This document shows positions 1 to 64,000 of a stretch of 64,000 nucleotides of DNA, piece after piece. Position 1 is the stretch's first letter; each line of letters opens with the position of its first letter. Source of the stretch: Gemmatimonadota bacterium (GTDB lineage Bacteria > Gemmatimonadota > Gemmatimonadetes > Longimicrobiales > Gaopeijiaceae); contig JAJDXM010000027.1 of NCBI GenBank assembly GCA_022823225.1, positions 1 through 64,000 on the forward strand, read 5' to 3'. The notes beneath the pieces were generated by a model. The model saw only the letters and a list, made by a program, of their open reading frames with translations. It ran no database searches and was not told where the DNA came from. The translations under genes and the position numbers were made by a program.

Positions 1-179
1 GACCTCGCGATCCGACCACCGTCCAATTTCGACCGCCCGCGCCGGCTCGCAACGCACGCCTCTGCGGGCGGGCGAAATTCCAGGCCTTCCCCCTGACCCG
101 GCCCCGCAAATCAAGCGGGGATCCCCAAGAATGGAAGAGACAAGCCAGCCCGATCGCGATGGTCGAACCCGGTCCCGGT

Positions 180-2264
180 CTAATGCTCAAGCAATTGGTT
201 CATGCGCGCGTATGCCACGCCTCCCGCCGCGCTTCGTTGAAGGAGGTCCCACGGCGTTTCGTCCGCATCATTGTATGCCAGCCCATCCGCTCCGGCGTCG
301 AGCAGCACCGCGACCACCTCCGGCTCCGGGTAATCCTCGATCGTCCAATGCAGCGGGGTGTTGCCGTTGGCATCCCGCGCGTTCGGGTTTGCACCCGCCT
401 CCAGCAACGCCTCGACTACTGTGGTCGCACTTCCGACGATCGGTGCGGTGCGTACCGCCCAATGCAGTGGTGTTTCGTCGCGGTTGTTGCGCACGTCGAT
501 ATCCGCCCCAGGGGCGACGAGCAGCATGTTGATCACTCTCAGGTTCCGGTTCACTACTGCCCTTTCGAGTGGAGTGCCGTCGTCCGTACGGACGTTGACA
601 TCGGCCCCGGCTGCAAGGAGCAACCGGATCGTGCGTCGTTGGCCAGCCAAGGAAAGTGCGCGATCCAGCGATGCAACGAGCCGTTGGACCCTGGTGGTGG
701 GGAGTGGTGACACATCCAGCGAGTGCCGGGGGAATACGGCATCATAGAGTGGCGTGTGGCCCTCGTCATTCGATGCATTGACCTCAGCTCCGGCCCCCAG
801 CAGCACCTTGACTGCGCTCGGAGCATTGGATCCTGCCGCCGCGTGCAGGGGCGTGGTGCCGGCATTGTCCCGCGTGTTGACATCGGCTCCGGCCGCAAGA
901 AGCGCGCTGATCACCCCGGGGTCGCCAAAGAACGCCGCTTGCCGCAAGGGAGTCTCGCCATCGTTGTCCCGCACACCGACATCGGCACCGGCCGCCAGCA
1001 GCGCCTCGACGACCTGGAGTCTTACGAATGCCGCCTCGTGCAAGGGGGTCTCGCCATCGTCGTCTTGGACCTTCACGTTGGCGCCAGCCGCCAACGGTAG
1101 TTCGATCACAGCCGGATTCGGTGTTCCGCCCGCCTCGTGGAGGGGCGTCTCGCCGTTGTCGTCCTGCGCGTCGACATCGGCGCCCGCCTCGAGCAGGGAT
1201 TCGACTACTTCCGGGTTCGCGGTGTTCGAGAGCCGATGCAAGGGTGTTTCGCCGTAGTCGTTGCGCGCCATAGGGTCGGCCCCGGCCCTGAGAAAAGCCC
1301 GTACCAGCATCGGATCGTCTGTTCCCTCCGCGTCCATTAGGGCGGTGTTGCCCCGCCTTCCTTCGCGGGCATCGACATCGGCTCCGGCCGCCAATAGCGC
1401 TTCAATGACATCGAGATTCGGTCCATGTGCGGTTGCCACGTGTAGAGGTGTACCGTCGTAGGGCTCTCGCGCGTTCACGTCGGCACCGGCTTCCAGAAGC
1501 AGTTCGACCAAGGGTAAGTCGTCGGCAGCCGAAAAAAGGATGGAATGAAGGGGCGTACCCCCGCTATCCACCCCTGCGTTGACGTCGGCCCCGGCTGCCA
1601 GGAGCATCGCGGCCACTTTCTCGTTCTGGCCGTGCTCTCCCACGGAGTGCAGTGGAGTACCGCCGCCGTCGTGTACCGCGTTTACGTCGGCTCCAGCAGC
1701 TAAGAGAGCTGCGATTGCCTCCGGATCTGCCCCGCTGGAAACCGCATAGTGCAACGGTGTCGCATCGCCCCCGTCCCGCGCATCCAAGTCGGCACCTGCG
1801 TCGATCAACACCATGATCAGGTCGGCGTCCTCCGCTCCGTAGGCGGCAGCGTGCAGTGGCCTCAAACCGTTACTGTCGCGCACGTTCGGGTCAGCTCCGG
1901 CCGCCAACAGCGCCTGGATGACAACCGGTTCCCCATTGTGAAAGCGGAGCGCGGCTTCCAACGGGGTTTCGCCGAACTGGGCCGGTGCGTTCACGTCGGC
2001 CCCGGCTGTCAGCAACACATCGATCATCTCTGGGTTCCTACTCACCATCCCCGCAAAGTGGAGGGGTGTGTACTGAGAATGATGTTCCCGTGCCAGAGGG
2101 TCGGCTCCCGCATCCAGACACGCGGTAGCGTCCTCCACCTCGGCCGCTCTGAAGAACTCCTCCGTGTTCCACATCTCGCAACTCGGAGTCCATTGCGTGC
2201 AAGTCATGGATCCTGCCAGAATGCTGAGGCCCATACTCAGGATACCAATCGGTTTTCTTAACAT
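180..2264 (-). CDS. Secreted ankyrin-repeat protein
   Basis: A 694-residue protein built almost entirely of ankyrin repeats, about twenty units with the pattern LLxAGADVNAxDxxGxTPLHxA. It starts with a hydrophobic leader (MLRKPIGILSMGLSILAGS) followed by a Cys, so export, perhaps as a lipoprotein, is likely; the residues before the Cys are a poor lipobox. I chose the ATG at 2264 because it sits directly before the leader and a GGAG lies 11 bases upstream. The in-frame extension further upstream has no signal character. Ankyrin arrays bind proteins; secreted ones occur in host-associated bacteria, but no partner is visible here. The repeats are nearly uniform at DNA level, suggesting expansion by duplication. 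Confidence 0.85.
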   Translation of the reverse strand: MLRKPIGILSMGLSILAGSMTCTQWTPSCEMWNTEEFFRAAEVEDATACLDAGADPLAREHHSQYTPLHFAGMVSRNPEMIDVLLTAGADVNAPAQFGETPLEAALRFHNGEPVVIQALLAAGADPNVRDSNGLRPLHAAAYGAEDADLIMVLIDAGADLDARDGGDATPLHYAVSSGADPEAIAALLAAGADVNAVHDGGGTPLHSVGEHGQNEKVAAMLLAAGADVNAGVDSGGTPLHSILFSAADDLPLVELLLEAGADVNAREPYDGTPLHVATAHGPNLDVIEALLAAGADVDAREGRRGNTALMDAEGTDDPMLVRAFLRAGADPMARNDYGETPLHRLSNTANPEVVESLLEAGADVDAQDDNGETPLHEAGGTPNPAVIELPLAAGANVKVQDDDGETPLHEAAFVRLQVVEALLAAGADVGVRDNDGETPLRQAAFFGDPGVISALLAAGADVNTRDNAGTTPLHAAAGSNAPSAVKVLLGAGAEVNASNDEGHTPLYDAVFPRHSLDVSPLPTTRVQRLVASLDRALSLAGQRRTIRLLLAAGADVNVRTDDGTPLERAVVNRNLRVINMLLVAPGADIDVRNNRDETPLHWAVRTAPIVGSATTVVEALLEAGANPNARDANGNTPLHWTIEDYPEPEVVAVLLDAGADGLAYNDADETPWDLLQRSAAGGVAYARMNQLLEH

Positions 2265-2432
2265 GGTTCCATTCTCCGGGAAGACAGCCCGATCAGCCAT
2301 GGCGGGTCCCCTTACGGCAGCGGGTCTCTGCCCAAAGGGACATGCGGCAGTCGGGCGATGAAGCTCCATCCCCGAACGCCATTGGCTGGGCGGAGGAAGC
2401 ACCGACCTCGTCGCGTCTGCAGCTTTCCGTGA

Positions 2433-3620
2433 TCAGCGAGCACTCGCCAGCCTCAGGACGTGAATTGCCCCGTAGTTGTTCTCGTTCCCCCACTCGCCGG
2501 TCCCAACGACCACATGTTCCCTACCATCTACAACGTAGCCTACGGGGGACACGGGGTAGCCGAATCTCCCGTTCGTGTACTCGTCCATGTAGAGGGCCTT
2601 CAGCGTGCCGTCCGGGTAGAAGAAGTAGGTGGCCAAGCCCGCCCCCACTACGACCGTCCCATCCCGCATCACGTAAGGGTCGTCATCCACCGGCCCATTC
2701 GCCCGACAGGAGGAAATCTCCGAGCCGTCTGGACGCAGGAAATACACACTTCCATCCCCGGCACCCAGCACCACAGTTCCGTCGGTCGGGATGACGGCGG
2801 GCCGTGACTCGATTTCGCTACGGAAGGAAACGAATTGAGTATTCGCGTTCCAGAATCCCTCGCGTTTGTGCTGGGCGCCGACGGTCTCGAACGACCAGTT
2901 CAGTCTGCCGTCGAGGTCCAGGGAGTGCAGGTAGCCGTCGTGCGAGCCTACGAGAACACTGCGCCCGTCGCCCCCAAGTGCAGGCGACGAAAGTACTGGA
3001 CCGCCGGTCTGGAACTTCGCGTACGGCTCTGGATCGACGCCCCGGAAGAAGTACACGTGCCCATCGTGTCCTCCTGTCACGGTCACCCAATTCCCGCCTT
3101 CCGTTTCTACCACGAGTGGAGTCGAGGTGAACACCACATCCGTGGCAAACGAGTCGGTGCCGTTTGTCGCCACGAAGTGAAGTCCGCCTGCTTGCAAGGG
3201 CACTACCAACGTCGAGTCGATCACGGCGGGGATGCCCAGGGTCCCGTTCGCCTCCAACGCGGCAGCGAGCTGCCATCCGCGGGGATCAAATATGAAAAGC
3301 CTCTTGTAAGCCCCTACCATCAGGAATTCGCCGTCGTGCAGCAAGGGTGAGTCGTACACCCCCATGCTGCTCACCGTGCCGGTCCGGGCTGTGTGGTAGA
3401 TGCCGTTGTTCCCTATGAAGTAAACGGCATTCCAAGTACCCGCAAAGACCCGCTGACCGTCTTGGGCCACCGCCACCGCCCGTGGACTCTCGTCCAGCAG
3501 CGTGGTGCGCTCGACGATCACGTCGTAGACAGGCAAGCTGCCCACGGCTTCGTGGCACTGCTGCTGCGCCACGGAAGCCTCGGCGGTGGCCAGCAGTAGA
3601 AGGAGAAAGAGCCTGGTCAT
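2433..3620 (-). CDS. PQQ-like beta-propeller protein, secreted
   Basis: A 395-residue protein with a Sec signal peptide (MTRLFLLLLLATAEASVAQ) and repeated blades of the type GxVYFxxPDGxExxxxxxxGPVxxxPxxxxDGTVxVG, typical of PQQ-like/WD40-like propellers of the BamB and outer-membrane-quinoprotein superfamily. I see no PQQ-binding or dehydrogenase active-site signature, so it is probably a non-enzymatic periplasmic propeller. Its start lies next to the leader. It reads the same way as the ankyrin gene downstream, about 170 bases apart, with no clear coupling. Confidence 0.8.
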   Translation of the reverse strand: MTRLFLLLLLATAEASVAQQQCHEAVGSLPVYDVIVERTTLLDESPRAVAVAQDGQRVFAGTWNAVYFIGNNGIYHTARTGTVSSMGVYDSPLLHDGEFLMVGAYKRLFIFDPRGWQLAAALEANGTLGIPAVIDSTLVVPLQAGGLHFVATNGTDSFATDVVFTSTPLVVETEGGNWVTVTGGHDGHVYFFRGVDPEPYAKFQTGGPVLSSPALGGDGRSVLVGSHDGYLHSLDLDGRLNWSFETVGAQHKREGFWNANTQFVSFRSEIESRPAVIPTDGTVVLGAGDGSVYFLRPDGSEISSCRANGPVDDDPYVMRDGTVVVGAGLATYFFYPDGTLKALYMDEYTNGRFGYPVSPVGYVVDGREHVVVGTGEWGNENNYGAIHVLRLASAR

Positions 3621-3826
3621 TGTCTGAGGTTCACCTGAGGAAACGATTCACGGCAACCGTAACGGGCGCCTTCTCGGTCTCCCCGTGGCATTCCCTGGAT
3701 GAACGAGGAGACAGCGCTACCGCCGTAGCCGTGAGCCGCCCAAGACCCTGGGGGGACCTTGCACCCGACTGCGACCAGTGGGTCTTCCCGGTCGGCGACT
3801 TGCTCATCGCCCTTCCCTCCGTCGTC

Positions 3827-4036
3827 TCAGAGTCGCTTCGCAACAGCTTGGTGGGGGCCTACTAAAGCAGAAGCGTAGCCGTCAGGGGGCTCCGCCGCGT
3901 CCGCAGTATTGATGATACTCGCGGGATTTCCGGAATAAATGGGCCGGAAAACAACCATCGGCCGAGCCGGCGGAAGGGAAAACGCCCCCCCTTGGCGGCC
4001 CTCGGTATGCTCCGGGTCAGGGACGACGCCGGACAT
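3827..4036 (-). CDS. Small hypothetical ORF over a dispersed repeat
   Basis: A 69-codon ORF with a good ribosome-binding site (GGGAGG, six bases before ATG). Its C-terminal half is encoded by one copy of the dispersed repeat described at 3890-3985, where the translation includes SIINTADAAE. It lacks any signal or recognisable domain. It lies 42 bases after the preceding small-lipoprotein run and may be its last member, or simply an open frame in a decayed repeat. Confidence 0.3.
   Translation of the reverse strand: MSGVVPDPEHTEGRQGGAFSLPPARPMVVFRPIYSGNPASIINTADAAEPPDGYASALVGPHQAVAKRL
3890..3985 (-). repeat. Dispersed repeat copy A (EDA-box)
   Basis: Read on the minus strand this copy has a CCGG-bounded imperfect hairpin followed by a core at 3899-3917 (TATCATCAATACTGCGGAC). 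The core and flanking GCGGCGGAG match copies at 5690-5765, 6085-6160 and 9296-9375. In one frame it encodes ASIINTADAAE. Confidence 0.55.
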
Positions 4037-4078
4037 AGCGCACCTCCCGCTCTGCCTCGGCCAGCCCGATTCTGCAGT

Positions 4079-4402
4079 TCACTTCGACCAATCCTCCTCG
4101 GACTGCCATTGCAGTATCTCCTCCGGGATCCAGTCGTGCAGCGCTTCCCAGCTGGACACGACTTCGTCCAGAACGACATCGTCGCACACGGCTATCCGGA
4201 GCCGCACTGCTTCACCGGCGTCCAGGCTGTCGACGGCGGCCATGGATCCGGCGTCCATGGATTCCATCCCCCATCTGCTGATCGCCAGTTCAAACACCGG
4301 CAGGACGGAATCTTGCGTGCCCCCACATGTCCATCCGATCAAAACCGCGATGGATCCAGCCGTCCACCAACCTGGCCGAAGGGGAATCCGCCGAGAAACC
4401 AT
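4079..4402 (-). CDS. Small exported hypothetical protein
   Basis: A 107-residue ORF starting at the ATG four bases after the stop of the upstream lipoprotein gene, so it is probably translated by coupling. A hydrophobic N-terminus ending in a Cys (AGSIAVLIGWTC) suggests an exported or lipid-anchored protein. The acidic C-terminal half (WEALHDWIPEEILQWQSEED) shows no known domain. Third gene of the 5539 to 4079 run. Function unknown. Confidence 0.5.
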   Translation of the reverse strand: MVSRRIPLRPGWWTAGSIAVLIGWTCGGTQDSVLPVFELAISRWGMESMDAGSMAAVDSLDAGEAVRLRIAVCDDVVLDEVVSSWEALHDWIPEEILQWQSEEDWSK

Positions 4403-4406
4403 GCTG

Positions 4407-5006
4407 CTACCAGAACCGCGTGTCGGAAAACCACAGCATCCAACTGCGTGTCGTGAGGTGTCGATTGCGATCCCGGAAGTCGGGGTAGGTGTAGGTGCCC
4501 AGGACATAGGACACGCCCGCATTTCGGGCACCGGCGTAGTACTGGTCCGGTATCTCGATTGCCCAGCGGGACTGCGCGGCGGGTGTGCCGTTCGCATGCA
4601 CCTTGAAGAAGACGAGAATACCGTAGTAGGTCTCCGTCCCTCTCGCTATGTTGACCTCGTACACGCCGGGATGACCCAGCATGTTCCTGTATCCGGTCTC
4701 GTTGCGACCGACCACGCCGCCCTGGTATTCGTAGACCCGCCCGGGCCTGGTCCTTTGACCGGCCCTGATCTCCCACCCGGCATTGACGGCTGTGATGACC
4801 ACATCCGCATTCGTATTGACGAGGGTCGCGTATTCCGGGATTACGGTTGGCCGGGGGCCGGCATATGGATAAGTGGCGCACGCCCAGAGCGGAGTGACGA
4901 TCAAGAGGAATACCAGAAGCTTGGTCCTGCGCCGAGTGGTCTGCGGCGTCGCGTCTCTTTCGGCGCGGCAACCGACAGGTGTTGGGGCAGACCGTCGACC
5001 GGTCAT
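4407..5006 (-). CDS. Lipoprotein of unknown function
   Basis: A 199-residue protein with a basic N-terminus, a hydrophobic stretch and a Cys (KLLVFLLIVTPLWAC), compatible with a lipoprotein signal. The mature part is beta-rich with no enzyme motif (for example the stretch ADVVITAVNAGWEIRAGQRT). Its ATG overlaps the stop of the upstream gene by four bases (ATGA at 5003-5006), and the next gene starts four bases after its stop, so the three genes form one translationally coupled operon. No family recognised. Confidence 0.65.
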   Translation of the reverse strand: MTGRRSAPTPVGCRAERDATPQTTRRRTKLLVFLLIVTPLWACATYPYAGPRPTVIPEYATLVNTNADVVITAVNAGWEIRAGQRTRPGRVYEYQGGVVGRNETGYRNMLGHPGVYEVNIARGTETYYGILVFFKVHANGTPAAQSRWAIEIPDQYYAGARNAGVSYVLGTYTYPDFRDRNRHLTTRSWMLWFSDTRFW

Positions 5007-5539
5007 CTGCGAATCCTCGAGGCCGGAACCGGATGCATTGCCGATCCATCAAACTCCAGGATCAATGCGGCGGTGGGCGCGCGAAGCACGTATCCTGCAC
5101 CTCCAGCCACTGTCGCGCACTGGATCGCTCCGGACCCGCCCGTGACACCGGTGGAATTGGTGCCGCCCGCAACGCCGGTCGTGGAGCTGCCGCCAGCGAC
5201 CCCGGTGGTCGAACTGCCGCCTGCGACGCCGGTCGTGGAACTGCCGCCGGCCACCCCCGTACCACTACTCCCGCCGGCTACCCCGGTGGCGCGGCCGCGC
5301 CCGGCCATCCCCGCCGGAACAGAGCACGGATTCCCGAACACCACGTTGCCGACGACGATCAAGGATCCGAACCGGGCCGGGTCGAGGAGCGCCGGAATCT
5401 CGGAACGAACTTCGTCGGCGCTGGAGAAAGCGGCGAGTCGGGGGAGGTTCTGCCAGCTTGGATCGCTGGTGGTGGCACACGCGTACAGCAGTAGGGTTAG
5501 CGTCTGGATTGCGATCGTACTTGTCGCTGCCCTAGCCAT
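5003..5539 (-). CDS. Lipoprotein with Gly-Ser-Thr decapeptide repeats
   Basis: A 178-residue protein starting at MARAATSTIAIQTLTLLLYAC, a lipoprotein-type leader. The N-terminal part contains a short VVGNVVFGNPC segment. A central region has tandem decapeptides of the form GVAGGSSTTG, followed by a hydrophobic C-terminal tail. The ATG at 5539 is preferred because AAGGAG lies upstream and the leader begins there. The repeats resemble low-complexity surface stalks. First gene of a coupled run with the two genes downstream. Confidence 0.6.
   Translation of the reverse strand: MARAATSTIAIQTLTLLLYACATTSDPSWQNLPRLAAFSSADEVRSEIPALLDPARFGSLIVVGNVVFGNPCSVPAGMAGRGRATGVAGGSSGTGVAGGSSTTGVAGGSSTTGVAGGSSTTGVAGGTNSTGVTGGSGAIQCATVAGGAGYVLRAPTAALILEFDGSAMHPVPASRIRR
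5145..5285. repeat. Tandem 30-bp coding repeat
   Basis: Four to five near-identical 30-bp units encoding GVAGGSSTTG within the lipoprotein gene. Unit number is likely to vary between strains by slippage. Confidence 0.7.
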
Positions 5540-5689
5540 TCCCGTCTGCTTCTCCTTCGGCGACCGTGTCATGAAACGCTTTCGTGACTGCATCCTTCAT
5601 GGCGACCGCGACCGATTGAAGACTGTCTCGGCGTGCCGAGGTATTCTCCCCTGCGGCTGGCTTGTACAAAGTGTAGACGGTAAGGGACT

Positions 5690-5765
5690 CCGCCGCGTCC
5701 TCAATACTGATGATATTCGCGGGGTGGCTCCGGGGTGATCGACCGGAAGAAGCGACCGTCAGCCA
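5690..5765 (-). repeat. Dispersed repeat copy B (EDA-box)
   Basis: Core at 5697-5715 (minus strand TATCATCAGTATTGAGGAC), preceded by a CCGG-bounded imperfect hairpin and followed by GCGGCGGAG. The frame encodes NIISIEDAAESL and stays open for about 50 codons (to VAEGEADGNG, stop near 5532), but I see no start codon immediately in front. Confidence 0.6.
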
Positions 5766-5868
5766 AGCCAGGAGCCTTGCTGAGTGCTTCAGGGCCGCAG
5801 GGCCCGGGTGCGCCCGAGATCGGATTCGGCGAAGCTGCGGGAGCACCTCGCACCTCACCAGCCGCAGC

Positions 5869-6077
5869 CTACATGAGCAGCCACACCACAAGCGCTGCCA
5901 ATCCCAGAAGCGCAATCCACCCCACCTTTCGGAACTCGGAGCGGGCACTTCCTTTGGAGAGCGTCGGCCAGTAGCTCCAGGCGTCGTGCAGTGAAGCCTG
6001 TACGTCGTACTCTTGCTCGATCTCGGGCGCTCCCGGCCCACGGCCCTGAGAGGCCCCCGGGTAGGCGCTCTCCCTTC
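5869..6077 (-). pseudogene. Remnant of a small membrane-protein gene
   Basis: An open frame without a start codon encodes a protein-like C-terminus: EQEYDVQASLHDAWSYWPTL, a short basic stretch, then one clear transmembrane helix (VGWIALLGLAALVVWLLM) and a stop. An in-frame stop lies just upstream of the fragment. It has the look of a truncated membrane-anchored protein; the family is not recognised. Confidence 0.4.
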
Positions 6078-6080
6078 AGC
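6010..6080 (-). repeat. Inverted repeat, left copy
   Basis: On the minus strand this ~65-bp segment (starting GAAGGGAGAGCGCCTACCC) matches the plus strand at 6423-6495 at roughly 80 percent by eye. The copies lie about 340 bp apart and the right copy runs into the 3' end of the LuxR-type gene. Confidence 0.5.
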
Positions 6081-6084
6081 TTGC

Positions 6085-6160
6085 CACGGGCGACGGCCGA
6101 ATTCCCCGTCGAATAATGCCGGGAGTTTCGCAATATCATCAATGTTGAGGACCACACCCT
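6085..6160 (+). repeat. Dispersed repeat copy D (EDA-box)
   Basis: The only copy on the plus strand. Core at 6134-6152 (TATCATCAATGTTGAGGAC), preceded by GACGGCCG and ATGCCGG as in the other copies. The frame reads RNIINVEDHTLAG but is not joined to a start codon, because of a one-base difference from copy C. Confidence 0.6.
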
Positions 6161-6422
6161 TGCCGGGATCCGGAAATATCCCCGGTCCCCTTGCGACCAT
6201 CATGTAATCGACGATGGCTCTTCGAACGCTGGACGAAAACTTGGACCGTGCGGCGATCAATCCGCGGGAAAAAATGGCCGGGACCGAAGTCCCGGCGACA
6301 CGGCACTGGGCACGGTGCTCCCCCGCCCCTGGCAGCCAGCATCGCTCAACGAACGCCGAGACTGCATTCCAGTCCCCGGCGACGGGCCGGCACCAGGCTG
6401 CTATACCACCCCAAGAAAAAGA

Positions 6423-6495
6423 CGGAAGAAAGAGCGCCTACCCCGAGGCCTCTCAGCGCCGCGGGCCGCGCGCACTCGAGATCGAAAGCACGAGC
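6423..6495 (+). repeat. Inverted repeat, right copy
   Basis: Partner of 6010-6080 in opposite orientation. It overlaps the last codons of the LuxR-type gene, so the end of that gene may have been replaced by the repeat. Confidence 0.5.
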
Positions 6496-7610
6496 CGCAC
6501 GAGGTCCGTTTGTCGGGTAATGCCTTGCTTGCGGAAGATGCGCTGGACGTGCGTGCGGATGGTGCTGATCTCGCGCACCGTGGACTCTGCGATGTCGCGC
6601 ACGGTCCTGCCTTGGGCCAGCATCACCGCGACGCGGGCCTCCGCCCGCGTCAGGCCGAGGTGCGCCGCCAGCAGATCGGGTTCGATCACCGTCTCCCGCC
6701 CCCCGGCATCCGCGACCAGCACCAGCGCCGCGACCGGCCATGCGCACAGGGAAGCCTCTCTCTTCCCCACGGGGCTGACGTGCAGTTCCATCGGGGTGCG
6801 GGTTGCCGGGCGGCTCAGGGCCATCGAGCCACCGCAGGCCTGGCGGCCGAACGGAGGCAGGGCGCGCGCCAGCAATCGCTGAAGCACGGCGTCGTCCGCT
6901 GGGAAACGGGCGCGCAGGAAGCCGCCGGTGTCGCAGAGGACGTTGCCGATTCGCAGCCGCTTTCTCGCGCCGTCGCTCGCTGCCACAATCCTCCCTCGCC
7001 AGTCAAGCTGGATGACGCCCGGTCCCGTGGTTTCAAGCAGGGCGGCGAGCGACGTCTCCAGCGCGCCGGCACCCGCCAGCACCTGCCGCACGCTCACGTA
7101 CTGGCGAATATGCGGAAGAAGACGCTGGGCGCATTCGACCTGGGCCGAGGACCAGCCGTCGCCGTCGACCGGATCATTGACGACCCAGACGATTCGCGTG
7201 CCGCCCGGCCCGTCCAGGCGCACGTTGAGGCCGTTCTGGGTATGGCCGCGGAGCAGCGCTTCGTTGAAGGCCGGGGAGGTCTTCAACTCGGAGTCGGTGT
7301 AGAGGTCGGTGGTGGCGGCCAACTGGCTGTCGGGCAGGCGCCGGATCCGCTCGACTCGTTCGTCCACGGCGTAGTAGTTGTTGAAGTACCAGCGTTCCCA
7401 TTCGCGGCGGCGTTCTCCGCGGTAGAAGAACCCCGCGTAGAAGATCTGGACAGCGTCGTCCCCGGGGCGCCCGGCACCGAACACCAAGCTGTTGCCCTTG
7501 GCGCACAGCACGTCATCGATGAGGTGCGAGGTCGCCGGCCAGCGGGTGTCGTCGAGCGTGGCCTCGTGCAACGACGCCAGGATCCGGTCAAACGCGTCTC
7601 GTTCGCTCAT
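6453..7610 (-). CDS. LuxR-family transcriptional regulator
   Basis: A 385-residue protein. The C-terminal ~65 residues form a LuxR/FixJ helix-turn-helix (LTRAEARVAVMLAQGRTVRD, then the recognition part STIRTHVQRIFRKQGITRQ). The N-terminal 300 residues contain a PAS-like sensory part (GPGVIQLDWRGRIVAASDGA). No phosphoacceptor receiver domain is visible, so it probably senses a ligand directly. It starts 17 bases after the P450 stop and is likely co-transcribed with it, which makes the P450 substrate or product a candidate signal. Confidence 0.85.
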   Translation of the reverse strand: MSERDAFDRILASLHEATLDDTRWPATSHLIDDVLCAKGNSLVFGAGRPGDDAVQIFYAGFFYRGERRREWERWYFNNYYAVDERVERIRRLPDSQLAATTDLYTDSELKTSPAFNEALLRGHTQNGLNVRLDGPGGTRIVWVVNDPVDGDGWSSAQVECAQRLLPHIRQYVSVRQVLAGAGALETSLAALLETTGPGVIQLDWRGRIVAASDGARKRLRIGNVLCDTGGFLRARFPADDAVLQRLLARALPPFGRQACGGSMALSRPATRTPMELHVSPVGKREASLCAWPVAALVLVADAGGRETVIEPDLLAAHLGLTRAEARVAVMLAQGRTVRDIAESTVREISTIRTHVQRIFRKQGITRQTDLVRLVLSISSARGPRR

Positions 7611-7626
7611 GGCGGTCCTCGGCTCT

Positions 7627-8961
7627 TCAGGCTCGGATGCAGGAAAGGGGCAGGGATTGGAGGCCTCTGAGGACGATGCCCCTGCAAAAGCGGGGGCGAC
7701 TGTTCAGCAGCTTGATCGACTTGAACCGGTCGAGCAGCATCTCCAGGACGATCCGGCCCTCCAGACGCGCCAGCGGAGCGCCGAGGCAATGGTGGATCCC
7801 GCCTCCGAAAGAGAGGTGCCGACTCCGGCGACGGCCAATGTCGAGCCGATCCGGATCGGCGAACACGTCCGGATCCCGGTTGGCCGCGCCCAGAAGCAGC
7901 ACGAGGTTGTCCCGTTTCCGCAGCGGAAAGCCGCTAACCTCGCAGTCCCCGAGCACCCGCCGGAAATCGGCCTGAACCGGAGAGTCGAAGCGCAGCAGCT
8001 CCTCGACCGCGACCGGGATCAGGCCCGGGTCGTCCCTCAGTCGCTGAAGCTGGTCGGGATTGCGAAGCAGGGCGAGGACGCCGTTGCCGATCAGGTTCGC
8101 GGTGGTCTCGGTTCCGGCGCTCAGGAGCAGGCGCAGCATGTTGAGCGTCTCCCGTTCACTCAGGCGTCCGCCTTCGTCCTGCGCACGCGCCAGCCCGCTG
8201 ACGATGTCCTTCCGCGGCGCGGCTTGCCGCCGCTCCTCGATGATCGGTCGGAAATAGTCGTCGAACGCTTGCGAGGCGTCGGCGCCTGCCCTGCGTTCGC
8301 GCCGACTGATCGTCGGCTCCAGCAGACGCGCGCGATGGGCCGCCCATACCGAGAACCGCGCCCTGTCCTCCGCGGAAACGCCCAGCATCTCAGCCATCAC
8401 GATCACAGGCAGGGGCCGGGCCACCGCCTCCATCAGGTCGAACGCGGACACATCGTCGATGTCGTCCAGCAGGCGCGCCAGAGCGGTGCGCACGCGGGAC
8501 TCGAGCGCACCGATCGCTTTTGGCGTGAAAGCCCTGCTCACGAGCGCCCGCAACCGCGTGTGGTCCGGAGGATCCAAGAGCAGCATTGTGAACTCACGCG
8601 GCGGCGGCAGCATGGCCAGCTGCCGCCGCGTCAGGGAACCCTTGCGCGGGTCGTTGCCGAAGTGCCGGTGGTCGCGCAGAATGGCGTACACGTCGGCGTG
8701 GCGCGTGAACACCCACGACCTCAGCAACCTGCTTCGATGCACGGGGGCCCGGGCGCGGAGGGCCGCATAGGCGGGATACGGATCCTGGACCGTCCGCTCC
8801 GAAAGCGGGTTGTACGCGACTCCGGTCCGAAGGCGCTCCAGCCCGACGATCGCGCCGATGACCGGAGCCCGGACGGCGTCGCCCACCGAGAAACGCGCCG
8901 CCCGCGGCGAGCGCGTGGACGCGGGCTGCCGGGGCTCATTCCTGGTCGGGAAGAGGCTCAT
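7627..8961 (-). CDS. Cytochrome P450
   Basis: A 444-residue bacterial class I-type P450, soluble. The I-helix oxygen-activation motif AGTETT, the ExxR-type K-helix sequence (EELLR) and the heme-thiolate loop FGGGIHHCLGAPLARLE are all intact. It would hydroxylate a hydrophobic substrate using electrons from a ferredoxin not found next to it. I chose the ATG at 8961 because it overlaps the stop of the upstream ORF (ATGA at 8958-8961); an in-frame ATG at 8997 is also possible. The closest functional class (CYP107/CYP109-like) cannot be fixed from sequence alone. Confidence 0.92.
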   Translation of the reverse strand: MSLFPTRNEPRQPASTRSPRAARFSVGDAVRAPVIGAIVGLERLRTGVAYNPLSERTVQDPYPAYAALRARAPVHRSRLLRSWVFTRHADVYAILRDHRHFGNDPRKGSLTRRQLAMLPPPREFTMLLLDPPDHTRLRALVSRAFTPKAIGALESRVRTALARLLDDIDDVSAFDLMEAVARPLPVIVMAEMLGVSAEDRARFSVWAAHRARLLEPTISRRERRAGADASQAFDDYFRPIIEERRQAAPRKDIVSGLARAQDEGGRLSERETLNMLRLLLSAGTETTANLIGNGVLALLRNPDQLQRLRDDPGLIPVAVEELLRFDSPVQADFRRVLGDCEVSGFPLRKRDNLVLLLGAANRDPDVFADPDRLDIGRRRSRHLSFGGGIHHCLGAPLARLEGRIVLEMLLDRFKSIKLLNSRPRFCRGIVLRGLQSLPLSCIRA

Positions 8962-9335
8962 GAGCCCGAAAAGATGCCCGATGAAGTCACGTCGCAAGGC
9001 TCGGCGGGCGTCACTTCCGGTTTGCGGCTACCGGAGCCGGTACCTGAGGCCGATGCCGACTTCGAACGCCGACAGATCGTCGCATGCACGTACTCGCCCA
9101 CGGGGTCGAGCCCGTCGAGGTCGACGACGCATGTCGTATCGGTCGAGTAATCGGGACCGTTCGTATCGCCGCCGCTCGGTTCGTGTGCCGACCCGGAACT
9201 GCTCACCAATCCGTTGCCTGTAGGAGTTGAGGAATAAGGGGCCACATTCCTCCTTGTGGTGAACTTCCATGCACGGTAGCAGTTGGCGGGCACCGTCGCG
9301 TCCTCAAAATTGATGACGACAAGGTATTCCGGCAT
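8958..9335 (-). CDS. Small ORF coupled to the P450; possible decayed barrel
   Basis: A 125-codon ORF starting MPEYLVVINFEDATVPANCY, where the dispersed EDA-box repeat (copy C) supplies the first codons. Its stop overlaps the P450 start by four bases, which suggests translation. Against a normal gene, the C-terminal third is Ser/Gly-rich noise, while the adjacent frame ends in LSAFEVGIGLRYRL and a stop at 9028, the typical last strand of an outer-membrane beta-barrel. It may therefore be a frameshifted barrel protein whose leftover frame now couples to the P450. No function assigned. Confidence 0.4.
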   Translation of the reverse strand: MPEYLVVINFEDATVPANCYRAWKFTTRRNVAPYSSTPTGNGLVSSSGSAHEPSGGDTNGPDYSTDTTCVVDLDGLDPVGEYVHATICRRSKSASASGTGSGSRKPEVTPAEPCDVTSSGIFSGS

Positions 9336-9375
9336 TCGCCGGGGAACGGGCCGGAGGCGCGGAGAGGGAATCCCG
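9296..9375 (-). repeat. Dispersed repeat copy C (EDA-box)
   Basis: Core at 9300-9316 on the minus strand (TCATCAATTTTGAGGAC). Here the ATGCCGGAATAC before the core stays in frame with the core, giving MPEYLVVINFEDA. It is the only copy of the four with an uninterrupted start. Confidence 0.55.
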
Positions 9376-9418
9376 GAACCGGCGAAGCGCGGGTCCTGCC
9401 TGCGCCTGTGAATCCACC

Positions 9419-9522
9419 GGCAATCTGTAATGTGTTCGTGACATTTCGAGCGCGTGAGGGCCGCGGTTCAGTGCGGATGCATCGCCGGCCGAATGCAGCG
9501 GGGACCTCTTCCACGGGCTGCC
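9419..9522 (+). repeat. 104-bp repeat with degenerate tandem palindrome
   Basis: Begins with GGCAATCTGTAATGTG (9419-9434) and, 21 bases on, GACATTTCGA (from 9440). This is the same arrangement as at 42468, 44099 and 51170. The match to 42468-42571 continues through ATGCA, CGAATGC, GCGGGG and the end TCCACGGGCTGCC at about three-quarters identity by eye. It ends 54 bases before thrS, so it could hold the thrS promoter or operator. Confidence 0.5.
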
Positions 9523-9576
9523 CCGCGCGCCCGTCGGGGTTGACGCCACCCCCCCACTTCTCGATAGTCCTGCGCC

Positions 9577-11565
9577 ATGTCAAGCACGAAGATGAACGAC
9601 ACCGCCCCCGCCGCCCGCCAGGTCACCCTGACGCTCCCCGACGGCTCGCACCGCACGGTCGCCGCAGGCACGCCATCCGGCGAAGTCGTCCGCGAGATCA
9701 GCGAGGGGCTCCTGCGCCGGGCCCTCGCCGTCGACATCGACGGGGAGTTGGTGGACCTTGTCACGCCGGTGCGAAGGGGTGGCGCGTTCCGGATCCTCTT
9801 CGCCCGCGACGCGCAGGCGCTGAACGTCCTGCGCCACTCCGCGGCCCACGTCCTGGCGACCGCGGTGCGCAGGCTGCGACCCGAGGCGAAGATCGGCTTC
9901 GGTCCCGCGATCGACGACGGCTTCTACTACGACTTCGAGGTGGACGAGCCCTTCACCCCGGCCGACCTGGAGGCCTTCGAAGAGGAGATGCGCCGAATTG
10001 CGGCCGAGTCGGTTCCGTTCGAGCGCGAGGAGATCAGCCTCCACGAGGCCCGCAACCGCATGGCCGACGACCCGCTCAAGATGGAGCGCGTGGCCGACTT
10101 CGACGAGGACGAAGTCATCTCGACCTACACCAACGGCGACTTCGTCGACCTCTGCCGCGGCCCGCACGTCCCGGACACCTCGCACATCCGCCACTTCCGG
10201 CTGCTCAGCACCGCCGGCGCCTACTGGCGGGGCGACAGCGACCGGCAGATGCTGCAGCGGATCTACGGCACCGCGTTTTTCAAGGCGAAGGACCTCAAGG
10301 CCCACCTCCACCGCCTGGCCGAAGCGAAGCGGCGCGATCACCGCGTCGTCGGCAAGCGTCTCGAACTGTTCCGGTTTCATCCATCCGCGCCCGGCGCCGC
10401 CTTCTGGACGCCCAGGGGCACGGTCCTCTACAACGAGCTGCTCGCCTTCGAACGCGCGCTCCAGAAGGACGACTTCCTCGAGGTCATGACCCCGTTGATG
10501 TACAACAAGTCGCTCTGGGAGACCTCGGGGCACTGGGGCAAGTACCGCGACGACATGTTCCTGATCCGCAACAGCGAGACCGGCACGCACGACTCGTCGC
10601 TCAAGCCTATGAACTGCCCGTCGCACTACCTGCTCTACCAGGCGAAGCGGCGCTCCTACCGCGAGCTGCCGATCCGGTACGCCACGTTCGACGTTCTACA
10701 CCGCAACGAGGTTACGGGCGCGTTATCCGGACTTACGCGCGTGCGACAGTTCCAGCAGGACGACTGCCACTGCTTCATCGCCGAGGACCAGATCGCCGGC
10801 GAAGTCGCGTTTCTCATGCGCTACATCCTGGACTTCTACGCGGCCTTCGGGCTCAGCGCGACAATCAACTTCGCCACCCGCCCCGAGGTCCGCATCGGCG
10901 ACGACGACCTCTGGGACCGCGCCGAGGGCGGGCTTCTCGCCGCGCTCGAGGACACCGGACGGCCCTACGAACTCAAGGAGGGCGACGGCGCCTTCTACGG
11001 CCCCAAGATCGACTTCGACATCACCGATTCGATCGGCCGCGCGTGGCAGTGCGGCACGATCCAGCTCGACTACAACGCGCCGGAGCGGTTCGGGCTGGAA
11101 TACGTCGGCCAGGACAACCGCATGCACCGTCCCGTGGTGATCCACCGCGCGGTGAGCGGGTCGCTGGAGCGCTTCATCGCGATCCTGATCGAGCACTACG
11201 CGGGCGACTTCCCGCTCTGGCTCGCGCCGGAACAGGTGCGGGTGATCGCGATCGGGGCACACGCGATCGAGGCCGCCACCGACGTTCGCGGCCGCATGGC
11301 CGAGGCTGGGCTGCGCGCCCACCTGAGCCCCCGCGCCGCCGAGATCGATTTCCGCGAGCAGATCAAGGACGCGTCCAACCTCAAGGTCCCGTACATGGCG
11401 ATCATCGGCAGCCGCGAGGCCGAGGCCGGGACGGTGTCGCTGCGGGCGCGCGGCGCGAAGAAGAAGCAGGTGACGCTGCCGCTGGATGAGGCGGTGGGGC
11501 GGCTCCGGCGCGAGTCGGAGGGGCGGGAGCTGTGGGGCGCGGGCGGAACCATGGAGCCTGCATAA
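9577..11565 (+). CDS. thrS: Threonine-tRNA ligase
   Basis: A 662-residue class II aminoacyl-tRNA synthetase charging tRNA-Thr. Domain order is canonical: TGS domain (~10-75), editing/second additional domain with the HSAAHVLA motif (His pair near residues 88-92), catalytic core with the zinc Cys in MNCPSHY (~347) and the class II motif 2 arginine (VLHRNEVTGALSGLTRVRQF), then a C-terminal anticodon-binding domain (from ~545). Full length, no truncation. The ATG at 9577 is the first usable start. It is the only informational housekeeping gene in the window and a good phylogenetic anchor. Confidence 0.97.
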   Translation: MSSTKMNDTAPAARQVTLTLPDGSHRTVAAGTPSGEVVREISEGLLRRALAVDIDGELVDLVTPVRRGGAFRILFARDAQALNVLRHSAAHVLATAVRRLRPEAKIGFGPAIDDGFYYDFEVDEPFTPADLEAFEEEMRRIAAESVPFEREEISLHEARNRMADDPLKMERVADFDEDEVISTYTNGDFVDLCRGPHVPDTSHIRHFRLLSTAGAYWRGDSDRQMLQRIYGTAFFKAKDLKAHLHRLAEAKRRDHRVVGKRLELFRFHPSAPGAAFWTPRGTVLYNELLAFERALQKDDFLEVMTPLMYNKSLWETSGHWGKYRDDMFLIRNSETGTHDSSLKPMNCPSHYLLYQAKRRSYRELPIRYATFDVLHRNEVTGALSGLTRVRQFQQDDCHCFIAEDQIAGEVAFLMRYILDFYAAFGLSATINFATRPEVRIGDDDLWDRAEGGLLAALEDTGRPYELKEGDGAFYGPKIDFDITDSIGRAWQCGTIQLDYNAPERFGLEYVGQDNRMHRPVVIHRAVSGSLERFIAILIEHYAGDFPLWLAPEQVRVIAIGAHAIEAATDVRGRMAEAGLRAHLSPRAAEIDFREQIKDASNLKVPYMAIIGSREAEAGTVSLRARGAKKKQVTLPLDEAVGRLRRESEGRELWGAGGTMEPA

Positions 11566-11582
11566 GTGTAGGAAGCGGGCGC

Positions 11583-12803
11583 ATGAAAACCATGAATCCG
11601 ACCACGATCGTCTCCCTGTCAGCGGCTACGCTCCTGGCCTGCTCCGATGGCGCGCCGGCCGTGGGCGAACCGGGCGGCCTGGTCGAACTGGGCGAGTCGG
11701 ATGTCGAAGTGCTGGGCACCTCCGACTCGCTCGCTGTCGTCCAGGACCTGGAGGTGTTGGAGGACGGCTCGGTCTGGGTCTTGAATTCGCAGCCACCTTT
11801 CTTTGTGGGGTTCGGCCGCCGCGGCGAATCGCTCGGCGCCCACGGCCGGTCCGGAGGAGGCCCTGACGAATTCCGGATGCCGGCGGGCTTCGTGACCGGT
11901 GGATGGGACGGCGGGGCGTGGGTGTTCGACTTCGTTCGCCACGCGATCGTTCGCGTCTCGGGGCCCGGCGTGGAGCTGGCCGCGATCTCCCTGCGGTCGC
12001 AGTCCCTTCCGGCGGGGAGCGCAAGAGGCGGCATGAACATGCTGGGCAGCTCGGTGCGGACCGCCAGGCTCGGCAGCGAGATCATCGTGCCGCGCTCGAC
12101 GGAGACCATGCAGTCCGGGCCGCTGCGGTTCCGCTTCTCGCTCCTGATGGCCGATCTCGTCGCGGTCGATCCGGAGTCGGGCGGCGCACGGGACCTCCTG
12201 GCTCTCGGCGAGGTGCTTGAAGATCCCTCCGGAGACTTCATCGCCAGCGAGGGCGCGTTCCCGCTGTGGTACCGGCTGTGGGCGGTCTGCGGCGACGACC
12301 AGGTGCGGGTCCACGACAGGGTGAGGAACCAGCTGCGGGGATTCGACGGCGCGGGCACCGAACTTGCGCCCATCGACCTCCCGCCCGTTCCCTTCACCGA
12401 GGTCACTCCCCGGCAGTTCGCCGCCGCGGTATTCCGGATGAGGCAGGCTCAGCTGACAAGAGATGTCATGGCCAGGATGACCGAAGAGGACAGCGTCCGG
12501 ATCCTGAACGAGATCGCCCGGACCGTCGGTGGAGGGCCGCGCGCACTGGCCAGCTACTTGCCACGCTACGTGGACTTCCGCTGCACCGGGGGCGGAACGA
12601 TGTGGATGCACCCGCTCGATCCCGATCTCGGCGGCCTGCGAGGCGGTCGTTCGTGGCTGCGCATCACACCCGGCGGCGACATCGACGAGGTTCGTCTGCC
12701 GGACCGGTTCGACGCCTTCCGCTTCACCGATTCCCGGATCTGGGGCATTCACAGCGACGAAGCCGGCTTCCCGTCGGTGGCGTCCATCGCGCTGCCGGGC
12801 TGA
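11583..12803 (+). CDS. Six-bladed beta-propeller lipoprotein
   Basis: A 406-residue exported protein with a lipoprotein leader (MKTMNPTTIVSLSAATLLAC). Blades follow the pattern of DUF5128-like six-bladed propellers, including VLEDGSVWVLNSQPPFFVGF and a diverged family motif (SGGGPDEF). Propellers of this class usually bind a ligand or partner in the envelope and have no catalytic motif. It lies just after thrS, 17 bases from its stop, and just before a TonB-like membrane protein. Confidence 0.8.
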   Translation: MKTMNPTTIVSLSAATLLACSDGAPAVGEPGGLVELGESDVEVLGTSDSLAVVQDLEVLEDGSVWVLNSQPPFFVGFGRRGESLGAHGRSGGGPDEFRMPAGFVTGGWDGGAWVFDFVRHAIVRVSGPGVELAAISLRSQSLPAGSARGGMNMLGSSVRTARLGSEIIVPRSTETMQSGPLRFRFSLLMADLVAVDPESGGARDLLALGEVLEDPSGDFIASEGAFPLWYRLWAVCGDDQVRVHDRVRNQLRGFDGAGTELAPIDLPPVPFTEVTPRQFAAAVFRMRQAQLTRDVMARMTEEDSVRILNEIARTVGGGPRALASYLPRYVDFRCTGGGTMWMHPLDPDLGGLRGGRSWLRITPGGDIDEVRLPDRFDAFRFTDSRIWGIHSDEAGFPSVASIALPG

Positions 12804-12806
12804 CCA

Positions 12807-13340
12807 TTGGACGCGTCCAACCGCCGCGAACAGCACCGCAAATCGGCGCGCCGGATCTTTCGATGGTCGCTCGCGCTCGCGGTCGGGCTCCATGTGATCG
12901 TGTTCCTGACCGTCCCGGGCCTGCGCACCTCCGTGGTGGCGGCATTTCGGGACCAGACGGGTGATCCGGATCTCCCGTCGGCGCTGCCCCTCGACCTCTT
13001 CTTCGGCCCGCCGGCGATCGAGAACGCATCGGGCGAACTCCTGCTGGAACCGCCGGAGCGGATCCTGCACACGGACCGGTTAGTCAGCCTTCCGGCCACC
13101 TGCCGCGCGATCATCAAGGGCTCCGGCACGGTCATGCGCGGCAGCGTCAGCCTCACGGTCGGCCCGGAACGGTTCACGGATGTCCACGGGATCGTCGAGT
13201 CCACCGGCTTCCCGTGCGGCGACGGCACGCTGGAGCGGGTGGCGGGCGATCTCTGGTACCGCTGGCTCCCGAACGACGAGTTCCCGGCGCCGGTCCAGTT
13301 GATCCAGCCGATGGTCTTTCAGGAGAAGACTGGGCTGTAG
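12807..13340 (+). CDS. Single-pass membrane protein, possibly TonB-like
   Basis: A 177-residue protein starting with TTG three bases after the preceding stop. A basic N-terminus and one transmembrane helix (WSLALAVGLHVIVFLTVPGL) are followed by a ~130-residue periplasmic domain with two Cys. The arrangement resembles energy transducers of the TonB family, but there is no proline-rich spacer, so the resemblance is topological only. It probably shares a transcript with the propeller upstream. Confidence 0.55.
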   Translation: MDASNRREQHRKSARRIFRWSLALAVGLHVIVFLTVPGLRTSVVAAFRDQTGDPDLPSALPLDLFFGPPAIENASGELLLEPPERILHTDRLVSLPATCRAIIKGSGTVMRGSVSLTVGPERFTDVHGIVESTGFPCGDGTLERVAGDLWYRWLPNDEFPAPVQLIQPMVFQEKTGL

Positions 13341-13367
13341 GGACGCCGCGCGGGGACGCCCACCCGG

Positions 13368-15131
13368 CTATGGGGACGCCCGTCGGCGCAGCGACAGCAG
13401 CAGTCCAACCGCCAGCACCGTGACCGCCCCGATCACGTTGAGCCACAGGTACGCCACTTCCGTGCGAAACTCGATGACGCCCACCGCCACCATCCCCAGG
13501 ACCAGCCCCACCAGCGCACCCCGCCCCCGCGCCCGCGGCACCATCGCCAGCAGGAAGACGCCCAGGATCGAGCCGTAGAAGAACGACCCGAAGCGGTTCA
13601 CCACCTCGATCAGCGAGCCCAGACTGACCGCGTACACAGCGACACCGCAGGCGAACACCCCCCAGAACGCGGTCGCGACCTTCGACACCCTGAGGTAGTG
13701 GGCGTCGCTGGCCTCCGGGCGGAACCAGCGGCGGTAGAAGTCGATGATGCTGGTGGTCGAGAGCGAGTTCAGCTCGGACGAGATGCTCGACATGGCCGCC
13801 GCGATGATCGCGGCGATGAAGATGCCCGCCAGGCCGATGGGCAGTTCGTTCAGGACGAAGCGGGGAATGATGTAGTTCACGTCGCGCGAGGGCTCGCCGG
13901 TGACCTCTTCGGCCATCGACAGGGCCTCGGCGCGGATCTGCTCGACGGCGGCGTCGCGGGCGAGGAAGGCGTCCAGGGCCGCGCGGCGAGCGGCGTCCTG
14001 GGCGGCGGTGGTGGCCACGACCGCTCCCCCGGCCGGCGTTGGCGCCGCCTGCGGCGCCGCAGCCTCTCCTGCGGGGGCCGAGGACCCGGGATCGGGTGCG
14101 GCCAGTCCGGCAGCGCGGCGAGCGGCGCCCTCCCTCTCCGACAACGCCTCCCCGTAGCGCTCCTGCAGACCTGCGTAGTCCGCGCCCCGCGCCTCCACCA
14201 CCGCGTTCTCGTGCGCGGGGTTGTACAGCAGCGGCGGCGGCTGGAACTGGTAGTAGACGAAGACCATCACCCCGACGAGGAGGACCAGCGCCTGGAGCGG
14301 GATCTTCCAGTAGGCGCTCATCAGGAGCGAGGTGCGCGCCGCGTTCACCGACTTCGCGGCCAGGTAGCGCTGCACCTGGGACTGATCCGTGCCGAAATAC
14401 GACAGCATCAGGAAGGTGCCGCCGATGAGCCCCGACCAGAAGGTGTAGGTCTCGTTGATGTCGAAGGAGAAGTCGAAGACCCTGAGGCGGCCCGTCGCGC
14501 CCGCGATGTGAAGCGCCTCGCCCGGCGACACCGGCATCTTCACCACCAGCACGACCACCACGGCGAGCAGCGCGACGACGATCAGGATCATCTGCTTGAC
14601 GTCGGCCCAGGTCACCGCCTGGATGCCGCCCAGCATCGTGTACGCAACTGTCGGGACCCCGATCAGCGCCACGGACCACATGAGCGGCCACCCGAACACC
14701 GCGGAGAAGACGACCGCCGGCGCGGCGATGATCACCCCGCACGACATCCCGCGCGACAGTAGGAACAGGAACGCCGTGAGCGTGCGCGTTTCCGGCCCGA
14801 AACGCCGCTCCAGGTATTCGTATGCCGTGTAGACCCCGTTGCCCCGCAGAAACGGCACCAGTGTGACACCGAGAATCACCATCGCGAGCGGCAGCCCGAA
14901 GTAGAACTGCACGAAGCGCAGCCCGTCGGTGGCCCCCTGCCCGGTCGTGCCGATCATGGTGACCGCCGACAGCTGGGTGGCCATCACCGACAGGCCGACC
15001 GCCCACCAGGGGAGCGAGCGGTTGGCTAGGAAGTAGCCCTCGATCTGCCGAGTGCCCCGGGAGCGGCGGATGCCGTCGATAAGGACGTAGGCAACGTAGG
15101 CGCCGACGATCAGCCAGTTGATGGGGTGCAT
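13368..15131 (-). CDS. Sodium:solute symporter (SSS family)
   Basis: A 587-residue transporter of the SSS/LeuT-fold family with about 13 transmembrane helices. Family signatures include the first helix (WWAVGLSVMATQLSAVTMIG) and the later AAAMSSISSELNSLSTTS segment that forms the Na2 site. Substrates in this family range from sugars to acids and cannot be read from sequence. Unusual is an Ala/Pro-rich loop of about 90 residues between two helices (around residues 330-420), absent from typical members. It follows a small membrane-peptide gene by ten bases. Confidence 0.9.
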   Translation of the reverse strand: MHPINWLIVGAYVAYVLIDGIRRSRGTRQIEGYFLANRSLPWWAVGLSVMATQLSAVTMIGTTGQGATDGLRFVQFYFGLPLAMVILGVTLVPFLRGNGVYTAYEYLERRFGPETRTLTAFLFLLSRGMSCGVIIAAPAVVFSAVFGWPLMWSVALIGVPTVAYTMLGGIQAVTWADVKQMILIVVALLAVVVVLVVKMPVSPGEALHIAGATGRLRVFDFSFDINETYTFWSGLIGGTFLMLSYFGTDQSQVQRYLAAKSVNAARTSLLMSAYWKIPLQALVLLVGVMVFVYYQFQPPPLLYNPAHENAVVEARGADYAGLQERYGEALSEREGAARRAAGLAAPDPGSSAPAGEAAAPQAAPTPAGGAVVATTAAQDAARRAALDAFLARDAAVEQIRAEALSMAEEVTGEPSRDVNYIIPRFVLNELPIGLAGIFIAAIIAAAMSSISSELNSLSTTSIIDFYRRWFRPEASDAHYLRVSKVATAFWGVFACGVAVYAVSLGSLIEVVNRFGSFFYGSILGVFLLAMVPRARGRGALVGLVLGMVAVGVIEFRTEVAYLWLNVIGAVTVLAVGLLLSLRRRASP

Positions 15132-15141
15132 GGGCGGGCCG

Positions 15142-15294
15142 TTATCCGTGGAAAGTGGATTGGAGGAGCCAGAGCAGGGCGAGCGCGACGACCTGGACCA
15201 GGAGCACCCTCAGCAGCGTGGTGCGGAAGCGGGCGTTCTGGTCCGGGGCGGAGGCCGGAACACCCTCGGATCCGCGGCCGCCGTCACCCTTCAT
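15142..15294 (-). CDS. 50-residue single-helix membrane peptide
   Basis: A short ORF of 50 codons. Its ATG overlaps the stop of the TipA-like gene (ATGA at 15291-15294) and its TAA lies ten bases before the symporter start, so the three form a coupled operon. The sequence is a charged N-terminus (MKGDGGRGSEGVPASAPDQN) then one helix (LLRVLLVQVVALALLWLL) and a short polar tail. By position it may be an accessory subunit or stabiliser of the symporter, as small membrane proteins are for other transporters (inference). Confidence 0.7.
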   Translation of the reverse strand: MKGDGGRGSEGVPASAPDQNARFRTTLLRVLLVQVVALALLWLLQSTFHG

Positions 15295-16181
15295 CGGCGG
15301 TTCCTCCACCGCGCCGCGTTGGCTTTGATCGCGTCGCGAACAAAGTCCGCCAGCCCCTCGGCCCGCTTCTCGAAGTACGCCGTGAAGCGCGGGTCATCCG
15401 TGTACATCTCGGCGAGCCCTCCGTGCATGCTGTGGCTGCACGGGTAGAACCACCGGTCGATGTGACACCGGTGCTCCTCGGCCAGGTCCATCGCGGCGCG
15501 GCCGGCCGCGTGGTCGCCCGCCGACATCAGCTCCGCGAGCCGGGCGAAGACACTCTCGCCCTCCTCCTTGATCCTGGCCCAGTCCTCCTTGCCGTAGCGC
15601 CGGGTGCGGCGCATCGATTCGCGGTACGCGTCGGTGTCGCCCCAGCGCTCGCGCACCTCGTCCTCGTACCGGGTGTGGTCAAACTCCTCGAGTCCCTCGA
15701 ACATCGTCGTCTTTTCCATCTCTCTCTCCTCTTCCAGTGCCGCCAGGGCCCGCTCGACCCCGCGGATGATTCTCTGTGTTCTCTCCTGCCGTGCCCGAAG
15801 CAGTTCCCGTTGGGCGACGAGCGCGCCCCGCCGGTCGTAGGCAGGTGCGTCGAGCATCTGCTCGATCGCGTCCAGACTGAAGCGAAGTTCGCGCAGCAGC
15901 CGGATCTGCCGGAGCCGTTCCAGATCGCCGTAATCGTAGAGGCGGTAGCCCTGCTCCGAGCGCCGCGACGGGACCAGCAGGCCGATCCGGTCGTAGTGGT
16001 GCAGGGTCCGGACGGTGACGCCTGCCAGTGTGGCGACCTCGCCGACGGTGTGGAGGCCGGGGGTGGGGGTGGTGGGCGTGGTGGTGGCCGCCGTGGAGGC
16101 GTGCCGTGGCGCAGGCGTTGCCGCGCCGGGGCCCTGCCGTCGCGCGGGGATGGTCGCCGTGTGGGGGGGTTGGCTGTTCAT
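15291..16181 (-). CDS. MerR-family regulator with TipAS domain
   Basis: A 296-residue TipAL-like activator. Residues ~43-110 form the MerR winged helix (VGEVATLAGVTVRTLHHYDR, GYRLYDYGDLERLRQI), followed by a long helix and a C-terminal TipAS antibiotic-recognition domain (~165-290) with the conserved HRCHIDRWFYPCSHSMH and a TDDPRF segment. TipAL binds thiopeptides and other hydrophobic ligands and activates efflux genes. Here it heads an operon with a membrane peptide and an SSS symporter, so the symporter may be its target. The Thr/Pro-rich first 40 residues may be a late-start artefact. Confidence 0.88.
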   Translation of the reverse strand: MNSQPPHTATIPARRQGPGAATPAPRHASTAATTTPTTPTPGLHTVGEVATLAGVTVRTLHHYDRIGLLVPSRRSEQGYRLYDYGDLERLRQIRLLRELRFSLDAIEQMLDAPAYDRRGALVAQRELLRARQERTQRIIRGVERALAALEEEREMEKTTMFEGLEEFDHTRYEDEVRERWGDTDAYRESMRRTRRYGKEDWARIKEEGESVFARLAELMSAGDHAAGRAAMDLAEEHRCHIDRWFYPCSHSMHGGLAEMYTDDPRFTAYFEKRAEGLADFVRDAIKANAARWRNRR

Positions 16182-16216
16182 AGCGGGGCAAGGTAAGGCC
16201 TCACGTTACGTCAGGG

Positions 16217-16545
16217 TCAAGGGGGACGGGGATCACGGCAAGGAATCGTCCAATTCCAAGCCGTCCACACCGTGATGGCCGAGACCGCTCGGTCGTGATC
16301 AAGGGCAGCGGTTGGCGGCTGCGTGCCCGGAGGAGCTTCAAGGCGATCCTGGTCGTATTCCAGCACGAGCCGCCATGTGTCGGCATAGCCGGTGACAATC
16401 TCGAGAACGGCCTCCCCGGTCCCGCGGACTAGCGACCGGCTCCGCGGCCCACTGGCGAAACTGCGTGCCCCGCAAGGACTTGACGCGATACCCCACGGAG
16501 ATGATGACATCGGAGATTGAAGTGCTCGATCTGGCGCGTGACCCC
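16217..16545 (-). pseudogene. RhuM/Fic-family pseudogene remnant
   Basis: Pieces of a virulence-protein RhuM family gene in at least two frames. QIEHFNL is followed, after a one-base shift, by DVIISVGYRVKSLRGTQFRQ, the family's strongest motif. After a further shift or deletion comes AVLEIVTGYADTWRLVLEYD, then QDRL and PPTAALD, matching the later linker of RhuM-Fic proteins. No complete ORF remains and the Fic domain is gone. It begins just after the SCO gene stop. RhuM genes often travel with restriction and toxin-antitoxin loci. Confidence 0.75.
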
Positions 16546-16551
16546 CCGCCC

Positions 16552-17607
16552 CTACCCCCCCACCCGCCGCGCCAGCTCCTCGATCAGATCCGCGTGCCCG
16601 CTCGCGGCGTAGGCGATCGTCCCTGCGCCGTCCAGCAGGTACACCAGCGCGGGATGCACGATGTCGCCCGTGTCCGGCACCCGCTGCCGCGCCACCTGGA
16701 GCGCGTCGAGCGCGGCGTTGACCTCTTCCACCGTGCCGGAGAGCAGGTACGACCCGCCGCGGGCCGCGCCGGCCTCACCAAGCCCACCATGCCCGCCGTC
16801 ACCGCCACCCTCCCCACCACCCCCCAGATGGAACTGCCGCGCCAGCGCCGGAAGCCGCGCCGGGCTATCCCGCCACGGATCCAGGGTAATCACCACCACG
16901 TCCATGTCGCGCCCCTCGGCCCGGAAGCGGTCCTGGACCTCGCGCGCGGCCATGACCGTCATGGGGCATACCGTCGTGCAGTGGCCGAATCCGAAGGTGA
17001 GGAGCGCCGGCCGCCCCGCAACACGGCCCCAGTCGAACGCTTCGCCGTGCTGATCGACCAGTCCCGTGACCTCAGGCAAGGGCCGGTCGAGACGCGGGTA
17101 CGACGCGGGCACCCGCGCGCTCACCGCCTCGAGCCACTCGGCGTCTCGCGGGGCGCCCACCACGCGCACGGCGGCCAGCACGACCCCCGCCAGCAGCACG
17201 CCGACCACGCCGGCAACCCCGAGCAGCCCGGCCGGCGAGGCGAACGCCCGCCCCACCCCCGTCCGCACCGCGTCGCCGGCGATCACCATCAGCACGGCCA
17301 GCATCCCGATCGGCTGGCCGACCAGCAGCAGCCACCCGGACGCATCGGGGAGCCCCGACGCTCCGGCGTTGAAGCACACCGCGCGGGCGCGCTCGAGCCA
17401 CGCCGGGGGGACCCCCTCGACGGGCCAAAGTGCCAGGGCCCACCAGGCGACCGTGATCGCGAGCAGCCCCAGCAGCCCGATCATGGCGCCCCGCACGGCG
17501 GCCTCCGAGGGGGCCCGGCCCCACAACGCCCCGTCGGCGCCCGCGCCACAGTCCGCCGGCGGCCGGCTCTCCGGCGTTCCGGTCTCCGCCATCATCTCCT
17601 CCCTCAT
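16552..17607 (-). CDS. SCO1/SenC-type copper chaperone with membrane domain
   Basis: A 351-residue protein. The N-terminal ~180 residues contain about four transmembrane helices. The C-terminal half is a SCO/SenC thioredoxin-fold domain with the copper-binding CxxxC (GFGHCTTVCPMTV) and the distal His (VHPALVYLLD). A Gly-rich insertion lies between them (around GGGGEGGGDGGHGG). SCO proteins deliver copper to the CuA site of heme-copper enzymes, consistent with the adjacent subunit II. The ATG at 17607 overlaps the subunit I stop by four bases. Last gene of the coupled cluster, whose order resembles norSY-senC loci. Confidence 0.85.
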   Translation of the reverse strand: MREEMMAETGTPESRPPADCGAGADGALWGRAPSEAAVRGAMIGLLGLLAITVAWWALALWPVEGVPPAWLERARAVCFNAGASGLPDASGWLLLVGQPIGMLAVLMVIAGDAVRTGVGRAFASPAGLLGVAGVVGVLLAGVVLAAVRVVGAPRDAEWLEAVSARVPASYPRLDRPLPEVTGLVDQHGEAFDWGRVAGRPALLTFGFGHCTTVCPMTVMAAREVQDRFRAEGRDMDVVVITLDPWRDSPARLPALARQFHLGGGGEGGGDGGHGGLGEAGAARGGSYLLSGTVEEVNAALDALQVARQRVPDTGDIVHPALVYLLDGAGTIAYAASGHADLIEELARRVGG

Positions 17608-19313
17608 CCCACCTCCCACAGGAACGACAGCAGCATCCAGTTTACGAAGTAGTAGAGGATGAAGGCGGCCAGGAAGATCAGCACGAGCACCATGGTGCCC
17701 GGAACCGGACCCAGGCGGCCCGACGGCCCCAGCGCCTCCTTGTCCTCAGGCTTGAGCGCGCGCGGCGGATTCGTGATCCCCGGCGGCAAGCCGCGTCCCG
17801 TCGCGCCCAGGCCCGAGTCGTCCGCGGCCATCTTCCGGCCGAAGAAGACCGACACCACCGTCACGACGATGTAGATCGCGCCGCCCACGATCGCGATCAG
17901 CCCGCCCACCGCCATCACCCCGATGATCAGGTTGACGGTCGGTGAGAACCCCGGCTGGAAGAGCGCCTGGCTGAACCCGATGTCCCAGTGCCGGCGCGGC
18001 ACCCCGAAGGTGCCGGCGAAGGTCATCGCCATCGAGAAGATGAGCATGCCGATGGCGAAGAGGTACGGCTGGATCTTCGCAAGCCTGTAGAACGCGATCT
18101 CGCGGCGGAAGATGAGCGGAATCACGTAGTAGGTGATCCCCATGAAGGCCATCGCGGTGCCGGACACCACGGTCGCGTGGAAGTGGCCGGGAATGCGCAG
18201 CGTGTTGTGCGCGATGATGTTGATCTGCTCGGTCCCGAAGGTCACCCCCGTGATGCCGCCGACGAACCCGAACACGACGATCGAGAACGCCAGCGAACTG
18301 AATCCGGGATCGCCCCAGGGCGCCCGCTTCAGCCACCCGAAGAGGCCCTGCGTGGCCCCGCGCAGCCGCATCCCCAGCTCCGTCCCCGCCGGAACCGTGA
18401 ACCCGTGAATCATCGAGGCGAGCACCGCCATGTACATGAAGTAGCTGGTGTTCCACACCTTCCACGCCGGTCCCATGCCCGGATCCACCAGCAGGTGGTG
18501 CGCCGAGGCCATCGAAATGAAGAGGACATAGAGGACGAACGCCGTCCGGCTCACTTTCTCATTCAGCACGACCGCCCCGACCGTAAGCGCCCCCAGCAGA
18601 TACCAGATCGACACCATCGCGGCCACGTTGATCTGCTGAGACGAGTGGCCCAGCCCCCACCAGATCAGCCGGTACATCTGGGCGTCCACGTTCATCATGT
18701 CGAGCGACCACAGGAAGGTGGGGATGTAGATGATCGCGCCGTGCAGCAGGGTGACCGCCGCGATCGCCGCCGCCGTGATCGCCCCGTACGTGACGAGCGG
18801 CACCGATCCCTCATAGGTCTTCTCGCGCCGGGCCACCACCAGGATGGCGAAGAAGTGCCCGACCACCGTGAGGGCGCCGACCGCGAAGAGAATCACGCCC
18901 AGGTAGAAGAGCGGATGCGCCCGGAGCGGCACGTACGAGGTGAAGAGCACATCGGCGCGGCCGGTCCACATCGTCCATTCGACCATCAGGGTGCCCACCA
19001 CCATGAGCACGAAGGCGATCCACCCGGTGCTCGGCGCGGGGACCCTGCAGTTCAGCAGCACCGCGGACGCGAAGTAGAGCACCGCCATCTCGAAGAAGAT
19101 GAGCATGTTCATCCCGTGCACGGTCAGCATGCGGTAGAACATCTCGGCTTCAAGGAGGAGGACCGCCTCCCAGCGCGTCAGCAGGACGAGAAGGGCCGCG
19201 ACCCCGCCGACGAGGAGCGCCACCGTGGCGACGATGGCGTTGGCCTTGATGAGCTGATCGGCCGTGCGGTGCACCTGGAGCCCGGTCGTCGGGCAGCTGC
19301 GAAACGGGCTCAT
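17604..19313 (-). CDS. Heme-copper oxidoreductase subunit I, Tyr-less active site
   Basis: A 569-residue protein with about 13-14 transmembrane helices. Heme and CuB ligands are present: His in HGMNML (low-spin heme), His in WWGLGH (CuB), the HH pair in SAHHLLVD, and HFH in PGHFHATVV. The segment after the helix VI His is GHSSQQ, where oxidases have GHPEVY, so the cross-linked tyrosine needed to reduce oxygen is missing and a Gln sits at its position. Loss of this Tyr is typical of nitric oxide reductases, including the CuA-linked NorSY/sNOR and eNOR types. The short IIa-like helix upstream suggests a B-type origin. I infer NO reduction; an oxidase role is less likely. Confidence 0.85.
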   Translation of the reverse strand: MSPFRSCPTTGLQVHRTADQLIKANAIVATVALLVGGVAALLVLLTRWEAVLLLEAEMFYRMLTVHGMNMLIFFEMAVLYFASAVLLNCRVPAPSTGWIAFVLMVVGTLMVEWTMWTGRADVLFTSYVPLRAHPLFYLGVILFAVGALTVVGHFFAILVVARREKTYEGSVPLVTYGAITAAAIAAVTLLHGAIIYIPTFLWSLDMMNVDAQMYRLIWWGLGHSSQQINVAAMVSIWYLLGALTVGAVVLNEKVSRTAFVLYVLFISMASAHHLLVDPGMGPAWKVWNTSYFMYMAVLASMIHGFTVPAGTELGMRLRGATQGLFGWLKRAPWGDPGFSSLAFSIVVFGFVGGITGVTFGTEQINIIAHNTLRIPGHFHATVVSGTAMAFMGITYYVIPLIFRREIAFYRLAKIQPYLFAIGMLIFSMAMTFAGTFGVPRRHWDIGFSQALFQPGFSPTVNLIIGVMAVGGLIAIVGGAIYIVVTVVSVFFGRKMAADDSGLGATGRGLPPGITNPPRALKPEDKEALGPSGRLGPVPGTMVLVLIFLAAFILYYFVNWMLLSFLWEVG

Positions 19314-19933
19314 CGGTCACCTCCCGGGCCGGTGTCACCGTCCGCAGCGGCATTCGTGGCTCCGGCGGCGACGGTATCGGCGTCCGCCACTTCATCCGCC
19401 CCCACCACGATGATCTTCCCGACCATCAGGTGGTGGCCGATCCCGCAGAACTCGTTGCACATGACGTGGAACTCGCCGGCTTCGTTGGGCACGATGCGCA
19501 GGCCGTAATCGTACCCGGGCACGACCTGGAAGTTGATGTTGAGCGGGAGGAGGCCGAATCCGTGGTTCACGTCGAGCGACGACAGGTGGAGCGTGTACTC
19601 GGCCCCCTGCCTGAGCCGGACCACGGGAATCCAGGCGAACTGCGACGCCTGCAGGTAGACGTCGCTGCCCGGCGGCGGTTCCACCACCGGGAGGCCGTTG
19701 TCTGTGCCCACCTGGTATTCCTGCACGAATTCCAGCACCCGGGCCTGGAAGTCGGCGGGTTCCACCCGGTGCCGGATGCCCGACGGATTCTGGCCGCCGC
19801 GCACGTGCCAGAGCGGCATCATCGCGAAGAGGACCATGCACCAGGCAAAGGCGATCCACACCCATACCTTTTCGTGCTTTCCGACCTTCTTCCACCAGAT
19901 GCGCTCCGGGGGTTCGATTCCGGTTCGGTACAT
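19310..19933 (-). CDS. Heme-copper enzyme subunit II with CuA site
   Basis: A 207-residue protein with one N-terminal membrane helix (VWVWIAFAWCMVLFAMMPLW) and a cupredoxin domain. The CuA ligands are intact: His in DVNHGF and the C-terminal MCNEFCGIGHHLM. It would receive electrons from a cytochrome c or similar donor and pass them to subunit I. Its stop overlaps the subunit I start by four bases. A short size with a single helix fits B-type (ba3-like) and NorS-like subunits. Confidence 0.9.
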   Translation of the reverse strand: MYRTGIEPPERIWWKKVGKHEKVWVWIAFAWCMVLFAMMPLWHVRGGQNPSGIRHRVEPADFQARVLEFVQEYQVGTDNGLPVVEPPPGSDVYLQASQFAWIPVVRLRQGAEYTLHLSSLDVNHGFGLLPLNINFQVVPGYDYGLRIVPNEAGEFHVMCNEFCGIGHHLMVGKIIVVGADEVADADTVAAGATNAAADGDTGPGGDR

Positions 19934-19948
19934 CGGACGCGTCCTTCC

Positions 19949-20134
19949 CTATGGCAGAGGTGCGGGATCGAGGGACATGATTTCGAGCACGCCCCAGGCC
20001 GTGAAGAAGACGAACATCACCACGATGCAAGCGGCGAGCAGCAGAAACGGGCTGTCGTACAGCCGCTGCATGAGCGGGACCGGCGTGTCGTCCTCCGGGG
20101 CCGGAGGTGGTTGGGCGGATGTTGGGTCGGACAT
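19949..20134 (-). other. Subunit IIa-like small membrane protein (internal start)
   Basis: Within the same reading frame as the Rrf2 gene, an ATG at 20134 preceded by GGGAG begins a 61-residue protein: a Pro-rich polar head, then one helix (FLLLAACIVVMFVFFTAWGV). It sits directly before subunit II, as the single-helix subunit IIa does in ba3-type oxidase operons. It may be made separately from the internal start, as the tail of the Rrf2 protein, or both. Confidence 0.55.
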
Positions 20135-20587
20135 GGAATCAGGCTCCCTGGATGAGGGGAATCGGGAATGTCCGCCGGCGGCGGTGGCCGGAGGGCTGAG
20201 CAGATCGCCCAGAGTCGTTTCGTAGAAGAAGCGGTCGATGGCTTCGCGCACTTCGCACCACCGGCCGTGCATTGCGCAGGGGTTGTTCGGCGAGCACTCC
20301 GGGCGTCCCAGCAGACAGCGCCGTTCGGGTCCCTCCGGATCGATGGCTTCCACAACCCGCCCCAGGGCGATCCCGGCCGCGGGCTCGGTGAGCAGGTAGC
20401 CGCCGCCACGGCCTCGGGTCGCGACCAGCAGGTCGTCCTGCACCAGCCGGTACAGCGTCTTGGACAGGTAGTTCTGCGGCAGGTCGAGCTCCCGCGCCAG
20501 CGTTCGTGCCGAGACCGGTCCGGACGCCTGCCGCTCGGCGATGCAGAGCACCGCCCGAAGCGCGATGCGGGCCGTCTTGGAGAGCAT
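19949..20587 (-). CDS. Rrf2-family regulator, in frame with a membrane segment
   Basis: A 212-codon frame. Residues 1-~130 are an Rrf2 winged-helix regulator (MLSKTARIALRAVLCIAERQ) with the three-Cys cluster CLLGRPECSPNNPC, the iron-sulfur ligand pattern of IscR/NsrR proteins. NsrR senses NO through its cluster. From residue 152 the frame encodes the subunit IIa-like helix. No stop separates them, so the predicted product is a membrane-tethered Rrf2 protein unless the internal ATG is used. It heads the cluster for subunits II and I and SCO, and probably controls it. Confidence 0.85.
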   Translation of the reverse strand: MLSKTARIALRAVLCIAERQASGPVSARTLARELDLPQNYLSKTLYRLVQDDLLVATRGRGGGYLLTEPAAGIALGRVVEAIDPEGPERRCLLGRPECSPNNPCAMHGRWCEVREAIDRFFYETTLGDLLSPPATAAGGHSRFPSSREPDSMSDPTSAQPPPAPEDDTPVPLMQRLYDSPFLLLAACIVVMFVFFTAWGVLEIMSLDPAPLP

Positions 20588-20622
20588 CCCGACCTCTCAT
20601 TCTCGGCGGTTCCCTATTCCGG

Positions 20623-20640
20623 ATATCAACATGATGATAT
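20623..20640. promoter_or_regulatory. Candidate Rrf2 operator in divergent promoter
   Basis: ATATCAACATGATGATAT has six-base arms (ATATCA/TGATAT) around a six-base centre. It lies between the divergent Rrf2 and cytochrome b starts, 36 bases from the former, and is a natural autoregulatory site. The assignment is by position and symmetry only. Confidence 0.45.
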
Positions 20641-20661
20641 GATTGATTCCGGCAAGCAAGG

Positions 20662-22314
20662 ATGCAAGCAATGCTCAAGCGACCCCTGGGGAAGGTCCTC
20701 GCCCGCCTCGACGGCTGGGCCGACCGGCTGTACGGGTGGAAGTGGAATCCACTCTACCAGTCCGGGGCGCTGGTCATCGTGTGCCTCACCGTGGTGCTTG
20801 CCACCGGCCTCTACCTGATCTTCTTCTACCGGATCGGGGCGCCCTACGAGTCGATGGTGCGCATTGACGGCCAGGCCTGGGGAGGACGCTGGATCCGCTC
20901 GCTGCACAGGTACGCCGCCGACGCGGCGGTGGTCGCCGCCGTGTTCCACGCACTCAGGATGTTCTGCCAGGGACGCTCGTGGGGGCCGAGGGCGCTGGCC
21001 TGGATCTCGGGCGTCTTCCTGGTCTTCCTGCTGTACGTCTGCGGCTGGACCGGCTACGTGATGGTGTGGGACACGCACGGGCAGCTGCTGGCCACCGAGG
21101 GCGCGCGCCTTCTCGACGCCCTGCCCCTCTTCTCCGAGCCGGTGTCCCGGACATTCGCCGGCGACAGCCCGCTGCCGTCGGCGTTCTTCTTCATGAACCT
21201 CTTCCTCCACATCGCGCTTCCGATCGGGCTGGCGATCTTTCTCTGGCTGCACGTGGCCCGCGTCGCCCGGCCGGTGATTCTTCCCCCGCGTCGCCTGCTC
21301 TGGATGAGTGTCGGACTGCTCGCCGCCGCGGCAATCCTGCTGCCCGTCCCGCTCGGACCGGGTGCCGATCTGTTGCGCACGCCCGCCAACGTGACGCTGG
21401 ACATCTTCTACTCCTTCTGGCTCCCGGCAGCCGCCTCCGCGTCCCCCGGCCTGGTCTGGGCCGCCGGCGCCGCGGTTGCAATCGGCCTCGTCGCCGTCCC
21501 CTTTGTGGCCCGTCCCCGCGAGGCCCGCCGGCCCGCCCCTTCCGTGGTGTCGAGCCGGCTCTGCACCTCGTGCGAACAGTGCTACGTGGACTGCCCGTAC
21601 GACGCCATCCGGATGGTCGAGCGGACCGACGGGCGCGAAGGCCTGGTCGCCCGGGTCAACCCCGCATCGTGCGTCAGCTGCGGCATCTGCGCCGGTTCCT
21701 GCGCACCGATGGGGGTGGGGCCGCCGGGCCGCACGGGCCGGGACCAGTTGGCCCGGGTGAGGGAGTTCGTCGCACGGCGTTCCTTTGCGGACGGGGACAT
21801 CGTGCTGGTCGCGTGCGGCCGGTCCGCGGCCGGTGCCCCGGACGCCGGGGGGGAGGCGTTGCGGTTTGGGGAGGCGCCGCAGCTTGCGAAGGCGCCGAAG
21901 CCTGCGGAGGCGCCGCGGTTTCCGGTATCCTGCGCGGGCAACCTCCACAGTTCGGTCGTGGAGTACCTGGTCCGGGCCGGCGCGGGGGGCGTGCTCGTCG
22001 TGGCCTGTCCGCCGCGCGACTGCTGGGGACGCGAAGGACCCGGGTGGCTGGTCGAGAGGCTGTTCAACGGACGGGAGGCTGAACTGAAGGAGCGCGTCGA
22101 CCGGAAGCGGGTGCGGGTCGCGTTCGCGTCGTTCCATGACCGGCCCGCGCTGCAGGCGGCCCTGGACGAATTCGCGCGGGCGCTCGGGGGACTTGACGCT
22201 CCCGCCGGGGAGGCCGGCATCGAGGTCGACACCGAGTGTGAGCTTTCCGGTTCTCCGGACGGACCCCGAATGATCCCCGCGCGGCGCCGTTGGTGGCGGG
22301 CGGGGTCGCCATGA
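20662..22314 (+). CDS. Cytochrome b / 2x[4Fe-4S] / MvhD-like fusion
   Basis: A 550-residue three-part protein. Residues ~1-210 are a cytochrome b N-terminal domain, four to five helices with two His pairs each spaced 14 residues (SLHRYAA to FHALRMF, and LFLHIAL to WLHVARV), enough for two b hemes. Residues ~290-360 carry two ferredoxin clusters (CTSCEQCYVDCP and CVSCGICAGSC). The C-terminal part resembles MvhD/FlpD-type electron-transfer domains (VACGRSA, SCAGNLHSSVVEYLVRAGA, ACPPRDCW). It could link quinone or ferredoxin pools to a redox partner. A short EAPxxAKAP repeat joins the last parts. Divergent from the Rrf2/heme-copper cluster. Confidence 0.85.
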   Translation: MQAMLKRPLGKVLARLDGWADRLYGWKWNPLYQSGALVIVCLTVVLATGLYLIFFYRIGAPYESMVRIDGQAWGGRWIRSLHRYAADAAVVAAVFHALRMFCQGRSWGPRALAWISGVFLVFLLYVCGWTGYVMVWDTHGQLLATEGARLLDALPLFSEPVSRTFAGDSPLPSAFFFMNLFLHIALPIGLAIFLWLHVARVARPVILPPRRLLWMSVGLLAAAAILLPVPLGPGADLLRTPANVTLDIFYSFWLPAAASASPGLVWAAGAAVAIGLVAVPFVARPREARRPAPSVVSSRLCTSCEQCYVDCPYDAIRMVERTDGREGLVARVNPASCVSCGICAGSCAPMGVGPPGRTGRDQLARVREFVARRSFADGDIVLVACGRSAAGAPDAGGEALRFGEAPQLAKAPKPAEAPRFPVSCAGNLHSSVVEYLVRAGAGGVLVVACPPRDCWGREGPGWLVERLFNGREAELKERVDRKRVRVAFASFHDRPALQAALDEFARALGGLDAPAGEAGIEVDTECELSGSPDGPRMIPARRRWWRAGSP

Positions 22315-22901
22315 CCGGTCGGGTGCGACAGCTGTCGGCTGCGGCGCTCGCGTTGGCCGCCGTCGTGGCCCTGGTTCTCCTTTCCCGGGTCGCCTGGCGG
22401 GCTTCCGACACGGACACTGCGGAACTGAGGCTTTCCTGGCGCATGCCCGCCCCCTCGTACCGGCACTGCCGGCCACCCACCGAGGCCGAGCTGGAGGGCG
22501 TCCTTCCCCACATGCGCCCTTCGGAGATCTGCACGGACGTGACGATCCCCTTCCGCCTCACGATCCTGCTGAACGAGGACACGCTGCACTCCGGACCGGT
22601 CGAAGGGTCCGGCCCGCGCGCCCGCACCCTCACCATCTTCAGCAGCTTTCCGGTGTCCCCCGGCAGCTACGACCTCGACGTGGCCTTTCTCCCCGACGAG
22701 CCTGCGGATTCGGTGCCGGGTCTTCCAGACGCGGCGATGGGTGCTCCGGCTTCGGATTCCGCGGGCCTTGCACGGGACTTCGCAATGACGCTGAGCGCCG
22801 CCGTGACCGCCGGTCCCGGAGACGTGATCCTGGTGTCGGCCGACGAAAACGGACGCCTCTACGCCATTGATGCGCGGGCGGGAAACCGGCCGCGGTCCTA
22901 G
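22311..22901 (+). CDS. Single-pass membrane protein, unknown
   Basis: A 196-residue protein whose ATG overlaps the upstream stop (ATGA at 22311-22314). One N-terminal helix (LSAAALALAAVVALVLLSRV) is followed by a periplasmic domain with two Cys (YRHCRPPTEAELE and SEICTDVTIPF) and beta-strand-rich sequence. Tight coupling to the cytochrome b/ferredoxin fusion suggests it is a partner or assembly factor of that protein. No family recognised. Confidence 0.6.
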   Translation: MTGRVRQLSAAALALAAVVALVLLSRVAWRASDTDTAELRLSWRMPAPSYRHCRPPTEAELEGVLPHMRPSEICTDVTIPFRLTILLNEDTLHSGPVEGSGPRARTLTIFSSFPVSPGSYDLDVAFLPDEPADSVPGLPDAAMGAPASDSAGLARDFAMTLSAAVTAGPGDVILVSADENGRLYAIDARAGNRPRS

Positions 22902-22915
22902 TAGCCAGCCGAATC

Positions 22916-23431
22916 CTATTCGGCAGCGGACCCCAGCGCGCCGGGCAGGTGTGCGTGCTCGTCTGGCACCGGGGAGTCTTCGCCGGTCCCTTCCCGCACG
23001 ATCCACGGCCCTTCCGCGTCCCCGATGACCCTGAAAGGAATCTGATGATAGCCGCGCCTGATCCGATAGGCGCCGAAGTGTTTCAGGTCGAGTGTGAACA
23101 CCTTGTCCGTTCGGCAGCGCTCCGCGGCGCTGACGATTGACGCGTCGGCAAGGTCCATGGGCTGGTCCGCGTAGTGGACCATCAACTCAAAGCAACGACG
23201 GCGCCACTGGTCGTCCAGAGGCAGGACCGAGAGTCCACCATCGGTGATGAAGGCCATCAGCCTGGGAGGGCCGGGACTTCCCGGTCGGAGAAGGTGAAAG
23301 GCCTCGGTGAGGACCGGGGTCGTGGTAACCAGCGATTCGTCGATCCCTTCGAGAAGCCGGACGCATCGAGAGTGCTGGGCCTCGGAGGGATCGAACAGCG
23401 CGACCAATGGCCCGGTATCGACGAGAATCAC
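22916..23431 (-). CDS. PIN-domain toxin (VapC-like)
   Basis: A 171-residue PIN-fold ribonuclease. The acidic active-site residues are present: Asp in MILVDTGP, Glu in VLTEAFHL, Asp in MDLADASIV and Asp in VFTLDLKHFG. VapC toxins cut tRNA or rRNA when freed from the antitoxin. It starts at GTG 23431, overlapping the antitoxin stop by four bases (GTGA). About 35 residues at the C-terminus extend beyond the PIN domain. Confidence 0.85.
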   Translation of the reverse strand: MILVDTGPLVALFDPSEAQHSRCVRLLEGIDESLVTTTPVLTEAFHLLRPGSPGPPRLMAFITDGGLSVLPLDDQWRRRCFELMVHYADQPMDLADASIVSAAERCRTDKVFTLDLKHFGAYRIRRGYHQIPFRVIGDAEGPWIVREGTGEDSPVPDEHAHLPGALGSAAE

Positions 23432-23736
23432 TGTTCGTGCCTTTTGCGGATGACCTCGGCGATGACTTCCTTGGCCTTTCCGGCCGGAGCGACCGCGTAG
23501 CCCCCTGTCCTGGGCAACCCCAGACTCCTGTACACCTCGCCAGGACGCCGGGTGATGTCGTCGTCCAGCTCCTTCGCGTATGCGCGGAGACCTTCCCTCA
23601 TGATCTCCGAGATCGACATTCCGGTCCGGCGCCTCAGGTCTGCCAAGGCGGTTTCGCCGGCCGCATCCAGACGTACCGTGCGTGTACCCATCGCTCTCGG
23701 GTCCTCGTTGTAGCCCGCTGTGTCCTGCACACCCAT
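23428..23736 (-). CDS. Ribbon-helix-helix antitoxin
   Basis: A 102-residue protein with an RHH DNA-binding segment (TRTVRLDAAGETALADLRRR and MSISEIMREGLRAYAKEL) and a C-terminal tail that should wrap the PIN toxin. It is the first gene of the pair and would repress the operon by binding its promoter as a complex with the toxin. The start may be 23736 or the ATG at 23691; AAGAAGG precedes the former. Confidence 0.8.
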   Translation of the reverse strand: MGVQDTAGYNEDPRAMGTRTVRLDAAGETALADLRRRTGMSISEIMREGLRAYAKELDDDITRRPGEVYRSLGLPRTGGYAVAPAGKAKEVIAEVIRKRHEQ

Positions 23737-23802
23737 CTTCGCGCCCTTCTTCCGCGTGTCATACGACTGTAATACGGCCTGAAGGCCAGCGCAAGAAGGG
23801 TG

Positions 23803-25248
23803 CTACCGCCCGCCTCCCGGCAGGTACTTCGCCGGGATCGGATGGTCCGGGCTCTCCCCCAGCCAGTAGATCGACACGACCCACCACCGCGTGCCGTCGT
23901 TCAGGAGCTGGAAGGAGTTGATTCCGCGCGCAAAGGGCTCGGGGTCGGTGGCGAGCCTGCGCGACTCGTAGGTGCTGAACGCGTGCGCGATCACTCCGTA
24001 CTGCTCGGTGACGCGGTTGATCTCGACCTCGTGGAAGCCGTTCTGCTCGAGCCAGGCGCCCGAGTTCTCGGCGTACTCGTCCGGGGTCATGATGCGCCGT
24101 CCGTAGGAGCCGGCGGGCGAGCGGCCGACCGGGCTCAGGGTGGCGCCCGGAGCGAAGAGCGAGCGGAAGCGGTCCCAGTCGCGGGCCACGCCGGCGTCGC
24201 CGGAAATCACGTCGTAGACGGCCTCCATGATCGCGTCGATGGACTCGACGTCGGCGGGGTCGGCGGGGGGACCCCCAATCCCGGTCAGCTCCCGGCTCAG
24301 CGCCTCGAGCCTTGCCCGCGCCTCCTCATCGTACGCCTGGGCATTGGCCCGGGCAGGCCTGAGGCCGTTGAAGTACTGGCCGCTGTCGAAATCGTCGGAG
24401 TCGACAACCTGCATGACCGCGTCGGCGCCTTCGGCGATCGTTGCGCGCGGGGTGGCGCCCAGCCGCAGCACCATGCCGGTCGGCATGTAGGTGGCCGGAT
24501 GAAGCGAGCCAACCACGACGCCGGTCCCTTCCAGCTCCTCGGCCAGGTCGTGCGTGAACATGACCTGGGCGAGCTTGCTCTGGGCGTACGCCCGGCGGCC
24601 GGTGAAGTTGTTCTCGATCATCACGTCGTCGAAGTCGATCGGGGTCTGCGCACCCGACGACACGTTCACGATTCGCGACGGCGCGCTGGACAGGACGCGC
24701 GGCATGAGCATGTGGGTGAGCAGAAAGGTGGACAGGTAGTTCACCTGGAAGCGGTACTCGTGCCCGTCCTCGGTGAGCAGCCGCTCATTGGGCGATGAAC
24801 CGAAACCCGCGTTGTTGATCAGGATGTCGAGCCGGTCGTAGTCGGCGAGCAGGGTTTCGGCGAAGGTGCGGACCTCGGCGAAGGAGGCCAGGTCGGCCCT
24901 GTAGAATCGCGCGCTCCCGGATCCCGCCGCATTGATGGAATCCACCACTTCGGCGCCTCGCTCCACGCTGCGCCCGTGGACGATCACGTGGTCGCCGCGC
25001 GCGCCGAGGCGCAGCGCCAGTTCGCGGCCGAGGCCGGAGGTCGATCCGGTGACGAGGGCGACCGTCTGGCCGGGTTCGGGGGTGGCTTGCGCGGCGGCCC
25101 CGGTGGCCAGGGCGGGCAGGGCCGAAAGGATGGCGGCGGTTGTGAGGGTGGCGGCCGGGAGGGTGGCGCGGGTTGATGGCCGCGATGGCGCCTGCGATGG
25201 CGGCCGCGGGGCGGGGTGGGGGGTTCCTCCGGGTTCGATGCTGTTCAT
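23803..25248 (-). CDS. Exported SDR oxidoreductase fused to an NTF2-like domain
   Basis: A 481-residue protein. A signal-like leader (LPAATLTTAAILSALPALATG) precedes a short-chain dehydrogenase (~55-310) with the NAD(P) loop TGSTSGLG, NNAG, the catalytic Ser region NVSSGAQ and YAQSK. Residues ~330-481 look like a SnoaL/NTF2 fold (AIMEAVYDVISGDAGVARDW onward). The SDR sequence resembles retinol dehydrogenase-like members. An SDR outside the cytoplasm would need a cofactor there, so either the leader is an anchor or the start is misread. GAGGAG lies seven bases before ATG 25248. Confidence 0.8.
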   Translation of the reverse strand: MNSIEPGGTPHPAPRPPSQAPSRPSTRATLPAATLTTAAILSALPALATGAAAQATPEPGQTVALVTGSTSGLGRELALRLGARGDHVIVHGRSVERGAEVVDSINAAGSGSARFYRADLASFAEVRTFAETLLADYDRLDILINNAGFGSSPNERLLTEDGHEYRFQVNYLSTFLLTHMLMPRVLSSAPSRIVNVSSGAQTPIDFDDVMIENNFTGRRAYAQSKLAQVMFTHDLAEELEGTGVVVGSLHPATYMPTGMVLRLGATPRATIAEGADAVMQVVDSDDFDSGQYFNGLRPARANAQAYDEEARARLEALSRELTGIGGPPADPADVESIDAIMEAVYDVISGDAGVARDWDRFRSLFAPGATLSPVGRSPAGSYGRRIMTPDEYAENSGAWLEQNGFHEVEINRVTEQYGVIAHAFSTYESRRLATDPEPFARGINSFQLLNDGTRWWVVSIYWLGESPDHPIPAKYLPGGGR

Positions 25249-25431
25249 TGAGTTGCTCCTCGTTGGCGATAACAGGAGCAAGCTTACATCCCCGTCGCGC
25301 TCCGCCGCAACGCGTCGATCCGAATGGCCGTCTGGTGCTCGTACCCGCCGGCCCGGGACTACGTTGGAAGGTTGCGCCGGGTTTAGATTCCAACATCGCA
25401 TCGACCAGCCACCCCGTGCAAAGAGGACAGC

Positions 25432-25752
25432 ATGGCCAAGTACATGTTCCGAACCAGCTACACACAATCCGGCCTCAAGGGGCTGCTTGCCGAGGGCGGC
25501 ACCGGTCGCGAAGCCGCGCTGCGCAGCACGGTCGAGGCCGCGGGCGGCACTCTGGAGGGGTTCTACTACGCCTTCGGCGACTCGGACCTCTATCTGATCA
25601 CCGACCTTCCCGACGAGGCGACCGCGACGGCACTGTCGCTGAACATCGCTGCCGCGGGCGCGCTCACGGTGTCCGTGACCGTTCTCCTGACCCCGCAGGA
25701 TGTGGACGAAGCCGTAGCGAAGTCCGTTCCGTACCGGCTGCCTGGCGCTTGA
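25432..25752 (+). CDS. GYD-domain protein
   Basis: A 106-residue protein matching the GYD family: MAKYMFRTSYTQSGLKGLL at the start, GTLEGFYYAFGDSDLYLITD in the middle, then a VTVTVLLTP-like strand. Members are small ferredoxin-like-fold proteins found across bacteria, with function unknown. It is divergent from the SDR gene, with 183 bases between starts in which I see no clear operator. Confidence 0.85.
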   Translation: MAKYMFRTSYTQSGLKGLLAEGGTGREAALRSTVEAAGGTLEGFYYAFGDSDLYLITDLPDEATATALSLNIAAAGALTVSVTVLLTPQDVDEAVAKSVPYRLPGA

Positions 25753-25794
25753 TGGCACCGGGACGAGCTGGCGGGCTGAGTCCGCCACCCAGCC

Positions 25795-27090
25795 TCAATC
25801 GCTCCGCCCGCGCGTCCTCCGGGGCAGGGTCCCCGTGTCCGGCCCCGGTTCCCGCGCGGGGCGCGGCAGGGTATCCACCTCGACATCGGCCGCCGCCGCC
25901 GCCCGGGGCAGCGACGCCCGCGTCTCCAGCTGCCTGATCGCGCCCGAAACCGCTTCGCCCAGCGTCACCCGTCCACCGATTCGCCTCAGGACTTCGCGCA
26001 GCCACGGCAGGGCTTCCACCGCGTTGATCCCGGCGAGCGCGTTCGCCGCATTGATGCCCCAGGGTCCTTCTACTGCATTGCCCAGCGCCTCGACGATCTC
26101 TGCCCGGTAGTCGTCGCCCAACGCCTTCAGAGGCCCGAACTCGCCACCGAACGCCGCCCCCATCGCGTCGACCAGCTCCTCCTCGCCCAGCTGCCTCAAC
26201 GCGTCGGCGGCGCGGTCACAGATGCGCCGGCCCTCGACCCTCCGGTTGTCGCCGAGCAGGGTGATGAGGGGGCGGATCGCGCCCGGGTGCCCGATCTCGC
26301 CCAGCGCCTTGATCGCGCGAATCCCGAGCACCTTGTCGTCGTCACGGAGAACCAGCGTGAGGGGCCGAACGGCGCCTTGCGCCTTGAGGCGTCCCAGGGC
26401 GGCCGCCGCGGCGCGGCGCGGCTCGTCGCCTTCCCAGAGAACGTGGGTGTACTCGACCTGGCCTCCCGGGGCGCTCAGGCGCCGGATGTGGATCCGCACA
26501 TCATCCTCATACGCCTCTCCTTCGTGACAGACCTGCTGCAGGACCTCGGAGAACAGGTCGAAGAGATGCCGAAGATGCCCGCGGTCCTTGATGGTCCCGG
26601 GCGCCTGGAAGTAAAGCTCGTCCACCCCGGCAGGGTACCTGCTGAACACCCCTTCGTGCCCCTTGACGGACAGGTGTATCCTGGGCTGGACATCGATGAG
26701 ACGGCGGATCTCCGCGTTGTCGAAGAGGCGCCGCACCCGCCGGGGCCTGTTGCTCTTGATCACAAAGTCGTCATCGAAGCGCTTGTGGCCCACCTCGATG
26801 TCCTGCATTCCCAGTGCCTTGCCCAACTCGCTGAAGGGACCGGCCCGGTAGATCTCGAACCTGAAGCCCTCCGGATTGAAGTACGGCGCGCGGAGCCTGG
26901 TATAGGTGCTGCTGTTGTTGCCGCTGCTCTGCGTGTAGGTGTCGAGCGTGATGATCCAGTCGCCGCTGCGGGCCTGGACCGCGGATTGCGTGAACCAGCC
27001 CCCGTCGTGGAACTCTCCGCCCACCTCCTCGGAAAGCTGCCGCCAGATCTCCTCCTTGCTCGGCCCGAAGAGGGCCCTGAGGATGCTCAT
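25795..27090 (-). CDS. HEAT-repeat protein paired with Hsp70
   Basis: A 431-residue protein. The first ~210 residues form a folded domain without a recognised name (KEEIWRQLSEEVGGEFHDGG onward). Residues ~230-390 are HEAT/PBS-type helical repeats (AAAALGRLKAQGAVRPLTLV, KALGEIGHPGAIRPLITLLG). The tail is Pro/Arg-rich and disordered. The start overlaps the Hsp70 stop by four bases, so the pair is co-translated and its products probably form a chaperone with a substrate- or partner-binding helper. Confidence 0.75.
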   Translation of the reverse strand: MSILRALFGPSKEEIWRQLSEEVGGEFHDGGWFTQSAVQARSGDWIITLDTYTQSSGNNSSTYTRLRAPYFNPEGFRFEIYRAGPFSELGKALGMQDIEVGHKRFDDDFVIKSNRPRRVRRLFDNAEIRRLIDVQPRIHLSVKGHEGVFSRYPAGVDELYFQAPGTIKDRGHLRHLFDLFSEVLQQVCHEGEAYEDDVRIHIRRLSAPGGQVEYTHVLWEGDEPRRAAAAALGRLKAQGAVRPLTLVLRDDDKVLGIRAIKALGEIGHPGAIRPLITLLGDNRRVEGRRICDRAADALRQLGEEELVDAMGAAFGGEFGPLKALGDDYRAEIVEALGNAVEGPWGINAANALAGINAVEALPWLREVLRRIGGRVTLGEAVSGAIRQLETRASLPRAAAAADVEVDTLPRPAREPGPDTGTLPRRTRGRSD

Positions 27091-28679
27091 CGCAATCGCA
27101 CCACCGGGTGCCTGACCTTCAGGTCGGTCTTCCGTTGCAGGTCATGCACGGTAACACACAGCCAGCGGTTCTCGTCAACCGAGTAGGTCACGCGCAGCCG
27201 CGGCGAGGTTCCCCTTCCGGCTGGGGTCAGCGGCAGCGCCGGATCCGCTTCGTTGAGGCAGAGGCAGAACGCCCGTTCGCCCGCGGTCCGGGGCACGAAG
27301 TAGCGGGAGCCGTTGGCGCGCTCGGTCCACCCGATTCGCTGCCCGGCAACGCGACCGACCTCGCAGATGAAGAGGTTGATGTGCTGCTGGCCGTCGAACC
27401 CGGGGGCGTAGTAGCGCGTGACGAAGTTGTCGGCGGTCGGGAAGGACGTGCCGCCGGGGATCAGCAGCTCGTACTCGGCGTCGCCACGGTCGTCGGGAAG
27501 GACGCGAAGCGCGTAGTCGTGGTAGATGAAGTCCTCGACATGCGCGCCCCCCGCAAAGATGCACGCGCCCCGCGCCACGGCCTCGAAGGGGAGCCATTCG
27601 CGCACCTTGTCGCGGCCCAGCACGTCGCCCACGACGTTGCGCACCTCGGGCAGAAGGGTCGAGCCGCCTTCGAGAATGACGTCGTCGATGTCGCCGGCTT
27701 GCACGCCGTGCCGGGTCCGCAGTTCCGTCAGCAGGGCGTCCAGGAGCCCGCGAATCCGCTCGTAGAGGCCGTTGCCGGCCAGAAGGTCGTGCAGGACGTG
27801 GTAGTCCAGCTTGCCGAACGACTCGTTGCGGAAGGTGAAGTCGCCGTCGTTCCCGGCGCTGGCCAGCAACTTCACGCGCTCGGCCTCCCACCGGAGCGCT
27901 ACCTCCCACTCGGGCCAATCGTGCAGCGCCGAGGGAACGAACCGCTCCAGAATCCAGCGGTCGACGTCGTCGCCGCCGAGCTCCACGGCTTGTTTCGCCA
28001 GCACTTCCGCCCTTCCCGTCTCGACCGTTTGCGCACCGTGGGTTCTCACCACGGCGGCCTCCATCGATCCGCCCCCGAAGTCGAAGGCGACGAGGGTCGT
28101 GGCGCGTCCGACGTCGACGCCGTAGCCGAGCGCCGCCGCGACGGGTTCGTCGAGGGTGCGGAAGACAATGTCTCCCGGCTTTCCACGCAGTCGCGCCCAC
28201 AGGCGTTCCCACCAGCCGCGGCGCTTCAGGGCGCGAACAATCGCCTGCAGTTCGGCGCGGTATGTCTCGTAGAAGCCGCTGGGCGTGGCGATGGTGATAT
28301 CCGTCACTTCGTCGCCGAAGCGCGCTTCGAGCGCGCCGACGACCTCGCGGAGGAAGAGCGCGGCGATGTCCTGCGCGGTGAAGGTCCGGCTGCCGACGCG
28401 CGCCATCGCGCGGCCGCTCTCCATGCCGAGATGGCGCTTGAACCCGCGCGCGAATCCCGTGGCCCGCCCGTCCCAGTTGTAGGTCACCGCTTCCTGGCCG
28501 ATCAGCACCTGCTCGGCGCTCGTGTCCATGACGCACACGCACGACGGCATGACCGGGGTCTGAGTCACAGGCTCGAGCTTGGCCAGATCCGGCAGATTCA
28601 CGACGTGCGGGCGCCCCGACCGGTCCTCGCAGATGGTCGTGTTGGAGGTGCCGAGATCGATCGCCCAGTGGGTTGGCAT
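27087..28679 (-). CDS. Hsp70-family ATPase (DnaK-like, atypical)
   Basis: A 530-residue Hsp70/actin-fold ATPase. Phosphate-1 motif AIDLGTSNTTI, DFGGGSMEAAVV, the adenosine-site GGSTLLPEVRN and the linker region are recognisable. The C-terminal ~150 residues form a substrate-binding-like beta domain (IPGGTSFPTADNFVTRYYAP), and the lid is absent or very short, so it is not the housekeeping DnaK. With the coupled HEAT protein it looks like a dedicated chaperone; what it acts on is not visible. Confidence 0.85.
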   Translation of the reverse strand: MPTHWAIDLGTSNTTICEDRSGRPHVVNLPDLAKLEPVTQTPVMPSCVCVMDTSAEQVLIGQEAVTYNWDGRATGFARGFKRHLGMESGRAMARVGSRTFTAQDIAALFLREVVGALEARFGDEVTDITIATPSGFYETYRAELQAIVRALKRRGWWERLWARLRGKPGDIVFRTLDEPVAAALGYGVDVGRATTLVAFDFGGGSMEAAVVRTHGAQTVETGRAEVLAKQAVELGGDDVDRWILERFVPSALHDWPEWEVALRWEAERVKLLASAGNDGDFTFRNESFGKLDYHVLHDLLAGNGLYERIRGLLDALLTELRTRHGVQAGDIDDVILEGGSTLLPEVRNVVGDVLGRDKVREWLPFEAVARGACIFAGGAHVEDFIYHDYALRVLPDDRGDAEYELLIPGGTSFPTADNFVTRYYAPGFDGQQHINLFICEVGRVAGQRIGWTERANGSRYFVPRTAGERAFCLCLNEADPALPLTPAGRGTSPRLRVTYSVDENRWLCVTVHDLQRKTDLKVRHPVVRLR

Positions 28680-28754
28680 GCGCTAATCTAGTTGCTGGCC
28701 GGAAGCCGGGGGAAGCTCGGGGTCGTCTCGCCGTTCAGCGGAGGATTGGCACAC

Positions 28755-29495
28755 ATGGGCAAGAAGGGTCTCGAGGGCGACGGGGACCGCCGCGAGGACC
28801 GGCCTGCGCGGAAAAGCAGCGGGGGTGTCCCGGCCGGGGTGCTTGCGGGGCTGATCATCGCGACTCTCGCGCTTGCCGGCATCGCCGCGCGCTACCGGTT
28901 GTACGCGGACTTCAGCGTCGTCCATTGTGCTTTGAGCCTCTTCTTCTCCACGAATCTGCTGATCTGCTATTGGGAGATGTGCCTCTTCTTCCGCCGCGAT
29001 CATGTCGAGACGCGCGCCGAGTACTGGCGCGGTTGGCAGCGTGACACCGGCCGCTCGAGCGCCATCGGGTTTCTCTCCGGCAGGGTGCCTTTGCGGCGGG
29101 CACTGTCGCCGGCGGTCTGGGCGGACGTGTGGGCGGCGTACTCGACGATCGACCGGTCCTATTCGGACAGGACCACCTTCGGATTCAACGCCGATGTGGG
29201 CAATGGCTTCATGACGCCCCTTCCGACATTATTTCTCTTCGCCGCCTACACCTTCGACGGCGTGCCGGCCGTCGTCGCCGGCATCGTCGGGGTCTGCCTC
29301 TTCTGGCAGTGGGCGTACGTGTCGTCGCTCTATTGGGTCAGCTTCTTCATGGCCGGGAGGCAGACCCGAATTGGCCGGGGCGAGTTGTACATCTGCGTCT
29401 GGGGCCTCAACGCGATCTGGGTGCTCTTCGGGGTCTTCGGCCTGTACATTTCAACTCGCCTGATCCTGGATGGCCACTACGGCGTGCTGGGATGA
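28755..29495 (+). CDS. Multi-pass membrane protein, unknown
   Basis: A 246-residue protein starting at MGKKGLEGDG with about four to five helices (AGVLAGLIIATLALAGIAA, LSLFFSTNLLICYWEMCLFF, VAGIVGVCLFWQWAYVSSLY, IWVLFGVFGLYISTRLIL). The arrangement and the NAIW segment in the last helix recall EXPERA/emopamil-binding proteins, but this is a weak resemblance. Divergent from the Hsp70 gene. Confidence 0.55.
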   Translation: MGKKGLEGDGDRREDRPARKSSGGVPAGVLAGLIIATLALAGIAARYRLYADFSVVHCALSLFFSTNLLICYWEMCLFFRRDHVETRAEYWRGWQRDTGRSSAIGFLSGRVPLRRALSPAVWADVWAAYSTIDRSYSDRTTFGFNADVGNGFMTPLPTLFLFAAYTFDGVPAVVAGIVGVCLFWQWAYVSSLYWVSFFMAGRQTRIGRGELYICVWGLNAIWVLFGVFGLYISTRLILDGHYGVLG

Positions 29496-29529
29496 TCCAC
29501 GGCGCCGCAGAATGGCCTGCGGCCGGGTC

Positions 29530-29700
29530 ATCGAGAATTCGGCGGCGGCCAGCTTTGGGGGCTGTCACGGCTGCCCGGCGATTCGATCATCATCCTGCAA
29601 TACGGGTTCGCGCAGCTTTCCGTGTACGGCCCGGACAGCGAGTTCCTGCGCCGCTTCGTGCCGGAGGCCAGCCAGCACGGCGGTGCGTGTTCCGACCTAC
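29530..29700 (+). pseudogene. Six-bladed propeller gene remnant
   Basis: A short open stretch encodes one blade of the family abundant here: EFGGGQLWGLSRLPGDSIII followed by LQYGFAQLSVYGPDSEFLRR. Upstream and downstream sequence loses the pattern (G-rich, frame lost after 29700). No start, no full blade set. It lies between convergent genes. Confidence 0.65.
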
Positions 29701-29746
29701 CAGGGGGGGCTTGGGGGGGCCTTCGCAGGATCCGTCCGAAGAAATC

Positions 29747-29801
29747 TTCCCGATCGGGAATGGATGTCCAGAAAGTTGTACAGAGTTTTCCCGATCGGGA
29801 A
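29747..29801. repeat. Two 14-bp perfect palindromes, 41 bp apart
   Basis: TTCCCGATCGGGAA occurs at 29747-29760 and 29788-29801. Each is a perfect inverted repeat. Centre spacing of 41 bp is close to four helical turns. The pair sits between the remnant and the 3' end of the TlpA-type gene, so it may be a leftover operator pair or transcript hairpins. Confidence 0.6.
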
Positions 29802-29886
29802 CAAAAAACCGGACGGCCTGTGGGGACAGGACCCTACGGCTGAGCCACTGCAGCTCAGGGCGTGAACCGGCTCCCCGGCAAGCCGC

Positions 29887-31074
29887 TCAGGGCATGACCG
29901 GCTCCCCGGCAAGCAGCTCCGCCCGCGCCTCGGCATCGGCCTCCGTCGCCTCCAGGATCACATCGTAGAGCGATTCCACGTCGTGCGACCTGCCCAGAAC
30001 CGCGCCATCCCGGTCCACGGCGATATACGTCGGCACGCCCTGGATCGCCCAGTCGTCGTACAAGTCCGACTGTTCCCCGACGAACCAGTTGACGTAGGGC
30101 AGGTCCATGCGGTCGGCCATGAATGCCTCGACCAGCTCCACGTTCTCGTCGATGCTGATCGTGATGACCTGGAAGTCCCGGTCCTTCAGCAGGGCCTGGA
30201 GCCTCTCGACATCCGGCAGGCTGGCGATGCACGGCGCGCACCAGGTCGCCCAGAAATCGAGGAGCAGGACGCTGCCCCGGTACATGCTCAGCGACTCCTG
30301 GCCCCCACCCACGCGCTCGGCGGCCGCTTCGGGGAGCATGGCACCGACGGTGACGTTTTCGAGGGCATAGAGGACGGGCTCGATCGCCACGCCACCCGGC
30401 TCACCCCGAAAGACTTCAACATCGCTGTACTCATCTGCCACAAGCTGGGCCATGCTCGTGACTTCCGCGCGCACCCGGGCACGCTCGTCCGGCGGGGAAT
30501 CGAGGTCGTCGACCTCCATCAGCCGCTCCATGGCTGACCAGAAGGCGCCCCGCGCGCGGAGGACCCGGTGTTCGCTCCTCGCGACAACCTCGTCGACCAG
30601 GTCCACGCCGTGCTGACCGCCGAAACGGATCAGGCTCAGTAGAAGACGATCGAGCCGCAGGTCATTGACGTAGTGGGTCTCGAGGAGCTCGTACACTTCG
30701 TCCCCGTACTCCTGGCGCTTCCGGTCTTCCAGGGACCGGTGTTCGTAGAAGGCGAAGCTCAGCGCCAAGAAACCCAGGTCGTCGGTTGGATTGGTCCTCG
30801 CGATCTCGAGGGCGGCTTCCACGGCCGGCTGCGCATCGAGTTCCCGCAACCCCAGCGCCGCCTCCGCTTCCTGCATCGATCTGGCCTCGTTGCCCGGCTC
30901 CCTCAGCCACTCGCCGGACCGCAACTGGTTCATCCGCCGATCGACCTTGTAGTTCTCGACAGTCTGCCAGGCTGCGACGCGTTCCGTGCCCGCCTCGCCT
31001 CCCGCGTCGGCTTCGGTGCGTGCACACCCCGCCACCAGCAGCGCGGCGAGCAAAGCGGTTGTGATCCTGTTCAC
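29887..31074 (-). CDS. TlpA-like thioredoxin lipoprotein
   Basis: A 395-residue lipoprotein (start GTG 31074, GGAGG seven bases before; leader ITTALLAALLVAGC). The N-terminal ~240 residues are helical with no clear name. The C-terminal ~150 residues form a TlpA/ResA thioredoxin fold with active-site WCAPC (DFWATWCAPCIASLP) and VPTYIAVDRDG. It would reduce or form disulfides in the envelope. It follows the TPR-thioredoxin gene by 69 bases, so the two look co-transcribed. Confidence 0.85.
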   Translation of the reverse strand: MNRITTALLAALLVAGCARTEADAGGEAGTERVAAWQTVENYKVDRRMNQLRSGEWLREPGNEARSMQEAEAALGLRELDAQPAVEAALEIARTNPTDDLGFLALSFAFYEHRSLEDRKRQEYGDEVYELLETHYVNDLRLDRLLLSLIRFGGQHGVDLVDEVVARSEHRVLRARGAFWSAMERLMEVDDLDSPPDERARVRAEVTSMAQLVADEYSDVEVFRGEPGGVAIEPVLYALENVTVGAMLPEAAAERVGGGQESLSMYRGSVLLLDFWATWCAPCIASLPDVERLQALLKDRDFQVITISIDENVELVEAFMADRMDLPYVNWFVGEQSDLYDDWAIQGVPTYIAVDRDGAVLGRSHDVESLYDVILEATEADAEARAELLAGEPVMP

Positions 31075-31143
31075 TTCGTTGCCTCCGGACGAATCGGTCA
31101 TCCCCTCCAGCCGCCCCACCATAGCCGGAGGCATCCCGTCGCG

Positions 31144-33147
31144 CTAGGAGTCCATGGATGCTCGCAGCGCGTCGATGCGGATGGCCGTCTGGTGCTCATA
31201 CCCCTCCTCCTCGAACCCTTCGCGCCTGTACTGGATCAGGCCGTCCGGGTCCAGGAACAGGGTCGTCGGGTAGCCGAGGATCTCGAAGTCGACAGCCTTC
31301 CCCTCGTCATCGAGCAGCACCGGGAAGGTGTAGCCTTCCTCCGAGAGAAGCTGCGCCACCTCGTCGCGCGGGGAGCCCGCGGTGGCCACGGTCAGGAACA
31401 CGACCCCGTCATCGTCTTCGTACTTCTCCAGCAGCTCGACGAAGTGCGGGAACTCCGCGAGACAGGGCCCGCACCAGGTGGCCCAGAACTTGAGGACGAC
31501 GACCTTGCCGCCCAGTTCGCTGAGCGCCCACTGGACGCCGTGCTGATCGGGCAGCGCCAGGTGGGGAGGCTCGCGTTCGAGACGGTTGCCGAGGGCCCGT
31601 GCTTCCAGCTCCGCCTGAACGATCGGCTGGCGCACCGCAAGCCGTTCGTCGACGACGTCGGTCGGAAGGCCGGCCGCCGTCGCAGCCTCCTCGGCGGTTC
31701 CGCGCCAGGACCCGCCGTGGGCGAGCGCTTCCACCAGCATGTCCAGCGCCCGCTCGGGCTGGCCGGTGCGCATGAGGTGGCGCCCGAACTGCGCGAGCGT
31801 CTGGCTGCCCGGCGACTCGGTCGCAAGCTCCTCGAACAGCTCGCCGGCCGCTTCGGTTTCGCCGATTTGCGCCAGCGCGCGAGCCTGCAGGACGCGTGCG
31901 GAGGTGATCCTCGACTGCCTGGATCGCTCCCGCGCCTCGCCCAGGCTCCCGGCGTAGATGTGGGGGGGTCTGTCGGCGCGCATCGCCTCCTCGAAGCTCC
32001 TGGCCTCCTCGAGGACCCGCTGGGGCTCGATTCCGTAGTGAAGAAGGCGGCTCAGCGCCGAGACGGGCGACTCGTACTGCCAGGTGATGAAGTCCATGGT
32101 GGCCTCGAACAGGGCTTCGGCATACTCCGGAGCGAGCCCCGGACTGCGCGGCTCGGCCGCCATGGAAACGGGCTCGCCGCCCTCCGGCGGATCCCCGGCC
32201 GCCGATTCGTCCGCGATGTACCTGACAGACATCAGCCGGCGGCTGACCCAGGCGGCACGGGCCCCCAGCCCGGGCGACCGCAGTCCTTCGTCAATGATCC
32301 CGAAGAGTTCGTCCGTCGACTCCGACGAGCCGTACAGAAGGTCCTGCCACTTTACGGCCAGGTCCCAGTAGCGCACATCGTCCGCCAGGATCCCGCGGTC
32401 CGGAGCCGCGAGCAGCCGCGACATCCAGTAGTCCTTCTCATCGTTCCGCTGGAGGGGCCGCAGCCCGGATGCCAGCCGGTAGAGGATCGGGGCGGCCACC
32501 TCGGGGGCGTCCCGGTGCCGGGCCGCCAACTCGTCGAGCGCCGCGGTGAGCGAATCCCTCAACGCCTGGCTTCGGTCACCCTCCTGCAAATCCGCGAGCG
32601 CCACCTGTGCCTGACCCAGGTGATGCTGAAAGACCGGATTGTCGGCCTCTGCATCGCGCTGCTCCATGAGGACGGCGACGTAGGCTTCGAGCTGCCCGAG
32701 ATCGGAAGCCGCGGTCTCCGCATTCGAGTAGAGCTCGGGGCGCCCGCTGGCGTATTGCAGCGCTTCGGGCAGCATTTGCATCAGCTTCTCGCCGTACCTG
32801 CGATCCGTCTCAAAGGTGCCCGCCCACAGCAGTGCACTGAAATACCCGTCCCACGCCTCCGCATTCCCCGGCTCCAGCTCGAGGACGCGCTCCCAAGCCT
32901 CCGCGGCTTTGGCCTGTTGGTCAAAGTAGAAAGCCAGGTGGGCGTATTGGCGATGGGCTTCGGCGTCGCCGGGCGTCGCGGTGCGGGCCGAATCGAAGCG
33001 GTGCATGGCGCGCTCGAGTCTGATGGCCTCAAGGTCCGCGTGCGCGTCGGCCATGAGGGCGGTGTGGGGACGGGCGTCGGCGCATCCGGCGGACAGGGTG
33101 AGGGCGGCGAGGGTGGCGGGGAGGAGAGGGGCGGGGCGGTGTTTCAT
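31144..33147 (-). CDS. TPR lipoprotein with C-terminal thioredoxin domain
   Basis: A 667-residue lipoprotein (leader LLPATLAALTLSAGC; GAGGAAGG before ATG 33147). The body is TPR-like helical repeats (AHLAFYFDQQAKAAEAWERV and others). The last ~150 residues are a TlpA-type thioredoxin with WCGPC (KFWATWCGPCLAEFP) and the cis-Pro segment LGYPTTLFLD. It is a larger paralogue of the gene downstream. TPR plus thioredoxin suggests redox action on a bound partner in the periplasm. Confidence 0.88.
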   Translation of the reverse strand: MKHRPAPLLPATLAALTLSAGCADARPHTALMADAHADLEAIRLERAMHRFDSARTATPGDAEAHRQYAHLAFYFDQQAKAAEAWERVLELEPGNAEAWDGYFSALLWAGTFETDRRYGEKLMQMLPEALQYASGRPELYSNAETAASDLGQLEAYVAVLMEQRDAEADNPVFQHHLGQAQVALADLQEGDRSQALRDSLTAALDELAARHRDAPEVAAPILYRLASGLRPLQRNDEKDYWMSRLLAAPDRGILADDVRYWDLAVKWQDLLYGSSESTDELFGIIDEGLRSPGLGARAAWVSRRLMSVRYIADESAAGDPPEGGEPVSMAAEPRSPGLAPEYAEALFEATMDFITWQYESPVSALSRLLHYGIEPQRVLEEARSFEEAMRADRPPHIYAGSLGEARERSRQSRITSARVLQARALAQIGETEAAGELFEELATESPGSQTLAQFGRHLMRTGQPERALDMLVEALAHGGSWRGTAEEAATAAGLPTDVVDERLAVRQPIVQAELEARALGNRLEREPPHLALPDQHGVQWALSELGGKVVVLKFWATWCGPCLAEFPHFVELLEKYEDDDGVVFLTVATAGSPRDEVAQLLSEEGYTFPVLLDDEGKAVDFEILGYPTTLFLDPDGLIQYRREGFEEEGYEHQTAIRIDALRASMDS

Positions 33148-33329
33148 CGGTGGCCTTCCTCGGCTGGGGTTTACGGGAACTACGGAGGATGCCGGGACTT
33201 TGTTTGCCTTCGGAGCCGCTGCACTTCGTTGACAGCGGGAATGGGCAGAGGGTTGCATCATAAGACGACCTGCCCGCGGCGCCGATCCACGCGGGGCGAT
33301 TTGACCGCGCATCGGTGTGTCGCCACCCT

Positions 33330-33974
33330 ATGGCCATGTTGCGACACGCGAGATCCGGATGGATCGAGGTAATCGCCGGGGTCATGTTCAGCGGCAAGTC
33401 CGAGGAGCTGATCCGGCGCGTACGGCGGGCGCTGATCGCCGGACGGCGGGTTCAGCTCTTCAAGTCCCACCTCGACGACCGCTACGGCGGGCAGTTCCGG
33501 ATCTCCTCCCACGATGGCCGGCAGATCGACGCCGAACCCGTATCCAACTCCACGGAGGTAGCCGAAAAGGTCCACCCGGAGACGCAGGTCGTCGCCATCG
33601 ACGAGGCGCAGTTCCTGGACGACGGCATCTGCGAGGTCGCCGACGCGCTGGCGGACGCCCGGATGCGGGTCATAGTCGCCGGCACTGACATGGACTTCCG
33701 CGGCGAGCCCTTCGGTCCGATGGGCCTGCTCCTGGCGCGCGCCGAGAGGATCGACAAGCTGAGCGCGATCTGCGTCGTGTGCGGCGATCCGGCCACGAAG
33801 AACCAGCGTCTCATCGACGGGAAGCCGGCGCCCGCGGAGGGTCCGACGATTCAGGTGGGGGGCGCGGAGAGCTACGAGGCGAGGTGCCGGCGGTGCCATG
33901 AGGTGCCGAAGCGGGACCGGGCCCAGGGGGAGCTGGTCCTGCGGCGTGGCGAGGAGGGGTGGGAGGGGGTTTAG
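33330..33974 (+). CDS. tdk: Thymidine kinase
   Basis: A 214-residue type II thymidine kinase phosphorylating thymidine with ATP in pyrimidine salvage. The P-loop GVMFSGKSEELIRR, the DEAQF motif (VVAIDEAQFLDD), the lasso region and the zinc Cys pairs (CVVCGDP and CRRC) are all present. Start at ATG 33330 or 33336; neither has a strong ribosome-binding site. Normal length. A housekeeping-type gene flanked by accessory ones. Confidence 0.95.
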   Translation: MAMLRHARSGWIEVIAGVMFSGKSEELIRRVRRALIAGRRVQLFKSHLDDRYGGQFRISSHDGRQIDAEPVSNSTEVAEKVHPETQVVAIDEAQFLDDGICEVADALADARMRVIVAGTDMDFRGEPFGPMGLLLARAERIDKLSAICVVCGDPATKNQRLIDGKPAPAEGPTIQVGGAESYEARCRRCHEVPKRDRAQGELVLRRGEEGWEGV

Positions 33975-33995
33975 GGGGGGCGGCAAAGGCAAGGG

Positions 33996-34024
33996 CCCTT
34001 CGCTTTCGTTAGATGGGCGAAGGG
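33996..34024 (+). terminator. Hairpin after thymidine kinase
   Basis: CCCTTCGC (33996-34003) pairs with GCGAAGGG (34017-34024) across a 13-base loop. A second stem, CTTTCGTT with AACGAAAG (34033-34040), overlaps it. There is no T-run, so it may act as a terminator only with help. Confidence 0.4.
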
Positions 34025-34114
34025 GGTGTGGGAACGAAAGGCTCTTTCCCAACGAAGCGGATAAGGAAAGCCAATGGCTTGAAGTTTTTCTCCGAAATTG
34101 GCGGGGGAGAGACC

Positions 34115-35230
34115 GTGCGAGCCTTCGTGCCCCAGCCACTCCCACCCATCCCGGAAGTCGATTTCCGGGAGGGTCTACGTCGTCCCCTCGAAGCGGCCGC
34201 CGTAGCGCTCGGGCGACTCGACGCGGTTACGGCGTTGCTTCCGGATGCGACCGTCTTCGTCTACGGCTACGTCCGGAAGGAGGCTGTCCTGTCCTCCCAG
34301 ATCGAGGGCACCCAGTCCTCGCTCTCCGACCTGATGCTGCATGAAGCGGGGGGCACGCCCGACGTCCCCTTCAGCGACGTCATTGAGACGTCGAACGCCG
34401 TCGCTGCCCTGGATCATGGTGTCGAGCGCCTGCGAGGCGGCTTCCCGCTCTCGAATCGTCTCATGCGCGAGATGCACGCCAAACTGCTGGCGAGCGGCCG
34501 CGGAGCGACAATGCTGCCGGGCGAGTTCCGGCGATCGCAGAACTGGATCGGGGGCTCGCGTCCAGGCAACGCGGCCTTCGTGCCGCCGCCCCCGAACCAA
34601 GTCCAAGATTGCATGGCCGACCTGGAGCGGTTCATCCACGCCACCGACGACGGACTTCCGGTCCTCGTCAAGGCCGGGCTGGCACATGTGCAGTTCGAGA
34701 CGATCCACCCGTTCCTGGACGGCAACGGCCGGCTGGGACGATTGCTGATTACCATGATGATGTGCGACGCCGGACTCCTGACCGAGCCGCTCCTGTACCT
34801 CAGCCTCCATTTCAAGCGCAATCGGAGCGCCTACTACCAGCTCCTGAACGACATCCGGCACACCGGGGACTGGGAAGCGTGGCTGCGGTTCTTCCTGGAG
34901 GGTGTGCGAGAAGTCGCGGAGGGAGCTGTCGCGACGGCCCGGTCCGCCAGTGAAACGATCCGGGACGACCGGTCGGGAATCGGGCGCCAGGGAAGGCGTG
35001 CGGGTTCGGCGCTCCGGGTGCACCAGGCACTCGTCGAACGGCCGGTCGGGCGCATCGGCGACCTCGCGGCGCGAACCGGACTGTCCGCGCCGACCGTCGC
35101 CGCGGCGCTTCGGCTTCTCGAGACTCTCGGCATCGTGCGCGAGATCACCGGCCGCCAGAGGGGCAAGGTCTTCCGCTACGAGCGTTACATGGCCGTATTG
35201 CGGGAGGGTACGGAAGAACCACCCGGGTAG
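34115..35230 (+). CDS. Fic-family AMP transferase
   Basis: A ~371-residue Fic protein that would transfer AMP to a target protein. Catalytic motif HPFLDGNGRLGR is intact. The N-terminal inhibitory motif S-x-x-x-E-G (SSQIEGTQSS) is present, so this is a class II self-inhibited enzyme. The C-terminal ~60 residues form a winged helix (GRIGDLAARTGLSAPTVAAA), linking it to DNA binding or dimer control. I prefer GTG 34115 (GGGGAGAG upstream, VRAFVPQPLPP) over the ATG at 34013, which lies in a hairpin. Confidence 0.88.
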   Translation: MRAFVPQPLPPIPEVDFREGLRRPLEAAAVALGRLDAVTALLPDATVFVYGYVRKEAVLSSQIEGTQSSLSDLMLHEAGGTPDVPFSDVIETSNAVAALDHGVERLRGGFPLSNRLMREMHAKLLASGRGATMLPGEFRRSQNWIGGSRPGNAAFVPPPPNQVQDCMADLERFIHATDDGLPVLVKAGLAHVQFETIHPFLDGNGRLGRLLITMMMCDAGLLTEPLLYLSLHFKRNRSAYYQLLNDIRHTGDWEAWLRFFLEGVREVAEGAVATARSASETIRDDRSGIGRQGRRAGSALRVHQALVERPVGRIGDLAARTGLSAPTVAAALRLLETLGIVREITGRQRGKVFRYERYMAVLREGTEEPPG

Positions 35231-35352
35231 TTGGGACCTCGAGGAGCTGGGCCTGCGGCGTTCCGCCTGATACCTCCGGCTGGCTGGAACGGCCATCCCG
35301 CCACTATCTTGTTTTTCGATGTCTTGCAGCACCCTTGACAGGAGCGATTCCG

Positions 35353-35964
35353 ATGACTCGCGTCGCCTTCCTCCCGTCCGCTCCGTCCCGCAGTGGCCAC
35401 CCGAAACGCCCGTGCCCACTCGGTCAGCGCCTCGCATGCCTGCTGGTCTCGGTGGGCGTCATCGCGCCCCTCGCCTGCGACAGTCCATTCAGTCCCGGGG
35501 AGACGCTCGTCGTCGTGGGGCATGTGGATTTCGACGGTCCCTTTTTCCACGACACGGTGGAGGTAGCTGACACCGTAACCGCCAATGTCCCCCTGGAAAT
35601 CACGTTCAGGACAGCAGGCGGCGGCTGCCATAAGGGCGGCCATACCGAGGTTCGCGTGGCGGGGCCGTCGGCGATCGTGACCCCCTACGATTCGTTGAGG
35701 GTCCACCCACTCGGTGCCTGCACGGATATACTCGTGAGCTTCCCGCACACGGCGATCGTGGTCTTTTCCGATCCCGGAAACGCAGTAGTGGAGCTTCGGT
35801 ACAGCACCGACATGGGCTATACTCCCGAGGAACACAACTCGGACGGGCGGAAGGTGTACCCCGTGGTGGTGCTGTCGGCGAACCAGTTGAGCAAATCCGC
35901 GAGCGGTCGGCCTTCCGAGACACCTCATGCCGCCGAACGGGCGTGGAGGGATACGGGACTTTAG
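35353..35964 (+). CDS. Lipoprotein of unknown function
   Basis: A 203-residue protein from ATG 35353 (AGGAG nine bases before). A long basic head precedes the leader and a good lipobox (VSVGVIAPLAC). The mature part contains strands typical of an immunoglobulin-like or cupredoxin fold (VPLEITFRTAGGGCHKGGHT). His and Cys clusters (GGGCHKGGH) could bind metal. Function unknown. Confidence 0.6.
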   Translation: MTRVAFLPSAPSRSGHPKRPCPLGQRLACLLVSVGVIAPLACDSPFSPGETLVVVGHVDFDGPFFHDTVEVADTVTANVPLEITFRTAGGGCHKGGHTEVRVAGPSAIVTPYDSLRVHPLGACTDILVSFPHTAIVVFSDPGNAVVELRYSTDMGYTPEEHNSDGRKVYPVVVLSANQLSKSASGRPSETPHAAERAWRDTGL

Positions 35965-36420
35965 CCCCCCCCGGTCTCGCGGTTCACTCTTCCCAGGTAC
36001 ATGAAGCCCTCCGAGTCGCTGCCGGTGAATTCGCAATCGTCATCCGTACCCAGAGCAGTCCCGTTCAGCACGAGATCACCACCGACAGTCACGTAGCCAT
36101 GGTAGGTATTCCACACGCAGCCGCTGTTGAAGCTCACTTCCAGAGAGAGCAGCTCACCGACACCGACCTTCCCACCGAACTCATAGTCGTTGTCGTACCA
36201 GACGGTCTCCTCGTCGGTCAGGATGACCCCGGAGATCAGGCCGGCACCGAAGATCGAGTCCCCCTCCTGCTCTACCGTCAGGTCGAGCACCGACATGTTC
36301 GCGAGCCCGTCCGCGCGCCAGACGCCCGTGCCCACGTACTGGCCCGCCAGATCGGGATACTCTTCGGGTGCGGTCGTGTCGGTGCATGCCAGCAGGGACG
36401 CCAGCTGGTCATCGGGCCGC
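35961..36420 (-). pseudogene. Lipoprotein gene lacking a start
   Basis: The frame encodes a lipobox-like LASLLAC followed by a ~140-residue beta-rich domain (YPDLAGQYVGTGVWRADGLA to EGFMYLGRVNRE), a lipocalin-like lipoprotein layout. No ATG, GTG or TTG lies in frame at a sensible distance before the leader, and the sequence there overlaps a propeller remnant on the other strand, so the 5' end has probably been lost. It ends four bases inside the convergent gene. Confidence 0.5.
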
Positions 36421-36429
36421 CTGGTGAGG

Positions 36430-36825
36430 CAGCCGCAGGCGAGCGGGCATTGATGGCCATCGCGGTCGGGCCGCTGGACGGAACCCGGGCCGATACCGTG
36501 GCGTCCGTTCTCGAGAACAGCTCCATGGAAATCGAAGGGGTCGGCTCGTTTCCTCACCAGCTCGTGGAGGCGCCGCCGCTGTACGCGCGGTTCCCCGACG
36601 GGAGGGGGTAGTCATTGTCGATTGGGCGCTCGACCTGCCCGACCGAGTGAGCGTCCGGCGGTACGGTCCAGACGGCCGGCTGACCGCGGAGAGCACTCTG
36701 GACTTCGACCTGCGGGAGATCCCGGATGATGTCCGGGAGGCGTACATCGAAGAGGGGATCGCTATGTTCCGGCGCACGGCCGAGGCGCTTCCCGAAACCG
36801 TCGGCCATGGCCCGGCCCCCGACTC
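36430..36825 (+). pseudogene. Six-bladed propeller gene remnant, frameshifted
   Basis: ADTVASVLENSSMEIEGVGS and LVEAPPLYARFPDGR are read in one frame up to a TAG at 36609. The following blade (VVIVDWALDLPDRVSVRRYG, then FDLREIPDDVREAYIEEGIA) continues in another frame. The switch lies in a G-run at 36600-36608. No signal peptide or full blade set remains. The 3' end touches the DUF4143 gene. Confidence 0.65.
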
Positions 36826-38053
36826 AATCCCACAGCGCCCCGATCGGTACTGCAAAGAGTCCATCTCCGAACGCGGTCGCATGATCGCCATCGTACAACA
36901 GCACACCCATACGAAAACGCTTTCCCGCCACGCTCCGAAAACGCTTCAGCCCCCGGAAATCCGCCGACCGCAGCGACGCAGCCGCCTTGACTTCGACTCC
37001 GAAACATCCGCCCGAGGCACTTTGCATCACGACGTCCACCTCGACCTTGTCCTTGTCGCGGTAGTGATGAAAGGCCAGGGGCTCGTCGACCCAGTGCGCC
37101 TGCTTCCTCAGTTCGTTGTAGACGAAGGACTCCAGCAGCGAGCCGAGTTCCGCGGGGCTTGCGAGCAGCCTTCGTACGCTGATCCCGCGCACTGCACACA
37201 TCAATCCGGTGTCGACGGCATGCAACTTCGGCGTCTTGACAAGGCGTCTGAACTCGGCGGCGTGCCACGCAGGGACACGCTCCACCAGGAAGAGCTGCTC
37301 CAGAAGACCCAGGTACTTCCCCGAGGTGACGCGGTTCAGGCCGAGCCTGCCGCCGAGGTCGGTGAGATTGACGAGCTGTCCCGAGAGGGCGGCGGTCAGG
37401 CGGAGCAGCCTTTTCATGGCGTCGACATGAGCGATCCCGGGCAGGTCGGTCAAGTCCCGCTGAATGAGGGTATTCACATACTGCAGATACCAGGCCCGCA
37501 TCCGTCGTTCGCTAACTCGCTGCAGTGGTTCCGGGAAGGAACCCGCCACGATTCGTGCCACCAGATGATCCCTGATCCTCACTGTTCTCGCGGTGGGCAC
37601 TTCACCCCGCAACAGGGCGCTCAGGAAGGTCGGCTCCCGGCCGGCGATCTCGCATTCCGACAACGTAGCCAGGTGTACGGCTTCCATCCTTCCGACCAGC
37701 GCACCGGAAACCTTCGGGAGGAGCAGCGCGTTGGCAGATCCGGTCAACAGAAAACGGCCTGGAGTCCGGTCTTCGTCCACCGTCTGCTTGATCGCGAGCA
37801 GAGTCTCGGGTACCCGTTGCACCTCGTCGAGGGCAATCCGCTTCGGCGGGAGATTTCGGATGAAGCCGACGGGATCAGCACGCGCCACCTCCGCCTGCGC
37901 GATATCGTCGAAGGTTATGTATTCCCAGTCGCCGTCGATCAGGTCCTTGACCAGGGTCGTCTTGCCCACCTGCCGGGCTCCCATGACGAATACCACGGGC
38001 GTGTCGGCCAGCGCTTCGCGCACGAGCCGGGCGCTGAATCTGGGAATGAGCAC
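36824..38053 (-). CDS. AAA ATPase with DUF4143 domain
   Basis: A 409-residue protein: AAA_14 ATPase (P-loop GARQVGKTTL, Walker B IALDEVQRVP, sensor LTGSAN) followed by DUF4143 (ERVPAWHAAEFRRLVKTPKL, YRDKDKVEVDVVM), a nuclease-like fold. Such proteins are common in accessory regions, often single genes, and their role is unknown, with proposals in toxin-antitoxin or defence contexts. Full length. Directly repeated sites lie upstream. Confidence 0.88.
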   Translation of the reverse strand: MLIPRFSARLVREALADTPVVFVMGARQVGKTTLVKDLIDGDWEYITFDDIAQAEVARADPVGFIRNLPPKRIALDEVQRVPETLLAIKQTVDEDRTPGRFLLTGSANALLLPKVSGALVGRMEAVHLATLSECEIAGREPTFLSALLRGEVPTARTVRIRDHLVARIVAGSFPEPLQRVSERRMRAWYLQYVNTLIQRDLTDLPGIAHVDAMKRLLRLTAALSGQLVNLTDLGGRLGLNRVTSGKYLGLLEQLFLVERVPAWHAAEFRRLVKTPKLHAVDTGLMCAVRGISVRRLLASPAELGSLLESFVYNELRKQAHWVDEPLAFHHYRDKDKVEVDVVMQSASGGCFGVEVKAAASLRSADFRGLKRFRSVAGKRFRMGVLLYDGDHATAFGDGLFAVPIGALWD

Positions 38054-38125
38054 GCGGGATTCCTGCTCTGGGGGGAAGGCTCAGCCGGTGGCTGGAATCC
38101 AACCGGCCGATTGCCAATCATAACA

Positions 38126-38160
38126 CCGTCCAATCGTTATCGGAAATCCGTCTAATCGTC
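38126..38160. promoter_or_regulatory. Two direct repeats 22 bp apart before the DUF4143 gene
   Basis: CCGTCCAATCGTT (38126-38138) and CCGTCTAATCGTC (38148-38160) match at 11 of 13 bases, two helical turns apart, 73-107 bases upstream of the DUF4143 start. They look like a direct-repeat operator for an unidentified regulator. Confidence 0.4.
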
Positions 38161-38192
38161 GAGTGTATGAAGTGGCGGCGGCCCGGGCGACT

Positions 38193-39860
38193 TCACCGGC
38201 TATTCGCCGGCACCCTCAAAATCGGATAGAAGCGCGCGTCCTCCACCTGGTCCGCCAGGAACCCCCAGTTCGCGAACCCGTCGTCGGACTGCGGCTCCAG
38301 CAGGCTGAAGAGCAGGCGTCCCAAGGGCTGGTCGGCGCTCACCCACACTATTCTGCCATAATCAGGGTCGGCCCGGGTCGGCGCCCAGCTCCCGAAGAGC
38401 GTCTGCTCGTTGCGTCCCTGGAACGGGCGCGGGGAGGTCCTGACCGAATCGATATGGAAAGCCTCGAAAACCCCCGGCGTGTCCGGCGTGTCAAACGGTT
38501 CGACCGCGATTCCATGTGCCGCGAGCCGCGTCAGGACAGCCTCCAGCTCCGCGGGGATCAGGTAACCCCGGGGCGCGCGCTCGCTTAGCGTCGGCGCGAA
38601 GGTTCCGTACTCGTACATCGGCACGACGTACTGCGTGTCGGCGCGCAGGAGCAGCGGACGGCCGGTAAGCGGGTGGGTCTCCTCGACGGTGGCCCCCATC
38701 AGGATGTCGACCGGCTCGGCCGAGCGCTCGGGCACGGCGCGCAATGCCAGCGTTTCTCCCACCACGGAGGCGGCATCGGCGTCGGCGACGATGCGCCGCA
38801 CTTCGTCCCCACGCTCGTGGACGTAGTCGAGGATCTCTTCGACGAAGTAAAGCGTCGCGAGCACGCGCTCCTCGAAGGTCGCGTAGGAGTAGGCCTCGCT
38901 CAGGATCGCGATCCGGTTGCGCAGGCCGATGTAGTTGTTGTTGAAGCGGGGGCGATGGTCGAAGGTGTACCAGGCAGGATCGCCTCCGCCGCGCGCGGAC
39001 GCGTTGCCGTAGTAGTAGAACTCCCAGCCGTGCTTGTCCCGGATCTCGTCGGTAACGTGGGGGAAGAGCCCGTCGCGCAGGAAGGCGTCGATGGCGGGGG
39101 GCGTGTTGGGGTGGAGGGGGGGAGAGTAGGTGAGGTGGTAGGCGTGCTGCGTCCCGTTGGTGGTGTGCAGATCGACGGCCACGTGCGGATCGTATTCGTT
39201 GAACAGCCGCGCCACCGACCGGGCCTCCGGCGACTCGATCTTCATGTGATCGCGATTCAGGTCGTATCCCTGGGCGTTCGGACGCTGGCCCATCCCGCCG
39301 ATCGGCCCATGCTGGCGCCCGCGGTTCGTGAGGGTCACCCGCTCATTGCCGTCCGCGTTGTAGATGGGCGCGATCAGCAGGACCATCGACTCGCGCCATG
39401 CGCCGTGGCGGCCGGCCAGGAGGTCGCGGAGAAGCATCTGGAGCGCCTCCTTCCCGCACACCTCGCCCGCGTGGATGTTGCCCTGCAGGTAGACGACCGT
39501 CTTGCCGGTGGCCCGGACGGACGCCGGGCTCGGGTCCGGCACGTCGCCGACTACCGCCAGCGGAAGCGCGCGGCCCTCGGTCGTGTAGCCGTAGGTGGTG
39601 TAGTGGACCATCGGCGAGGCGGCCGCCGCGCGCTGGAGGAAGTCCACGACTTCGGCGTGCGAGCTGGTCTCGCGGTAGTCGGTGCGCTCGGCGCGGGTGA
39701 GGAAGGCGTCGGGCGGGGGCGGGGAGGGATTGCAGGCGGTGAGGAGGGCTGCCGCCGCCGTCAGTCCGTGGGCAAGTCTCCGGGTGCATCGAGAGCGACG
39801 GGATGTCGGCTGGGCCGCCGGGCAATCGGGAGTCGCAGTTCCAGGGTTCGAGGTCGCCAT
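38193..39860 (-). CDS. M14-family metallocarboxypeptidase, lipoprotein
   Basis: A 555-residue exported zinc peptidase. The leader ends LLTAC. The zinc site is HAGE (NIHAGEVCGKE) plus His in VDLHTTNG; the catalytic Glu is probably in ILSEAYSYATFEE. Substrate pocket Arg/Asn residues are seen in LNRDHMKIESPEARS. M14 enzymes remove C-terminal residues from peptides or cut peptidoglycan stems; the long C-terminal extension is typical of Gemmatimonadota and Bacteroidota relatives. Nutritional peptide processing in the periplasm is the likely job. Confidence 0.88.
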   Translation of the reverse strand: MATSNPGTATPDCPAAQPTSRRSRCTRRLAHGLTAAAALLTACNPSPPPPDAFLTRAERTDYRETSSHAEVVDFLQRAAAASPMVHYTTYGYTTEGRALPLAVVGDVPDPSPASVRATGKTVVYLQGNIHAGEVCGKEALQMLLRDLLAGRHGAWRESMVLLIAPIYNADGNERVTLTNRGRQHGPIGGMGQRPNAQGYDLNRDHMKIESPEARSVARLFNEYDPHVAVDLHTTNGTQHAYHLTYSPPLHPNTPPAIDAFLRDGLFPHVTDEIRDKHGWEFYYYGNASARGGGDPAWYTFDHRPRFNNNYIGLRNRIAILSEAYSYATFEERVLATLYFVEEILDYVHERGDEVRRIVADADAASVVGETLALRAVPERSAEPVDILMGATVEETHPLTGRPLLLRADTQYVVPMYEYGTFAPTLSERAPRGYLIPAELEAVLTRLAAHGIAVEPFDTPDTPGVFEAFHIDSVRTSPRPFQGRNEQTLFGSWAPTRADPDYGRIVWVSADQPLGRLLFSLLEPQSDDGFANWGFLADQVEDARFYPILRVPANSR

Positions 39861-39914
39861 CGGTTCACCGCGCCTTTCCGGTGGGTGGGATTGCGTGACG
39901 GGGGCAATCTAGCC

Positions 39915-40016
39915 CGTGGATGATCCCCGCTCCAGACCATTCCCTTCGTGATCAGCTTGCTGCGAACCGGGGCAATCGAGGTGACCTTGCGTCCCAGTTC
40001 ATCCGCGACAAAGCTC
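39915..40016 (-). pseudogene. C-terminal remnant of an AAA ATPase
   Basis: FVADELGRKVTSIAPVRSKL followed by ITKGMVWSGDH is the winged-helix end of a common accessory ATP-binding protein family (LGRKVTSxAPxRSxLIxKGM). Only about 30 codons remain, just after the PIN gene stop, with no ATPase core nearby. Confidence 0.6.
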
Positions 40017-40422
40017 AAAGCAATGCTTCCAACGCCTCGGCCGGTGTGATCGCAGGGATGGGGGAGTGTTTGAAGTCCCGCACGTTCCTTGTGACGACGT
40101 AGCGGGCTCCGCAGGCCCGCGCCGCGGCAACCTGCATCGCGTCCTCGAAGTCGGTCATTCCCAGCCGGGCGGCATAGGCGATCGCGTCCGTGCCGGACTC
40201 CGCTACAGCAACGAAACGAATCAGCTCGGTGATGAAGGTGCGCGCATCCGCACCGCTTCGCGCGGGCGTGACGAGATAGTCGAAGTTCGACAGCGTGTGC
40301 CACGCCACGAACGCGCGCTTCGGCCCCGTCTGCAGGCAATCGATCAGTTCGGACGCCGGGTCGGAGAACGGCTGGCGGTCGAGCGCCACGTCGATGAGGA
40401 TGTCCGTGTCGATCAGGATCAC
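40015..40422 (-). CDS. PIN-domain protein (VapC-like), no antitoxin seen
   Basis: A 135-residue PIN ribonuclease with the acidic set (MILIDTDILID, TDFEDAMQVAAA, TRNVRDF). Start GTG 40422 with GGAAG five bases before. The upstream frame ending LRYDALARKYL overlaps the start by four bases (CTGTGA), as in toxin-antitoxin pairs, but it is only ~27 codons long and has no ATG, GTG or TTG. The antitoxin has probably been lost or shortened. Confidence 0.82.
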   Translation of the reverse strand: MILIDTDILIDVALDRQPFSDPASELIDCLQTGPKRAFVAWHTLSNFDYLVTPARSGADARTFITELIRFVAVAESGTDAIAYAARLGMTDFEDAMQVAAARACGARYVVTRNVRDFKHSPIPAITPAEALEALL

Positions 40423-40484
40423 AGGTACTTCCGCGCCAGGGCGTCATACCGGAGATCGTCATGGCTCGCGGGGCGGAACTGTCC

Positions 40485-40512
40485 TCTATACGTATATGGA
40501 ATCGCAAGTCAA
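40485..40512 (-). promoter_or_regulatory. Promoter with palindrome before the lone PIN gene
   Basis: On the minus strand TTGACT (40507-40512), a 16-base spacer and TATAGA (40485-40490) form a sigma-70-like promoter. The palindrome TATACGTATA (40487-40496) covers the -10 box, as an antitoxin operator would. Confidence 0.5.
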
Positions 40513-40626
40513 TAGCGAGAAGCCGCAACCGATGTCCGAGGGTTGCAGACCGCTCACCCGGTGGTTGTGCGCCGGTTGCCGGCAGCGTTAGGGTGTTGGT
40601 CCGGCCCCGCAACCGAAGGACCCTCC

Positions 40627-41826
40627 ATGACTCGACTCAGTCCCGCAGCGACTGTCGTGCTTCTGGCCTGTCTTGCAGCCGCTTGCGAGGCACCGCGGGA
40701 AGTCGCCGACTTCGTCGAGACCGATAGCGCCGGCGTTGCAATTCTGGAGAGTTTCGTCCCGGCCTGGGAGACGGACGCGGGCTGGACGGTCGCCGCCGAG
40801 CCGGAGTTGGCGATCGGTGCGGGACCCGCTGGGGGCGACGATCCCAACCATCCCCCGTGGGGGCGCGTTCGGGGGGTGAATGTCCTTTCCAACGGGAGCC
40901 TGGTGGCCGGTGACGCCAGCACCTCCGAGGTGATGGTCTTCGATTCCACGGGGCGGTTCATGCATCGGTTCGGGGGAGAGGGCGAGGGCCCGGGCGAACT
41001 CGAGGACTTCGCCACCGTGTTTGCCTGCGAGGGGGACACGATCATCGCGGCGGATGCGTACGCGTACAATTACTTTGCTGCCGACGGTCGCTTCCTTCGA
41101 CGCCTGCCGACGGTCGACGGCCGGACCGGGATCCCCCTGGGTGTCTTTCTAAGGTCCGGTGATTGCCGGCGCTTCCTTGTCACCGACCGGTATCGCACGA
41201 CGGAGCCGGAGGGGCCGGAGGGACTGACGTCCTGGGACTTCGCGTGGACGGACGAGTCCTTCATTGGGCGGGACACAGTGGCGCGCGCAATCGCGGGGCA
41301 CGAGATGCGCTATGCAGAGATCTTCATCCGAGCCGTCCCGTGGACCACGCGCGTCCAGCCGATTCGGTTGACGGGTGACGACCTGCTGTTCGGCTATTCC
41401 CAGCGCGCGGAGCTTCGCGTCGTCGCCGCCGATGGTTCTCTGAAGCGCATCCTGCGCTGGCATGCACCACCCGACCCCATCACCGCCGAGGAAAGACAGG
41501 AGTGGAACGACCAACAGGAGGTGGGTAGTGAGAGCGGCCGCCGCATTCAACTCAGCGATTTCCCCTGGCTGCCGGAGCACAAGCCATTCTTCGACCGGCT
41601 GCTGGCCGACGACGAGGGAAACATCTGGGTTCGGACCCCTCCCCCACCCGATCCCGCGCCCGAACGATGGACGGTTCTGGGCTCCGAGGGTCGCTGGCTC
41701 GGCGCGGTCCTGATGCCCGACGGCTTCGGTCTCAACCAGGTCGCGCGCGGCCGCGTCTACGGGATTCACCGGGATGAGCTGGGCGTCCCTACCGTCAGGG
41801 CCTACCGCCTCGAGAAGGGTGGGTGA
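40627..41826 (+). CDS. Six-bladed beta-propeller lipoprotein
   Basis: A 399-residue lipoprotein (leader ATVVLLACLAAAC; AAGGA six bases before the ATG). Family motif GGEGEGPGELEDF and blades such as VMVFDSTGRFMHRF and LRVVAADGSLKRIL. Residues ~290-340 form the variable helical insertion seen in relatives (TAEERQEWNDQQEVG). No catalytic motif. It is a paralogue of the propellers at 47.2, 58.5 and 59.8 kb, with which it shares layout but only the motif sequence. Confidence 0.85.
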   Translation: MTRLSPAATVVLLACLAAACEAPREVADFVETDSAGVAILESFVPAWETDAGWTVAAEPELAIGAGPAGGDDPNHPPWGRVRGVNVLSNGSLVAGDASTSEVMVFDSTGRFMHRFGGEGEGPGELEDFATVFACEGDTIIAADAYAYNYFAADGRFLRRLPTVDGRTGIPLGVFLRSGDCRRFLVTDRYRTTEPEGPEGLTSWDFAWTDESFIGRDTVARAIAGHEMRYAEIFIRAVPWTTRVQPIRLTGDDLLFGYSQRAELRVVAADGSLKRILRWHAPPDPITAEERQEWNDQQEVGSESGRRIQLSDFPWLPEHKPFFDRLLADDEGNIWVRTPPPPDPAPERWTVLGSEGRWLGAVLMPDGFGLNQVARGRVYGIHRDELGVPTVRAYRLEKGG

Positions 41827-41827
41827 G

Positions 41828-42133
41828 TTACGGCAACCCCGACACGGCCACCGACCGATACGGCTCCACATCCAGTTCCGCTTCCCGCCGGCGCGTGCGG
41901 GCGATGTCATAGGACGACTGCATTCGCATCAGGGTGTCCATCCTCACGCCAAAGGCCTTCTCGATTCGCAGCGCCATCATGCCGGACAGATCCGACCGTC
42001 CATTCAGAAACATGGAGAGCGCGGGCCGCGATACGCCGAGTGCTCTCGCCGCAGCGGCTACAGTCAGACCGTGCGGTTCGATGACCTCTGTCCTGACGAA
42101 TCTTCCGGGGTGCGGGGGGTTCAGCATTCGCAT
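41828..42133 (-). CDS. higA: HigA-type antitoxin
   Basis: A 101-residue XRE-family protein with the HigA signature: MRMLNPPHPGRFVR, GLTVAAAARALGVSRPALSM, FLNGRSDLSGMMALRIEKAF. It binds its own promoter and neutralises HigB. Start ATG 42133 (CCGGAG six bases before) is preferred to TTG 42160, which overlaps the ribosome-binding site. The upstream higB frame is reduced to 25 codons, so the antitoxin is an orphan. Confidence 0.88.
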   Translation of the reverse strand: MRMLNPPHPGRFVRTEVIEPHGLTVAAAARALGVSRPALSMFLNGRSDLSGMMALRIEKAFGVRMDTLMRMQSSYDIARTRRREAELDVEPYRSVAVSGLP

Positions 42134-42146
42134 TCCGATCTCCGGT

Positions 42147-42224
42147 CTAGTGGTAGTCAACTCCTCGCGGATCGTCCCTCAGAAACAGACGTCGCAGGCA
42201 GTGGGTGATGTTTCGGATCTTCAC
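42147..42224 (-). pseudogene. higB: higB toxin remnant with internal deletion
   Basis: GTG 42224 begins 25 codons: KIRNITHCLRRLFLRDDPRG, then VDYH and stop. The first part matches the N-terminus of HigB toxins (IRSFxHKGLRRLFxxDDxRGV) and the last four residues match their usual end (VDYH), so the ~65 residues between are missing. The stop lies 13 bases before higA, as in intact pairs. The toxin fold cannot form. Confidence 0.6.
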
Positions 42225-42225
42225 T

Positions 42226-42249
42226 GTAAAGTGTTACGTAACGGTTTAC
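42226..42249. promoter_or_regulatory. HigA-type operator palindrome
   Basis: Central GTTACGTAAC (42233-42242), a perfect palindrome, flanked by GTAAA (42226-42230) and TTTAC (42245-42249). It sits directly before the higB remnant, where HigA would repress the operon. Confidence 0.65.
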
Positions 42250-42392
42250 GCGTGTCAAGTGGGCTAACAGATTGGGCCGAAGATGGGCTGGGCCTATCAA
42301 GGGTTGATCAATGGCAAGCTCCAGCAGCCCGTGGATAAACCCGCGTGAGCACCGAGAGCGGCGAGGCGCCGGGCCGGCAAGGCGCGACGAAG

Positions 42393-42415
42393 GGCGAATA
42401 GCGGAGCTATTTGCC
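42393..42415. repeat. REP-like extragenic hairpin
   Basis: GGCGAATAGC (42393-42402) and GCTATTTGCC (42406-42415) form a stem with a three-base loop and one mismatch. Flanks GGCAAGGCGCGACGAAG and GAGGAGCAACGCAG resemble a mosaic extragenic repeat I know from several bacterial genomes. Only this copy is seen. Confidence 0.4.
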
Positions 42416-42467
42416 CGAGGAGCAACGCAGAGCGGTGCTACGAGGACTCAAGAAGTAATTGCGACAT

Positions 42468-42571
42468 GACATTTGGTAATGTTTTCTTGACATTGCGAAT
42501 GCGCGGGCACCGCGGCCAGCCCGGATGCATTCGCCGCTCGAATGCCGCGGGGGTTTTGTCCACGGGCTGCC
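42468..42571 (+). repeat. 104-bp repeat with tandem palindromes
   Basis: Starts with GACATTTGGTAATGTT (42468-42483); a second element, GACATTGCGAATGC, begins 21 bases later (42489). The whole 104 bp matches 9419-9522. It lies 3' of the propeller gene ending at 42605 and 244 bases upstream of the higBA remnant start, so which gene it serves, if any, is unclear. Confidence 0.5.
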
Positions 42572-42604
42572 AAGTCTTCGCCGAAGGCGCTTTACTCGCC
42601 CCGG

Positions 42605-44026
42605 TCAGGACCCTTCCCTCAGCTCGTAGACAGCCACGCTCTGCTCGTCGAGCTCGCCCCTCTCAAGCAGCAGCACCCAACCCGGGCCCGCGTCGAGAAG
42701 GGTCCGGCCCGACGGGATCGTGAGGCGGTGGAGCCATGTGCCGTCCGGACCCAGCAGGTGGAACTCGGCGGTTCCCAGGCCCCGCCAGGGGTGAGGCACA
42801 ACCCACACGCTGCCGTCAGGTAGCGGCAGGAGCCCTTGCGACGCGTAGGCGGGAAAGCGCTCCGGCAGGTCGTCCCGGATTTCCGGCCACCTCTCCCTCT
42901 CGAAGTCCCGGCGCTCCTCGTCGGTTTCGTACATGGCCAGGTAGGCGTCGCGGTACCGGTTTACGTGCTCGCGCGTGACCGTTAGATCAGGCCCCGCCCA
43001 TCGCGCGACGCGCGTGACTCGGCCGGTCCAGTCGACGTGTTCGATTTCGTAGTCATCCGCCGATCCGTACCAGACGCCGGTGGCCGTGACCGCGAAGGCC
43101 ATGTCCCTTCCCCACGTCAACGGCATGGAAGCACCATACTCCGTATAGATGTAGCGCTCCGTCCCGGGGATTTCCGAGCGCAGGGTGGTGGCAGCGTCTT
43201 CACGCTCCCAGTTCAGCGACATTTCCCACCGGTACCTGGTACCCATGGCCGCGGTGAGCTCCCACTCGGTGTCCGGCCAGGCGGTGAAGACCAGGTCGCC
43301 GCGTGACGAGCATGCGGGTACCCCATACGGGCCGGCTCCGTCAAAGAGCCGCGTGTCGGTCGCCACGCCGTCCGAATCGAGTTCGGTGATTCGGTCCAAC
43401 TGCCCGTCGTAGGCTGTGATCGCCGCTCCCGGGCAGCCTCTCATCAGCTGAAGTCCCTCGTATTCGCCCGGGCCCTCGCCCTGTCGTCCGCTCGTCCAGA
43501 CGTGCTGCCCGCCGGCGTCGTACCTCCGGACCTCGAAGATCGACTGGTCCGCGACGACGATGCTCCCGTCCTCGAGCCGGACCGCGCCGGTGATATTGCC
43601 GAAGAGGTACTCGTCGGGGCCGTTGAGCAGGCCCACCCGCACCAGGGGCTCGTCGGCGAGCACGAGGTCCGCTTCCCGGGGGGAATCGCTCTCGACGATG
43701 GTCTGGGGAGCGTTTGGGGGGGTCGCCGGCGTCGTTTCGGGGTCGCGGGACTCGGTTGTTTGGGACTCATTGCCCTCCGGCGGAGCAATCGGCTGACCCT
43801 CGTAGGCTGCCAGCAACTCCTGTAACTCACCCGGTGTAACACTGGCCATAAAGGCGCGGCCTAACCTATACGCTTCCTGGCCGATTAGTTCTCGGGCCAG
43901 ATCGCGCGGCGTCAATTCCGGTTCGGCGTCCGGGTTCTCGGGTGGGGGCCCGGTAACGTCCGTGATGTCGCAGGTCAGAGCGGCCACGGCAACGAGCGTG
44001 GCGGTGGCGAGGCGGGTGGCGGTCAT
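42605..44026 (-). CDS. Six-bladed beta-propeller lipoprotein (paralogue A)
   Basis: A 473-residue lipoprotein (leader TATRLATATLVAVAALTC; AGGAG six bases before ATG 44026). A ~90-residue Pro/Thr-rich stalk precedes the propeller, which begins LVRVGLLNGPDEYLFGN and carries GRQGEGPGEYEG. It shares these segments and most of its order with the protein at 51451-52626 (VGRLDGPDEYLFGRIS, GRAGEGPGEF), so the two are close paralogues. Tandem ACATT/AATGT palindromes lie 73-134 bases upstream. It is divergent from the BlaI/BlaR1 pair. Confidence 0.88.
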   Translation of the reverse strand: MTATRLATATLVAVAALTCDITDVTGPPPENPDAEPELTPRDLARELIGQEAYRLGRAFMASVTPGELQELLAAYEGQPIAPPEGNESQTTESRDPETTPATPPNAPQTIVESDSPREADLVLADEPLVRVGLLNGPDEYLFGNITGAVRLEDGSIVVADQSIFEVRRYDAGGQHVWTSGRQGEGPGEYEGLQLMRGCPGAAITAYDGQLDRITELDSDGVATDTRLFDGAGPYGVPACSSRGDLVFTAWPDTEWELTAAMGTRYRWEMSLNWEREDAATTLRSEIPGTERYIYTEYGASMPLTWGRDMAFAVTATGVWYGSADDYEIEHVDWTGRVTRVARWAGPDLTVTREHVNRYRDAYLAMYETDEERRDFERERWPEIRDDLPERFPAYASQGLLPLPDGSVWVVPHPWRGLGTAEFHLLGPDGTWLHRLTIPSGRTLLDAGPGWVLLLERGELDEQSVAVYELREGS

Positions 44027-44098
44027 GTTGGGGCTCCTGAATCGACAGTCCGTGCAACGCCCAGTTGAACTCCGGACGTGTGAAGGTAAAGTGGACAC

Positions 44099-44160
44099 GA
44101 CATTCTGTAATGTCCTCATGACATTCCGCGAATGTTCTCATGACAATGGAATGACACGCG
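44099..44160. promoter_or_regulatory. Tandem palindromic operator between propeller and blaI
   Basis: GACATTCTGTAATGTC (44099-44114), then GACATTCCGCGAATGTTC (44120-44137), then a weaker GACAATGGAATG (from 44142). Starts are 21 and 22 bases apart, so sites repeat on one helix face. ACATTCCGCGAATGT is a perfect 6+6 inverted repeat. Position fits repression of the minus-strand propeller gene. Confidence 0.65.
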
Positions 44161-44302
44161 GAGGGGCCGCAGGGTTGCTCGAAGCGGAAAGCTGGCCGGA
44201 TGTCGTCACCGACACGATCGGCGATTGCCCCCATCGTCGCACGAACTCGGGCAGCGTGTGGGGTGGTGGACGCCCGCCCCACTTGCCACTTCTCCCAGAA
44301 CA

Positions 44303-44342
44303 CTAGTTGACATCCCGGCGCGCATCGCCCATCTTCAACTAG
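44303..44342 (+). promoter_or_regulatory. blaI promoter inside an inverted repeat
   Basis: TTGACA (44307-44312), a 17-base spacer and CATCTT (44330-44335) form a promoter. CTAGTTGA (44303-44310) and TCAACTAG (44335-44342) are perfect inverted arms covering both boxes, which suits autoregulation by the BlaI-type product. These arms differ from the ACATT/AATGT sites. Confidence 0.5.
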
Positions 44343-44443
44343 AGTTCTGGGACTAAGCCGCCGGGACACGGTCAGCGCCGATTTCGCGGCGAGGCCGGTC
44401 GCCAGCGCGCAGTGCGGGCGAAGGGGCCCGCAGGGAGACTGCA

Positions 44444-44821
44444 TTGAGACATCCACCGACCGCGCGTGAGATGGACATCCTCTCGATCCTGTGGGACCTG
44501 GAGTCCGCCACGGTCTCCGAAGTCCGGGAGCGCCTCGCCGACGACCGCGCCTACAACACGGTCCTTTCGATGCTCAGGATCCTCGAGGCGAAGAACCTGG
44601 TCGGACACAGCAAGGAGGGCCGCGCTCACCGCTACCATGCGCTCGTCGACCGCGAAGAGGCGGGGCGGGTGGCCCTCGGCCGTCTGCGCGACAAGCTCTT
44701 CAAGGGGTCGGCCGAGATGCTCGTGACCCAGTTCGTTGCCGATGAACCGTTGTCGCCGGGCGCCGTCAGGAGGCTCCGCAGGCAACTGGACCGCCTGTTG
44801 GAGAAGGAGGAGGAACGATGA
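44444..44821 (+). CDS. BlaI/MecI-family repressor
   Basis: A 125-residue winged-helix repressor starting at TTG 44444 (GGGAG six bases before). Signature segments LTAREMDILSILWD-like (PTAREMDILSILWDLESATV), SEVRERLADDRAYNTVLSML and KEGRAHRYHALVDREEAG match the family. In bla/mec systems it dimerises on short palindromes and is cleaved after the BlaR1 sensor is triggered. Its stop overlaps the BlaR1-type start by four bases (ATGA at 44818-44821). Its targets here are probably the nearby palindromes. Confidence 0.92.
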   Translation: MRHPPTAREMDILSILWDLESATVSEVRERLADDRAYNTVLSMLRILEAKNLVGHSKEGRAHRYHALVDREEAGRVALGRLRDKLFKGSAEMLVTQFVADEPLSPGAVRRLRRQLDRLLEKEEER

Positions 44822-46761
44822 TCGCCGCATGGATGCTCTGGTCGACGGGGGTGGGGCTGCTGCTGCTGATCGCGGCCCTGGCCGCCGAAGGACTCGTTGA
44901 CGGACGCCGCAGGTGGGTGTGGGCCGCGGCTTGCCTGGGGACGGTCGTGCTCACCGCAGCGCGCGTATTCGCAGGCGGGGGGGCGGGGACGGCGGAGATT
45001 CCGCGGGAGACGGTCGTAGCGCAGGCTCCGACCCCTGCCGGAACGAACGCAGCGATTGGCTCCGACGCCGCAACCGGCATTATCGCGCGCACATCTTCTC
45101 CCGAGGTCTTCCCGGTGACGATTCCGCAGGGTTCGGTTCTGCACACGCTCGACGGGATTCTGCTGACCGCCTGGCTGTCCCTGTCGGCCGGCTTGGCTCT
45201 GTGGGCTCTGATCGGCGCAGGCAGGCTCCATTATCGCCGCCATTCCTGGGAGCCGGGAATGCTGTTGGGCGAGCCGGTCCTGTGGTCGCAGGACATGGGA
45301 CCTGCCATTGTCGGCCTGTTTCGGCCGCGAGTGGTGCTGCCGTCATGGGTGAGCGAAGTCGAGCCACAAGGCCAAAGGCTGATTCTGGCGCACGAGGAGG
45401 AACATCGGCGGGCCCGCGACGGCATTCTAAGGTTCGCCATGGCAAGCCTGCTTGTCGCCTTCCCCTGGAACCCGTTTCTGTGGCTGCATTATCGCCGCCT
45501 GTGCGTTGCCATCGAACTCGACTGCGATCGCCGTGTGATACGAAGCTACCCACACCGCCGCTGGCTCTATGGAGACCTGCTCGTTCGGTTCGGGGTGCGT
45601 GGTTCAATGGGTTTCGGGCTCGGGCTGACGACATTCGCCGTGCGTCGTTCGTTCCTGGAGAAAAGAGTCGGCAAGCTGCTCTCTCATGCCCCGGAGGCAG
45701 GGAAGGCGAAGGTCGCGTTCATGGCGTTCGCTGCGCTGCTGACCGTCGGCGTGGCCCTGCGGTTACCCGGAATCGCTTCCGGCCTTCAGTGCGACCCACA
45801 CCCGGCGGATGTCGCCACACGGGACTTCGCTGAGGCTTTCGCCCCACTTCAACCGCTGGTCTTTCGAACCACGGACCCCAATCCCGTGCTGTCGGTTCGC
45901 GCATTGAGCGTTTCGCCGTCGGGTCACCTGCTCGTGACAGACAGTCGAAGCGGTGACCTCAAGCTTGCAGACGGGAACGGGCGCATCATCCGGGCCATCG
46001 GTCGTGTCGGAGAGGGTCCCGGAGAGTTCGAGGCTCTTCTCGACGCCGCTTTTCTGTCGGACGACCGGATCGTGGCGCTTGACGCGGGGAGAGTTCTCGC
46101 CACCCTCTTCGACTCGTCGGGGGATGTCCTGAACACCTTCCGGCTTCAGGAGCAATTTGACCCCCGGGCCGTGGTGCCTCTTGATGATTCCGCATTCCTC
46201 ATCGGAGGCCTGGTCGGCGGGTTGGAGGGCGGCAATCACCTGGCCAGGATCTACTCCATTGACGGATTCGTGTCCGAATCGTTCCTCCCTGCGGATCCAC
46301 TCCTCTTCGACACGGGGATGATTGTCGATCGTGTATGGGGAGTCGCGTTGCCCGGCGGTTCGGTAGCCCTGGGACTTGCCATAACACCAGCGGTTCATCT
46401 GTTCTCCGAATCCGGCGCTCACATCTGCACGCAGGCGTCGGAGCCGCCTCAATGGGCGCAGTTGCTGCCTCGCGACGAGCCGGCAGCCATGGATGCGGCA
46501 ACCCGCGAATGGATCGAGCAAGCGACCCTCAGCGGGCATGCTGCGTATGCCGGCGGCAGTCTGTACAGACAGTACGGGAGTTCCGGCGAGGACGGCGTGT
46601 CCCTGCTCGCCGAGTATGATGACCATCTGAATCTGCGGAACATCTACACTTCGCCACCGGGTCGCCTGGTCGGGGCGGACGCGGCAACGCTCTTCTTTCT
46701 GGGTGAAGAGACCTTTGACGAAACCCGGCTGCTGAGATTTCAACCCGGGCGGCGTCGGTAG
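44818..46761 (+). CDS. BlaR1-type M56 metallopeptidase with propeller sensor
   Basis: A 647-residue membrane protease. N-terminal helices and an M56 domain carry the gluzincin site HEEEH (ILAHEEEHRRARDG, ~residues 190-205) and the third ligand region AIELDCDRRVI. After a further helix (VAFMAFAALLTVGVALRLPG, ~300-320) comes a ~310-residue extracytoplasmic six-bladed propeller with GRVGEGPGEFE, in place of the penicillin-binding sensor of BlaR1. Signalling would go from ligand on the propeller to M56 activation and BlaI cleavage. The sensor is the same fold as the lipoproteins encoded around it. Complete, no frameshift. Confidence 0.9.
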   Translation: MIAAWMLWSTGVGLLLLIAALAAEGLVDGRRRWVWAAACLGTVVLTAARVFAGGGAGTAEIPRETVVAQAPTPAGTNAAIGSDAATGIIARTSSPEVFPVTIPQGSVLHTLDGILLTAWLSLSAGLALWALIGAGRLHYRRHSWEPGMLLGEPVLWSQDMGPAIVGLFRPRVVLPSWVSEVEPQGQRLILAHEEEHRRARDGILRFAMASLLVAFPWNPFLWLHYRRLCVAIELDCDRRVIRSYPHRRWLYGDLLVRFGVRGSMGFGLGLTTFAVRRSFLEKRVGKLLSHAPEAGKAKVAFMAFAALLTVGVALRLPGIASGLQCDPHPADVATRDFAEAFAPLQPLVFRTTDPNPVLSVRALSVSPSGHLLVTDSRSGDLKLADGNGRIIRAIGRVGEGPGEFEALLDAAFLSDDRIVALDAGRVLATLFDSSGDVLNTFRLQEQFDPRAVVPLDDSAFLIGGLVGGLEGGNHLARIYSIDGFVSESFLPADPLLFDTGMIVDRVWGVALPGGSVALGLAITPAVHLFSESGAHICTQASEPPQWAQLLPRDEPAAMDAATREWIEQATLSGHAAYAGGSLYRQYGSSGEDGVSLLAEYDDHLNLRNIYTSPPGRLVGADAATLFFLGEETFDETRLLRFQPGRRR

Positions 46762-46793
46762 GACGAATCCGCTACCGCTCGGGCGACCCCCCG

Positions 46794-46942
46794 TTATCCA
46801 AAGATCCCGGCCACGATCTCCACAACCGCCTCGAATACCTTCCCGGCCAGTTCACCACCGGCTTCGACCGCGCCCGGGGCCGCTTCCACCGCCGCAACCA
46901 AGCCACAGCCAGAAGCGAGATGCCGCCCAGGAGTTTGCCCAT
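46794..46942 (-). pseudogene. Frameshifted mini-lipoprotein
   Basis: ATG 46942 opens MGKLLGGISLLAVA. In the adjacent frame the sequence continues GCGLVAAVEAAPGAVEAGG and ends FEAVVEIVAGIFG with TAA at 46794. Joined, they make a ~48-residue lipoprotein with a Cys after the leader. The 149-base length is not a multiple of three, so one base has been lost or gained near the leader's end. Confidence 0.4.
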
Positions 46943-47022
46943 CGGTCAGTCTCCGTTTCTGAATTGGGACCGCGCCGCGGCCGCTTCGGACGACCCGGGC
47001 CCGTGGCAGGCAACCCTTTGCT

Positions 47023-47089
47023 CATTGGCCACTGTCCACACCGTTGGGAGTCGCCACGGCGCCAACCCGGGCGACTGTGGCGGTGTGGA
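47023..47089 (+). promoter_or_regulatory. 20-bp element shared with 51384, plus inverted repeat
   Basis: CATTGGCCACTGTCCACACC (47023-47042) matches 51384-51403 at 19 of 20 bases. TCCACACCG (47035-47043) is inverted as CGGTGTGGA at 47081-47089. Both copies lie upstream of propeller genes in the same orientation, 130 and 48 bases from the start codons. Confidence 0.5.
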
Positions 47090-47171
47090 AAGTTGAATCC
47101 TGACCGGCAGCCCCGCAATACTGAAAGCACCGGGGAACCAATCGCGAACGCCGAACCGGAGAGTCCGCCTC

Positions 47172-48377
47172 ATGCCGCATGACACCCAGCCACTGCACCG
47201 CCGCTTCAGTCCCGTCAAGACGCTTCCGACGCCCGCAGCAGCAGCACTCCTGGTCCTCGCCGGCGCCTGCACCCAGGATTACGCCGAGGGCGACACCATC
47301 CTCCTGCCGGACGCAGACGGCGTCTTCACTCCCGAGGTGATCGGCACCGCCGCCGTGCCACCAAGCGAAAGCAACCAGGTCGCGCTGCTTGCGGACGAGC
47401 GCGTCGCGTGCGTATTCGATTTCTACGAGACCCGGGTGCGCTGCATGGACACGGAGGGCGCCGTCGTGGGAGTCTTCGGTCGACAGGGGGAAGGTCCCGG
47501 CGAGTTCGGCAGCTCCGAATCCCCCAACAGCCTCAACCTTGTGCGCGGCGAGGATGGCACGCTCGGGATCTATGACAGCCGGCTGTTCCGCTTCACGGTC
47601 TTCGAGCCGTCGGGTGCCTACGTGGCGGATGCGCGGATGCCGTTCCTGCAGCCCCGCCGGTCGTTCGGAACGGTGCTCACGGGAACGGTGTGGAGGGGCT
47701 GGATCGCCGACTCCCTGATGGTCCGGTACGACGTGAACGTCGCATCCGGAGAGGTCATGAGGCAGGAAGCGTCGCCGAGCGGGCCCTGGCGTGCCGACTG
47801 TGGGGAAGAGGAAGGCATCGATGGCATCCCGGACCGGGCGGAGGGATGGGTATTCGTGGCCTGCAGGGACCGCTTGATCTTCGTCGACAACACCGGCGAC
47901 GCCACGGTGCTGAGCGTGCCGACGGAACTCCCGGACGAACGGGACGTGGCGAGGCGGGAAGAAGCGATGTGGATTGGCTGGGAGACCATCCGGGGGACCA
48001 TGGTGGGTCAGGAAGCGATGGCCAGGGTTCTCCAAACGAGTTCGGACGGTACCTACCAATCGGTCGTCGACCAGACTCTGGAAAGCTATCGATCCACGCC
48101 CAAGCGCTACTCTCTGGGCGGGGGACACCAGTTGGTCGACACCGACAACCGCTACTGGATCGCCACGCAGCGCGACACGCATGAATGGTCATATCTGGAC
48201 GTGTACGAGAATGCGGAATACGCCGGGTCGGTGAGGGTCAGGGACCGGCTGAGGGGCTTCGACGTTTTCGGGTCGACGCTGGTGGTCCTGGTCGAGCGCC
48301 AGGTCGGCCCGGACGACGCCGACGGGGTCCCGGACCGGGCACTGGACTGGTACGACCTGGGGAACCTCGGCTGGTAG
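47172..48377 (+). CDS. Six-bladed beta-propeller lipoprotein
   Basis: A 401-residue lipoprotein (leader PTPAAAALLVLAGAC). The family motif GRQGEGPGEFG and blades such as FDFYETRVRCMDTEGAVVG and YDSRLFRFTVFEPSGAYVAD are clear. Three to four Cys in the mature part could form disulfides. It reads in the same direction as the BlaI/BlaR1 pair but 410 bases away, with its own conserved upstream element. Confidence 0.85.
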   Translation: MPHDTQPLHRRFSPVKTLPTPAAAALLVLAGACTQDYAEGDTILLPDADGVFTPEVIGTAAVPPSESNQVALLADERVACVFDFYETRVRCMDTEGAVVGVFGRQGEGPGEFGSSESPNSLNLVRGEDGTLGIYDSRLFRFTVFEPSGAYVADARMPFLQPRRSFGTVLTGTVWRGWIADSLMVRYDVNVASGEVMRQEASPSGPWRADCGEEEGIDGIPDRAEGWVFVACRDRLIFVDNTGDATVLSVPTELPDERDVARREEAMWIGWETIRGTMVGQEAMARVLQTSSDGTYQSVVDQTLESYRSTPKRYSLGGGHQLVDTDNRYWIATQRDTHEWSYLDVYENAEYAGSVRVRDRLRGFDVFGSTLVVLVERQVGPDDADGVPDRALDWYDLGNLGW

Positions 48378-48523
48378 GACTTTCGATGAAGATCCGTCTC
48401 AGCCCCGCCGCAGGCCGCGCTCGATCCGGAGGACACGTTGCCCGAGAAGGACGGTCGGATCTGGGTTGAGTTGTCGCCCGAACTCCGGGACGCGGCGAAC
48501 CCCTCACTCGGCGAGAGGGCGAC

Positions 48524-50347
48524 CTATTCGTCGTTCGGGAGTCCCGCGGGCAGCCTGTTGAACGCGCTGTGCGCAAGGCGTGCAAAGGGCGACTTGGGGA
48601 ACGTGCGCACAACTGTAAACAGAAAGAGGGCGATGGCAGCAGCCGAGGCGAGAATCGGTTGCACCGCGTCGCGAAGTCGGGACAGCCGCCGACCGATCGA
48701 CGGACTGACGTACTCCGCGCGGTAATCCTCCAATTGTACGGCGATCCGGCGTCCGTCCTTTCGCTCCCTGGCCAATTCCACAGCAGTTCTGCCGTCATTG
48801 TTGGCGGCCGTCAGGATCTGCCGCCGCAGCTCCCGGGGCGCATCCTCCACGAGGTGCCGCACGATCACGGGCCTCGTGGCCACGCGCGCCGCTGTGTGGA
48901 GCGGTGTGTCCCCCATCTCGTCCCTGGCCAGGAGCGGGTCATGCATGCGTTGCTCAACCATCTCGGTCACGAGCCTGCCTATCGCACCGACGTTTGCATC
49001 GGGCCGTAGAAGGGCCGCGTGAAGCAGCGATGTGGCGGTTCCGTCGTCGTGCCGGAAGCTGCGGCTTTCGAGCAATCCCGGGCTGTGATCGAGGAGCAGA
49101 TTGGTCGCTTCCTCGGGAACCGGGCTGAATGCAACCGCGACACCGAGCGCAGTGGCTCCGGACCTGTAGCCGGCCGTGAGCGTGTCCAATCCGGGTATCT
49201 CGAGAAGCAACTCGATCACATCGGGCACCTTGCTGTGTTCCGCGGCCTGAATCAACGGCGTTCCGGCCGACGGGTCGTGGGGCGTGGTGTGGAGCCAGAC
49301 CGGCATACAGTTCTCGACATCAAGCACCGTTGCCCGTTCGAAGTATTCCGGCTCTCTGCGCCAAGCGTCGCAGCGGTCGGCAATGCGCATGGCAACAACC
49401 AACCCGGCGCGGGCCGATGACGGGTCCGAGGCTGCTTCACGGTCCGGGGCGTCGATGGCATACGGCTCCAGGACCGCGCGATACAAGCCGGTCGAGGTAG
49501 CGTAGAAAGCCACCCCGGGCTCGGCGTCCATCCCGCGGTCGCAGTCCACCACCTCGTCCATGTCGTCGAAGACGCAGATATCCAGATCGGTGACCCGCGC
49601 CTCCCCGGCAGCCAACACCCGGTAGTCTTCGCCCGCTTCAACGTGAAACGAGAGCTGCGGGCGAGAGCCATCGACCGCCACCGAGCCCATGACGAGGCCC
49701 CATTCATCACCGCCCGCGGCCGAGCCGCCACTGTTGCGGGGGAGGTTCCAGCTTTCGTCCACGAACGACGTAAGGACCCCGAGGGTCGTGATTGAGGGGA
49801 TATCGCCCGCGATTCCGACTCCGGCTTCCGGCGTCCGGGTCAGTACCGCGATTCCCGCGTAGGAGGAGGGTCCATCGACCGCCACCGCCGAGAGCAGCGC
49901 CGCCCACAACCCGGTCTCGTCGGCCGTGAAGTCCAGGACAGGGCTCGCATCCCGAAGCACGTGGCATTCGACTTCGCGCTCCGAGCCTCCTCCTGCTTCG
50001 CGCCCGGGATCGACGACGCAGAAGTCAAGGTCGCGCACGCCCGGCGCGCCGACAGCGACGATGCGGTAGTCCCGCCCGGTCTCGACCGGGAAAGAAAACC
50101 GCTTCTCATCACCTTCCGTGATCCGGGAAATGGCCAGTGACCACGAATCGGCGACCGTCAGAAGCTGCCATCCCGGCTCCACCCGCTCAAGGATCCCCCG
50201 GGTCACCTCCGCGACATCGCGACCGGGATCCGCTTCCTGTGCCTGGGCCGGGGCGGCAAGGGCCGCCGCAGCGGCAAGCCCGAAGACCTTCGCCACGCCA
50301 TCGCGGCAAGCCGAGGACCTCCGTCCACCAACGGCCGGGCGCGGCAC
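48524..50347 (-). CDS. Ankyrin protein with PPC-like domains and C-terminal anchor
   Basis: A 607-residue protein starting at GTG 50347 (GGAGG eight bases before). Leader AKVFGLAAAAALAAPAQA; two beta domains of the pre-peptidase C-terminal type (~55-175 and ~195-310; DYRIVAVGAPGVRDLDFCVV, DYRVLAAGEARVTDLDICVF); ankyrin repeats (~350-540, GDTPLHTAARVATRPVIVRH); and a C-terminal transmembrane helix (ILASAAAIALFLFTVV). The layout suggests a periplasmic protein tethered to the inner membrane. Coupled to the small lipoprotein upstream by position. The combination of domains is unusual. Confidence 0.75.
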   Translation of the reverse strand: MPRPAVGGRRSSACRDGVAKVFGLAAAAALAAPAQAQEADPGRDVAEVTRGILERVEPGWQLLTVADSWSLAISRITEGDEKRFSFPVETGRDYRIVAVGAPGVRDLDFCVVDPGREAGGGSEREVECHVLRDASPVLDFTADETGLWAALLSAVAVDGPSSYAGIAVLTRTPEAGVGIAGDIPSITTLGVLTSFVDESWNLPRNSGGSAAGGDEWGLVMGSVAVDGSRPQLSFHVEAGEDYRVLAAGEARVTDLDICVFDDMDEVVDCDRGMDAEPGVAFYATSTGLYRAVLEPYAIDAPDREAASDPSSARAGLVVAMRIADRCDAWRREPEYFERATVLDVENCMPVWLHTTPHDPSAGTPLIQAAEHSKVPDVIELLLEIPGLDTLTAGYRSGATALGVAVAFSPVPEEATNLLLDHSPGLLESRSFRHDDGTATSLLHAALLRPDANVGAIGRLVTEMVEQRMHDPLLARDEMGDTPLHTAARVATRPVIVRHLVEDAPRELRRQILTAANNDGRTAVELARERKDGRRIAVQLEDYRAEYVSPSIGRRLSRLRDAVQPILASAAAIALFLFTVVRTFPKSPFARLAHSAFNRLPAGLPNDE

Positions 50348-50351
50348 GAAT

Positions 50352-50729
50352 TCAGCCTCCGCGCGCGACGGCGACCATTGCCCGAATGACCGCTTCGCTC
50401 GCACCGCCGCGGCTCAGCGAGAGCAGATCGCCTGGAGACACATCGAAGTCAGCCTCGCACCCGGTGATGAGTTCGATCATCGCCTCCTCCTCAACCCCCT
50501 TTGTGACCATGTCCATGACGTCGGCGTTGGTGAGGACCCGCCGGGCCGCGACCGACCCCTCCACCTCCGTCCGCTCCACAAACACGTCGCACGGGCCCCG
50601 GGTTCCTCCGGGGCGCTCCCCGTTGCGAACGGTTGCGCAGGACACACAGAAGACGAGGACGACCGGGGGCAGAATGACGCGGCTCGCGCGCTCAAGCCAT
50701 GAAACGGGGCGTGAAGTGAAAGCCGACAC
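50352..50729 (-). CDS. Small lipoprotein of unknown function
   Basis: A 125-residue protein, best started at GTG 50729 (GAGG seven bases before). Leader VILPPVVLVFCVSC. The mature region ends in two helices (TNADVMDMVTKGVEEEAMIE and RGGASEAVIRAMVAVARG) that resemble repeated helical units binding a partner. Its stop lies four bases before the next gene's GTG, so the two are coupled. Function unknown. Confidence 0.55.
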   Translation of the reverse strand: MSAFTSRPVSWLERASRVILPPVVLVFCVSCATVRNGERPGGTRGPCDVFVERTEVEGSVAARRVLTNADVMDMVTKGVEEEAMIELITGCEADFDVSPGDLLSLSRGGASEAVIRAMVAVARGG

Positions 50730-51169
50730 GACTGGCCTCGCGGGGTGCGTGGGAGTGTAGGGGGAAAGCGTGAAACTGAGGCAGTCTGCCCGGACAATGC
50801 AAGGGTGACCTTCGTCGAAAGCGGAATGATCTCCCCTCATGAGGTACGCTAGAAGCGTCATCATCGCGCTCATCTTGCGTATTCTGATCGCCATATCGTC
50901 TATTGCGCGTGGTTATAGACGTTACGTGATCATCTGATCGCGTCGCCAATTCGAAAGAGGCCTGATGAGTCAACCAGGTAGCGGCGAGGGGTCGCGCGGA
51001 GGCGTGAGCGCATTCGCGATCGCCGTGCTCCGCTTCCGGCTACACGACCAAGGCATCCGCGAGAATCGTGATCACGGGCCTTCTGGCGAGGCGCTCCCCC
51101 TGTGGGGCGGCATCGGCGCCGAAGGCATCCCCCGGTTCGGCTCCGTGATCCAAATTGTCAACTTTACCT

Positions 51170-51185
51170 GACATTAAGTAATGTC
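51170..51185. promoter_or_regulatory. ACATT/AATGT palindrome upstream of paralogue B
   Basis: GACATTAAGTAATGTC is a 6+6 inverted repeat. A TACAT-type half-site begins at 51191, 21 bases from the first element's start, the same period as at 44099. It lies 266 bases upstream of the propeller gene at 51451 and at the 3' end of a HEAT remnant. Confidence 0.55.
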
Positions 51186-51189
51186 TGGA

Positions 51190-51345
51190 TTACATCTCCA
51201 CCTCCACCCACGCCCTCCAGGCGCCGACATCCACCCCAAAGTCCTCGCCACTCACGGCTTTCAGGAAGTCGATAGCAGACTCACGGGTCGGTTCATGCCG
51301 CGCTCCAGCGTAGGCCAGCAGCAGGTCGGCATTTTCGCGGGCCCG
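51190..51345 (-). pseudogene. C-terminal remnant of a HEAT-like protein
   Basis: An open frame without a start reads ARENADLLLAYAGARHEPTR, then FLKAVSGEDFGVDVGAWRAW and stops. The ending GxDFGxDxxAWRAW is typical of the last helical repeat of HEAT/PBS proteins. Nothing upstream continues it. Confidence 0.55.
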
Positions 51346-51383
51346 ACGCCCCCCGCCGCCCCACCCTTAAGCAACCCTTCACC

Positions 51384-51403
51384 CATTGGCGACTGTCCAC
51401 ACC
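51384..51403 (+). promoter_or_regulatory. 20-bp element shared with 47023
   Basis: CATTGGCGACTGTCCACACC lies 48 bases before the propeller start at 51451 and matches the copy at 47023-47042 except at one base. Probably a promoter or activator site common to the two propeller genes. Confidence 0.5.
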
Positions 51404-51450
51404 CCCGGGAACCACCCTCGCAGTTCCGCCAATCCCGGGAGACCCATATC

Positions 51451-52626
51451 ATGAAGCCTCACCGCCGGATTCCAGCCGTCGCCCTGGCGGCCCTGGCGCT
51501 CGCCGCGACACCCCTTCCCGCCCGCGCCCAAACACCCCAGACCCGACCTGCCACCGAAATCCGCCTGTCCGCCGAACCGGTCCTCTCCGTTGGGAGGCTC
51601 GATGGGCCGGACGAATACCTCTTCGGCAGGATCAGCGGCGGCGCCCGGCTCGCCGACGGCAGCGTGGTCGTGTCCGACCAGCAGCACTTCCGGATTCAGC
51701 GGTTCAGCGCCGACGGGGAGCACCTGTGGAGCCGCGGCCGCGCGGGCGAGGGGCCGGGAGAGTTCAGGAATGTGCAGATCGTGGACGGATGCTCCAGCGA
51801 GGACTCGATCGTCGTCTACGACATCTGGCTGGCTCGGCTCCACCAGTACGATTGGGAAGGGAACCTCGTGGACGAGTATCGCTTCCTTTACAACGGTCTG
51901 CCGCTGCGCGACTTCGTGTGCGCGCCGAACGGGCGACTGGCCTTCACGGGAAACAGTCTCGGCATGGGCGAGGAGGAGGTCGAACCCGGCGAGGTGCACC
52001 GCGTGCTCCTGTCGCTCGGCTTTGCGGAAACGGGGCACACGGCTGCGACCACACTGCGCGAGAGGATTCCCGGCCGCGAGCAACGGTCCCTGGGCGGCGG
52101 CGATGCCATGCCCGGCAGCATCTGGACCCACGACATAGCGCTGGCAGCCGGCAACGACGGCACGTGGCTCGGCACCAGCGACGACTACGAGGTCGAGCTC
52201 ATCGACTGGACGGGCTCGACAATTCGCCGGATCCGCTGGGAGGGGCCGGACCTGGCCGTTGCCCGGGAGGATGTCGACCGCTACCGGGACGCCCTCGAGG
52301 CGAGCTACCGCGACGACGACGACCCCGACTGGCGTGCGCGCTTCGAGAGCCGTTGGGAATGGGAGAGCGAGATCGTGCCCGCCGTGTTCCCCGCCTACCA
52401 ACGAATCATGATCGGGGACGACGGCGTACTGTGGGTCCACGACTACATCCGCCCGGGGGAGCGCAGCGAATGGTTCGGGTTCGACGACGATGGCAGGTGG
52501 GTGCGCACCCTGGTGCTGCCCGCCCGCACCGGCCTGCTGGACATCGGCGGCGACTGGGCGTTGGTCACGACGCGCGATGAGCTGGGTGTGCAGCGGGTGG
52601 AGGTGCGGGGGCTGGTGCAGTCCTGA
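51451..52626 (+). CDS. Six-bladed beta-propeller protein (paralogue B)
   Basis: A 391-residue secreted protein with a Sec leader (VALAALALAATPLPARAQ) rather than a lipobox. The propeller starts VGRLDGPDEYLFGRISGGAR and has GRAGEGPGEFRN. It is the close paralogue of the lipoprotein at 42605-44026, which has the same opening blade and the same kind of palindrome upstream. A Glu/Asp/Arg-rich helical insertion (YRDDDDPDWRARFESRWEWE) separates the last blades in both. Ligand unknown. Confidence 0.88.
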   Translation: MKPHRRIPAVALAALALAATPLPARAQTPQTRPATEIRLSAEPVLSVGRLDGPDEYLFGRISGGARLADGSVVVSDQQHFRIQRFSADGEHLWSRGRAGEGPGEFRNVQIVDGCSSEDSIVVYDIWLARLHQYDWEGNLVDEYRFLYNGLPLRDFVCAPNGRLAFTGNSLGMGEEEVEPGEVHRVLLSLGFAETGHTAATTLRERIPGREQRSLGGGDAMPGSIWTHDIALAAGNDGTWLGTSDDYEVELIDWTGSTIRRIRWEGPDLAVAREDVDRYRDALEASYRDDDDPDWRARFESRWEWESEIVPAVFPAYQRIMIGDDGVLWVHDYIRPGERSEWFGFDDDGRWVRTLVLPARTGLLDIGGDWALVTTRDELGVQRVEVRGLVQS

Positions 52627-52636
52627 ACGCCCCTCC

Positions 52637-53518
52637 TCAGAACCGCCGAACGACGCTGAGCGTCAGCCCCGTTTCGTGCGCGTCGATGTGCGAATCGACG
52701 GTCACGCCCACATCTGCGAACGGAGTGACCCAGTCTTCCCGGGCGTAGGGCGCGTAGCTGGCTTCGACGCGAACCGCGAGCCGTTCGCCCAAGCGCCTCT
52801 CCAAGCCGACACCGGCAATCCAGGCTGAAAAGTCGAAATCAAGGTTCTCGGTGCCCGATTCGAACTCCGCAGGCTCACACGGCTCGGTAGAGAAACAGCC
52901 ATCGTAGTCGGTCCTGAGCCGCACATCCGTGAAGGCGACGCCCGCCATCAGATACATGCTCAGGTCGCGCGCAAGCAGGCCTATCGGGCGGCCACCAACC
53001 CTTACTACCGCCCTGTAGCTGAGCGGCTTCTCGACGGTCCACACATCGGGCCAGCTCTCTCCCAGCTGCTTCCGCTCCGCCGAGACTCCCACGCCGGCGA
53101 ACCGGGCATCCAGGGCGCCGCCATTCCACCCGGCGCCCACTTCCCCATGCACGTACAAGGCGTCGCCAGCGATGGGCAGCCGGTATCCCGCCGTCAGCGC
53201 GAGGCCGTAGGTGAGCGCATTCCCGGTGACCTCGTCGCGAAACACTCTTCCCCGCCTCGGCTCGGGCACGAGCGTGTTGGCCGCGGTGTTGTCGACGGCC
53301 TTCCGCATCGTGGCGCCGAAGCTTCCCACCGGCAGCGACAGTCCCAGGTAGAATCCGCCGGACTCGTTCAAAAACGTTTGGGCCCGGGCGGGGGTGGCCG
53401 AAGCAGAGAGAACCACGACCAGGGCGGCGAGCAGCGGACCGGCTCCGGGTGGCGGCGATGCGGGCGATGCAAGCTTCGCCGGCGCGGACAACGCGGGTGC
53501 GAACGATGGACGCAACAT
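52637..53518 (-). CDS. Outer-membrane beta-barrel protein
   Basis: A ~293-residue protein from ATG 53518 with a signal ending ATPARAQ. Alternating hydrophobic strands (GGFYLGLSLPVGSFGA, YGLALTAGYRLPIAGDALYV, LAVRVEASYAPYARED) and a terminal Phe (LTLSVVRRF) fit an opacity/OmpW-like barrel. Porin or adhesin function is not decided. It is convergent with the propeller gene upstream in the window. Confidence 0.7.
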   Translation of the reverse strand: MLRPSFAPALSAPAKLASPASPPPGAGPLLAALVVVLSASATPARAQTFLNESGGFYLGLSLPVGSFGATMRKAVDNTAANTLVPEPRRGRVFRDEVTGNALTYGLALTAGYRLPIAGDALYVHGEVGAGWNGGALDARFAGVGVSAERKQLGESWPDVWTVEKPLSYRAVVRVGGRPIGLLARDLSMYLMAGVAFTDVRLRTDYDGCFSTEPCEPAEFESGTENLDFDFSAWIAGVGLERRLGERLAVRVEASYAPYAREDWVTPFADVGVTVDSHIDAHETGLTLSVVRRF

Positions 53519-53748
53519 TGGAATCCTTACGCGTGACGGGATCGCGACAGGCACCCCCGTCGGGGGAAGCGAAAGCGGACCTGGAAGAATAACGGTGGAT
53601 TGCCGACATCGGCGAGGGTGCCGGAGTCCCCTCCCGTTGCGGAGCCGCCTCGTCTTGACAACATTTGTTTACGGGCTCCGGCCGCGCTGGTTGGCCGGCC
53701 TGCCCGACGCCGGACCCGCGACCACTCACACGGAGCGGACCGCCAGCC

Positions 53749-54795
53749 ATGAAGAAGATGAGCAGCGCCCCGAGCCCGTTCGGAATGGCGGCGCTGGATC
53801 TGTTCGCGTCGGCCCTCGGCGCCTTCATCCTGATCGCGGTCGTCATCTTCCCGATGATCGGGAAGGCGGTGCCGGACATCCCCGCCCCGCCCGCGCCGAT
53901 CATCATGGCGGTTCCAGCGCCCGACTCGGTCGTATGCCCGGTATGCCCCATGTGCCCGGTCGTCGCCGCCGTTACGGAACCCATCGCCTGCCCGGTGTGC
54001 CCCGCCTGCCCGGTTCCGGAGCCCGTGCCGGTCACGATCTGTCCCGAAGTCGCCGTGCCCGACCCCGTAGAGTGCCCGGTGTGTCCTCCGGTTCCCGCCC
54101 AGGTCATATGCCCGGTCTGCCCTCCGGCGCCTCCCGCGGTCATTTGCCCGGAGCCCGCGCCTGCGCCCATCCAGGTGGACGCCCCACACTTCCGATTCCC
54201 CCACCTCGACATCATCATCGCGCTGGACATCACCAACAGCATGAGTGGGCAAGTCGCCAACCTGAAGGCGGAAGTCGAGCAGCTCGCCGTCCTTCTGAAC
54301 CGCATCTCGCCCAGCTTCGGCATCGGGATGGTGGCGTTCGGAGATCGTCGGTGGGAGAGCCCGCTGTACCTGTTCCCGTTGCGGGAGCTCTCCGGTCCGG
54401 CCACGAACCGCGATGCATTCCGCACCTTCGTGAACGGCCTCTCGGTGGGAATGGGAACCGGAAGAGGCAGCAACCCCGACTCGCCCGAGGCCTTCTACGA
54501 CGCGCTCTCGGCGGCATCGGGCATGACCTGGCGGCAAAGGTCCGAGCGAAGGGTCGTCGTGATGGTGACCGACAACCCGGCGTACAGCGACGAGATCGAC
54601 CGGTCCATACTGGTCGCGACCGGCATCGGACGGCCCGAAGGGCACCGCGTCTCCACGGTCTACGTGAAGACGGGGAGCGGGAACCAGCCCGCCACGGAAG
54701 AGTTTCTCCGCAACGTCGCCGAGGCGGGCGGCGGCCAGTACGTGCAGGACGTGGGCGGCTCGCTGACGGTCAACCTGCTTCTGTCCCTGTTTTGA
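53749..54795 (+). CDS. Single-helix vWA protein with Cys-Pro linker
   Basis: A 348-residue protein. One N-terminal helix carries an acidic residue (MAALDLFASALGAFILIAVV; Asp ~16), as do ExbD, TolR and MotB. A ~100-residue linker follows with repeated CPVCP units and other Cys-Pro pairs. The C-terminal ~190 residues form a von Willebrand A domain with an incomplete MIDAS (DIIIALDITNSMSGQVANLK; the later Thr/Asp are less clear). It probably acts as the B-subunit of the ExbB-like channel encoded convergently, 25 bases away. No family with this layout is known to me. Confidence 0.8.
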   Translation: MKKMSSAPSPFGMAALDLFASALGAFILIAVVIFPMIGKAVPDIPAPPAPIIMAVPAPDSVVCPVCPMCPVVAAVTEPIACPVCPACPVPEPVPVTICPEVAVPDPVECPVCPPVPAQVICPVCPPAPPAVICPEPAPAPIQVDAPHFRFPHLDIIIALDITNSMSGQVANLKAEVEQLAVLLNRISPSFGIGMVAFGDRRWESPLYLFPLRELSGPATNRDAFRTFVNGLSVGMGTGRGSNPDSPEAFYDALSAASGMTWRQRSERRVVVMVTDNPAYSDEIDRSILVATGIGRPEGHRVSTVYVKTGSGNQPATEEFLRNVAEAGGGQYVQDVGGSLTVNLLLSLF

Positions 54796-54820
54796 CCGGC
54801 CCGCCGGCCGGTGCGGCCGC

Positions 54821-55774
54821 CTACCCCCGGCCCGGACCCCGTTCCTCGTGCAGCCTGTTCGACAGATTGCCGAGGCAGTACTGGCCGATCCTGTTCAGGG
54901 CGCCCTCCTCCTTCCCCCGCATGACGTGCATCGCAAACATCAGCACCGCCGATTGCAGCAGCGCGAGCAGGGTCGTGTAGAACGCAACCCCGAGGTCTCC
55001 GGTCAGCTGCTCCATCATCTCGGGCCCGATCGTTCCATCCATGATGCTGGCGCCCGCGAACATGACCCCGGCGGAGCGCATCGCAAACGCAATACCCAGT
55101 ACGGTCCCGATGAATCCGAGCGTCGGGATCAGCCAGATGACGTAGCGCAGCATGTTGTATCTCAGCTCGATTTCATGCTGGTAGAGTTCGAGCGACACGT
55201 TGGTCATCGAATTGACCTGGTCCACCGACCCGCTGTTGCGGAACTGCAGAAGCGCGCCGGTCAGGAGCCGTTGCAGCAGGTATCGCCTCTCCGGGTCGGA
55301 CTCGACCACCCGCTGGTAGATCGGGGCCAGATCGCGTTTGCGCAGAATGGTCTCGTCGTCCTCAGGCAAAAGCCCGAGGTGAATCTGGTCGCCTTCCCGG
55401 CGGCCGGTGAAATGGCGCACCAGCAGCTCTCCCGCGGCCGCGCAGAAGGCGAGCCACATCACGTTTTGTATGGTGAACGGGTAGGGGAAGATCCGGGTGT
55501 TCCTGTCGATCAGCAGTTCGGCGGCCATGCTGTCGTCGCCAGCCGGAAACACGTAGGACAGAGCCCCCACGAGGACGATCCCGGCCAGCAGTGAGGTGAA
55601 CAGGGTCACGGCCCTGAACGGTACCTGCTCATCCCTGTCCGCGGGCCGCTGCGACGTGTGCGCCCACTCGGAGGGCGATTGGGAAGGGGACTCGGGAGGT
55701 GACTCGGGAGGCGGCTCGGGAGGCGACTGCGACGACGGCTCCGACAGCGCGCCCGCGTTGTCGCTTTCGCTCAT
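54821..55774 (-). CDS. ExbB/TolQ/MotA-family proton-channel protein
   Basis: A 317-residue protein with a Pro/Ser-rich head and four membrane helices: FTSLLAGIVLVGALSYVF, VMWLAFCAAAGELLV, YVIWLIPTLGFIGTVLGIAF and FYTTLLALLQSAVLMFAM. The third carries the family signature (LGFIGTVLGI) and a helical cytoplasmic domain sits between helices two and three. Such proteins form pentamers around a single-helix B-subunit and use the ion gradient. ATG 55774 overlaps the LRR gene stop by four bases. Confidence 0.88.
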   Translation of the reverse strand: MSESDNAGALSEPSSQSPPEPPPESPPESPSQSPSEWAHTSQRPADRDEQVPFRAVTLFTSLLAGIVLVGALSYVFPAGDDSMAAELLIDRNTRIFPYPFTIQNVMWLAFCAAAGELLVRHFTGRREGDQIHLGLLPEDDETILRKRDLAPIYQRVVESDPERRYLLQRLLTGALLQFRNSGSVDQVNSMTNVSLELYQHEIELRYNMLRYVIWLIPTLGFIGTVLGIAFAMRSAGVMFAGASIMDGTIGPEMMEQLTGDLGVAFYTTLLALLQSAVLMFAMHVMRGKEEGALNRIGQYCLGNLSNRLHEERGPGRG

Positions 55775-57288
55775 TGCCGCCCGCACTCCGGAAGGCGAAC
55801 CCCGCCCAGCTGCGGATTGATGCCGGACTCGAAGCGCATCAGCGCCTTTGGTATGCACCCCGAAAGACGATTGTTGCTCAGTGTCAGCCGCTTCAGGTTG
55901 GTCAGGTTGGCCAGTTCGGCCGGGATCTGCCCGGAAAGCTGGTTGCCGCTCAGCGCGAGTAGCTCGAGCTGCCCCAGTCCGCCCAGCTCGGGCGGGATCC
56001 GGCCGGCGATCTGCGTCCGCGACAGGCGCAGCCGTTTGAGACTCGCCAGATTCCCGAGTTCGGGCGGGATGATCCCGGTCAGCGCGTTGTTGTACAGGTG
56101 CAGGTCCTCGAGGCTCGACATCGCACCCAGCTCGGCCGGTATCGGGCCCGACAGCTGGTTGTCTTCGAGGAACAGCGACCTGAGCTTGCTCAGCGAGCCC
56201 AGCTCGGCCGGTATCGCGCCGGACAACTGGTTTCCACCCAGGTTGAGGGTCTCCAGCTCCGTCAGGCGCGCGAGCCGCGTGGGAATCACGCCCCCCAGAT
56301 TCCGCCCGTTCAGATCGAGCCCCACGACGATTTCGCCGCTTGACTGCACGCCCGTCCAGGACCGCCGGTTCAGGGCGAGGCGCCAGTTCAGGTCGCCGGT
56401 GGTCCCGGCCAGATCGTTTCTCGCGGCGAGCAGCAGCTGTTCGTCGGTGAGCCGCGCTTCGGCCCGTCGCTGCGCTGCATCCACCATGTCGGCCTGCCGC
56501 TGCGCCGGATCCGCCACCGCCGCGGCCGCGGCTCGGCGGGCCTCCTCCTGGCGGGCCTGCTCCGCCAGACGGGCCTCCTCTTCCAATCGCTCCTGCTCCG
56601 CCCGGCGGGCCTCCTCTTCCAGGCGTTCCTGCTCCGCACGGCGGGCCTCCTCTTCCAGGCGTTCCTGTTCCGCCCGGCGGGCTTCCTCCTCCAGGCGCTC
56701 CTGCTCCGCCCGGCGCGCTTCCTCCTCGATCCGCTCCAACTCCCGGCGGGCCTCTTCCGCGAGCCGGTCTTCCTCGGCCCGGCGAGCCTCGTCCGCCAGC
56801 CGCTGCTCCTCCTCACGCCGGGCGGCGTCAAGGCGGGCCTGTTCCGCCAGCCTCTCCTCCCGTTCAATCCGCCGTTCGTCGGCGAGCCGCTGCGCCTCGG
56901 CCTCCGCCTCGTCCAGACGGCGTGCCTCCTCCGCCTTCCTCTCCGCCTCCCGGCCCGCCGCCACCAACTCCGTCAAGCTGGTGCGGTCGAGGTACCCGGT
57001 GGCCTCGATTCCCCGGTCGGTCTGCCATTCGCGGAGTCCCTGACGGGCCTCGGGTTCCAGCACGCCGTCGGCCTCCCCGGAGTAGCGACCTTCGGCGGAC
57101 AGTCCCAGCTCCACCAGCGCCAGGACATCCGTGCCGAGGCCGAGCTGAGCCTCCTGGGCGGCGGCGCGCTGCTCGGGCGAGAGGGCCCAGTCCCGCGCCA
57201 TGGAGACCATGAGGGCCGCCACGGCGACCACCATGGTGACGCCGAACGCATAGAAGACACGACGACGGCCTGCCCCGGGGCGGCGCAT
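55771..57288 (-). CDS. PG-binding / coiled-coil / LRR membrane protein
   Basis: A 505-residue protein. One helix near the N-terminus (VFYAFGVTMVVAVAALMVSM) is followed by a peptidoglycan-binding-1-like domain (~45-110; GLSAEGRYSGEADGVLEPEA, LREWQTDRGIEATGYLDRTS), a ~180-residue Glu/Arg-rich coiled coil with 12-residue repeats (EEARRAEQERLE), and seven to eight plant-type leucine-rich repeats (LxGxIPxELGxLxxL). The LRR probably binds a partner across the envelope. ATG 57288 overlaps the upstream stop by one base, so it is coupled. Not a kinase or secretion protein I recognise. Confidence 0.8.
   Translation of the reverse strand: MRRPGAGRRRVFYAFGVTMVVAVAALMVSMARDWALSPEQRAAAQEAQLGLGTDVLALVELGLSAEGRYSGEADGVLEPEARQGLREWQTDRGIEATGYLDRTSLTELVAAGREAERKAEEARRLDEAEAEAQRLADERRIEREERLAEQARLDAARREEEQRLADEARRAEEDRLAEEARRELERIEEEARRAEQERLEEEARRAEQERLEEEARRAEQERLEEEARRAEQERLEEEARLAEQARQEEARRAAAAAVADPAQRQADMVDAAQRRAEARLTDEQLLLAARNDLAGTTGDLNWRLALNRRSWTGVQSSGEIVVGLDLNGRNLGGVIPTRLARLTELETLNLGGNQLSGAIPAELGSLSKLRSLFLEDNQLSGPIPAELGAMSSLEDLHLYNNALTGIIPPELGNLASLKRLRLSRTQIAGRIPPELGGLGQLELLALSGNQLSGQIPAELANLTNLKRLTLSNNRLSGCIPKALMRFESGINPQLGGVRLPECGRQ
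56568..56735. repeat. Tandem 36-bp coiled-coil repeat
   Basis: Four to five near-identical 36-bp units encoding the EEARRAEQERLE segment. Copy number is prone to change, which would set coiled-coil length. Confidence 0.7.
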
Positions 57289-58364
57289 CACCGGCTCCAG
57301 ACCAGGCCGATCTCGGTACGGCCCGCGGCCCGCCGGACGAACAGATCCGGCCCGGCCCCGGCCACGTTGCTTCTCTGCGGCGCCGGCAACGCGGTCACGC
57401 GCGAGATCGCCTCGATTTCGTACATCTTCCTCGACCCGAGCACCCAGTCGACCGCACCCCATACTCCGAGCACGCTCCCCACACCGATGAGCCACGTGTT
57501 CGCGGTCTCGGTCCGGTTCCGCCTGTGCACCGCCGACAGGTACTCCCACTCCATGTCGTAGTCGGCCCGGTCCGGCACGCCAAGCCAGGGCAGCCACTTC
57601 ACCGTCGCGTAGGAGCCGCCCGCCATGATGGTGCCCCAGAGGAACTTCCTCTTCCCCGACGCGCGCCTCGTGCTGGCGTCCCCGTACTGCTCCTCCAGAG
57701 GCGCATCGGTCAATGTGGGAAGCTCCCCTTCCATCGTCCCCATGTCACGCCGTGCCAGGAAGAAGTCGGCGGCCCCCCAGGTGAGGAGGCCGGTGCCAGC
57801 CAGCGTGAACACGTTCCTGACGGTCCCCGCTCTGGAGTGCCTGTCTACAGCGGATTGATGGGAAGCCGAGTCGGCATAGGCGTCCTCGTCCGCCGCCGCG
57901 AAAAGGACCTGGGTCGTCGCAATGGCGACGATGGCCGCCGTCCCTCCCCAGATCGACCGCTTCCGGCCCGACGACCGCCGCGCCTTCGATCTGTCGTATT
58001 GCGTGTAGATGTCGGGGATCACGGACCCTGTCGCCGCGGGCCGCGCTCCGCCGGCCACGCCACCCACGACCTCGACCTCGGAGGCGAGGACATACCCGAT
58101 CAGGTCGTCCTGGCCGGGCTGCCCCGGTACCGAAACGATATGGTACGAACCCGATTCCCCGATCCAGTCCAGCGTCGCACCGGCCGCCATGTTGGCGATG
58201 ACGGGGCTGGAATCGGACGGGTCGAGCCGGACGGTCGCGCCACTGCTGAGCGCCCTGACCTGCTGGGCCGAGGCCAGCCCGTGTCCGAAAGCGGGAGCTG
58301 CGAGAGAGACTCCGAGGAACATGATGCAAGCGCCGACCAAGCCGTGCTTCAGCCTCATTCTCAC
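57288..58364 (-). CDS. SH3-like domain membrane protein
   Basis: A 358-residue protein (GTG 58364 or ATG 58358). A leader (GACIMFLGVSLAAPAFG) precedes a bacterial SH3-like domain (~40-100; VRLDPSDSSPVIANMAAGAT, GYVLASEVEVVGG) and then four or so short hydrophobic helices, two of them repeating (SIWGGTAAIVAIATTQVLFA and KFLWGTIMAGGSYATVKWLP). SH3-like domains bind wall or peptide ligands. First gene of the run with the LRR and ExbB-like genes. Confidence 0.7.
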   Translation of the reverse strand: MRMRLKHGLVGACIMFLGVSLAAPAFGHGLASAQQVRALSSGATVRLDPSDSSPVIANMAAGATLDWIGESGSYHIVSVPGQPGQDDLIGYVLASEVEVVGGVAGGARPAATGSVIPDIYTQYDRSKARRSSGRKRSIWGGTAAIVAIATTQVLFAAADEDAYADSASHQSAVDRHSRAGTVRNVFTLAGTGLLTWGAADFFLARRDMGTMEGELPTLTDAPLEEQYGDASTRRASGKRKFLWGTIMAGGSYATVKWLPWLGVPDRADYDMEWEYLSAVHRRNRTETANTWLIGVGSVLGVWGAVDWVLGSRKMYEIEAISRVTALPAPQRSNVAGAGPDLFVRRAAGRTEIGLVWSR

Positions 58365-58498
58365 TGTCTGCTTCCTCGCGCTGTCGTGATCCGCAGCCGG
58401 CGGACCAGTCCCGCTCTCGCGGACGGTTGGTTGCCCGGTGAAGTCTAGCGGAACGGGTCGATGGGGTCTAGGCGGCTCGTCGTATTCGTCCCGCGGTC

Positions 58499-59686
58499 CT
58501 ATCGGTACCTGTAGAGCCGAACTTCTTCCACATCAAGGGCGTCGCGCTGGAGCAGGACATAGCGGTCGGCATCGATGGCCAGCACGCGCGCTCGAGCGGG
58601 AAGACCCAACGATCCCTGCGGTTGACCGTCGGGGCCGATGACGAGCCAGCGTCTCGTTTCCTCGTCAGGGCGTGCGGCGAGCCCGATCCACACCATTTCG
58701 TCGGGCCCCAGGACGGCCGAGTGGAAGGCCGGATGGGTCTCCGGGTACTGGAGATTCTCGACGAAGTCCACATACCAATCCGGCGGGTCCGCTCTGCGGG
58801 TCAGCCGTTCCGCTCTTGATGTCTCGAATTCCTCGGCGGTGACCGTCCAACCGCCGCCCGAGCCGTGGATTCGCCGCTTCAGACCGCCGTCGGCAGCGTA
58901 GATGGACAGGCTCAACGCGTCGGTGTCCCCGATCAAGGCCCGGTCCCCGAGCGCACTGGCAACGATGTCCCGCCCGAACCCGGCCTCCTGCCGAGAGAGC
59001 ACTTCCAGATCGGGACTGCTGCCGTAGGCCCATTCCTGCGCAGGGAGCAATCCCAGCGTGTCCGGCGCGGTCTCGAGACCCGTGTACGACAGTAGCGGAG
59101 TCGTGTCCCGCTTCATCCCGGAGGGCTGATAGTGTCGCTGGACGCCCAGGATCGCCAACGTGTTCCCGGCGGGGTCATGCGCGAGAGGCTTCAGGTCCAC
59201 CAGGGCGCTCTGCGGGGAGAGACGCGAAGACTCAAGGAACTCCCCGGTCTCCGAGAAACTCGAGAGGCGTCCCAGCCGCGTATCGTAGGCCAGGAACCCC
59301 GAGTCTGCCGTGAGGAGCGCCGTGATAACGCCAAACTCTCCCGGTCCCTCTCCCCGACCCCCCACTCGCCGCACGAGCGAACCATCCTCGGAGAGCAGCA
59401 GTACTTCGGTGTCACCGGTGTTGGCCAGCGCAACGCCGCCGTTCCCGAGCAGGACGGCATCGCCGACCCTGTACAGCTCGATCCCGCGCTCCCGCGTGGA
59501 GAAGACGAGGTCTGCCGTCACTTCGGGCGCCGACAGTTCCTCGACCCGGCCGAGCGAGATGATCCTGACGTCCGCCGAATCGCGGACCTGAACCGTGCGC
59601 TGGGCTTCGGACGCCACCACCGATCGAGCGCCGATGCACGCGATGATCGCTGAGAGGAAGATTGCGACACACGCTACTCTGGCCAT
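58499..59686 (-). CDS. Six-bladed beta-propeller protein
   Basis: A 395-residue protein from ATG 59686 (GAGGAACAA upstream). Leader VACVAIFLSAIIACIGARSV. Blades include GRGEGPGEFGV and LSIYAADGGLKRRI. A Trp/Glu-rich helical insertion (ADPPDWYVDFVENLQYPETH) lies before the last blades. Divergent from the frameshifted propeller gene at 59824, with 137 bases between starts. Confidence 0.85.
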   Translation of the reverse strand: MARVACVAIFLSAIIACIGARSVVASEAQRTVQVRDSADVRIISLGRVEELSAPEVTADLVFSTRERGIELYRVGDAVLLGNGGVALANTGDTEVLLLSEDGSLVRRVGGRGEGPGEFGVITALLTADSGFLAYDTRLGRLSSFSETGEFLESSRLSPQSALVDLKPLAHDPAGNTLAILGVQRHYQPSGMKRDTTPLLSYTGLETAPDTLGLLPAQEWAYGSSPDLEVLSRQEAGFGRDIVASALGDRALIGDTDALSLSIYAADGGLKRRIHGSGGGWTVTAEEFETSRAERLTRRADPPDWYVDFVENLQYPETHPAFHSAVLGPDEMVWIGLAARPDEETRRWLVIGPDGQPQGSLGLPARARVLAIDADRYVLLQRDALDVEEVRLYRYR

Positions 59687-59823
59687 GGGTTGTTCCTCGC
59701 TTGCACACCAAGTTTCTCCTGGGACGACGACACACCGCCGGGGGAATTGGTTGCATTGCATGTACACGCAGCGCACGCCGCCATCGTCCAATCCATGACC
59801 CGAGTTCGGAGAAGGAGCGACGA

Positions 59824-61096
59824 ATGGGACGAATGGTTAGTGGACCGAATTTGTCTGGACGTACCGCACATTCGGATGTACCGGCTGGTGCGGTAGGATT
59901 GGCACCCCGAAGCCTCACCATTCTCGCGCTCCTCGCAACTCTCTCCGCCTGCGCGCCCGATCCTTCGAACCCCGGCGCAACCCCCGCCCAGATCGAGGAC
60001 AGCGCGGGTGTCCGGATCGTCACATACGCGGGCACGCCCACGAGTGCCGCCTCCTTCCGCTTCGCCGCGGAGCCCCGCTACCGGCACGGCACCAACCCGG
60101 GTGACTATGCGTTCCAGGGGGCAGGGACCGGTCGCCTCCTGCCGGACGGCGGCGCGATCGTGTACGACGAGTGGAACGCGGAACTGGTTGTAATCGAGGC
60201 GGACAGCGCGACCCACGAGGTGCTGGCGGTGGAGGGCGAGGGACCGGGAGACGTGGGCCACATTGACGCCTTGTTCGCACTGGGGCAGGACAGCATCCTG
60301 ATGGCCGACCCCGACCTTGGCCGGATCACCCTCTTCGCCGGCAGAGCGGTGGCACGCACCTGGGCCCTCACGTCAATGCGCTATCTCCGCGTGAAGGGAA
60401 TCGCTTCACCGGACGATTTGCTGCTGGCCACTTCCTGGGGCCCAACCGGGTTCGCGGAGGCGTGGGCCCCCGGGCACCTGGCGCGGTTCGACATGGAGAC
60501 CAGCGCCCTCGACACCGTCGCCTCCTTCGACCTCATGGCACCGTTCCCGCCCGAGCTGGAGTGGGATCCGATCGAACCCTCCGGCGAGGTGACCGTGGCC
60601 TCCGGGCATTTCGTCCAAACCAGATCCGACATGGCGCAGGTCACGTGGCGTCTGGCCGATGGCACCGTAACGCAGATCGTCCGCTGGCGGGCCGCGCCGG
60701 CTCCTCTCACCGCGGAGTCGCTGGAGCCAATAGCTGCCGAGCACCGCAAACGAGATTCGCATGCACGACCCCGGCCTTTCCGAAGCCACCATCGCCGAAG
60801 TCACCGAGCGGAACATGACCGCCTATCGCGCCAGCATCGGGCGGCCGCTGCCCCTCTTTGGCTCCCCGTTCCCGGACGACGAGGGAAGGGTTTGGCTGCC
60901 CTCCCACAGGCCTGCGGGTGAGCGCCACAGTGCGCCGCCCTACGCCGTGATCGCGTCCGACGGGCAATGGCTGGGCAGAGTGGAGGCACCGCCCCGATTC
61001 CGCATACTGGATGTCGCCGCCGGGCTTGTGCTCGGAGTGGAGCCGGATGAGATGGGTGTGGAGCGGGTGGTGGTGTATGACTTGACAGGCGGGTAG
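59824..61096 (+). pseudogene. Six-bladed propeller lipoprotein gene with frameshift
   Basis: The frame from ATG 59824 (GGAG six bases before) encodes a lipoprotein (LTILALLATLSAC) with blades to about IAAEHRKR, near 60750. The reading then moves by one to the frame HDPGLSEATIAEVTERNMTA through APPRFRILDVAAGLVLGVEP, ending at 61096. Both halves are normal propeller sequence, so a single indel in the window at ~60745-60765 separates them. Either a recent pseudogene or an assembly error; the family motif is VEGEGPGDVG. Confidence 0.75.
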
Positions 61097-61295
61097 CTCC
61101 CGGCCCGACCAAGGCACGCTCCGGGCAGGTACGGCAAACGCCCCTGGACGCCCCCAATGAAACCCCGACATGCCTTCAAGCGTCGTGCCACGTGGGAAGC
61201 CGAGGCGCACGGATGTCCTGACGCCAGGCTTCCCCGGCCCACCCGGCGAATCGGGGACGGCCGAACAAACACAAGTGCCACAGGAGGCAGATACC

Positions 61296-61454
61296 ATGAA
61301 GGCGACAATCACACGACTCATCACCGCGGGCGCGATCGTGCTCGTGTTCCTGGCCTCGGCCTGCATCGGTCCCTCGCCGACGGATCCGGGCGGCTCGAAG
61401 GGGCCGGAGTACACCGTTCCCGGCGACCCGCCGGATGAGGTGATCAAGAACTAG
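61296..61454 (+). CDS. 52-residue lipoprotein
   Basis: A short gene with a strong ribosome-binding site (AGGAGG, eight bases before the ATG). Leader ITRLITAGAIVLVFLASAC with a good lipobox, then a 32-residue acidic, Pro-rich tail with no fold. It ends in KN and is followed by a terminator. Small lipoproteins of this type occur near propeller and Trx lipoprotein genes; role unknown. Confidence 0.7.
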   Translation: MKATITRLITAGAIVLVFLASACIGPSPTDPGGSKGPEYTVPGDPPDEVIKN

Positions 61455-61484
61455 CCGGAACTCCTTTCAGGAACGGGGACGAGG

Positions 61485-61515
61485 AAGCCCCCCGGGCGCG
61501 ATGCTCGGGGGGCTT
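61485..61515 (+). terminator. Rho-independent terminator
   Basis: AAGCCCCCCG (61485-61494) pairs with CGGGGGGCTT (61506-61515), a perfect ten-base stem with an 11-base loop. The T-tract is short (TTTC). Confidence 0.7.
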
Positions 61516-61757
61516 TCGGTTGCCGCCTACCTCGCAGCATCTCGCCATTTGAGGAGCTGATCTCGCCGGTGCGCGGGGCGGCGCTGCTTGGGGAATCGCT
61601 TGAGGTGGTGGAGTGGCAGGTGAGTGGGCCGCGGGTGGGGTGAGGTGACCTGTGGCCTATGGACACGACCACAACCAGGTGGCAAGCGATTCCTGCAGGC
61701 AGCAGGACGCGGTCGCAGAACCCCAACCACTCCTTGCGAGGACCCCCATTAGCCACG

Positions 61758-61794
61758 ATTATCCATCCGAAGATAATTATCCATCCATGGATAA
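61758..61794 (+). promoter_or_regulatory. Operator-like repeats before the AAA ATPase
   Basis: ATTATCCATCC at 61758-61768 and 61776-61786 (18 bp apart). The second copy forms TTATCCAT-CC-ATGGATAA (61777-61794), a palindrome with two central bases. It lies 19 bases before the ATPase start, in an AT-rich patch. Confidence 0.5.
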
Positions 61795-61812
61795 AGGTGG
61801 CTAAGGAGACCG

Positions 61813-62946
61813 ATGACGAGGGACCCCTGGCATTTCCGACGCGACCAACTCGCCGAACAGGTACTCGGCACACTGGCTCGCGGTCCGGCCCAAGCGCTGA
61901 GCCTCTTCGCTCCACGGCGAGCGGGCAAGACCGAGTTCCTGATTCAGGACCTGGCTCCGCACGCCGAGACGCGGGGACACCGAGTGATCTACGCATCGTT
62001 CTGGCAGGCGCCGCTCAGCCCGCTGGCGGTACTGCTGCACGCGCTTGAGAAATCGCGGGAGTCGGGCGGACTGGCAGACAGGGTCCGCGCCTCGGCGTGG
62101 AAGGTGGCGCCGAAGCTGAAGCTGTCGGCATCCATCCCGGGCACGGGAACCGGAGCCGAAGCCGAGATCGATCTGACCCGGCTCAAGGGCGAACCGCCGG
62201 CCAACCTGCTCCTGCACCTCGACGACCTGCTCGGACGGGTCTCCAAGACCGGCAAGCCGACCATCCTGCTGCTGGACGAGGTGCAGGAACTGGCCCGAAA
62301 CCGAGGCAACGCATCCCTCGTGGCCGCGCTTAGGACGAGTCTGGACAAGCGACAGGAAGGACTCAGGGCGGTTTTCACCGGATCCAGCCGAGCAGGCCTT
62401 GCGGCGATGTTCTCGGACCGGGAAGCCCCGTTCTTCCACTTTGCCACACCCATTGATCTCCCCGCGCTCGGCACGGGGTTCGTGGACCATGTCGTGGCCG
62501 TCTTCCGAAAAACGGCGAAGCGACGGCTGGATCGCGCCGGAATGGTCGACGCCTTCGACCGTCTTCATCGCAATCCCTACTTCCTCCGCCTGCTGGTTCA
62601 GAGGATTTTGTACGACCCGGAGCACACCGTCGGCTCCGCTCTTGAGGATGTCCGGGAGCGGATCGCCACAGAGCTCGGCTACCCGGAGGCTTGGTTGGGC
62701 CTCACCCCGCTTCAGCGCGAAACCGCACGCGCCCTGGCGGCGGGTGCGTCAAGGCCGTTCAGCCAGGATTTTCGCGGGGCGCTGGGTGCCGCCCTGGGAG
62801 GGGATGCCCCGTCCGCCGCTCGTGTACAAGCGGCGCTCCGGAGGTTGGAGCGTCTAGGAATCGTCGATGCCGCAAGGGGAGTGTGGGAGCTCGCCGATCC
62901 GGGGTTCGGCGGGTGGATTGCGGCTGGTGGGGAGGATCCGGAGTGA
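61813..62946 (+). CDS. AAA-family ATPase with winged-helix C-terminus
   Basis: A 377-residue protein with an ORC/Cdc6-like ATPase core: P-loop APRRAGKTEF, Walker B ILLLDEVQELAR, sensor AVFTGSSRAGL. The C-terminal ~90 residues form a winged helix (RVQAALRRLERLGIVDAARG). Such single-gene ATPases are common in accessory regions and may act in mobile-element or defence functions; here the operator-like promoter suggests autoregulation. Start ATG 61813 with AAGGAG before. Ends at a strong hairpin. Confidence 0.8.
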   Translation: MTRDPWHFRRDQLAEQVLGTLARGPAQALSLFAPRRAGKTEFLIQDLAPHAETRGHRVIYASFWQAPLSPLAVLLHALEKSRESGGLADRVRASAWKVAPKLKLSASIPGTGTGAEAEIDLTRLKGEPPANLLLHLDDLLGRVSKTGKPTILLLDEVQELARNRGNASLVAALRTSLDKRQEGLRAVFTGSSRAGLAAMFSDREAPFFHFATPIDLPALGTGFVDHVVAVFRKTAKRRLDRAGMVDAFDRLHRNPYFLRLLVQRILYDPEHTVGSALEDVRERIATELGYPEAWLGLTPLQRETARALAAGASRPFSQDFRGALGAALGGDAPSAARVQAALRRLERLGIVDAARGVWELADPGFGGWIAAGGEDPE

Positions 62947-62964
62947 AAGACCAGCTGGTCTTTC
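62945..62964 (+). terminator. Hairpin at the end of the ATPase gene
   Basis: AAAGACCAGCTGGTCTTT (62946-62963) is a perfect palindrome extended by one G-C pair, giving an eight-base stem with a four-base loop right at the stop codon. Likely a terminator; no strong T-run follows. Confidence 0.5.
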
Positions 62965-63078
62965 GGAACGCAACCGTTCAATCTCACCACCTGCTGAATG
63001 GGACGCGGACACCATCGATGGAGTCCGGCTGGTCGAATTGGAAGGGCTGGGGCGGTAGGAGGCCTGCCCGCCCCTACC

Positions 63079-64000
63079 CTACGAAATCGGCGTCCCCCTC
63101 TTCTTCAGGATGAACAGACCCTCCCCCATCGACGTCACGACCACGATCCCGGACCTGAAGAACGGGTAGTTGCTCCAGGAGCCCCTCATGGCGGGCGAGT
63201 CCGGGCCCGGAACCGTGTCGAAGAAGCCGGTCAGGCGTGGATTCTCCGGGTCCGAGACGTCGAAGACGCGCAGGCCGCTGTTGTAGTTGGACTGGAACAT
63301 GAGGTCGTCGACGATGTAGAGATTGTGGTCGCTCGAGGTGTTCTCGCTTAGGAACTCCTTGACGAGGATGGGCTCGTCGAGGTCCTTGACGTCGTAGATC
63401 AGGGTGCGGGTGTTGTCGACCAGCTGGAATTCGTCCGTTTCGTCGCCCATGAGGAAGTAGGACTGGTCCTTGGTCAGCCAACCCTGGTGGGTGTAGCCGA
63501 TGTTGGGGTAATTGGCCGTCGAAAGCGCCACCGGGTTCTCCTTGTCGGACACGTCGGCGATGCTCAGCGCGTTCTCGTTGGCGCCGAAGCAGATCTCCTT
63601 GCCGCGGTGCTCCTCGTCGGGTCCCCGGTAGATGACGCACTGCGCGTCGTGGGTGTAGCCGGTTCCGCTGCGTCCGGTGTTGGCATGCGCAAAGCAGCCA
63701 GCGAAGGTCGGGTTTTTCGGGTCGCGGATGTCGATCATGTGAAGGCCGCCGCCGCAGGTATCCCCGCCGCCGCTGCTGCCCACGGCGTAGGCGAAGCCGG
63801 TCTCCTCGTTGATGACGATGTTGTGCACGCTGGCGACCCGGTCGTAGTGGGCGTCCTCGTCGAAGGTGATCATGTCGCCCGAGAACTCGCGCAGCCGCGT
63901 GAGATCGAAGACCTGCATGCCGTGCGCGCCCGCGATGTCCGACACCACGAACACATGGTCGCTGTACACCTTCATGTCCCGCCAGGAGGTCCCCGGGATG
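63079..64000 (-). CDS. Choice-of-anchor B (LVIVD-repeat) protein, partial
   Basis: The C-terminal ~307 residues of a protein of the choice-of-anchor B family, continuing past the window end in frame (TSWRDMKVYSDHVFVVSD near the edge). LVIVD-type repeats (LSIADVSDKENPVALS, LRVFDVSDPENPRLTGFF) and Cys/Gly-rich patches are seen. These exported propellers bind ligands or mediate adhesion. No signal peptide can be judged because the 5' end is cut off. Confidence 0.85.
   Translation of the reverse strand, partial: IPGTSWRDMKVYSDHVFVVSDIAGAHGMQVFDLTRLREFSGDMITFDEDAHYDRVASVHNIVINEETGFAYAVGSSGGGDTCGGGLHMIDIRDPKNPTFAGCFAHANTGRSGTGYTHDAQCVIYRGPDEEHRGKEICFGANENALSIADVSDKENPVALSTANYPNIGYTHQGWLTKDQSYFLMGDETDEFQLVDNTRTLIYDVKDLDEPILVKEFLSENTSSDHNLYIVDDLMFQSNYNSGLRVFDVSDPENPRLTGFFDTVPGPDSPAMRGSWSNYPFFRSGIVVVTSMGEGLFILKKRGTPIS

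Follow-up and report, generated by a model that had tools for sequence, protein, structure and literature searches.

The window, i.e. the whole 64,000-nucleotide stretch of contig JAJDXM010000027.1 that was analysed, comes from a genome of the Gemmatimonadota, a type known from sponge metagenomes, and carries a compact four-gene module whose features are the following:

53749..54795, + strand: gene of a vWA protein of 348 aa, identified by ORF, Pfam and fold search
53779..53859, + strand: codons of the predicted trans-pore helix of this protein (residues 11-37), by arithmetic from the gene start, 53749
53797-53799, + strand: codon of Asp17 of the vWA gene, by the same arithmetic from 53749
54821..55774, - strand: gene of an ExbB/TolQ/MotA-like channel protein of 317 aa, by Pfam, hydropathy and alignment
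55771..57288, - strand: gene of a membrane protein with PG_binding_1, coil and LRR parts, by Pfam and hydropathy
57288..58358, - strand: SH3 gene, with a signal peptide, a weak bacterial SH3 and several hydrophobic segments, by Pfam and hydropathy

All reading frames are open, and coordinates, strands and overlaps are those given by the first-pass annotation, as is the 25 bp that separates the convergent vWA and ExbB-like genes. The three minus-strand genes form an operon (58358-54821) in the order SH3, PG-binding/coil/LRR and ExbB-like, with a TGATG overlap joining the first to the second gene and an ATGA overlap the second to the third; the ATG at 58358 is as likely a start for the SH3 gene as the GTG at 58364. 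Related secreted propeller-like proteins are encoded on both sides of the module (51451-52626, 58499-59686 and 59899-60921), a family that occurs near 9 of the 21 related loci compared below but is repeated within loci and is therefore probably just common in these genomes.

The channel protein matches the Pfam MotA_ExbB model over the cut-off (E 5.6e-9), as is characteristic of the A subunit of the ion-driven A/B motors, and has four hydrophobic segments, the topology of the module proteins being read from hydropathy and charge. Its T224 and T268 align with threonines of the canonical ExbB/TolQ proteins encoded elsewhere in this genome, residues that line the pore in this family. A sequence search of solved structures with the channel protein gave no significant match; in a fold search with its model the top-ranking hits are without exception ExbB or TolQ chains, at E 8.6e-3 or worse. 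The single-chain models of the channel and vWA proteins (pLDDT 50.7 and 44.0) are too poor for detail.

The vWA protein begins with a short, positive N-terminus followed by one helix (about residues 11-37) that carries Asp17, then a Pro/Cys-rich linker (about 40-150, with 12 Cys and 34 Pro) and the vWA domain (about 153-345). Pfam vWA models fall just under their cut-offs (E 2.4e-5 to 4e-4); the vWA label is stronger than this because a distant homologue (L054) lies above the Pfam cut-off and because the fold search with the protein model returns vWA domains (best E 1.2e-5). A single helix of the B-subunit type with a conserved Asp is the other hallmark of the A/B motors, and the Asp that had been picked out at the B-subunit position is invariant, D17 being present in every aligned relative. 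The linker contains all 12 Cys of the protein, many of them within CPx triplets. If it formed a polyproline helix, Cys at every third position would share a face, where they could join two B subunits or bind metal; they are absent from the L054 and Rhizobium proteins (see below) and thus unnecessary for a motor as such.

The PG-binding/LRR protein consists of one N-terminal helix, PG_binding_1, a long charged coil and leucine-rich repeats, with both Pfam matches over the cut-off (LRR_1 2.3e-24, PG_binding_1 8.3e-6). These domains agree with the first-pass annotation, which overlooked the apparent ancestry of the gene in a membrane kinase. The LRR gene of L046 and L050 opens with a protein kinase domain that is probably inactive because its motifs are changed: the catalytic Lys is replaced by Q or T (EVVIQEYLP or TVLITEYLP), HRD by HLD and DFG by GFG. 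Only the kinase N-lobe is retained in L047 and L048, and the protein of the window and that of L052 begin just before the membrane helix, with the kinase domain gone and with it the catalytic Lys, HRD and DFG expected of a Ser/Thr kinase. The window gene is thus read as a descendant of a membrane kinase, a decay whose direction is taken from the motifs rather than from a tree. The SH3 gene is present as described earlier; the SH3 label itself is weak, with an SH3_3 match under the Pfam cut-off (E 0.0015).

Conserved synteny, proposed as a check on the module, was found: the four families stay together across 21 related loci while the flanking genes vary. The loci were fetched via the vWA gene; being mostly close relatives, mainly of one genus, they do not count as independent cases. 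All 21 contain the vWA and LRR families (vWA by construction); the SH3 family is present in 20/21, the contig of L031 stopping short of it, and a simple gene caller finds the ExbB family in 20/21, the missing case (L048) being recovered in the same genome by profile search. The next most shared family reaches 9/21 and all others five or fewer; a chance neighbourhood was therefore rejected, the four families being the only ones common to nearly all 21 loci. A stronger argument for linkage than these counts is that the genes occur in three orders: with a convergent vWA gene in the window and its close relatives; all in one direction with vWA last (L046, L052, L053); and with vWA at the head of a series that continues with two SH3 genes, the LRR gene and ExbB (L047, L050). 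The ATGA overlap of the LRR and ExbB genes is found in all 16 of the loci checked for it. Against relatives without stops, dN/dS is 0.11-0.16 for ExbB, 0.13-0.31 for vWA, 0.28-0.37 for LRR and 0.19-0.50 for SH3, values that likewise argue against chance. In the sister genus the gene that immediately follows vWA encodes a Carboxypeptidase-regulatory-like domain protein (L046:9074-10207, L052:6712-7608). In L047 a large Big_2 and LRR protein, possibly an extra partner, is encoded immediately behind ExbB (1-2991), and L050 has a similar gene.

Among 395 sampled genomes of the phylum, 24 match the vWA profile at E <= 1e-10, almost all of them from the genus of the window or one sister genus, and the channel profile finds 17 of 346 genomes in the same two genera. 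ExbB and vWA co-occur in the sampled genomes, with exceptions that contig ends explain save in one case; vWA is found without a channel match in G020 and G081, where it lies near a contig end, and in the distant G084 and G341. G084, the source of L054, has the vWA protein with its helix, encoded on a contig of 5 kb, but no detectable member of the ExbB subfamily; its assembly is fragmented. One genome (G109) holds two vWA and channel modules, on contigs C25 and C11 (L006 and L030), whose vWA proteins are about 93% and 86% identical to that of the window. Beyond the Gemmatimonadota, genome coverage consists of a single vWA protein scan. The viral contigs searched with the vWA alignment, the channel alignment and the Rhizobium channel yielded no relative, nor did the phage genomes searched; among plasmids, one close and two distant relatives were found.

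A Rhizobium leguminosarum plasmid (NZ_CP125637.1, L067) encodes an ExbB that is 44% identical to the window channel over 247 residues, and the gene right after it encodes FSMSVLDLFASALGGFIMIAIILFP, in which 17 of 25 residues are identical to the window helix. In place of the vWA domain this helix is followed by a coil and a domain without Pfam match (L067:12808-13545, a B-subunit-like protein). Between the two systems the outer domain has changed but the helix has been retained; therefore it is the helix, not the vWA domain, that goes with the channel, and the Rhizobium pair is the best independent evidence that the helix is the channel partner. The cluster is otherwise unlike the window: the outer domain is not vWA, and the neighbours are PP2C, FHA and Ser/Thr kinase genes. 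The PP2C and FHA genes precede the channel gene in the same direction, two kinases that retain their motifs lie within 9 kb of it, and a separate vWA-FHA protein is also encoded. Since these Ser/Thr kinases carry PDZ domains and lack both PG-binding and LRR parts, orthology is not claimed; their PADLOC defence matches were read as generic kinase matches and set aside as evidence of defence.

The ExbB-like and vWA proteins probably form an ion-driven motor of the ExbBD/TolQR/MotAB type that the LRR and SH3 proteins may position at the wall. A ring of channel chains would enclose in its pore the helices of probably two vWA proteins, whose Asp17 would take up and release ions; the proline-rich linker would pass the resulting motion to the vWA domain, predicted to lie in the periplasm, and this domain might grip or pull a partner. 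The PG-binding/LRR protein, apparently a former membrane kinase cut down to its outer part, may work with the SH3 protein to keep the complex at the cell wall or place it there, a plausible attachment. The stator proposed in the first-pass annotation is in this way partly supported, its B-subunit idea being strengthened by the invariant Asp, the channel pore threonines and the helix-kept pair of Rhizobium.

The same genes might form a regulated ion channel or signalling relay and not a force-producing motor, with the vWA domain as a sensor arm and with ion entry gated by binding to the vWA, LRR or wall-binding domain or controlled by kinase signalling. Such a relay, which we consider unlikely, would account for the kinase or its remains in the LRR proteins of sister loci, for the PP2C and FHA genes directly upstream of the Rhizobium channel gene with kinases nearby, and for the FHA gene that follows vWA in L054. 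Yet in the Gemmatimonadota loci the channel and vWA pair persist although the kinase is missing or lacks its key residues, and to our knowledge every characterised member of the channel family is a motor or energiser. Less likely again is a vWA protein that acts as a TonB/TolA-like arm attached laterally to the channel, in which case a gene outside the module would provide the ExbD-type protein. The succession of helix, proline-rich linker and outer domain does resemble the TonB/TolA layout, and the genome holds three other ExbB-type genes, two of them adjoining ExbD-like genes. However, no ExbD or TolR gene belongs to the module in the 21-locus comparison, and the separate vWA family of TonB/TolA-like type that has been described has an SHLS motif with His in its helix (PMC12204202), whereas the module helix has no His and an invariant Asp instead. 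An anti-phage system of the Zorya kind is very improbable, since a weak ZorA match (E 4.6e-4) and two cyanobacterial plasmids on which a distant ExbB relative adjoins CRISPR or methylase/helicase genes are set against the absence of any other Zorya component or recognised defence gene at the window module, of PADLOC matches for the other three proteins and of relatives in the phage or viral collections. The plasmid genes themselves (L068:7554-10133 in Anabaena, L088:5860-8460 in Microcystis) encode an ExbB-like protein whose C-terminal tail is long and, after it, two small proteins that differ from each other and contain helix motifs. They lie next to type III-B CRISPR genes or methylase/helicase genes, and may specify a defence-related motor in which the two B subunits are not alike.

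If the module is a motor, as preferred here, an independent lineage backs the proposal that vWA proteins are the moving part of ExbB/TolQ-type motors, and a natural domain swap isolates the helix as the motor part. That motors of this type are linked to Ser/Thr signalling is a reasonable hypothesis, drawn from two or three lineages, and if true it would connect two fields. More tentatively, there may be a wider class of motors with a constant pore helix and an exchangeable outer domain that arose under Ser/Thr kinase, PP2C and FHA control, of which the Gemmatimonadota branch lost the kinase and kept the wall-binding scaffold.

Comparison with known systems shows both what is shared and what is particular to the module. 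With ExbBD, TolQR and MotAB it has in common the channel family, the pore threonines and the helix Asp; it differs in an outer domain that is vWA, not peptidoglycan- or TonB-binding, and in an extra N-terminal hydrophobic segment of the channel relative to the ExbB/TolQ proteins of the same genome. Zorya (ZorAB) is similar in distant channel homology, and the module differs from it in having neither the ZorB outer domain nor other Zorya genes. The nearest published counterpart is a family of vWA proteins with a TolR/ExbD-like trans-pore helix (TPH) and conserved Asp, found alongside tolQ homologues without tolR/exbD, whose rotation in the pore has been proposed (PMC12204202, Mol Biol Evol 2025, Fig. 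4c,d). The motor-plus-vWA idea was thus already published in 2025, and the first-pass annotation, which recognised no described system with this set, is only half right; this TolQ and vWA proposal, made independently, supports the arrangement of the module. The TPH-vWA systems are mainly of Proteobacteria and Verrucomicrobia and mostly have pairs of different vWA genes, an arrangement that is predominant, not universal (PMC12204202). The module, likened to this family by arrangement and not by sequence, has one vWA gene per locus, a Gemmatimonadota host, and LRR/PG-binding and SH3 partners. These partner genes are unmentioned in that paper, from whose main text the word kinase is absent, and a literature search that took in a minority of subscription papers found no description of the partner set. 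What appears to be new here is the occurrence in Gemmatimonadota, the single vWA domain on a Cys-Pro linker and this set of partner genes.
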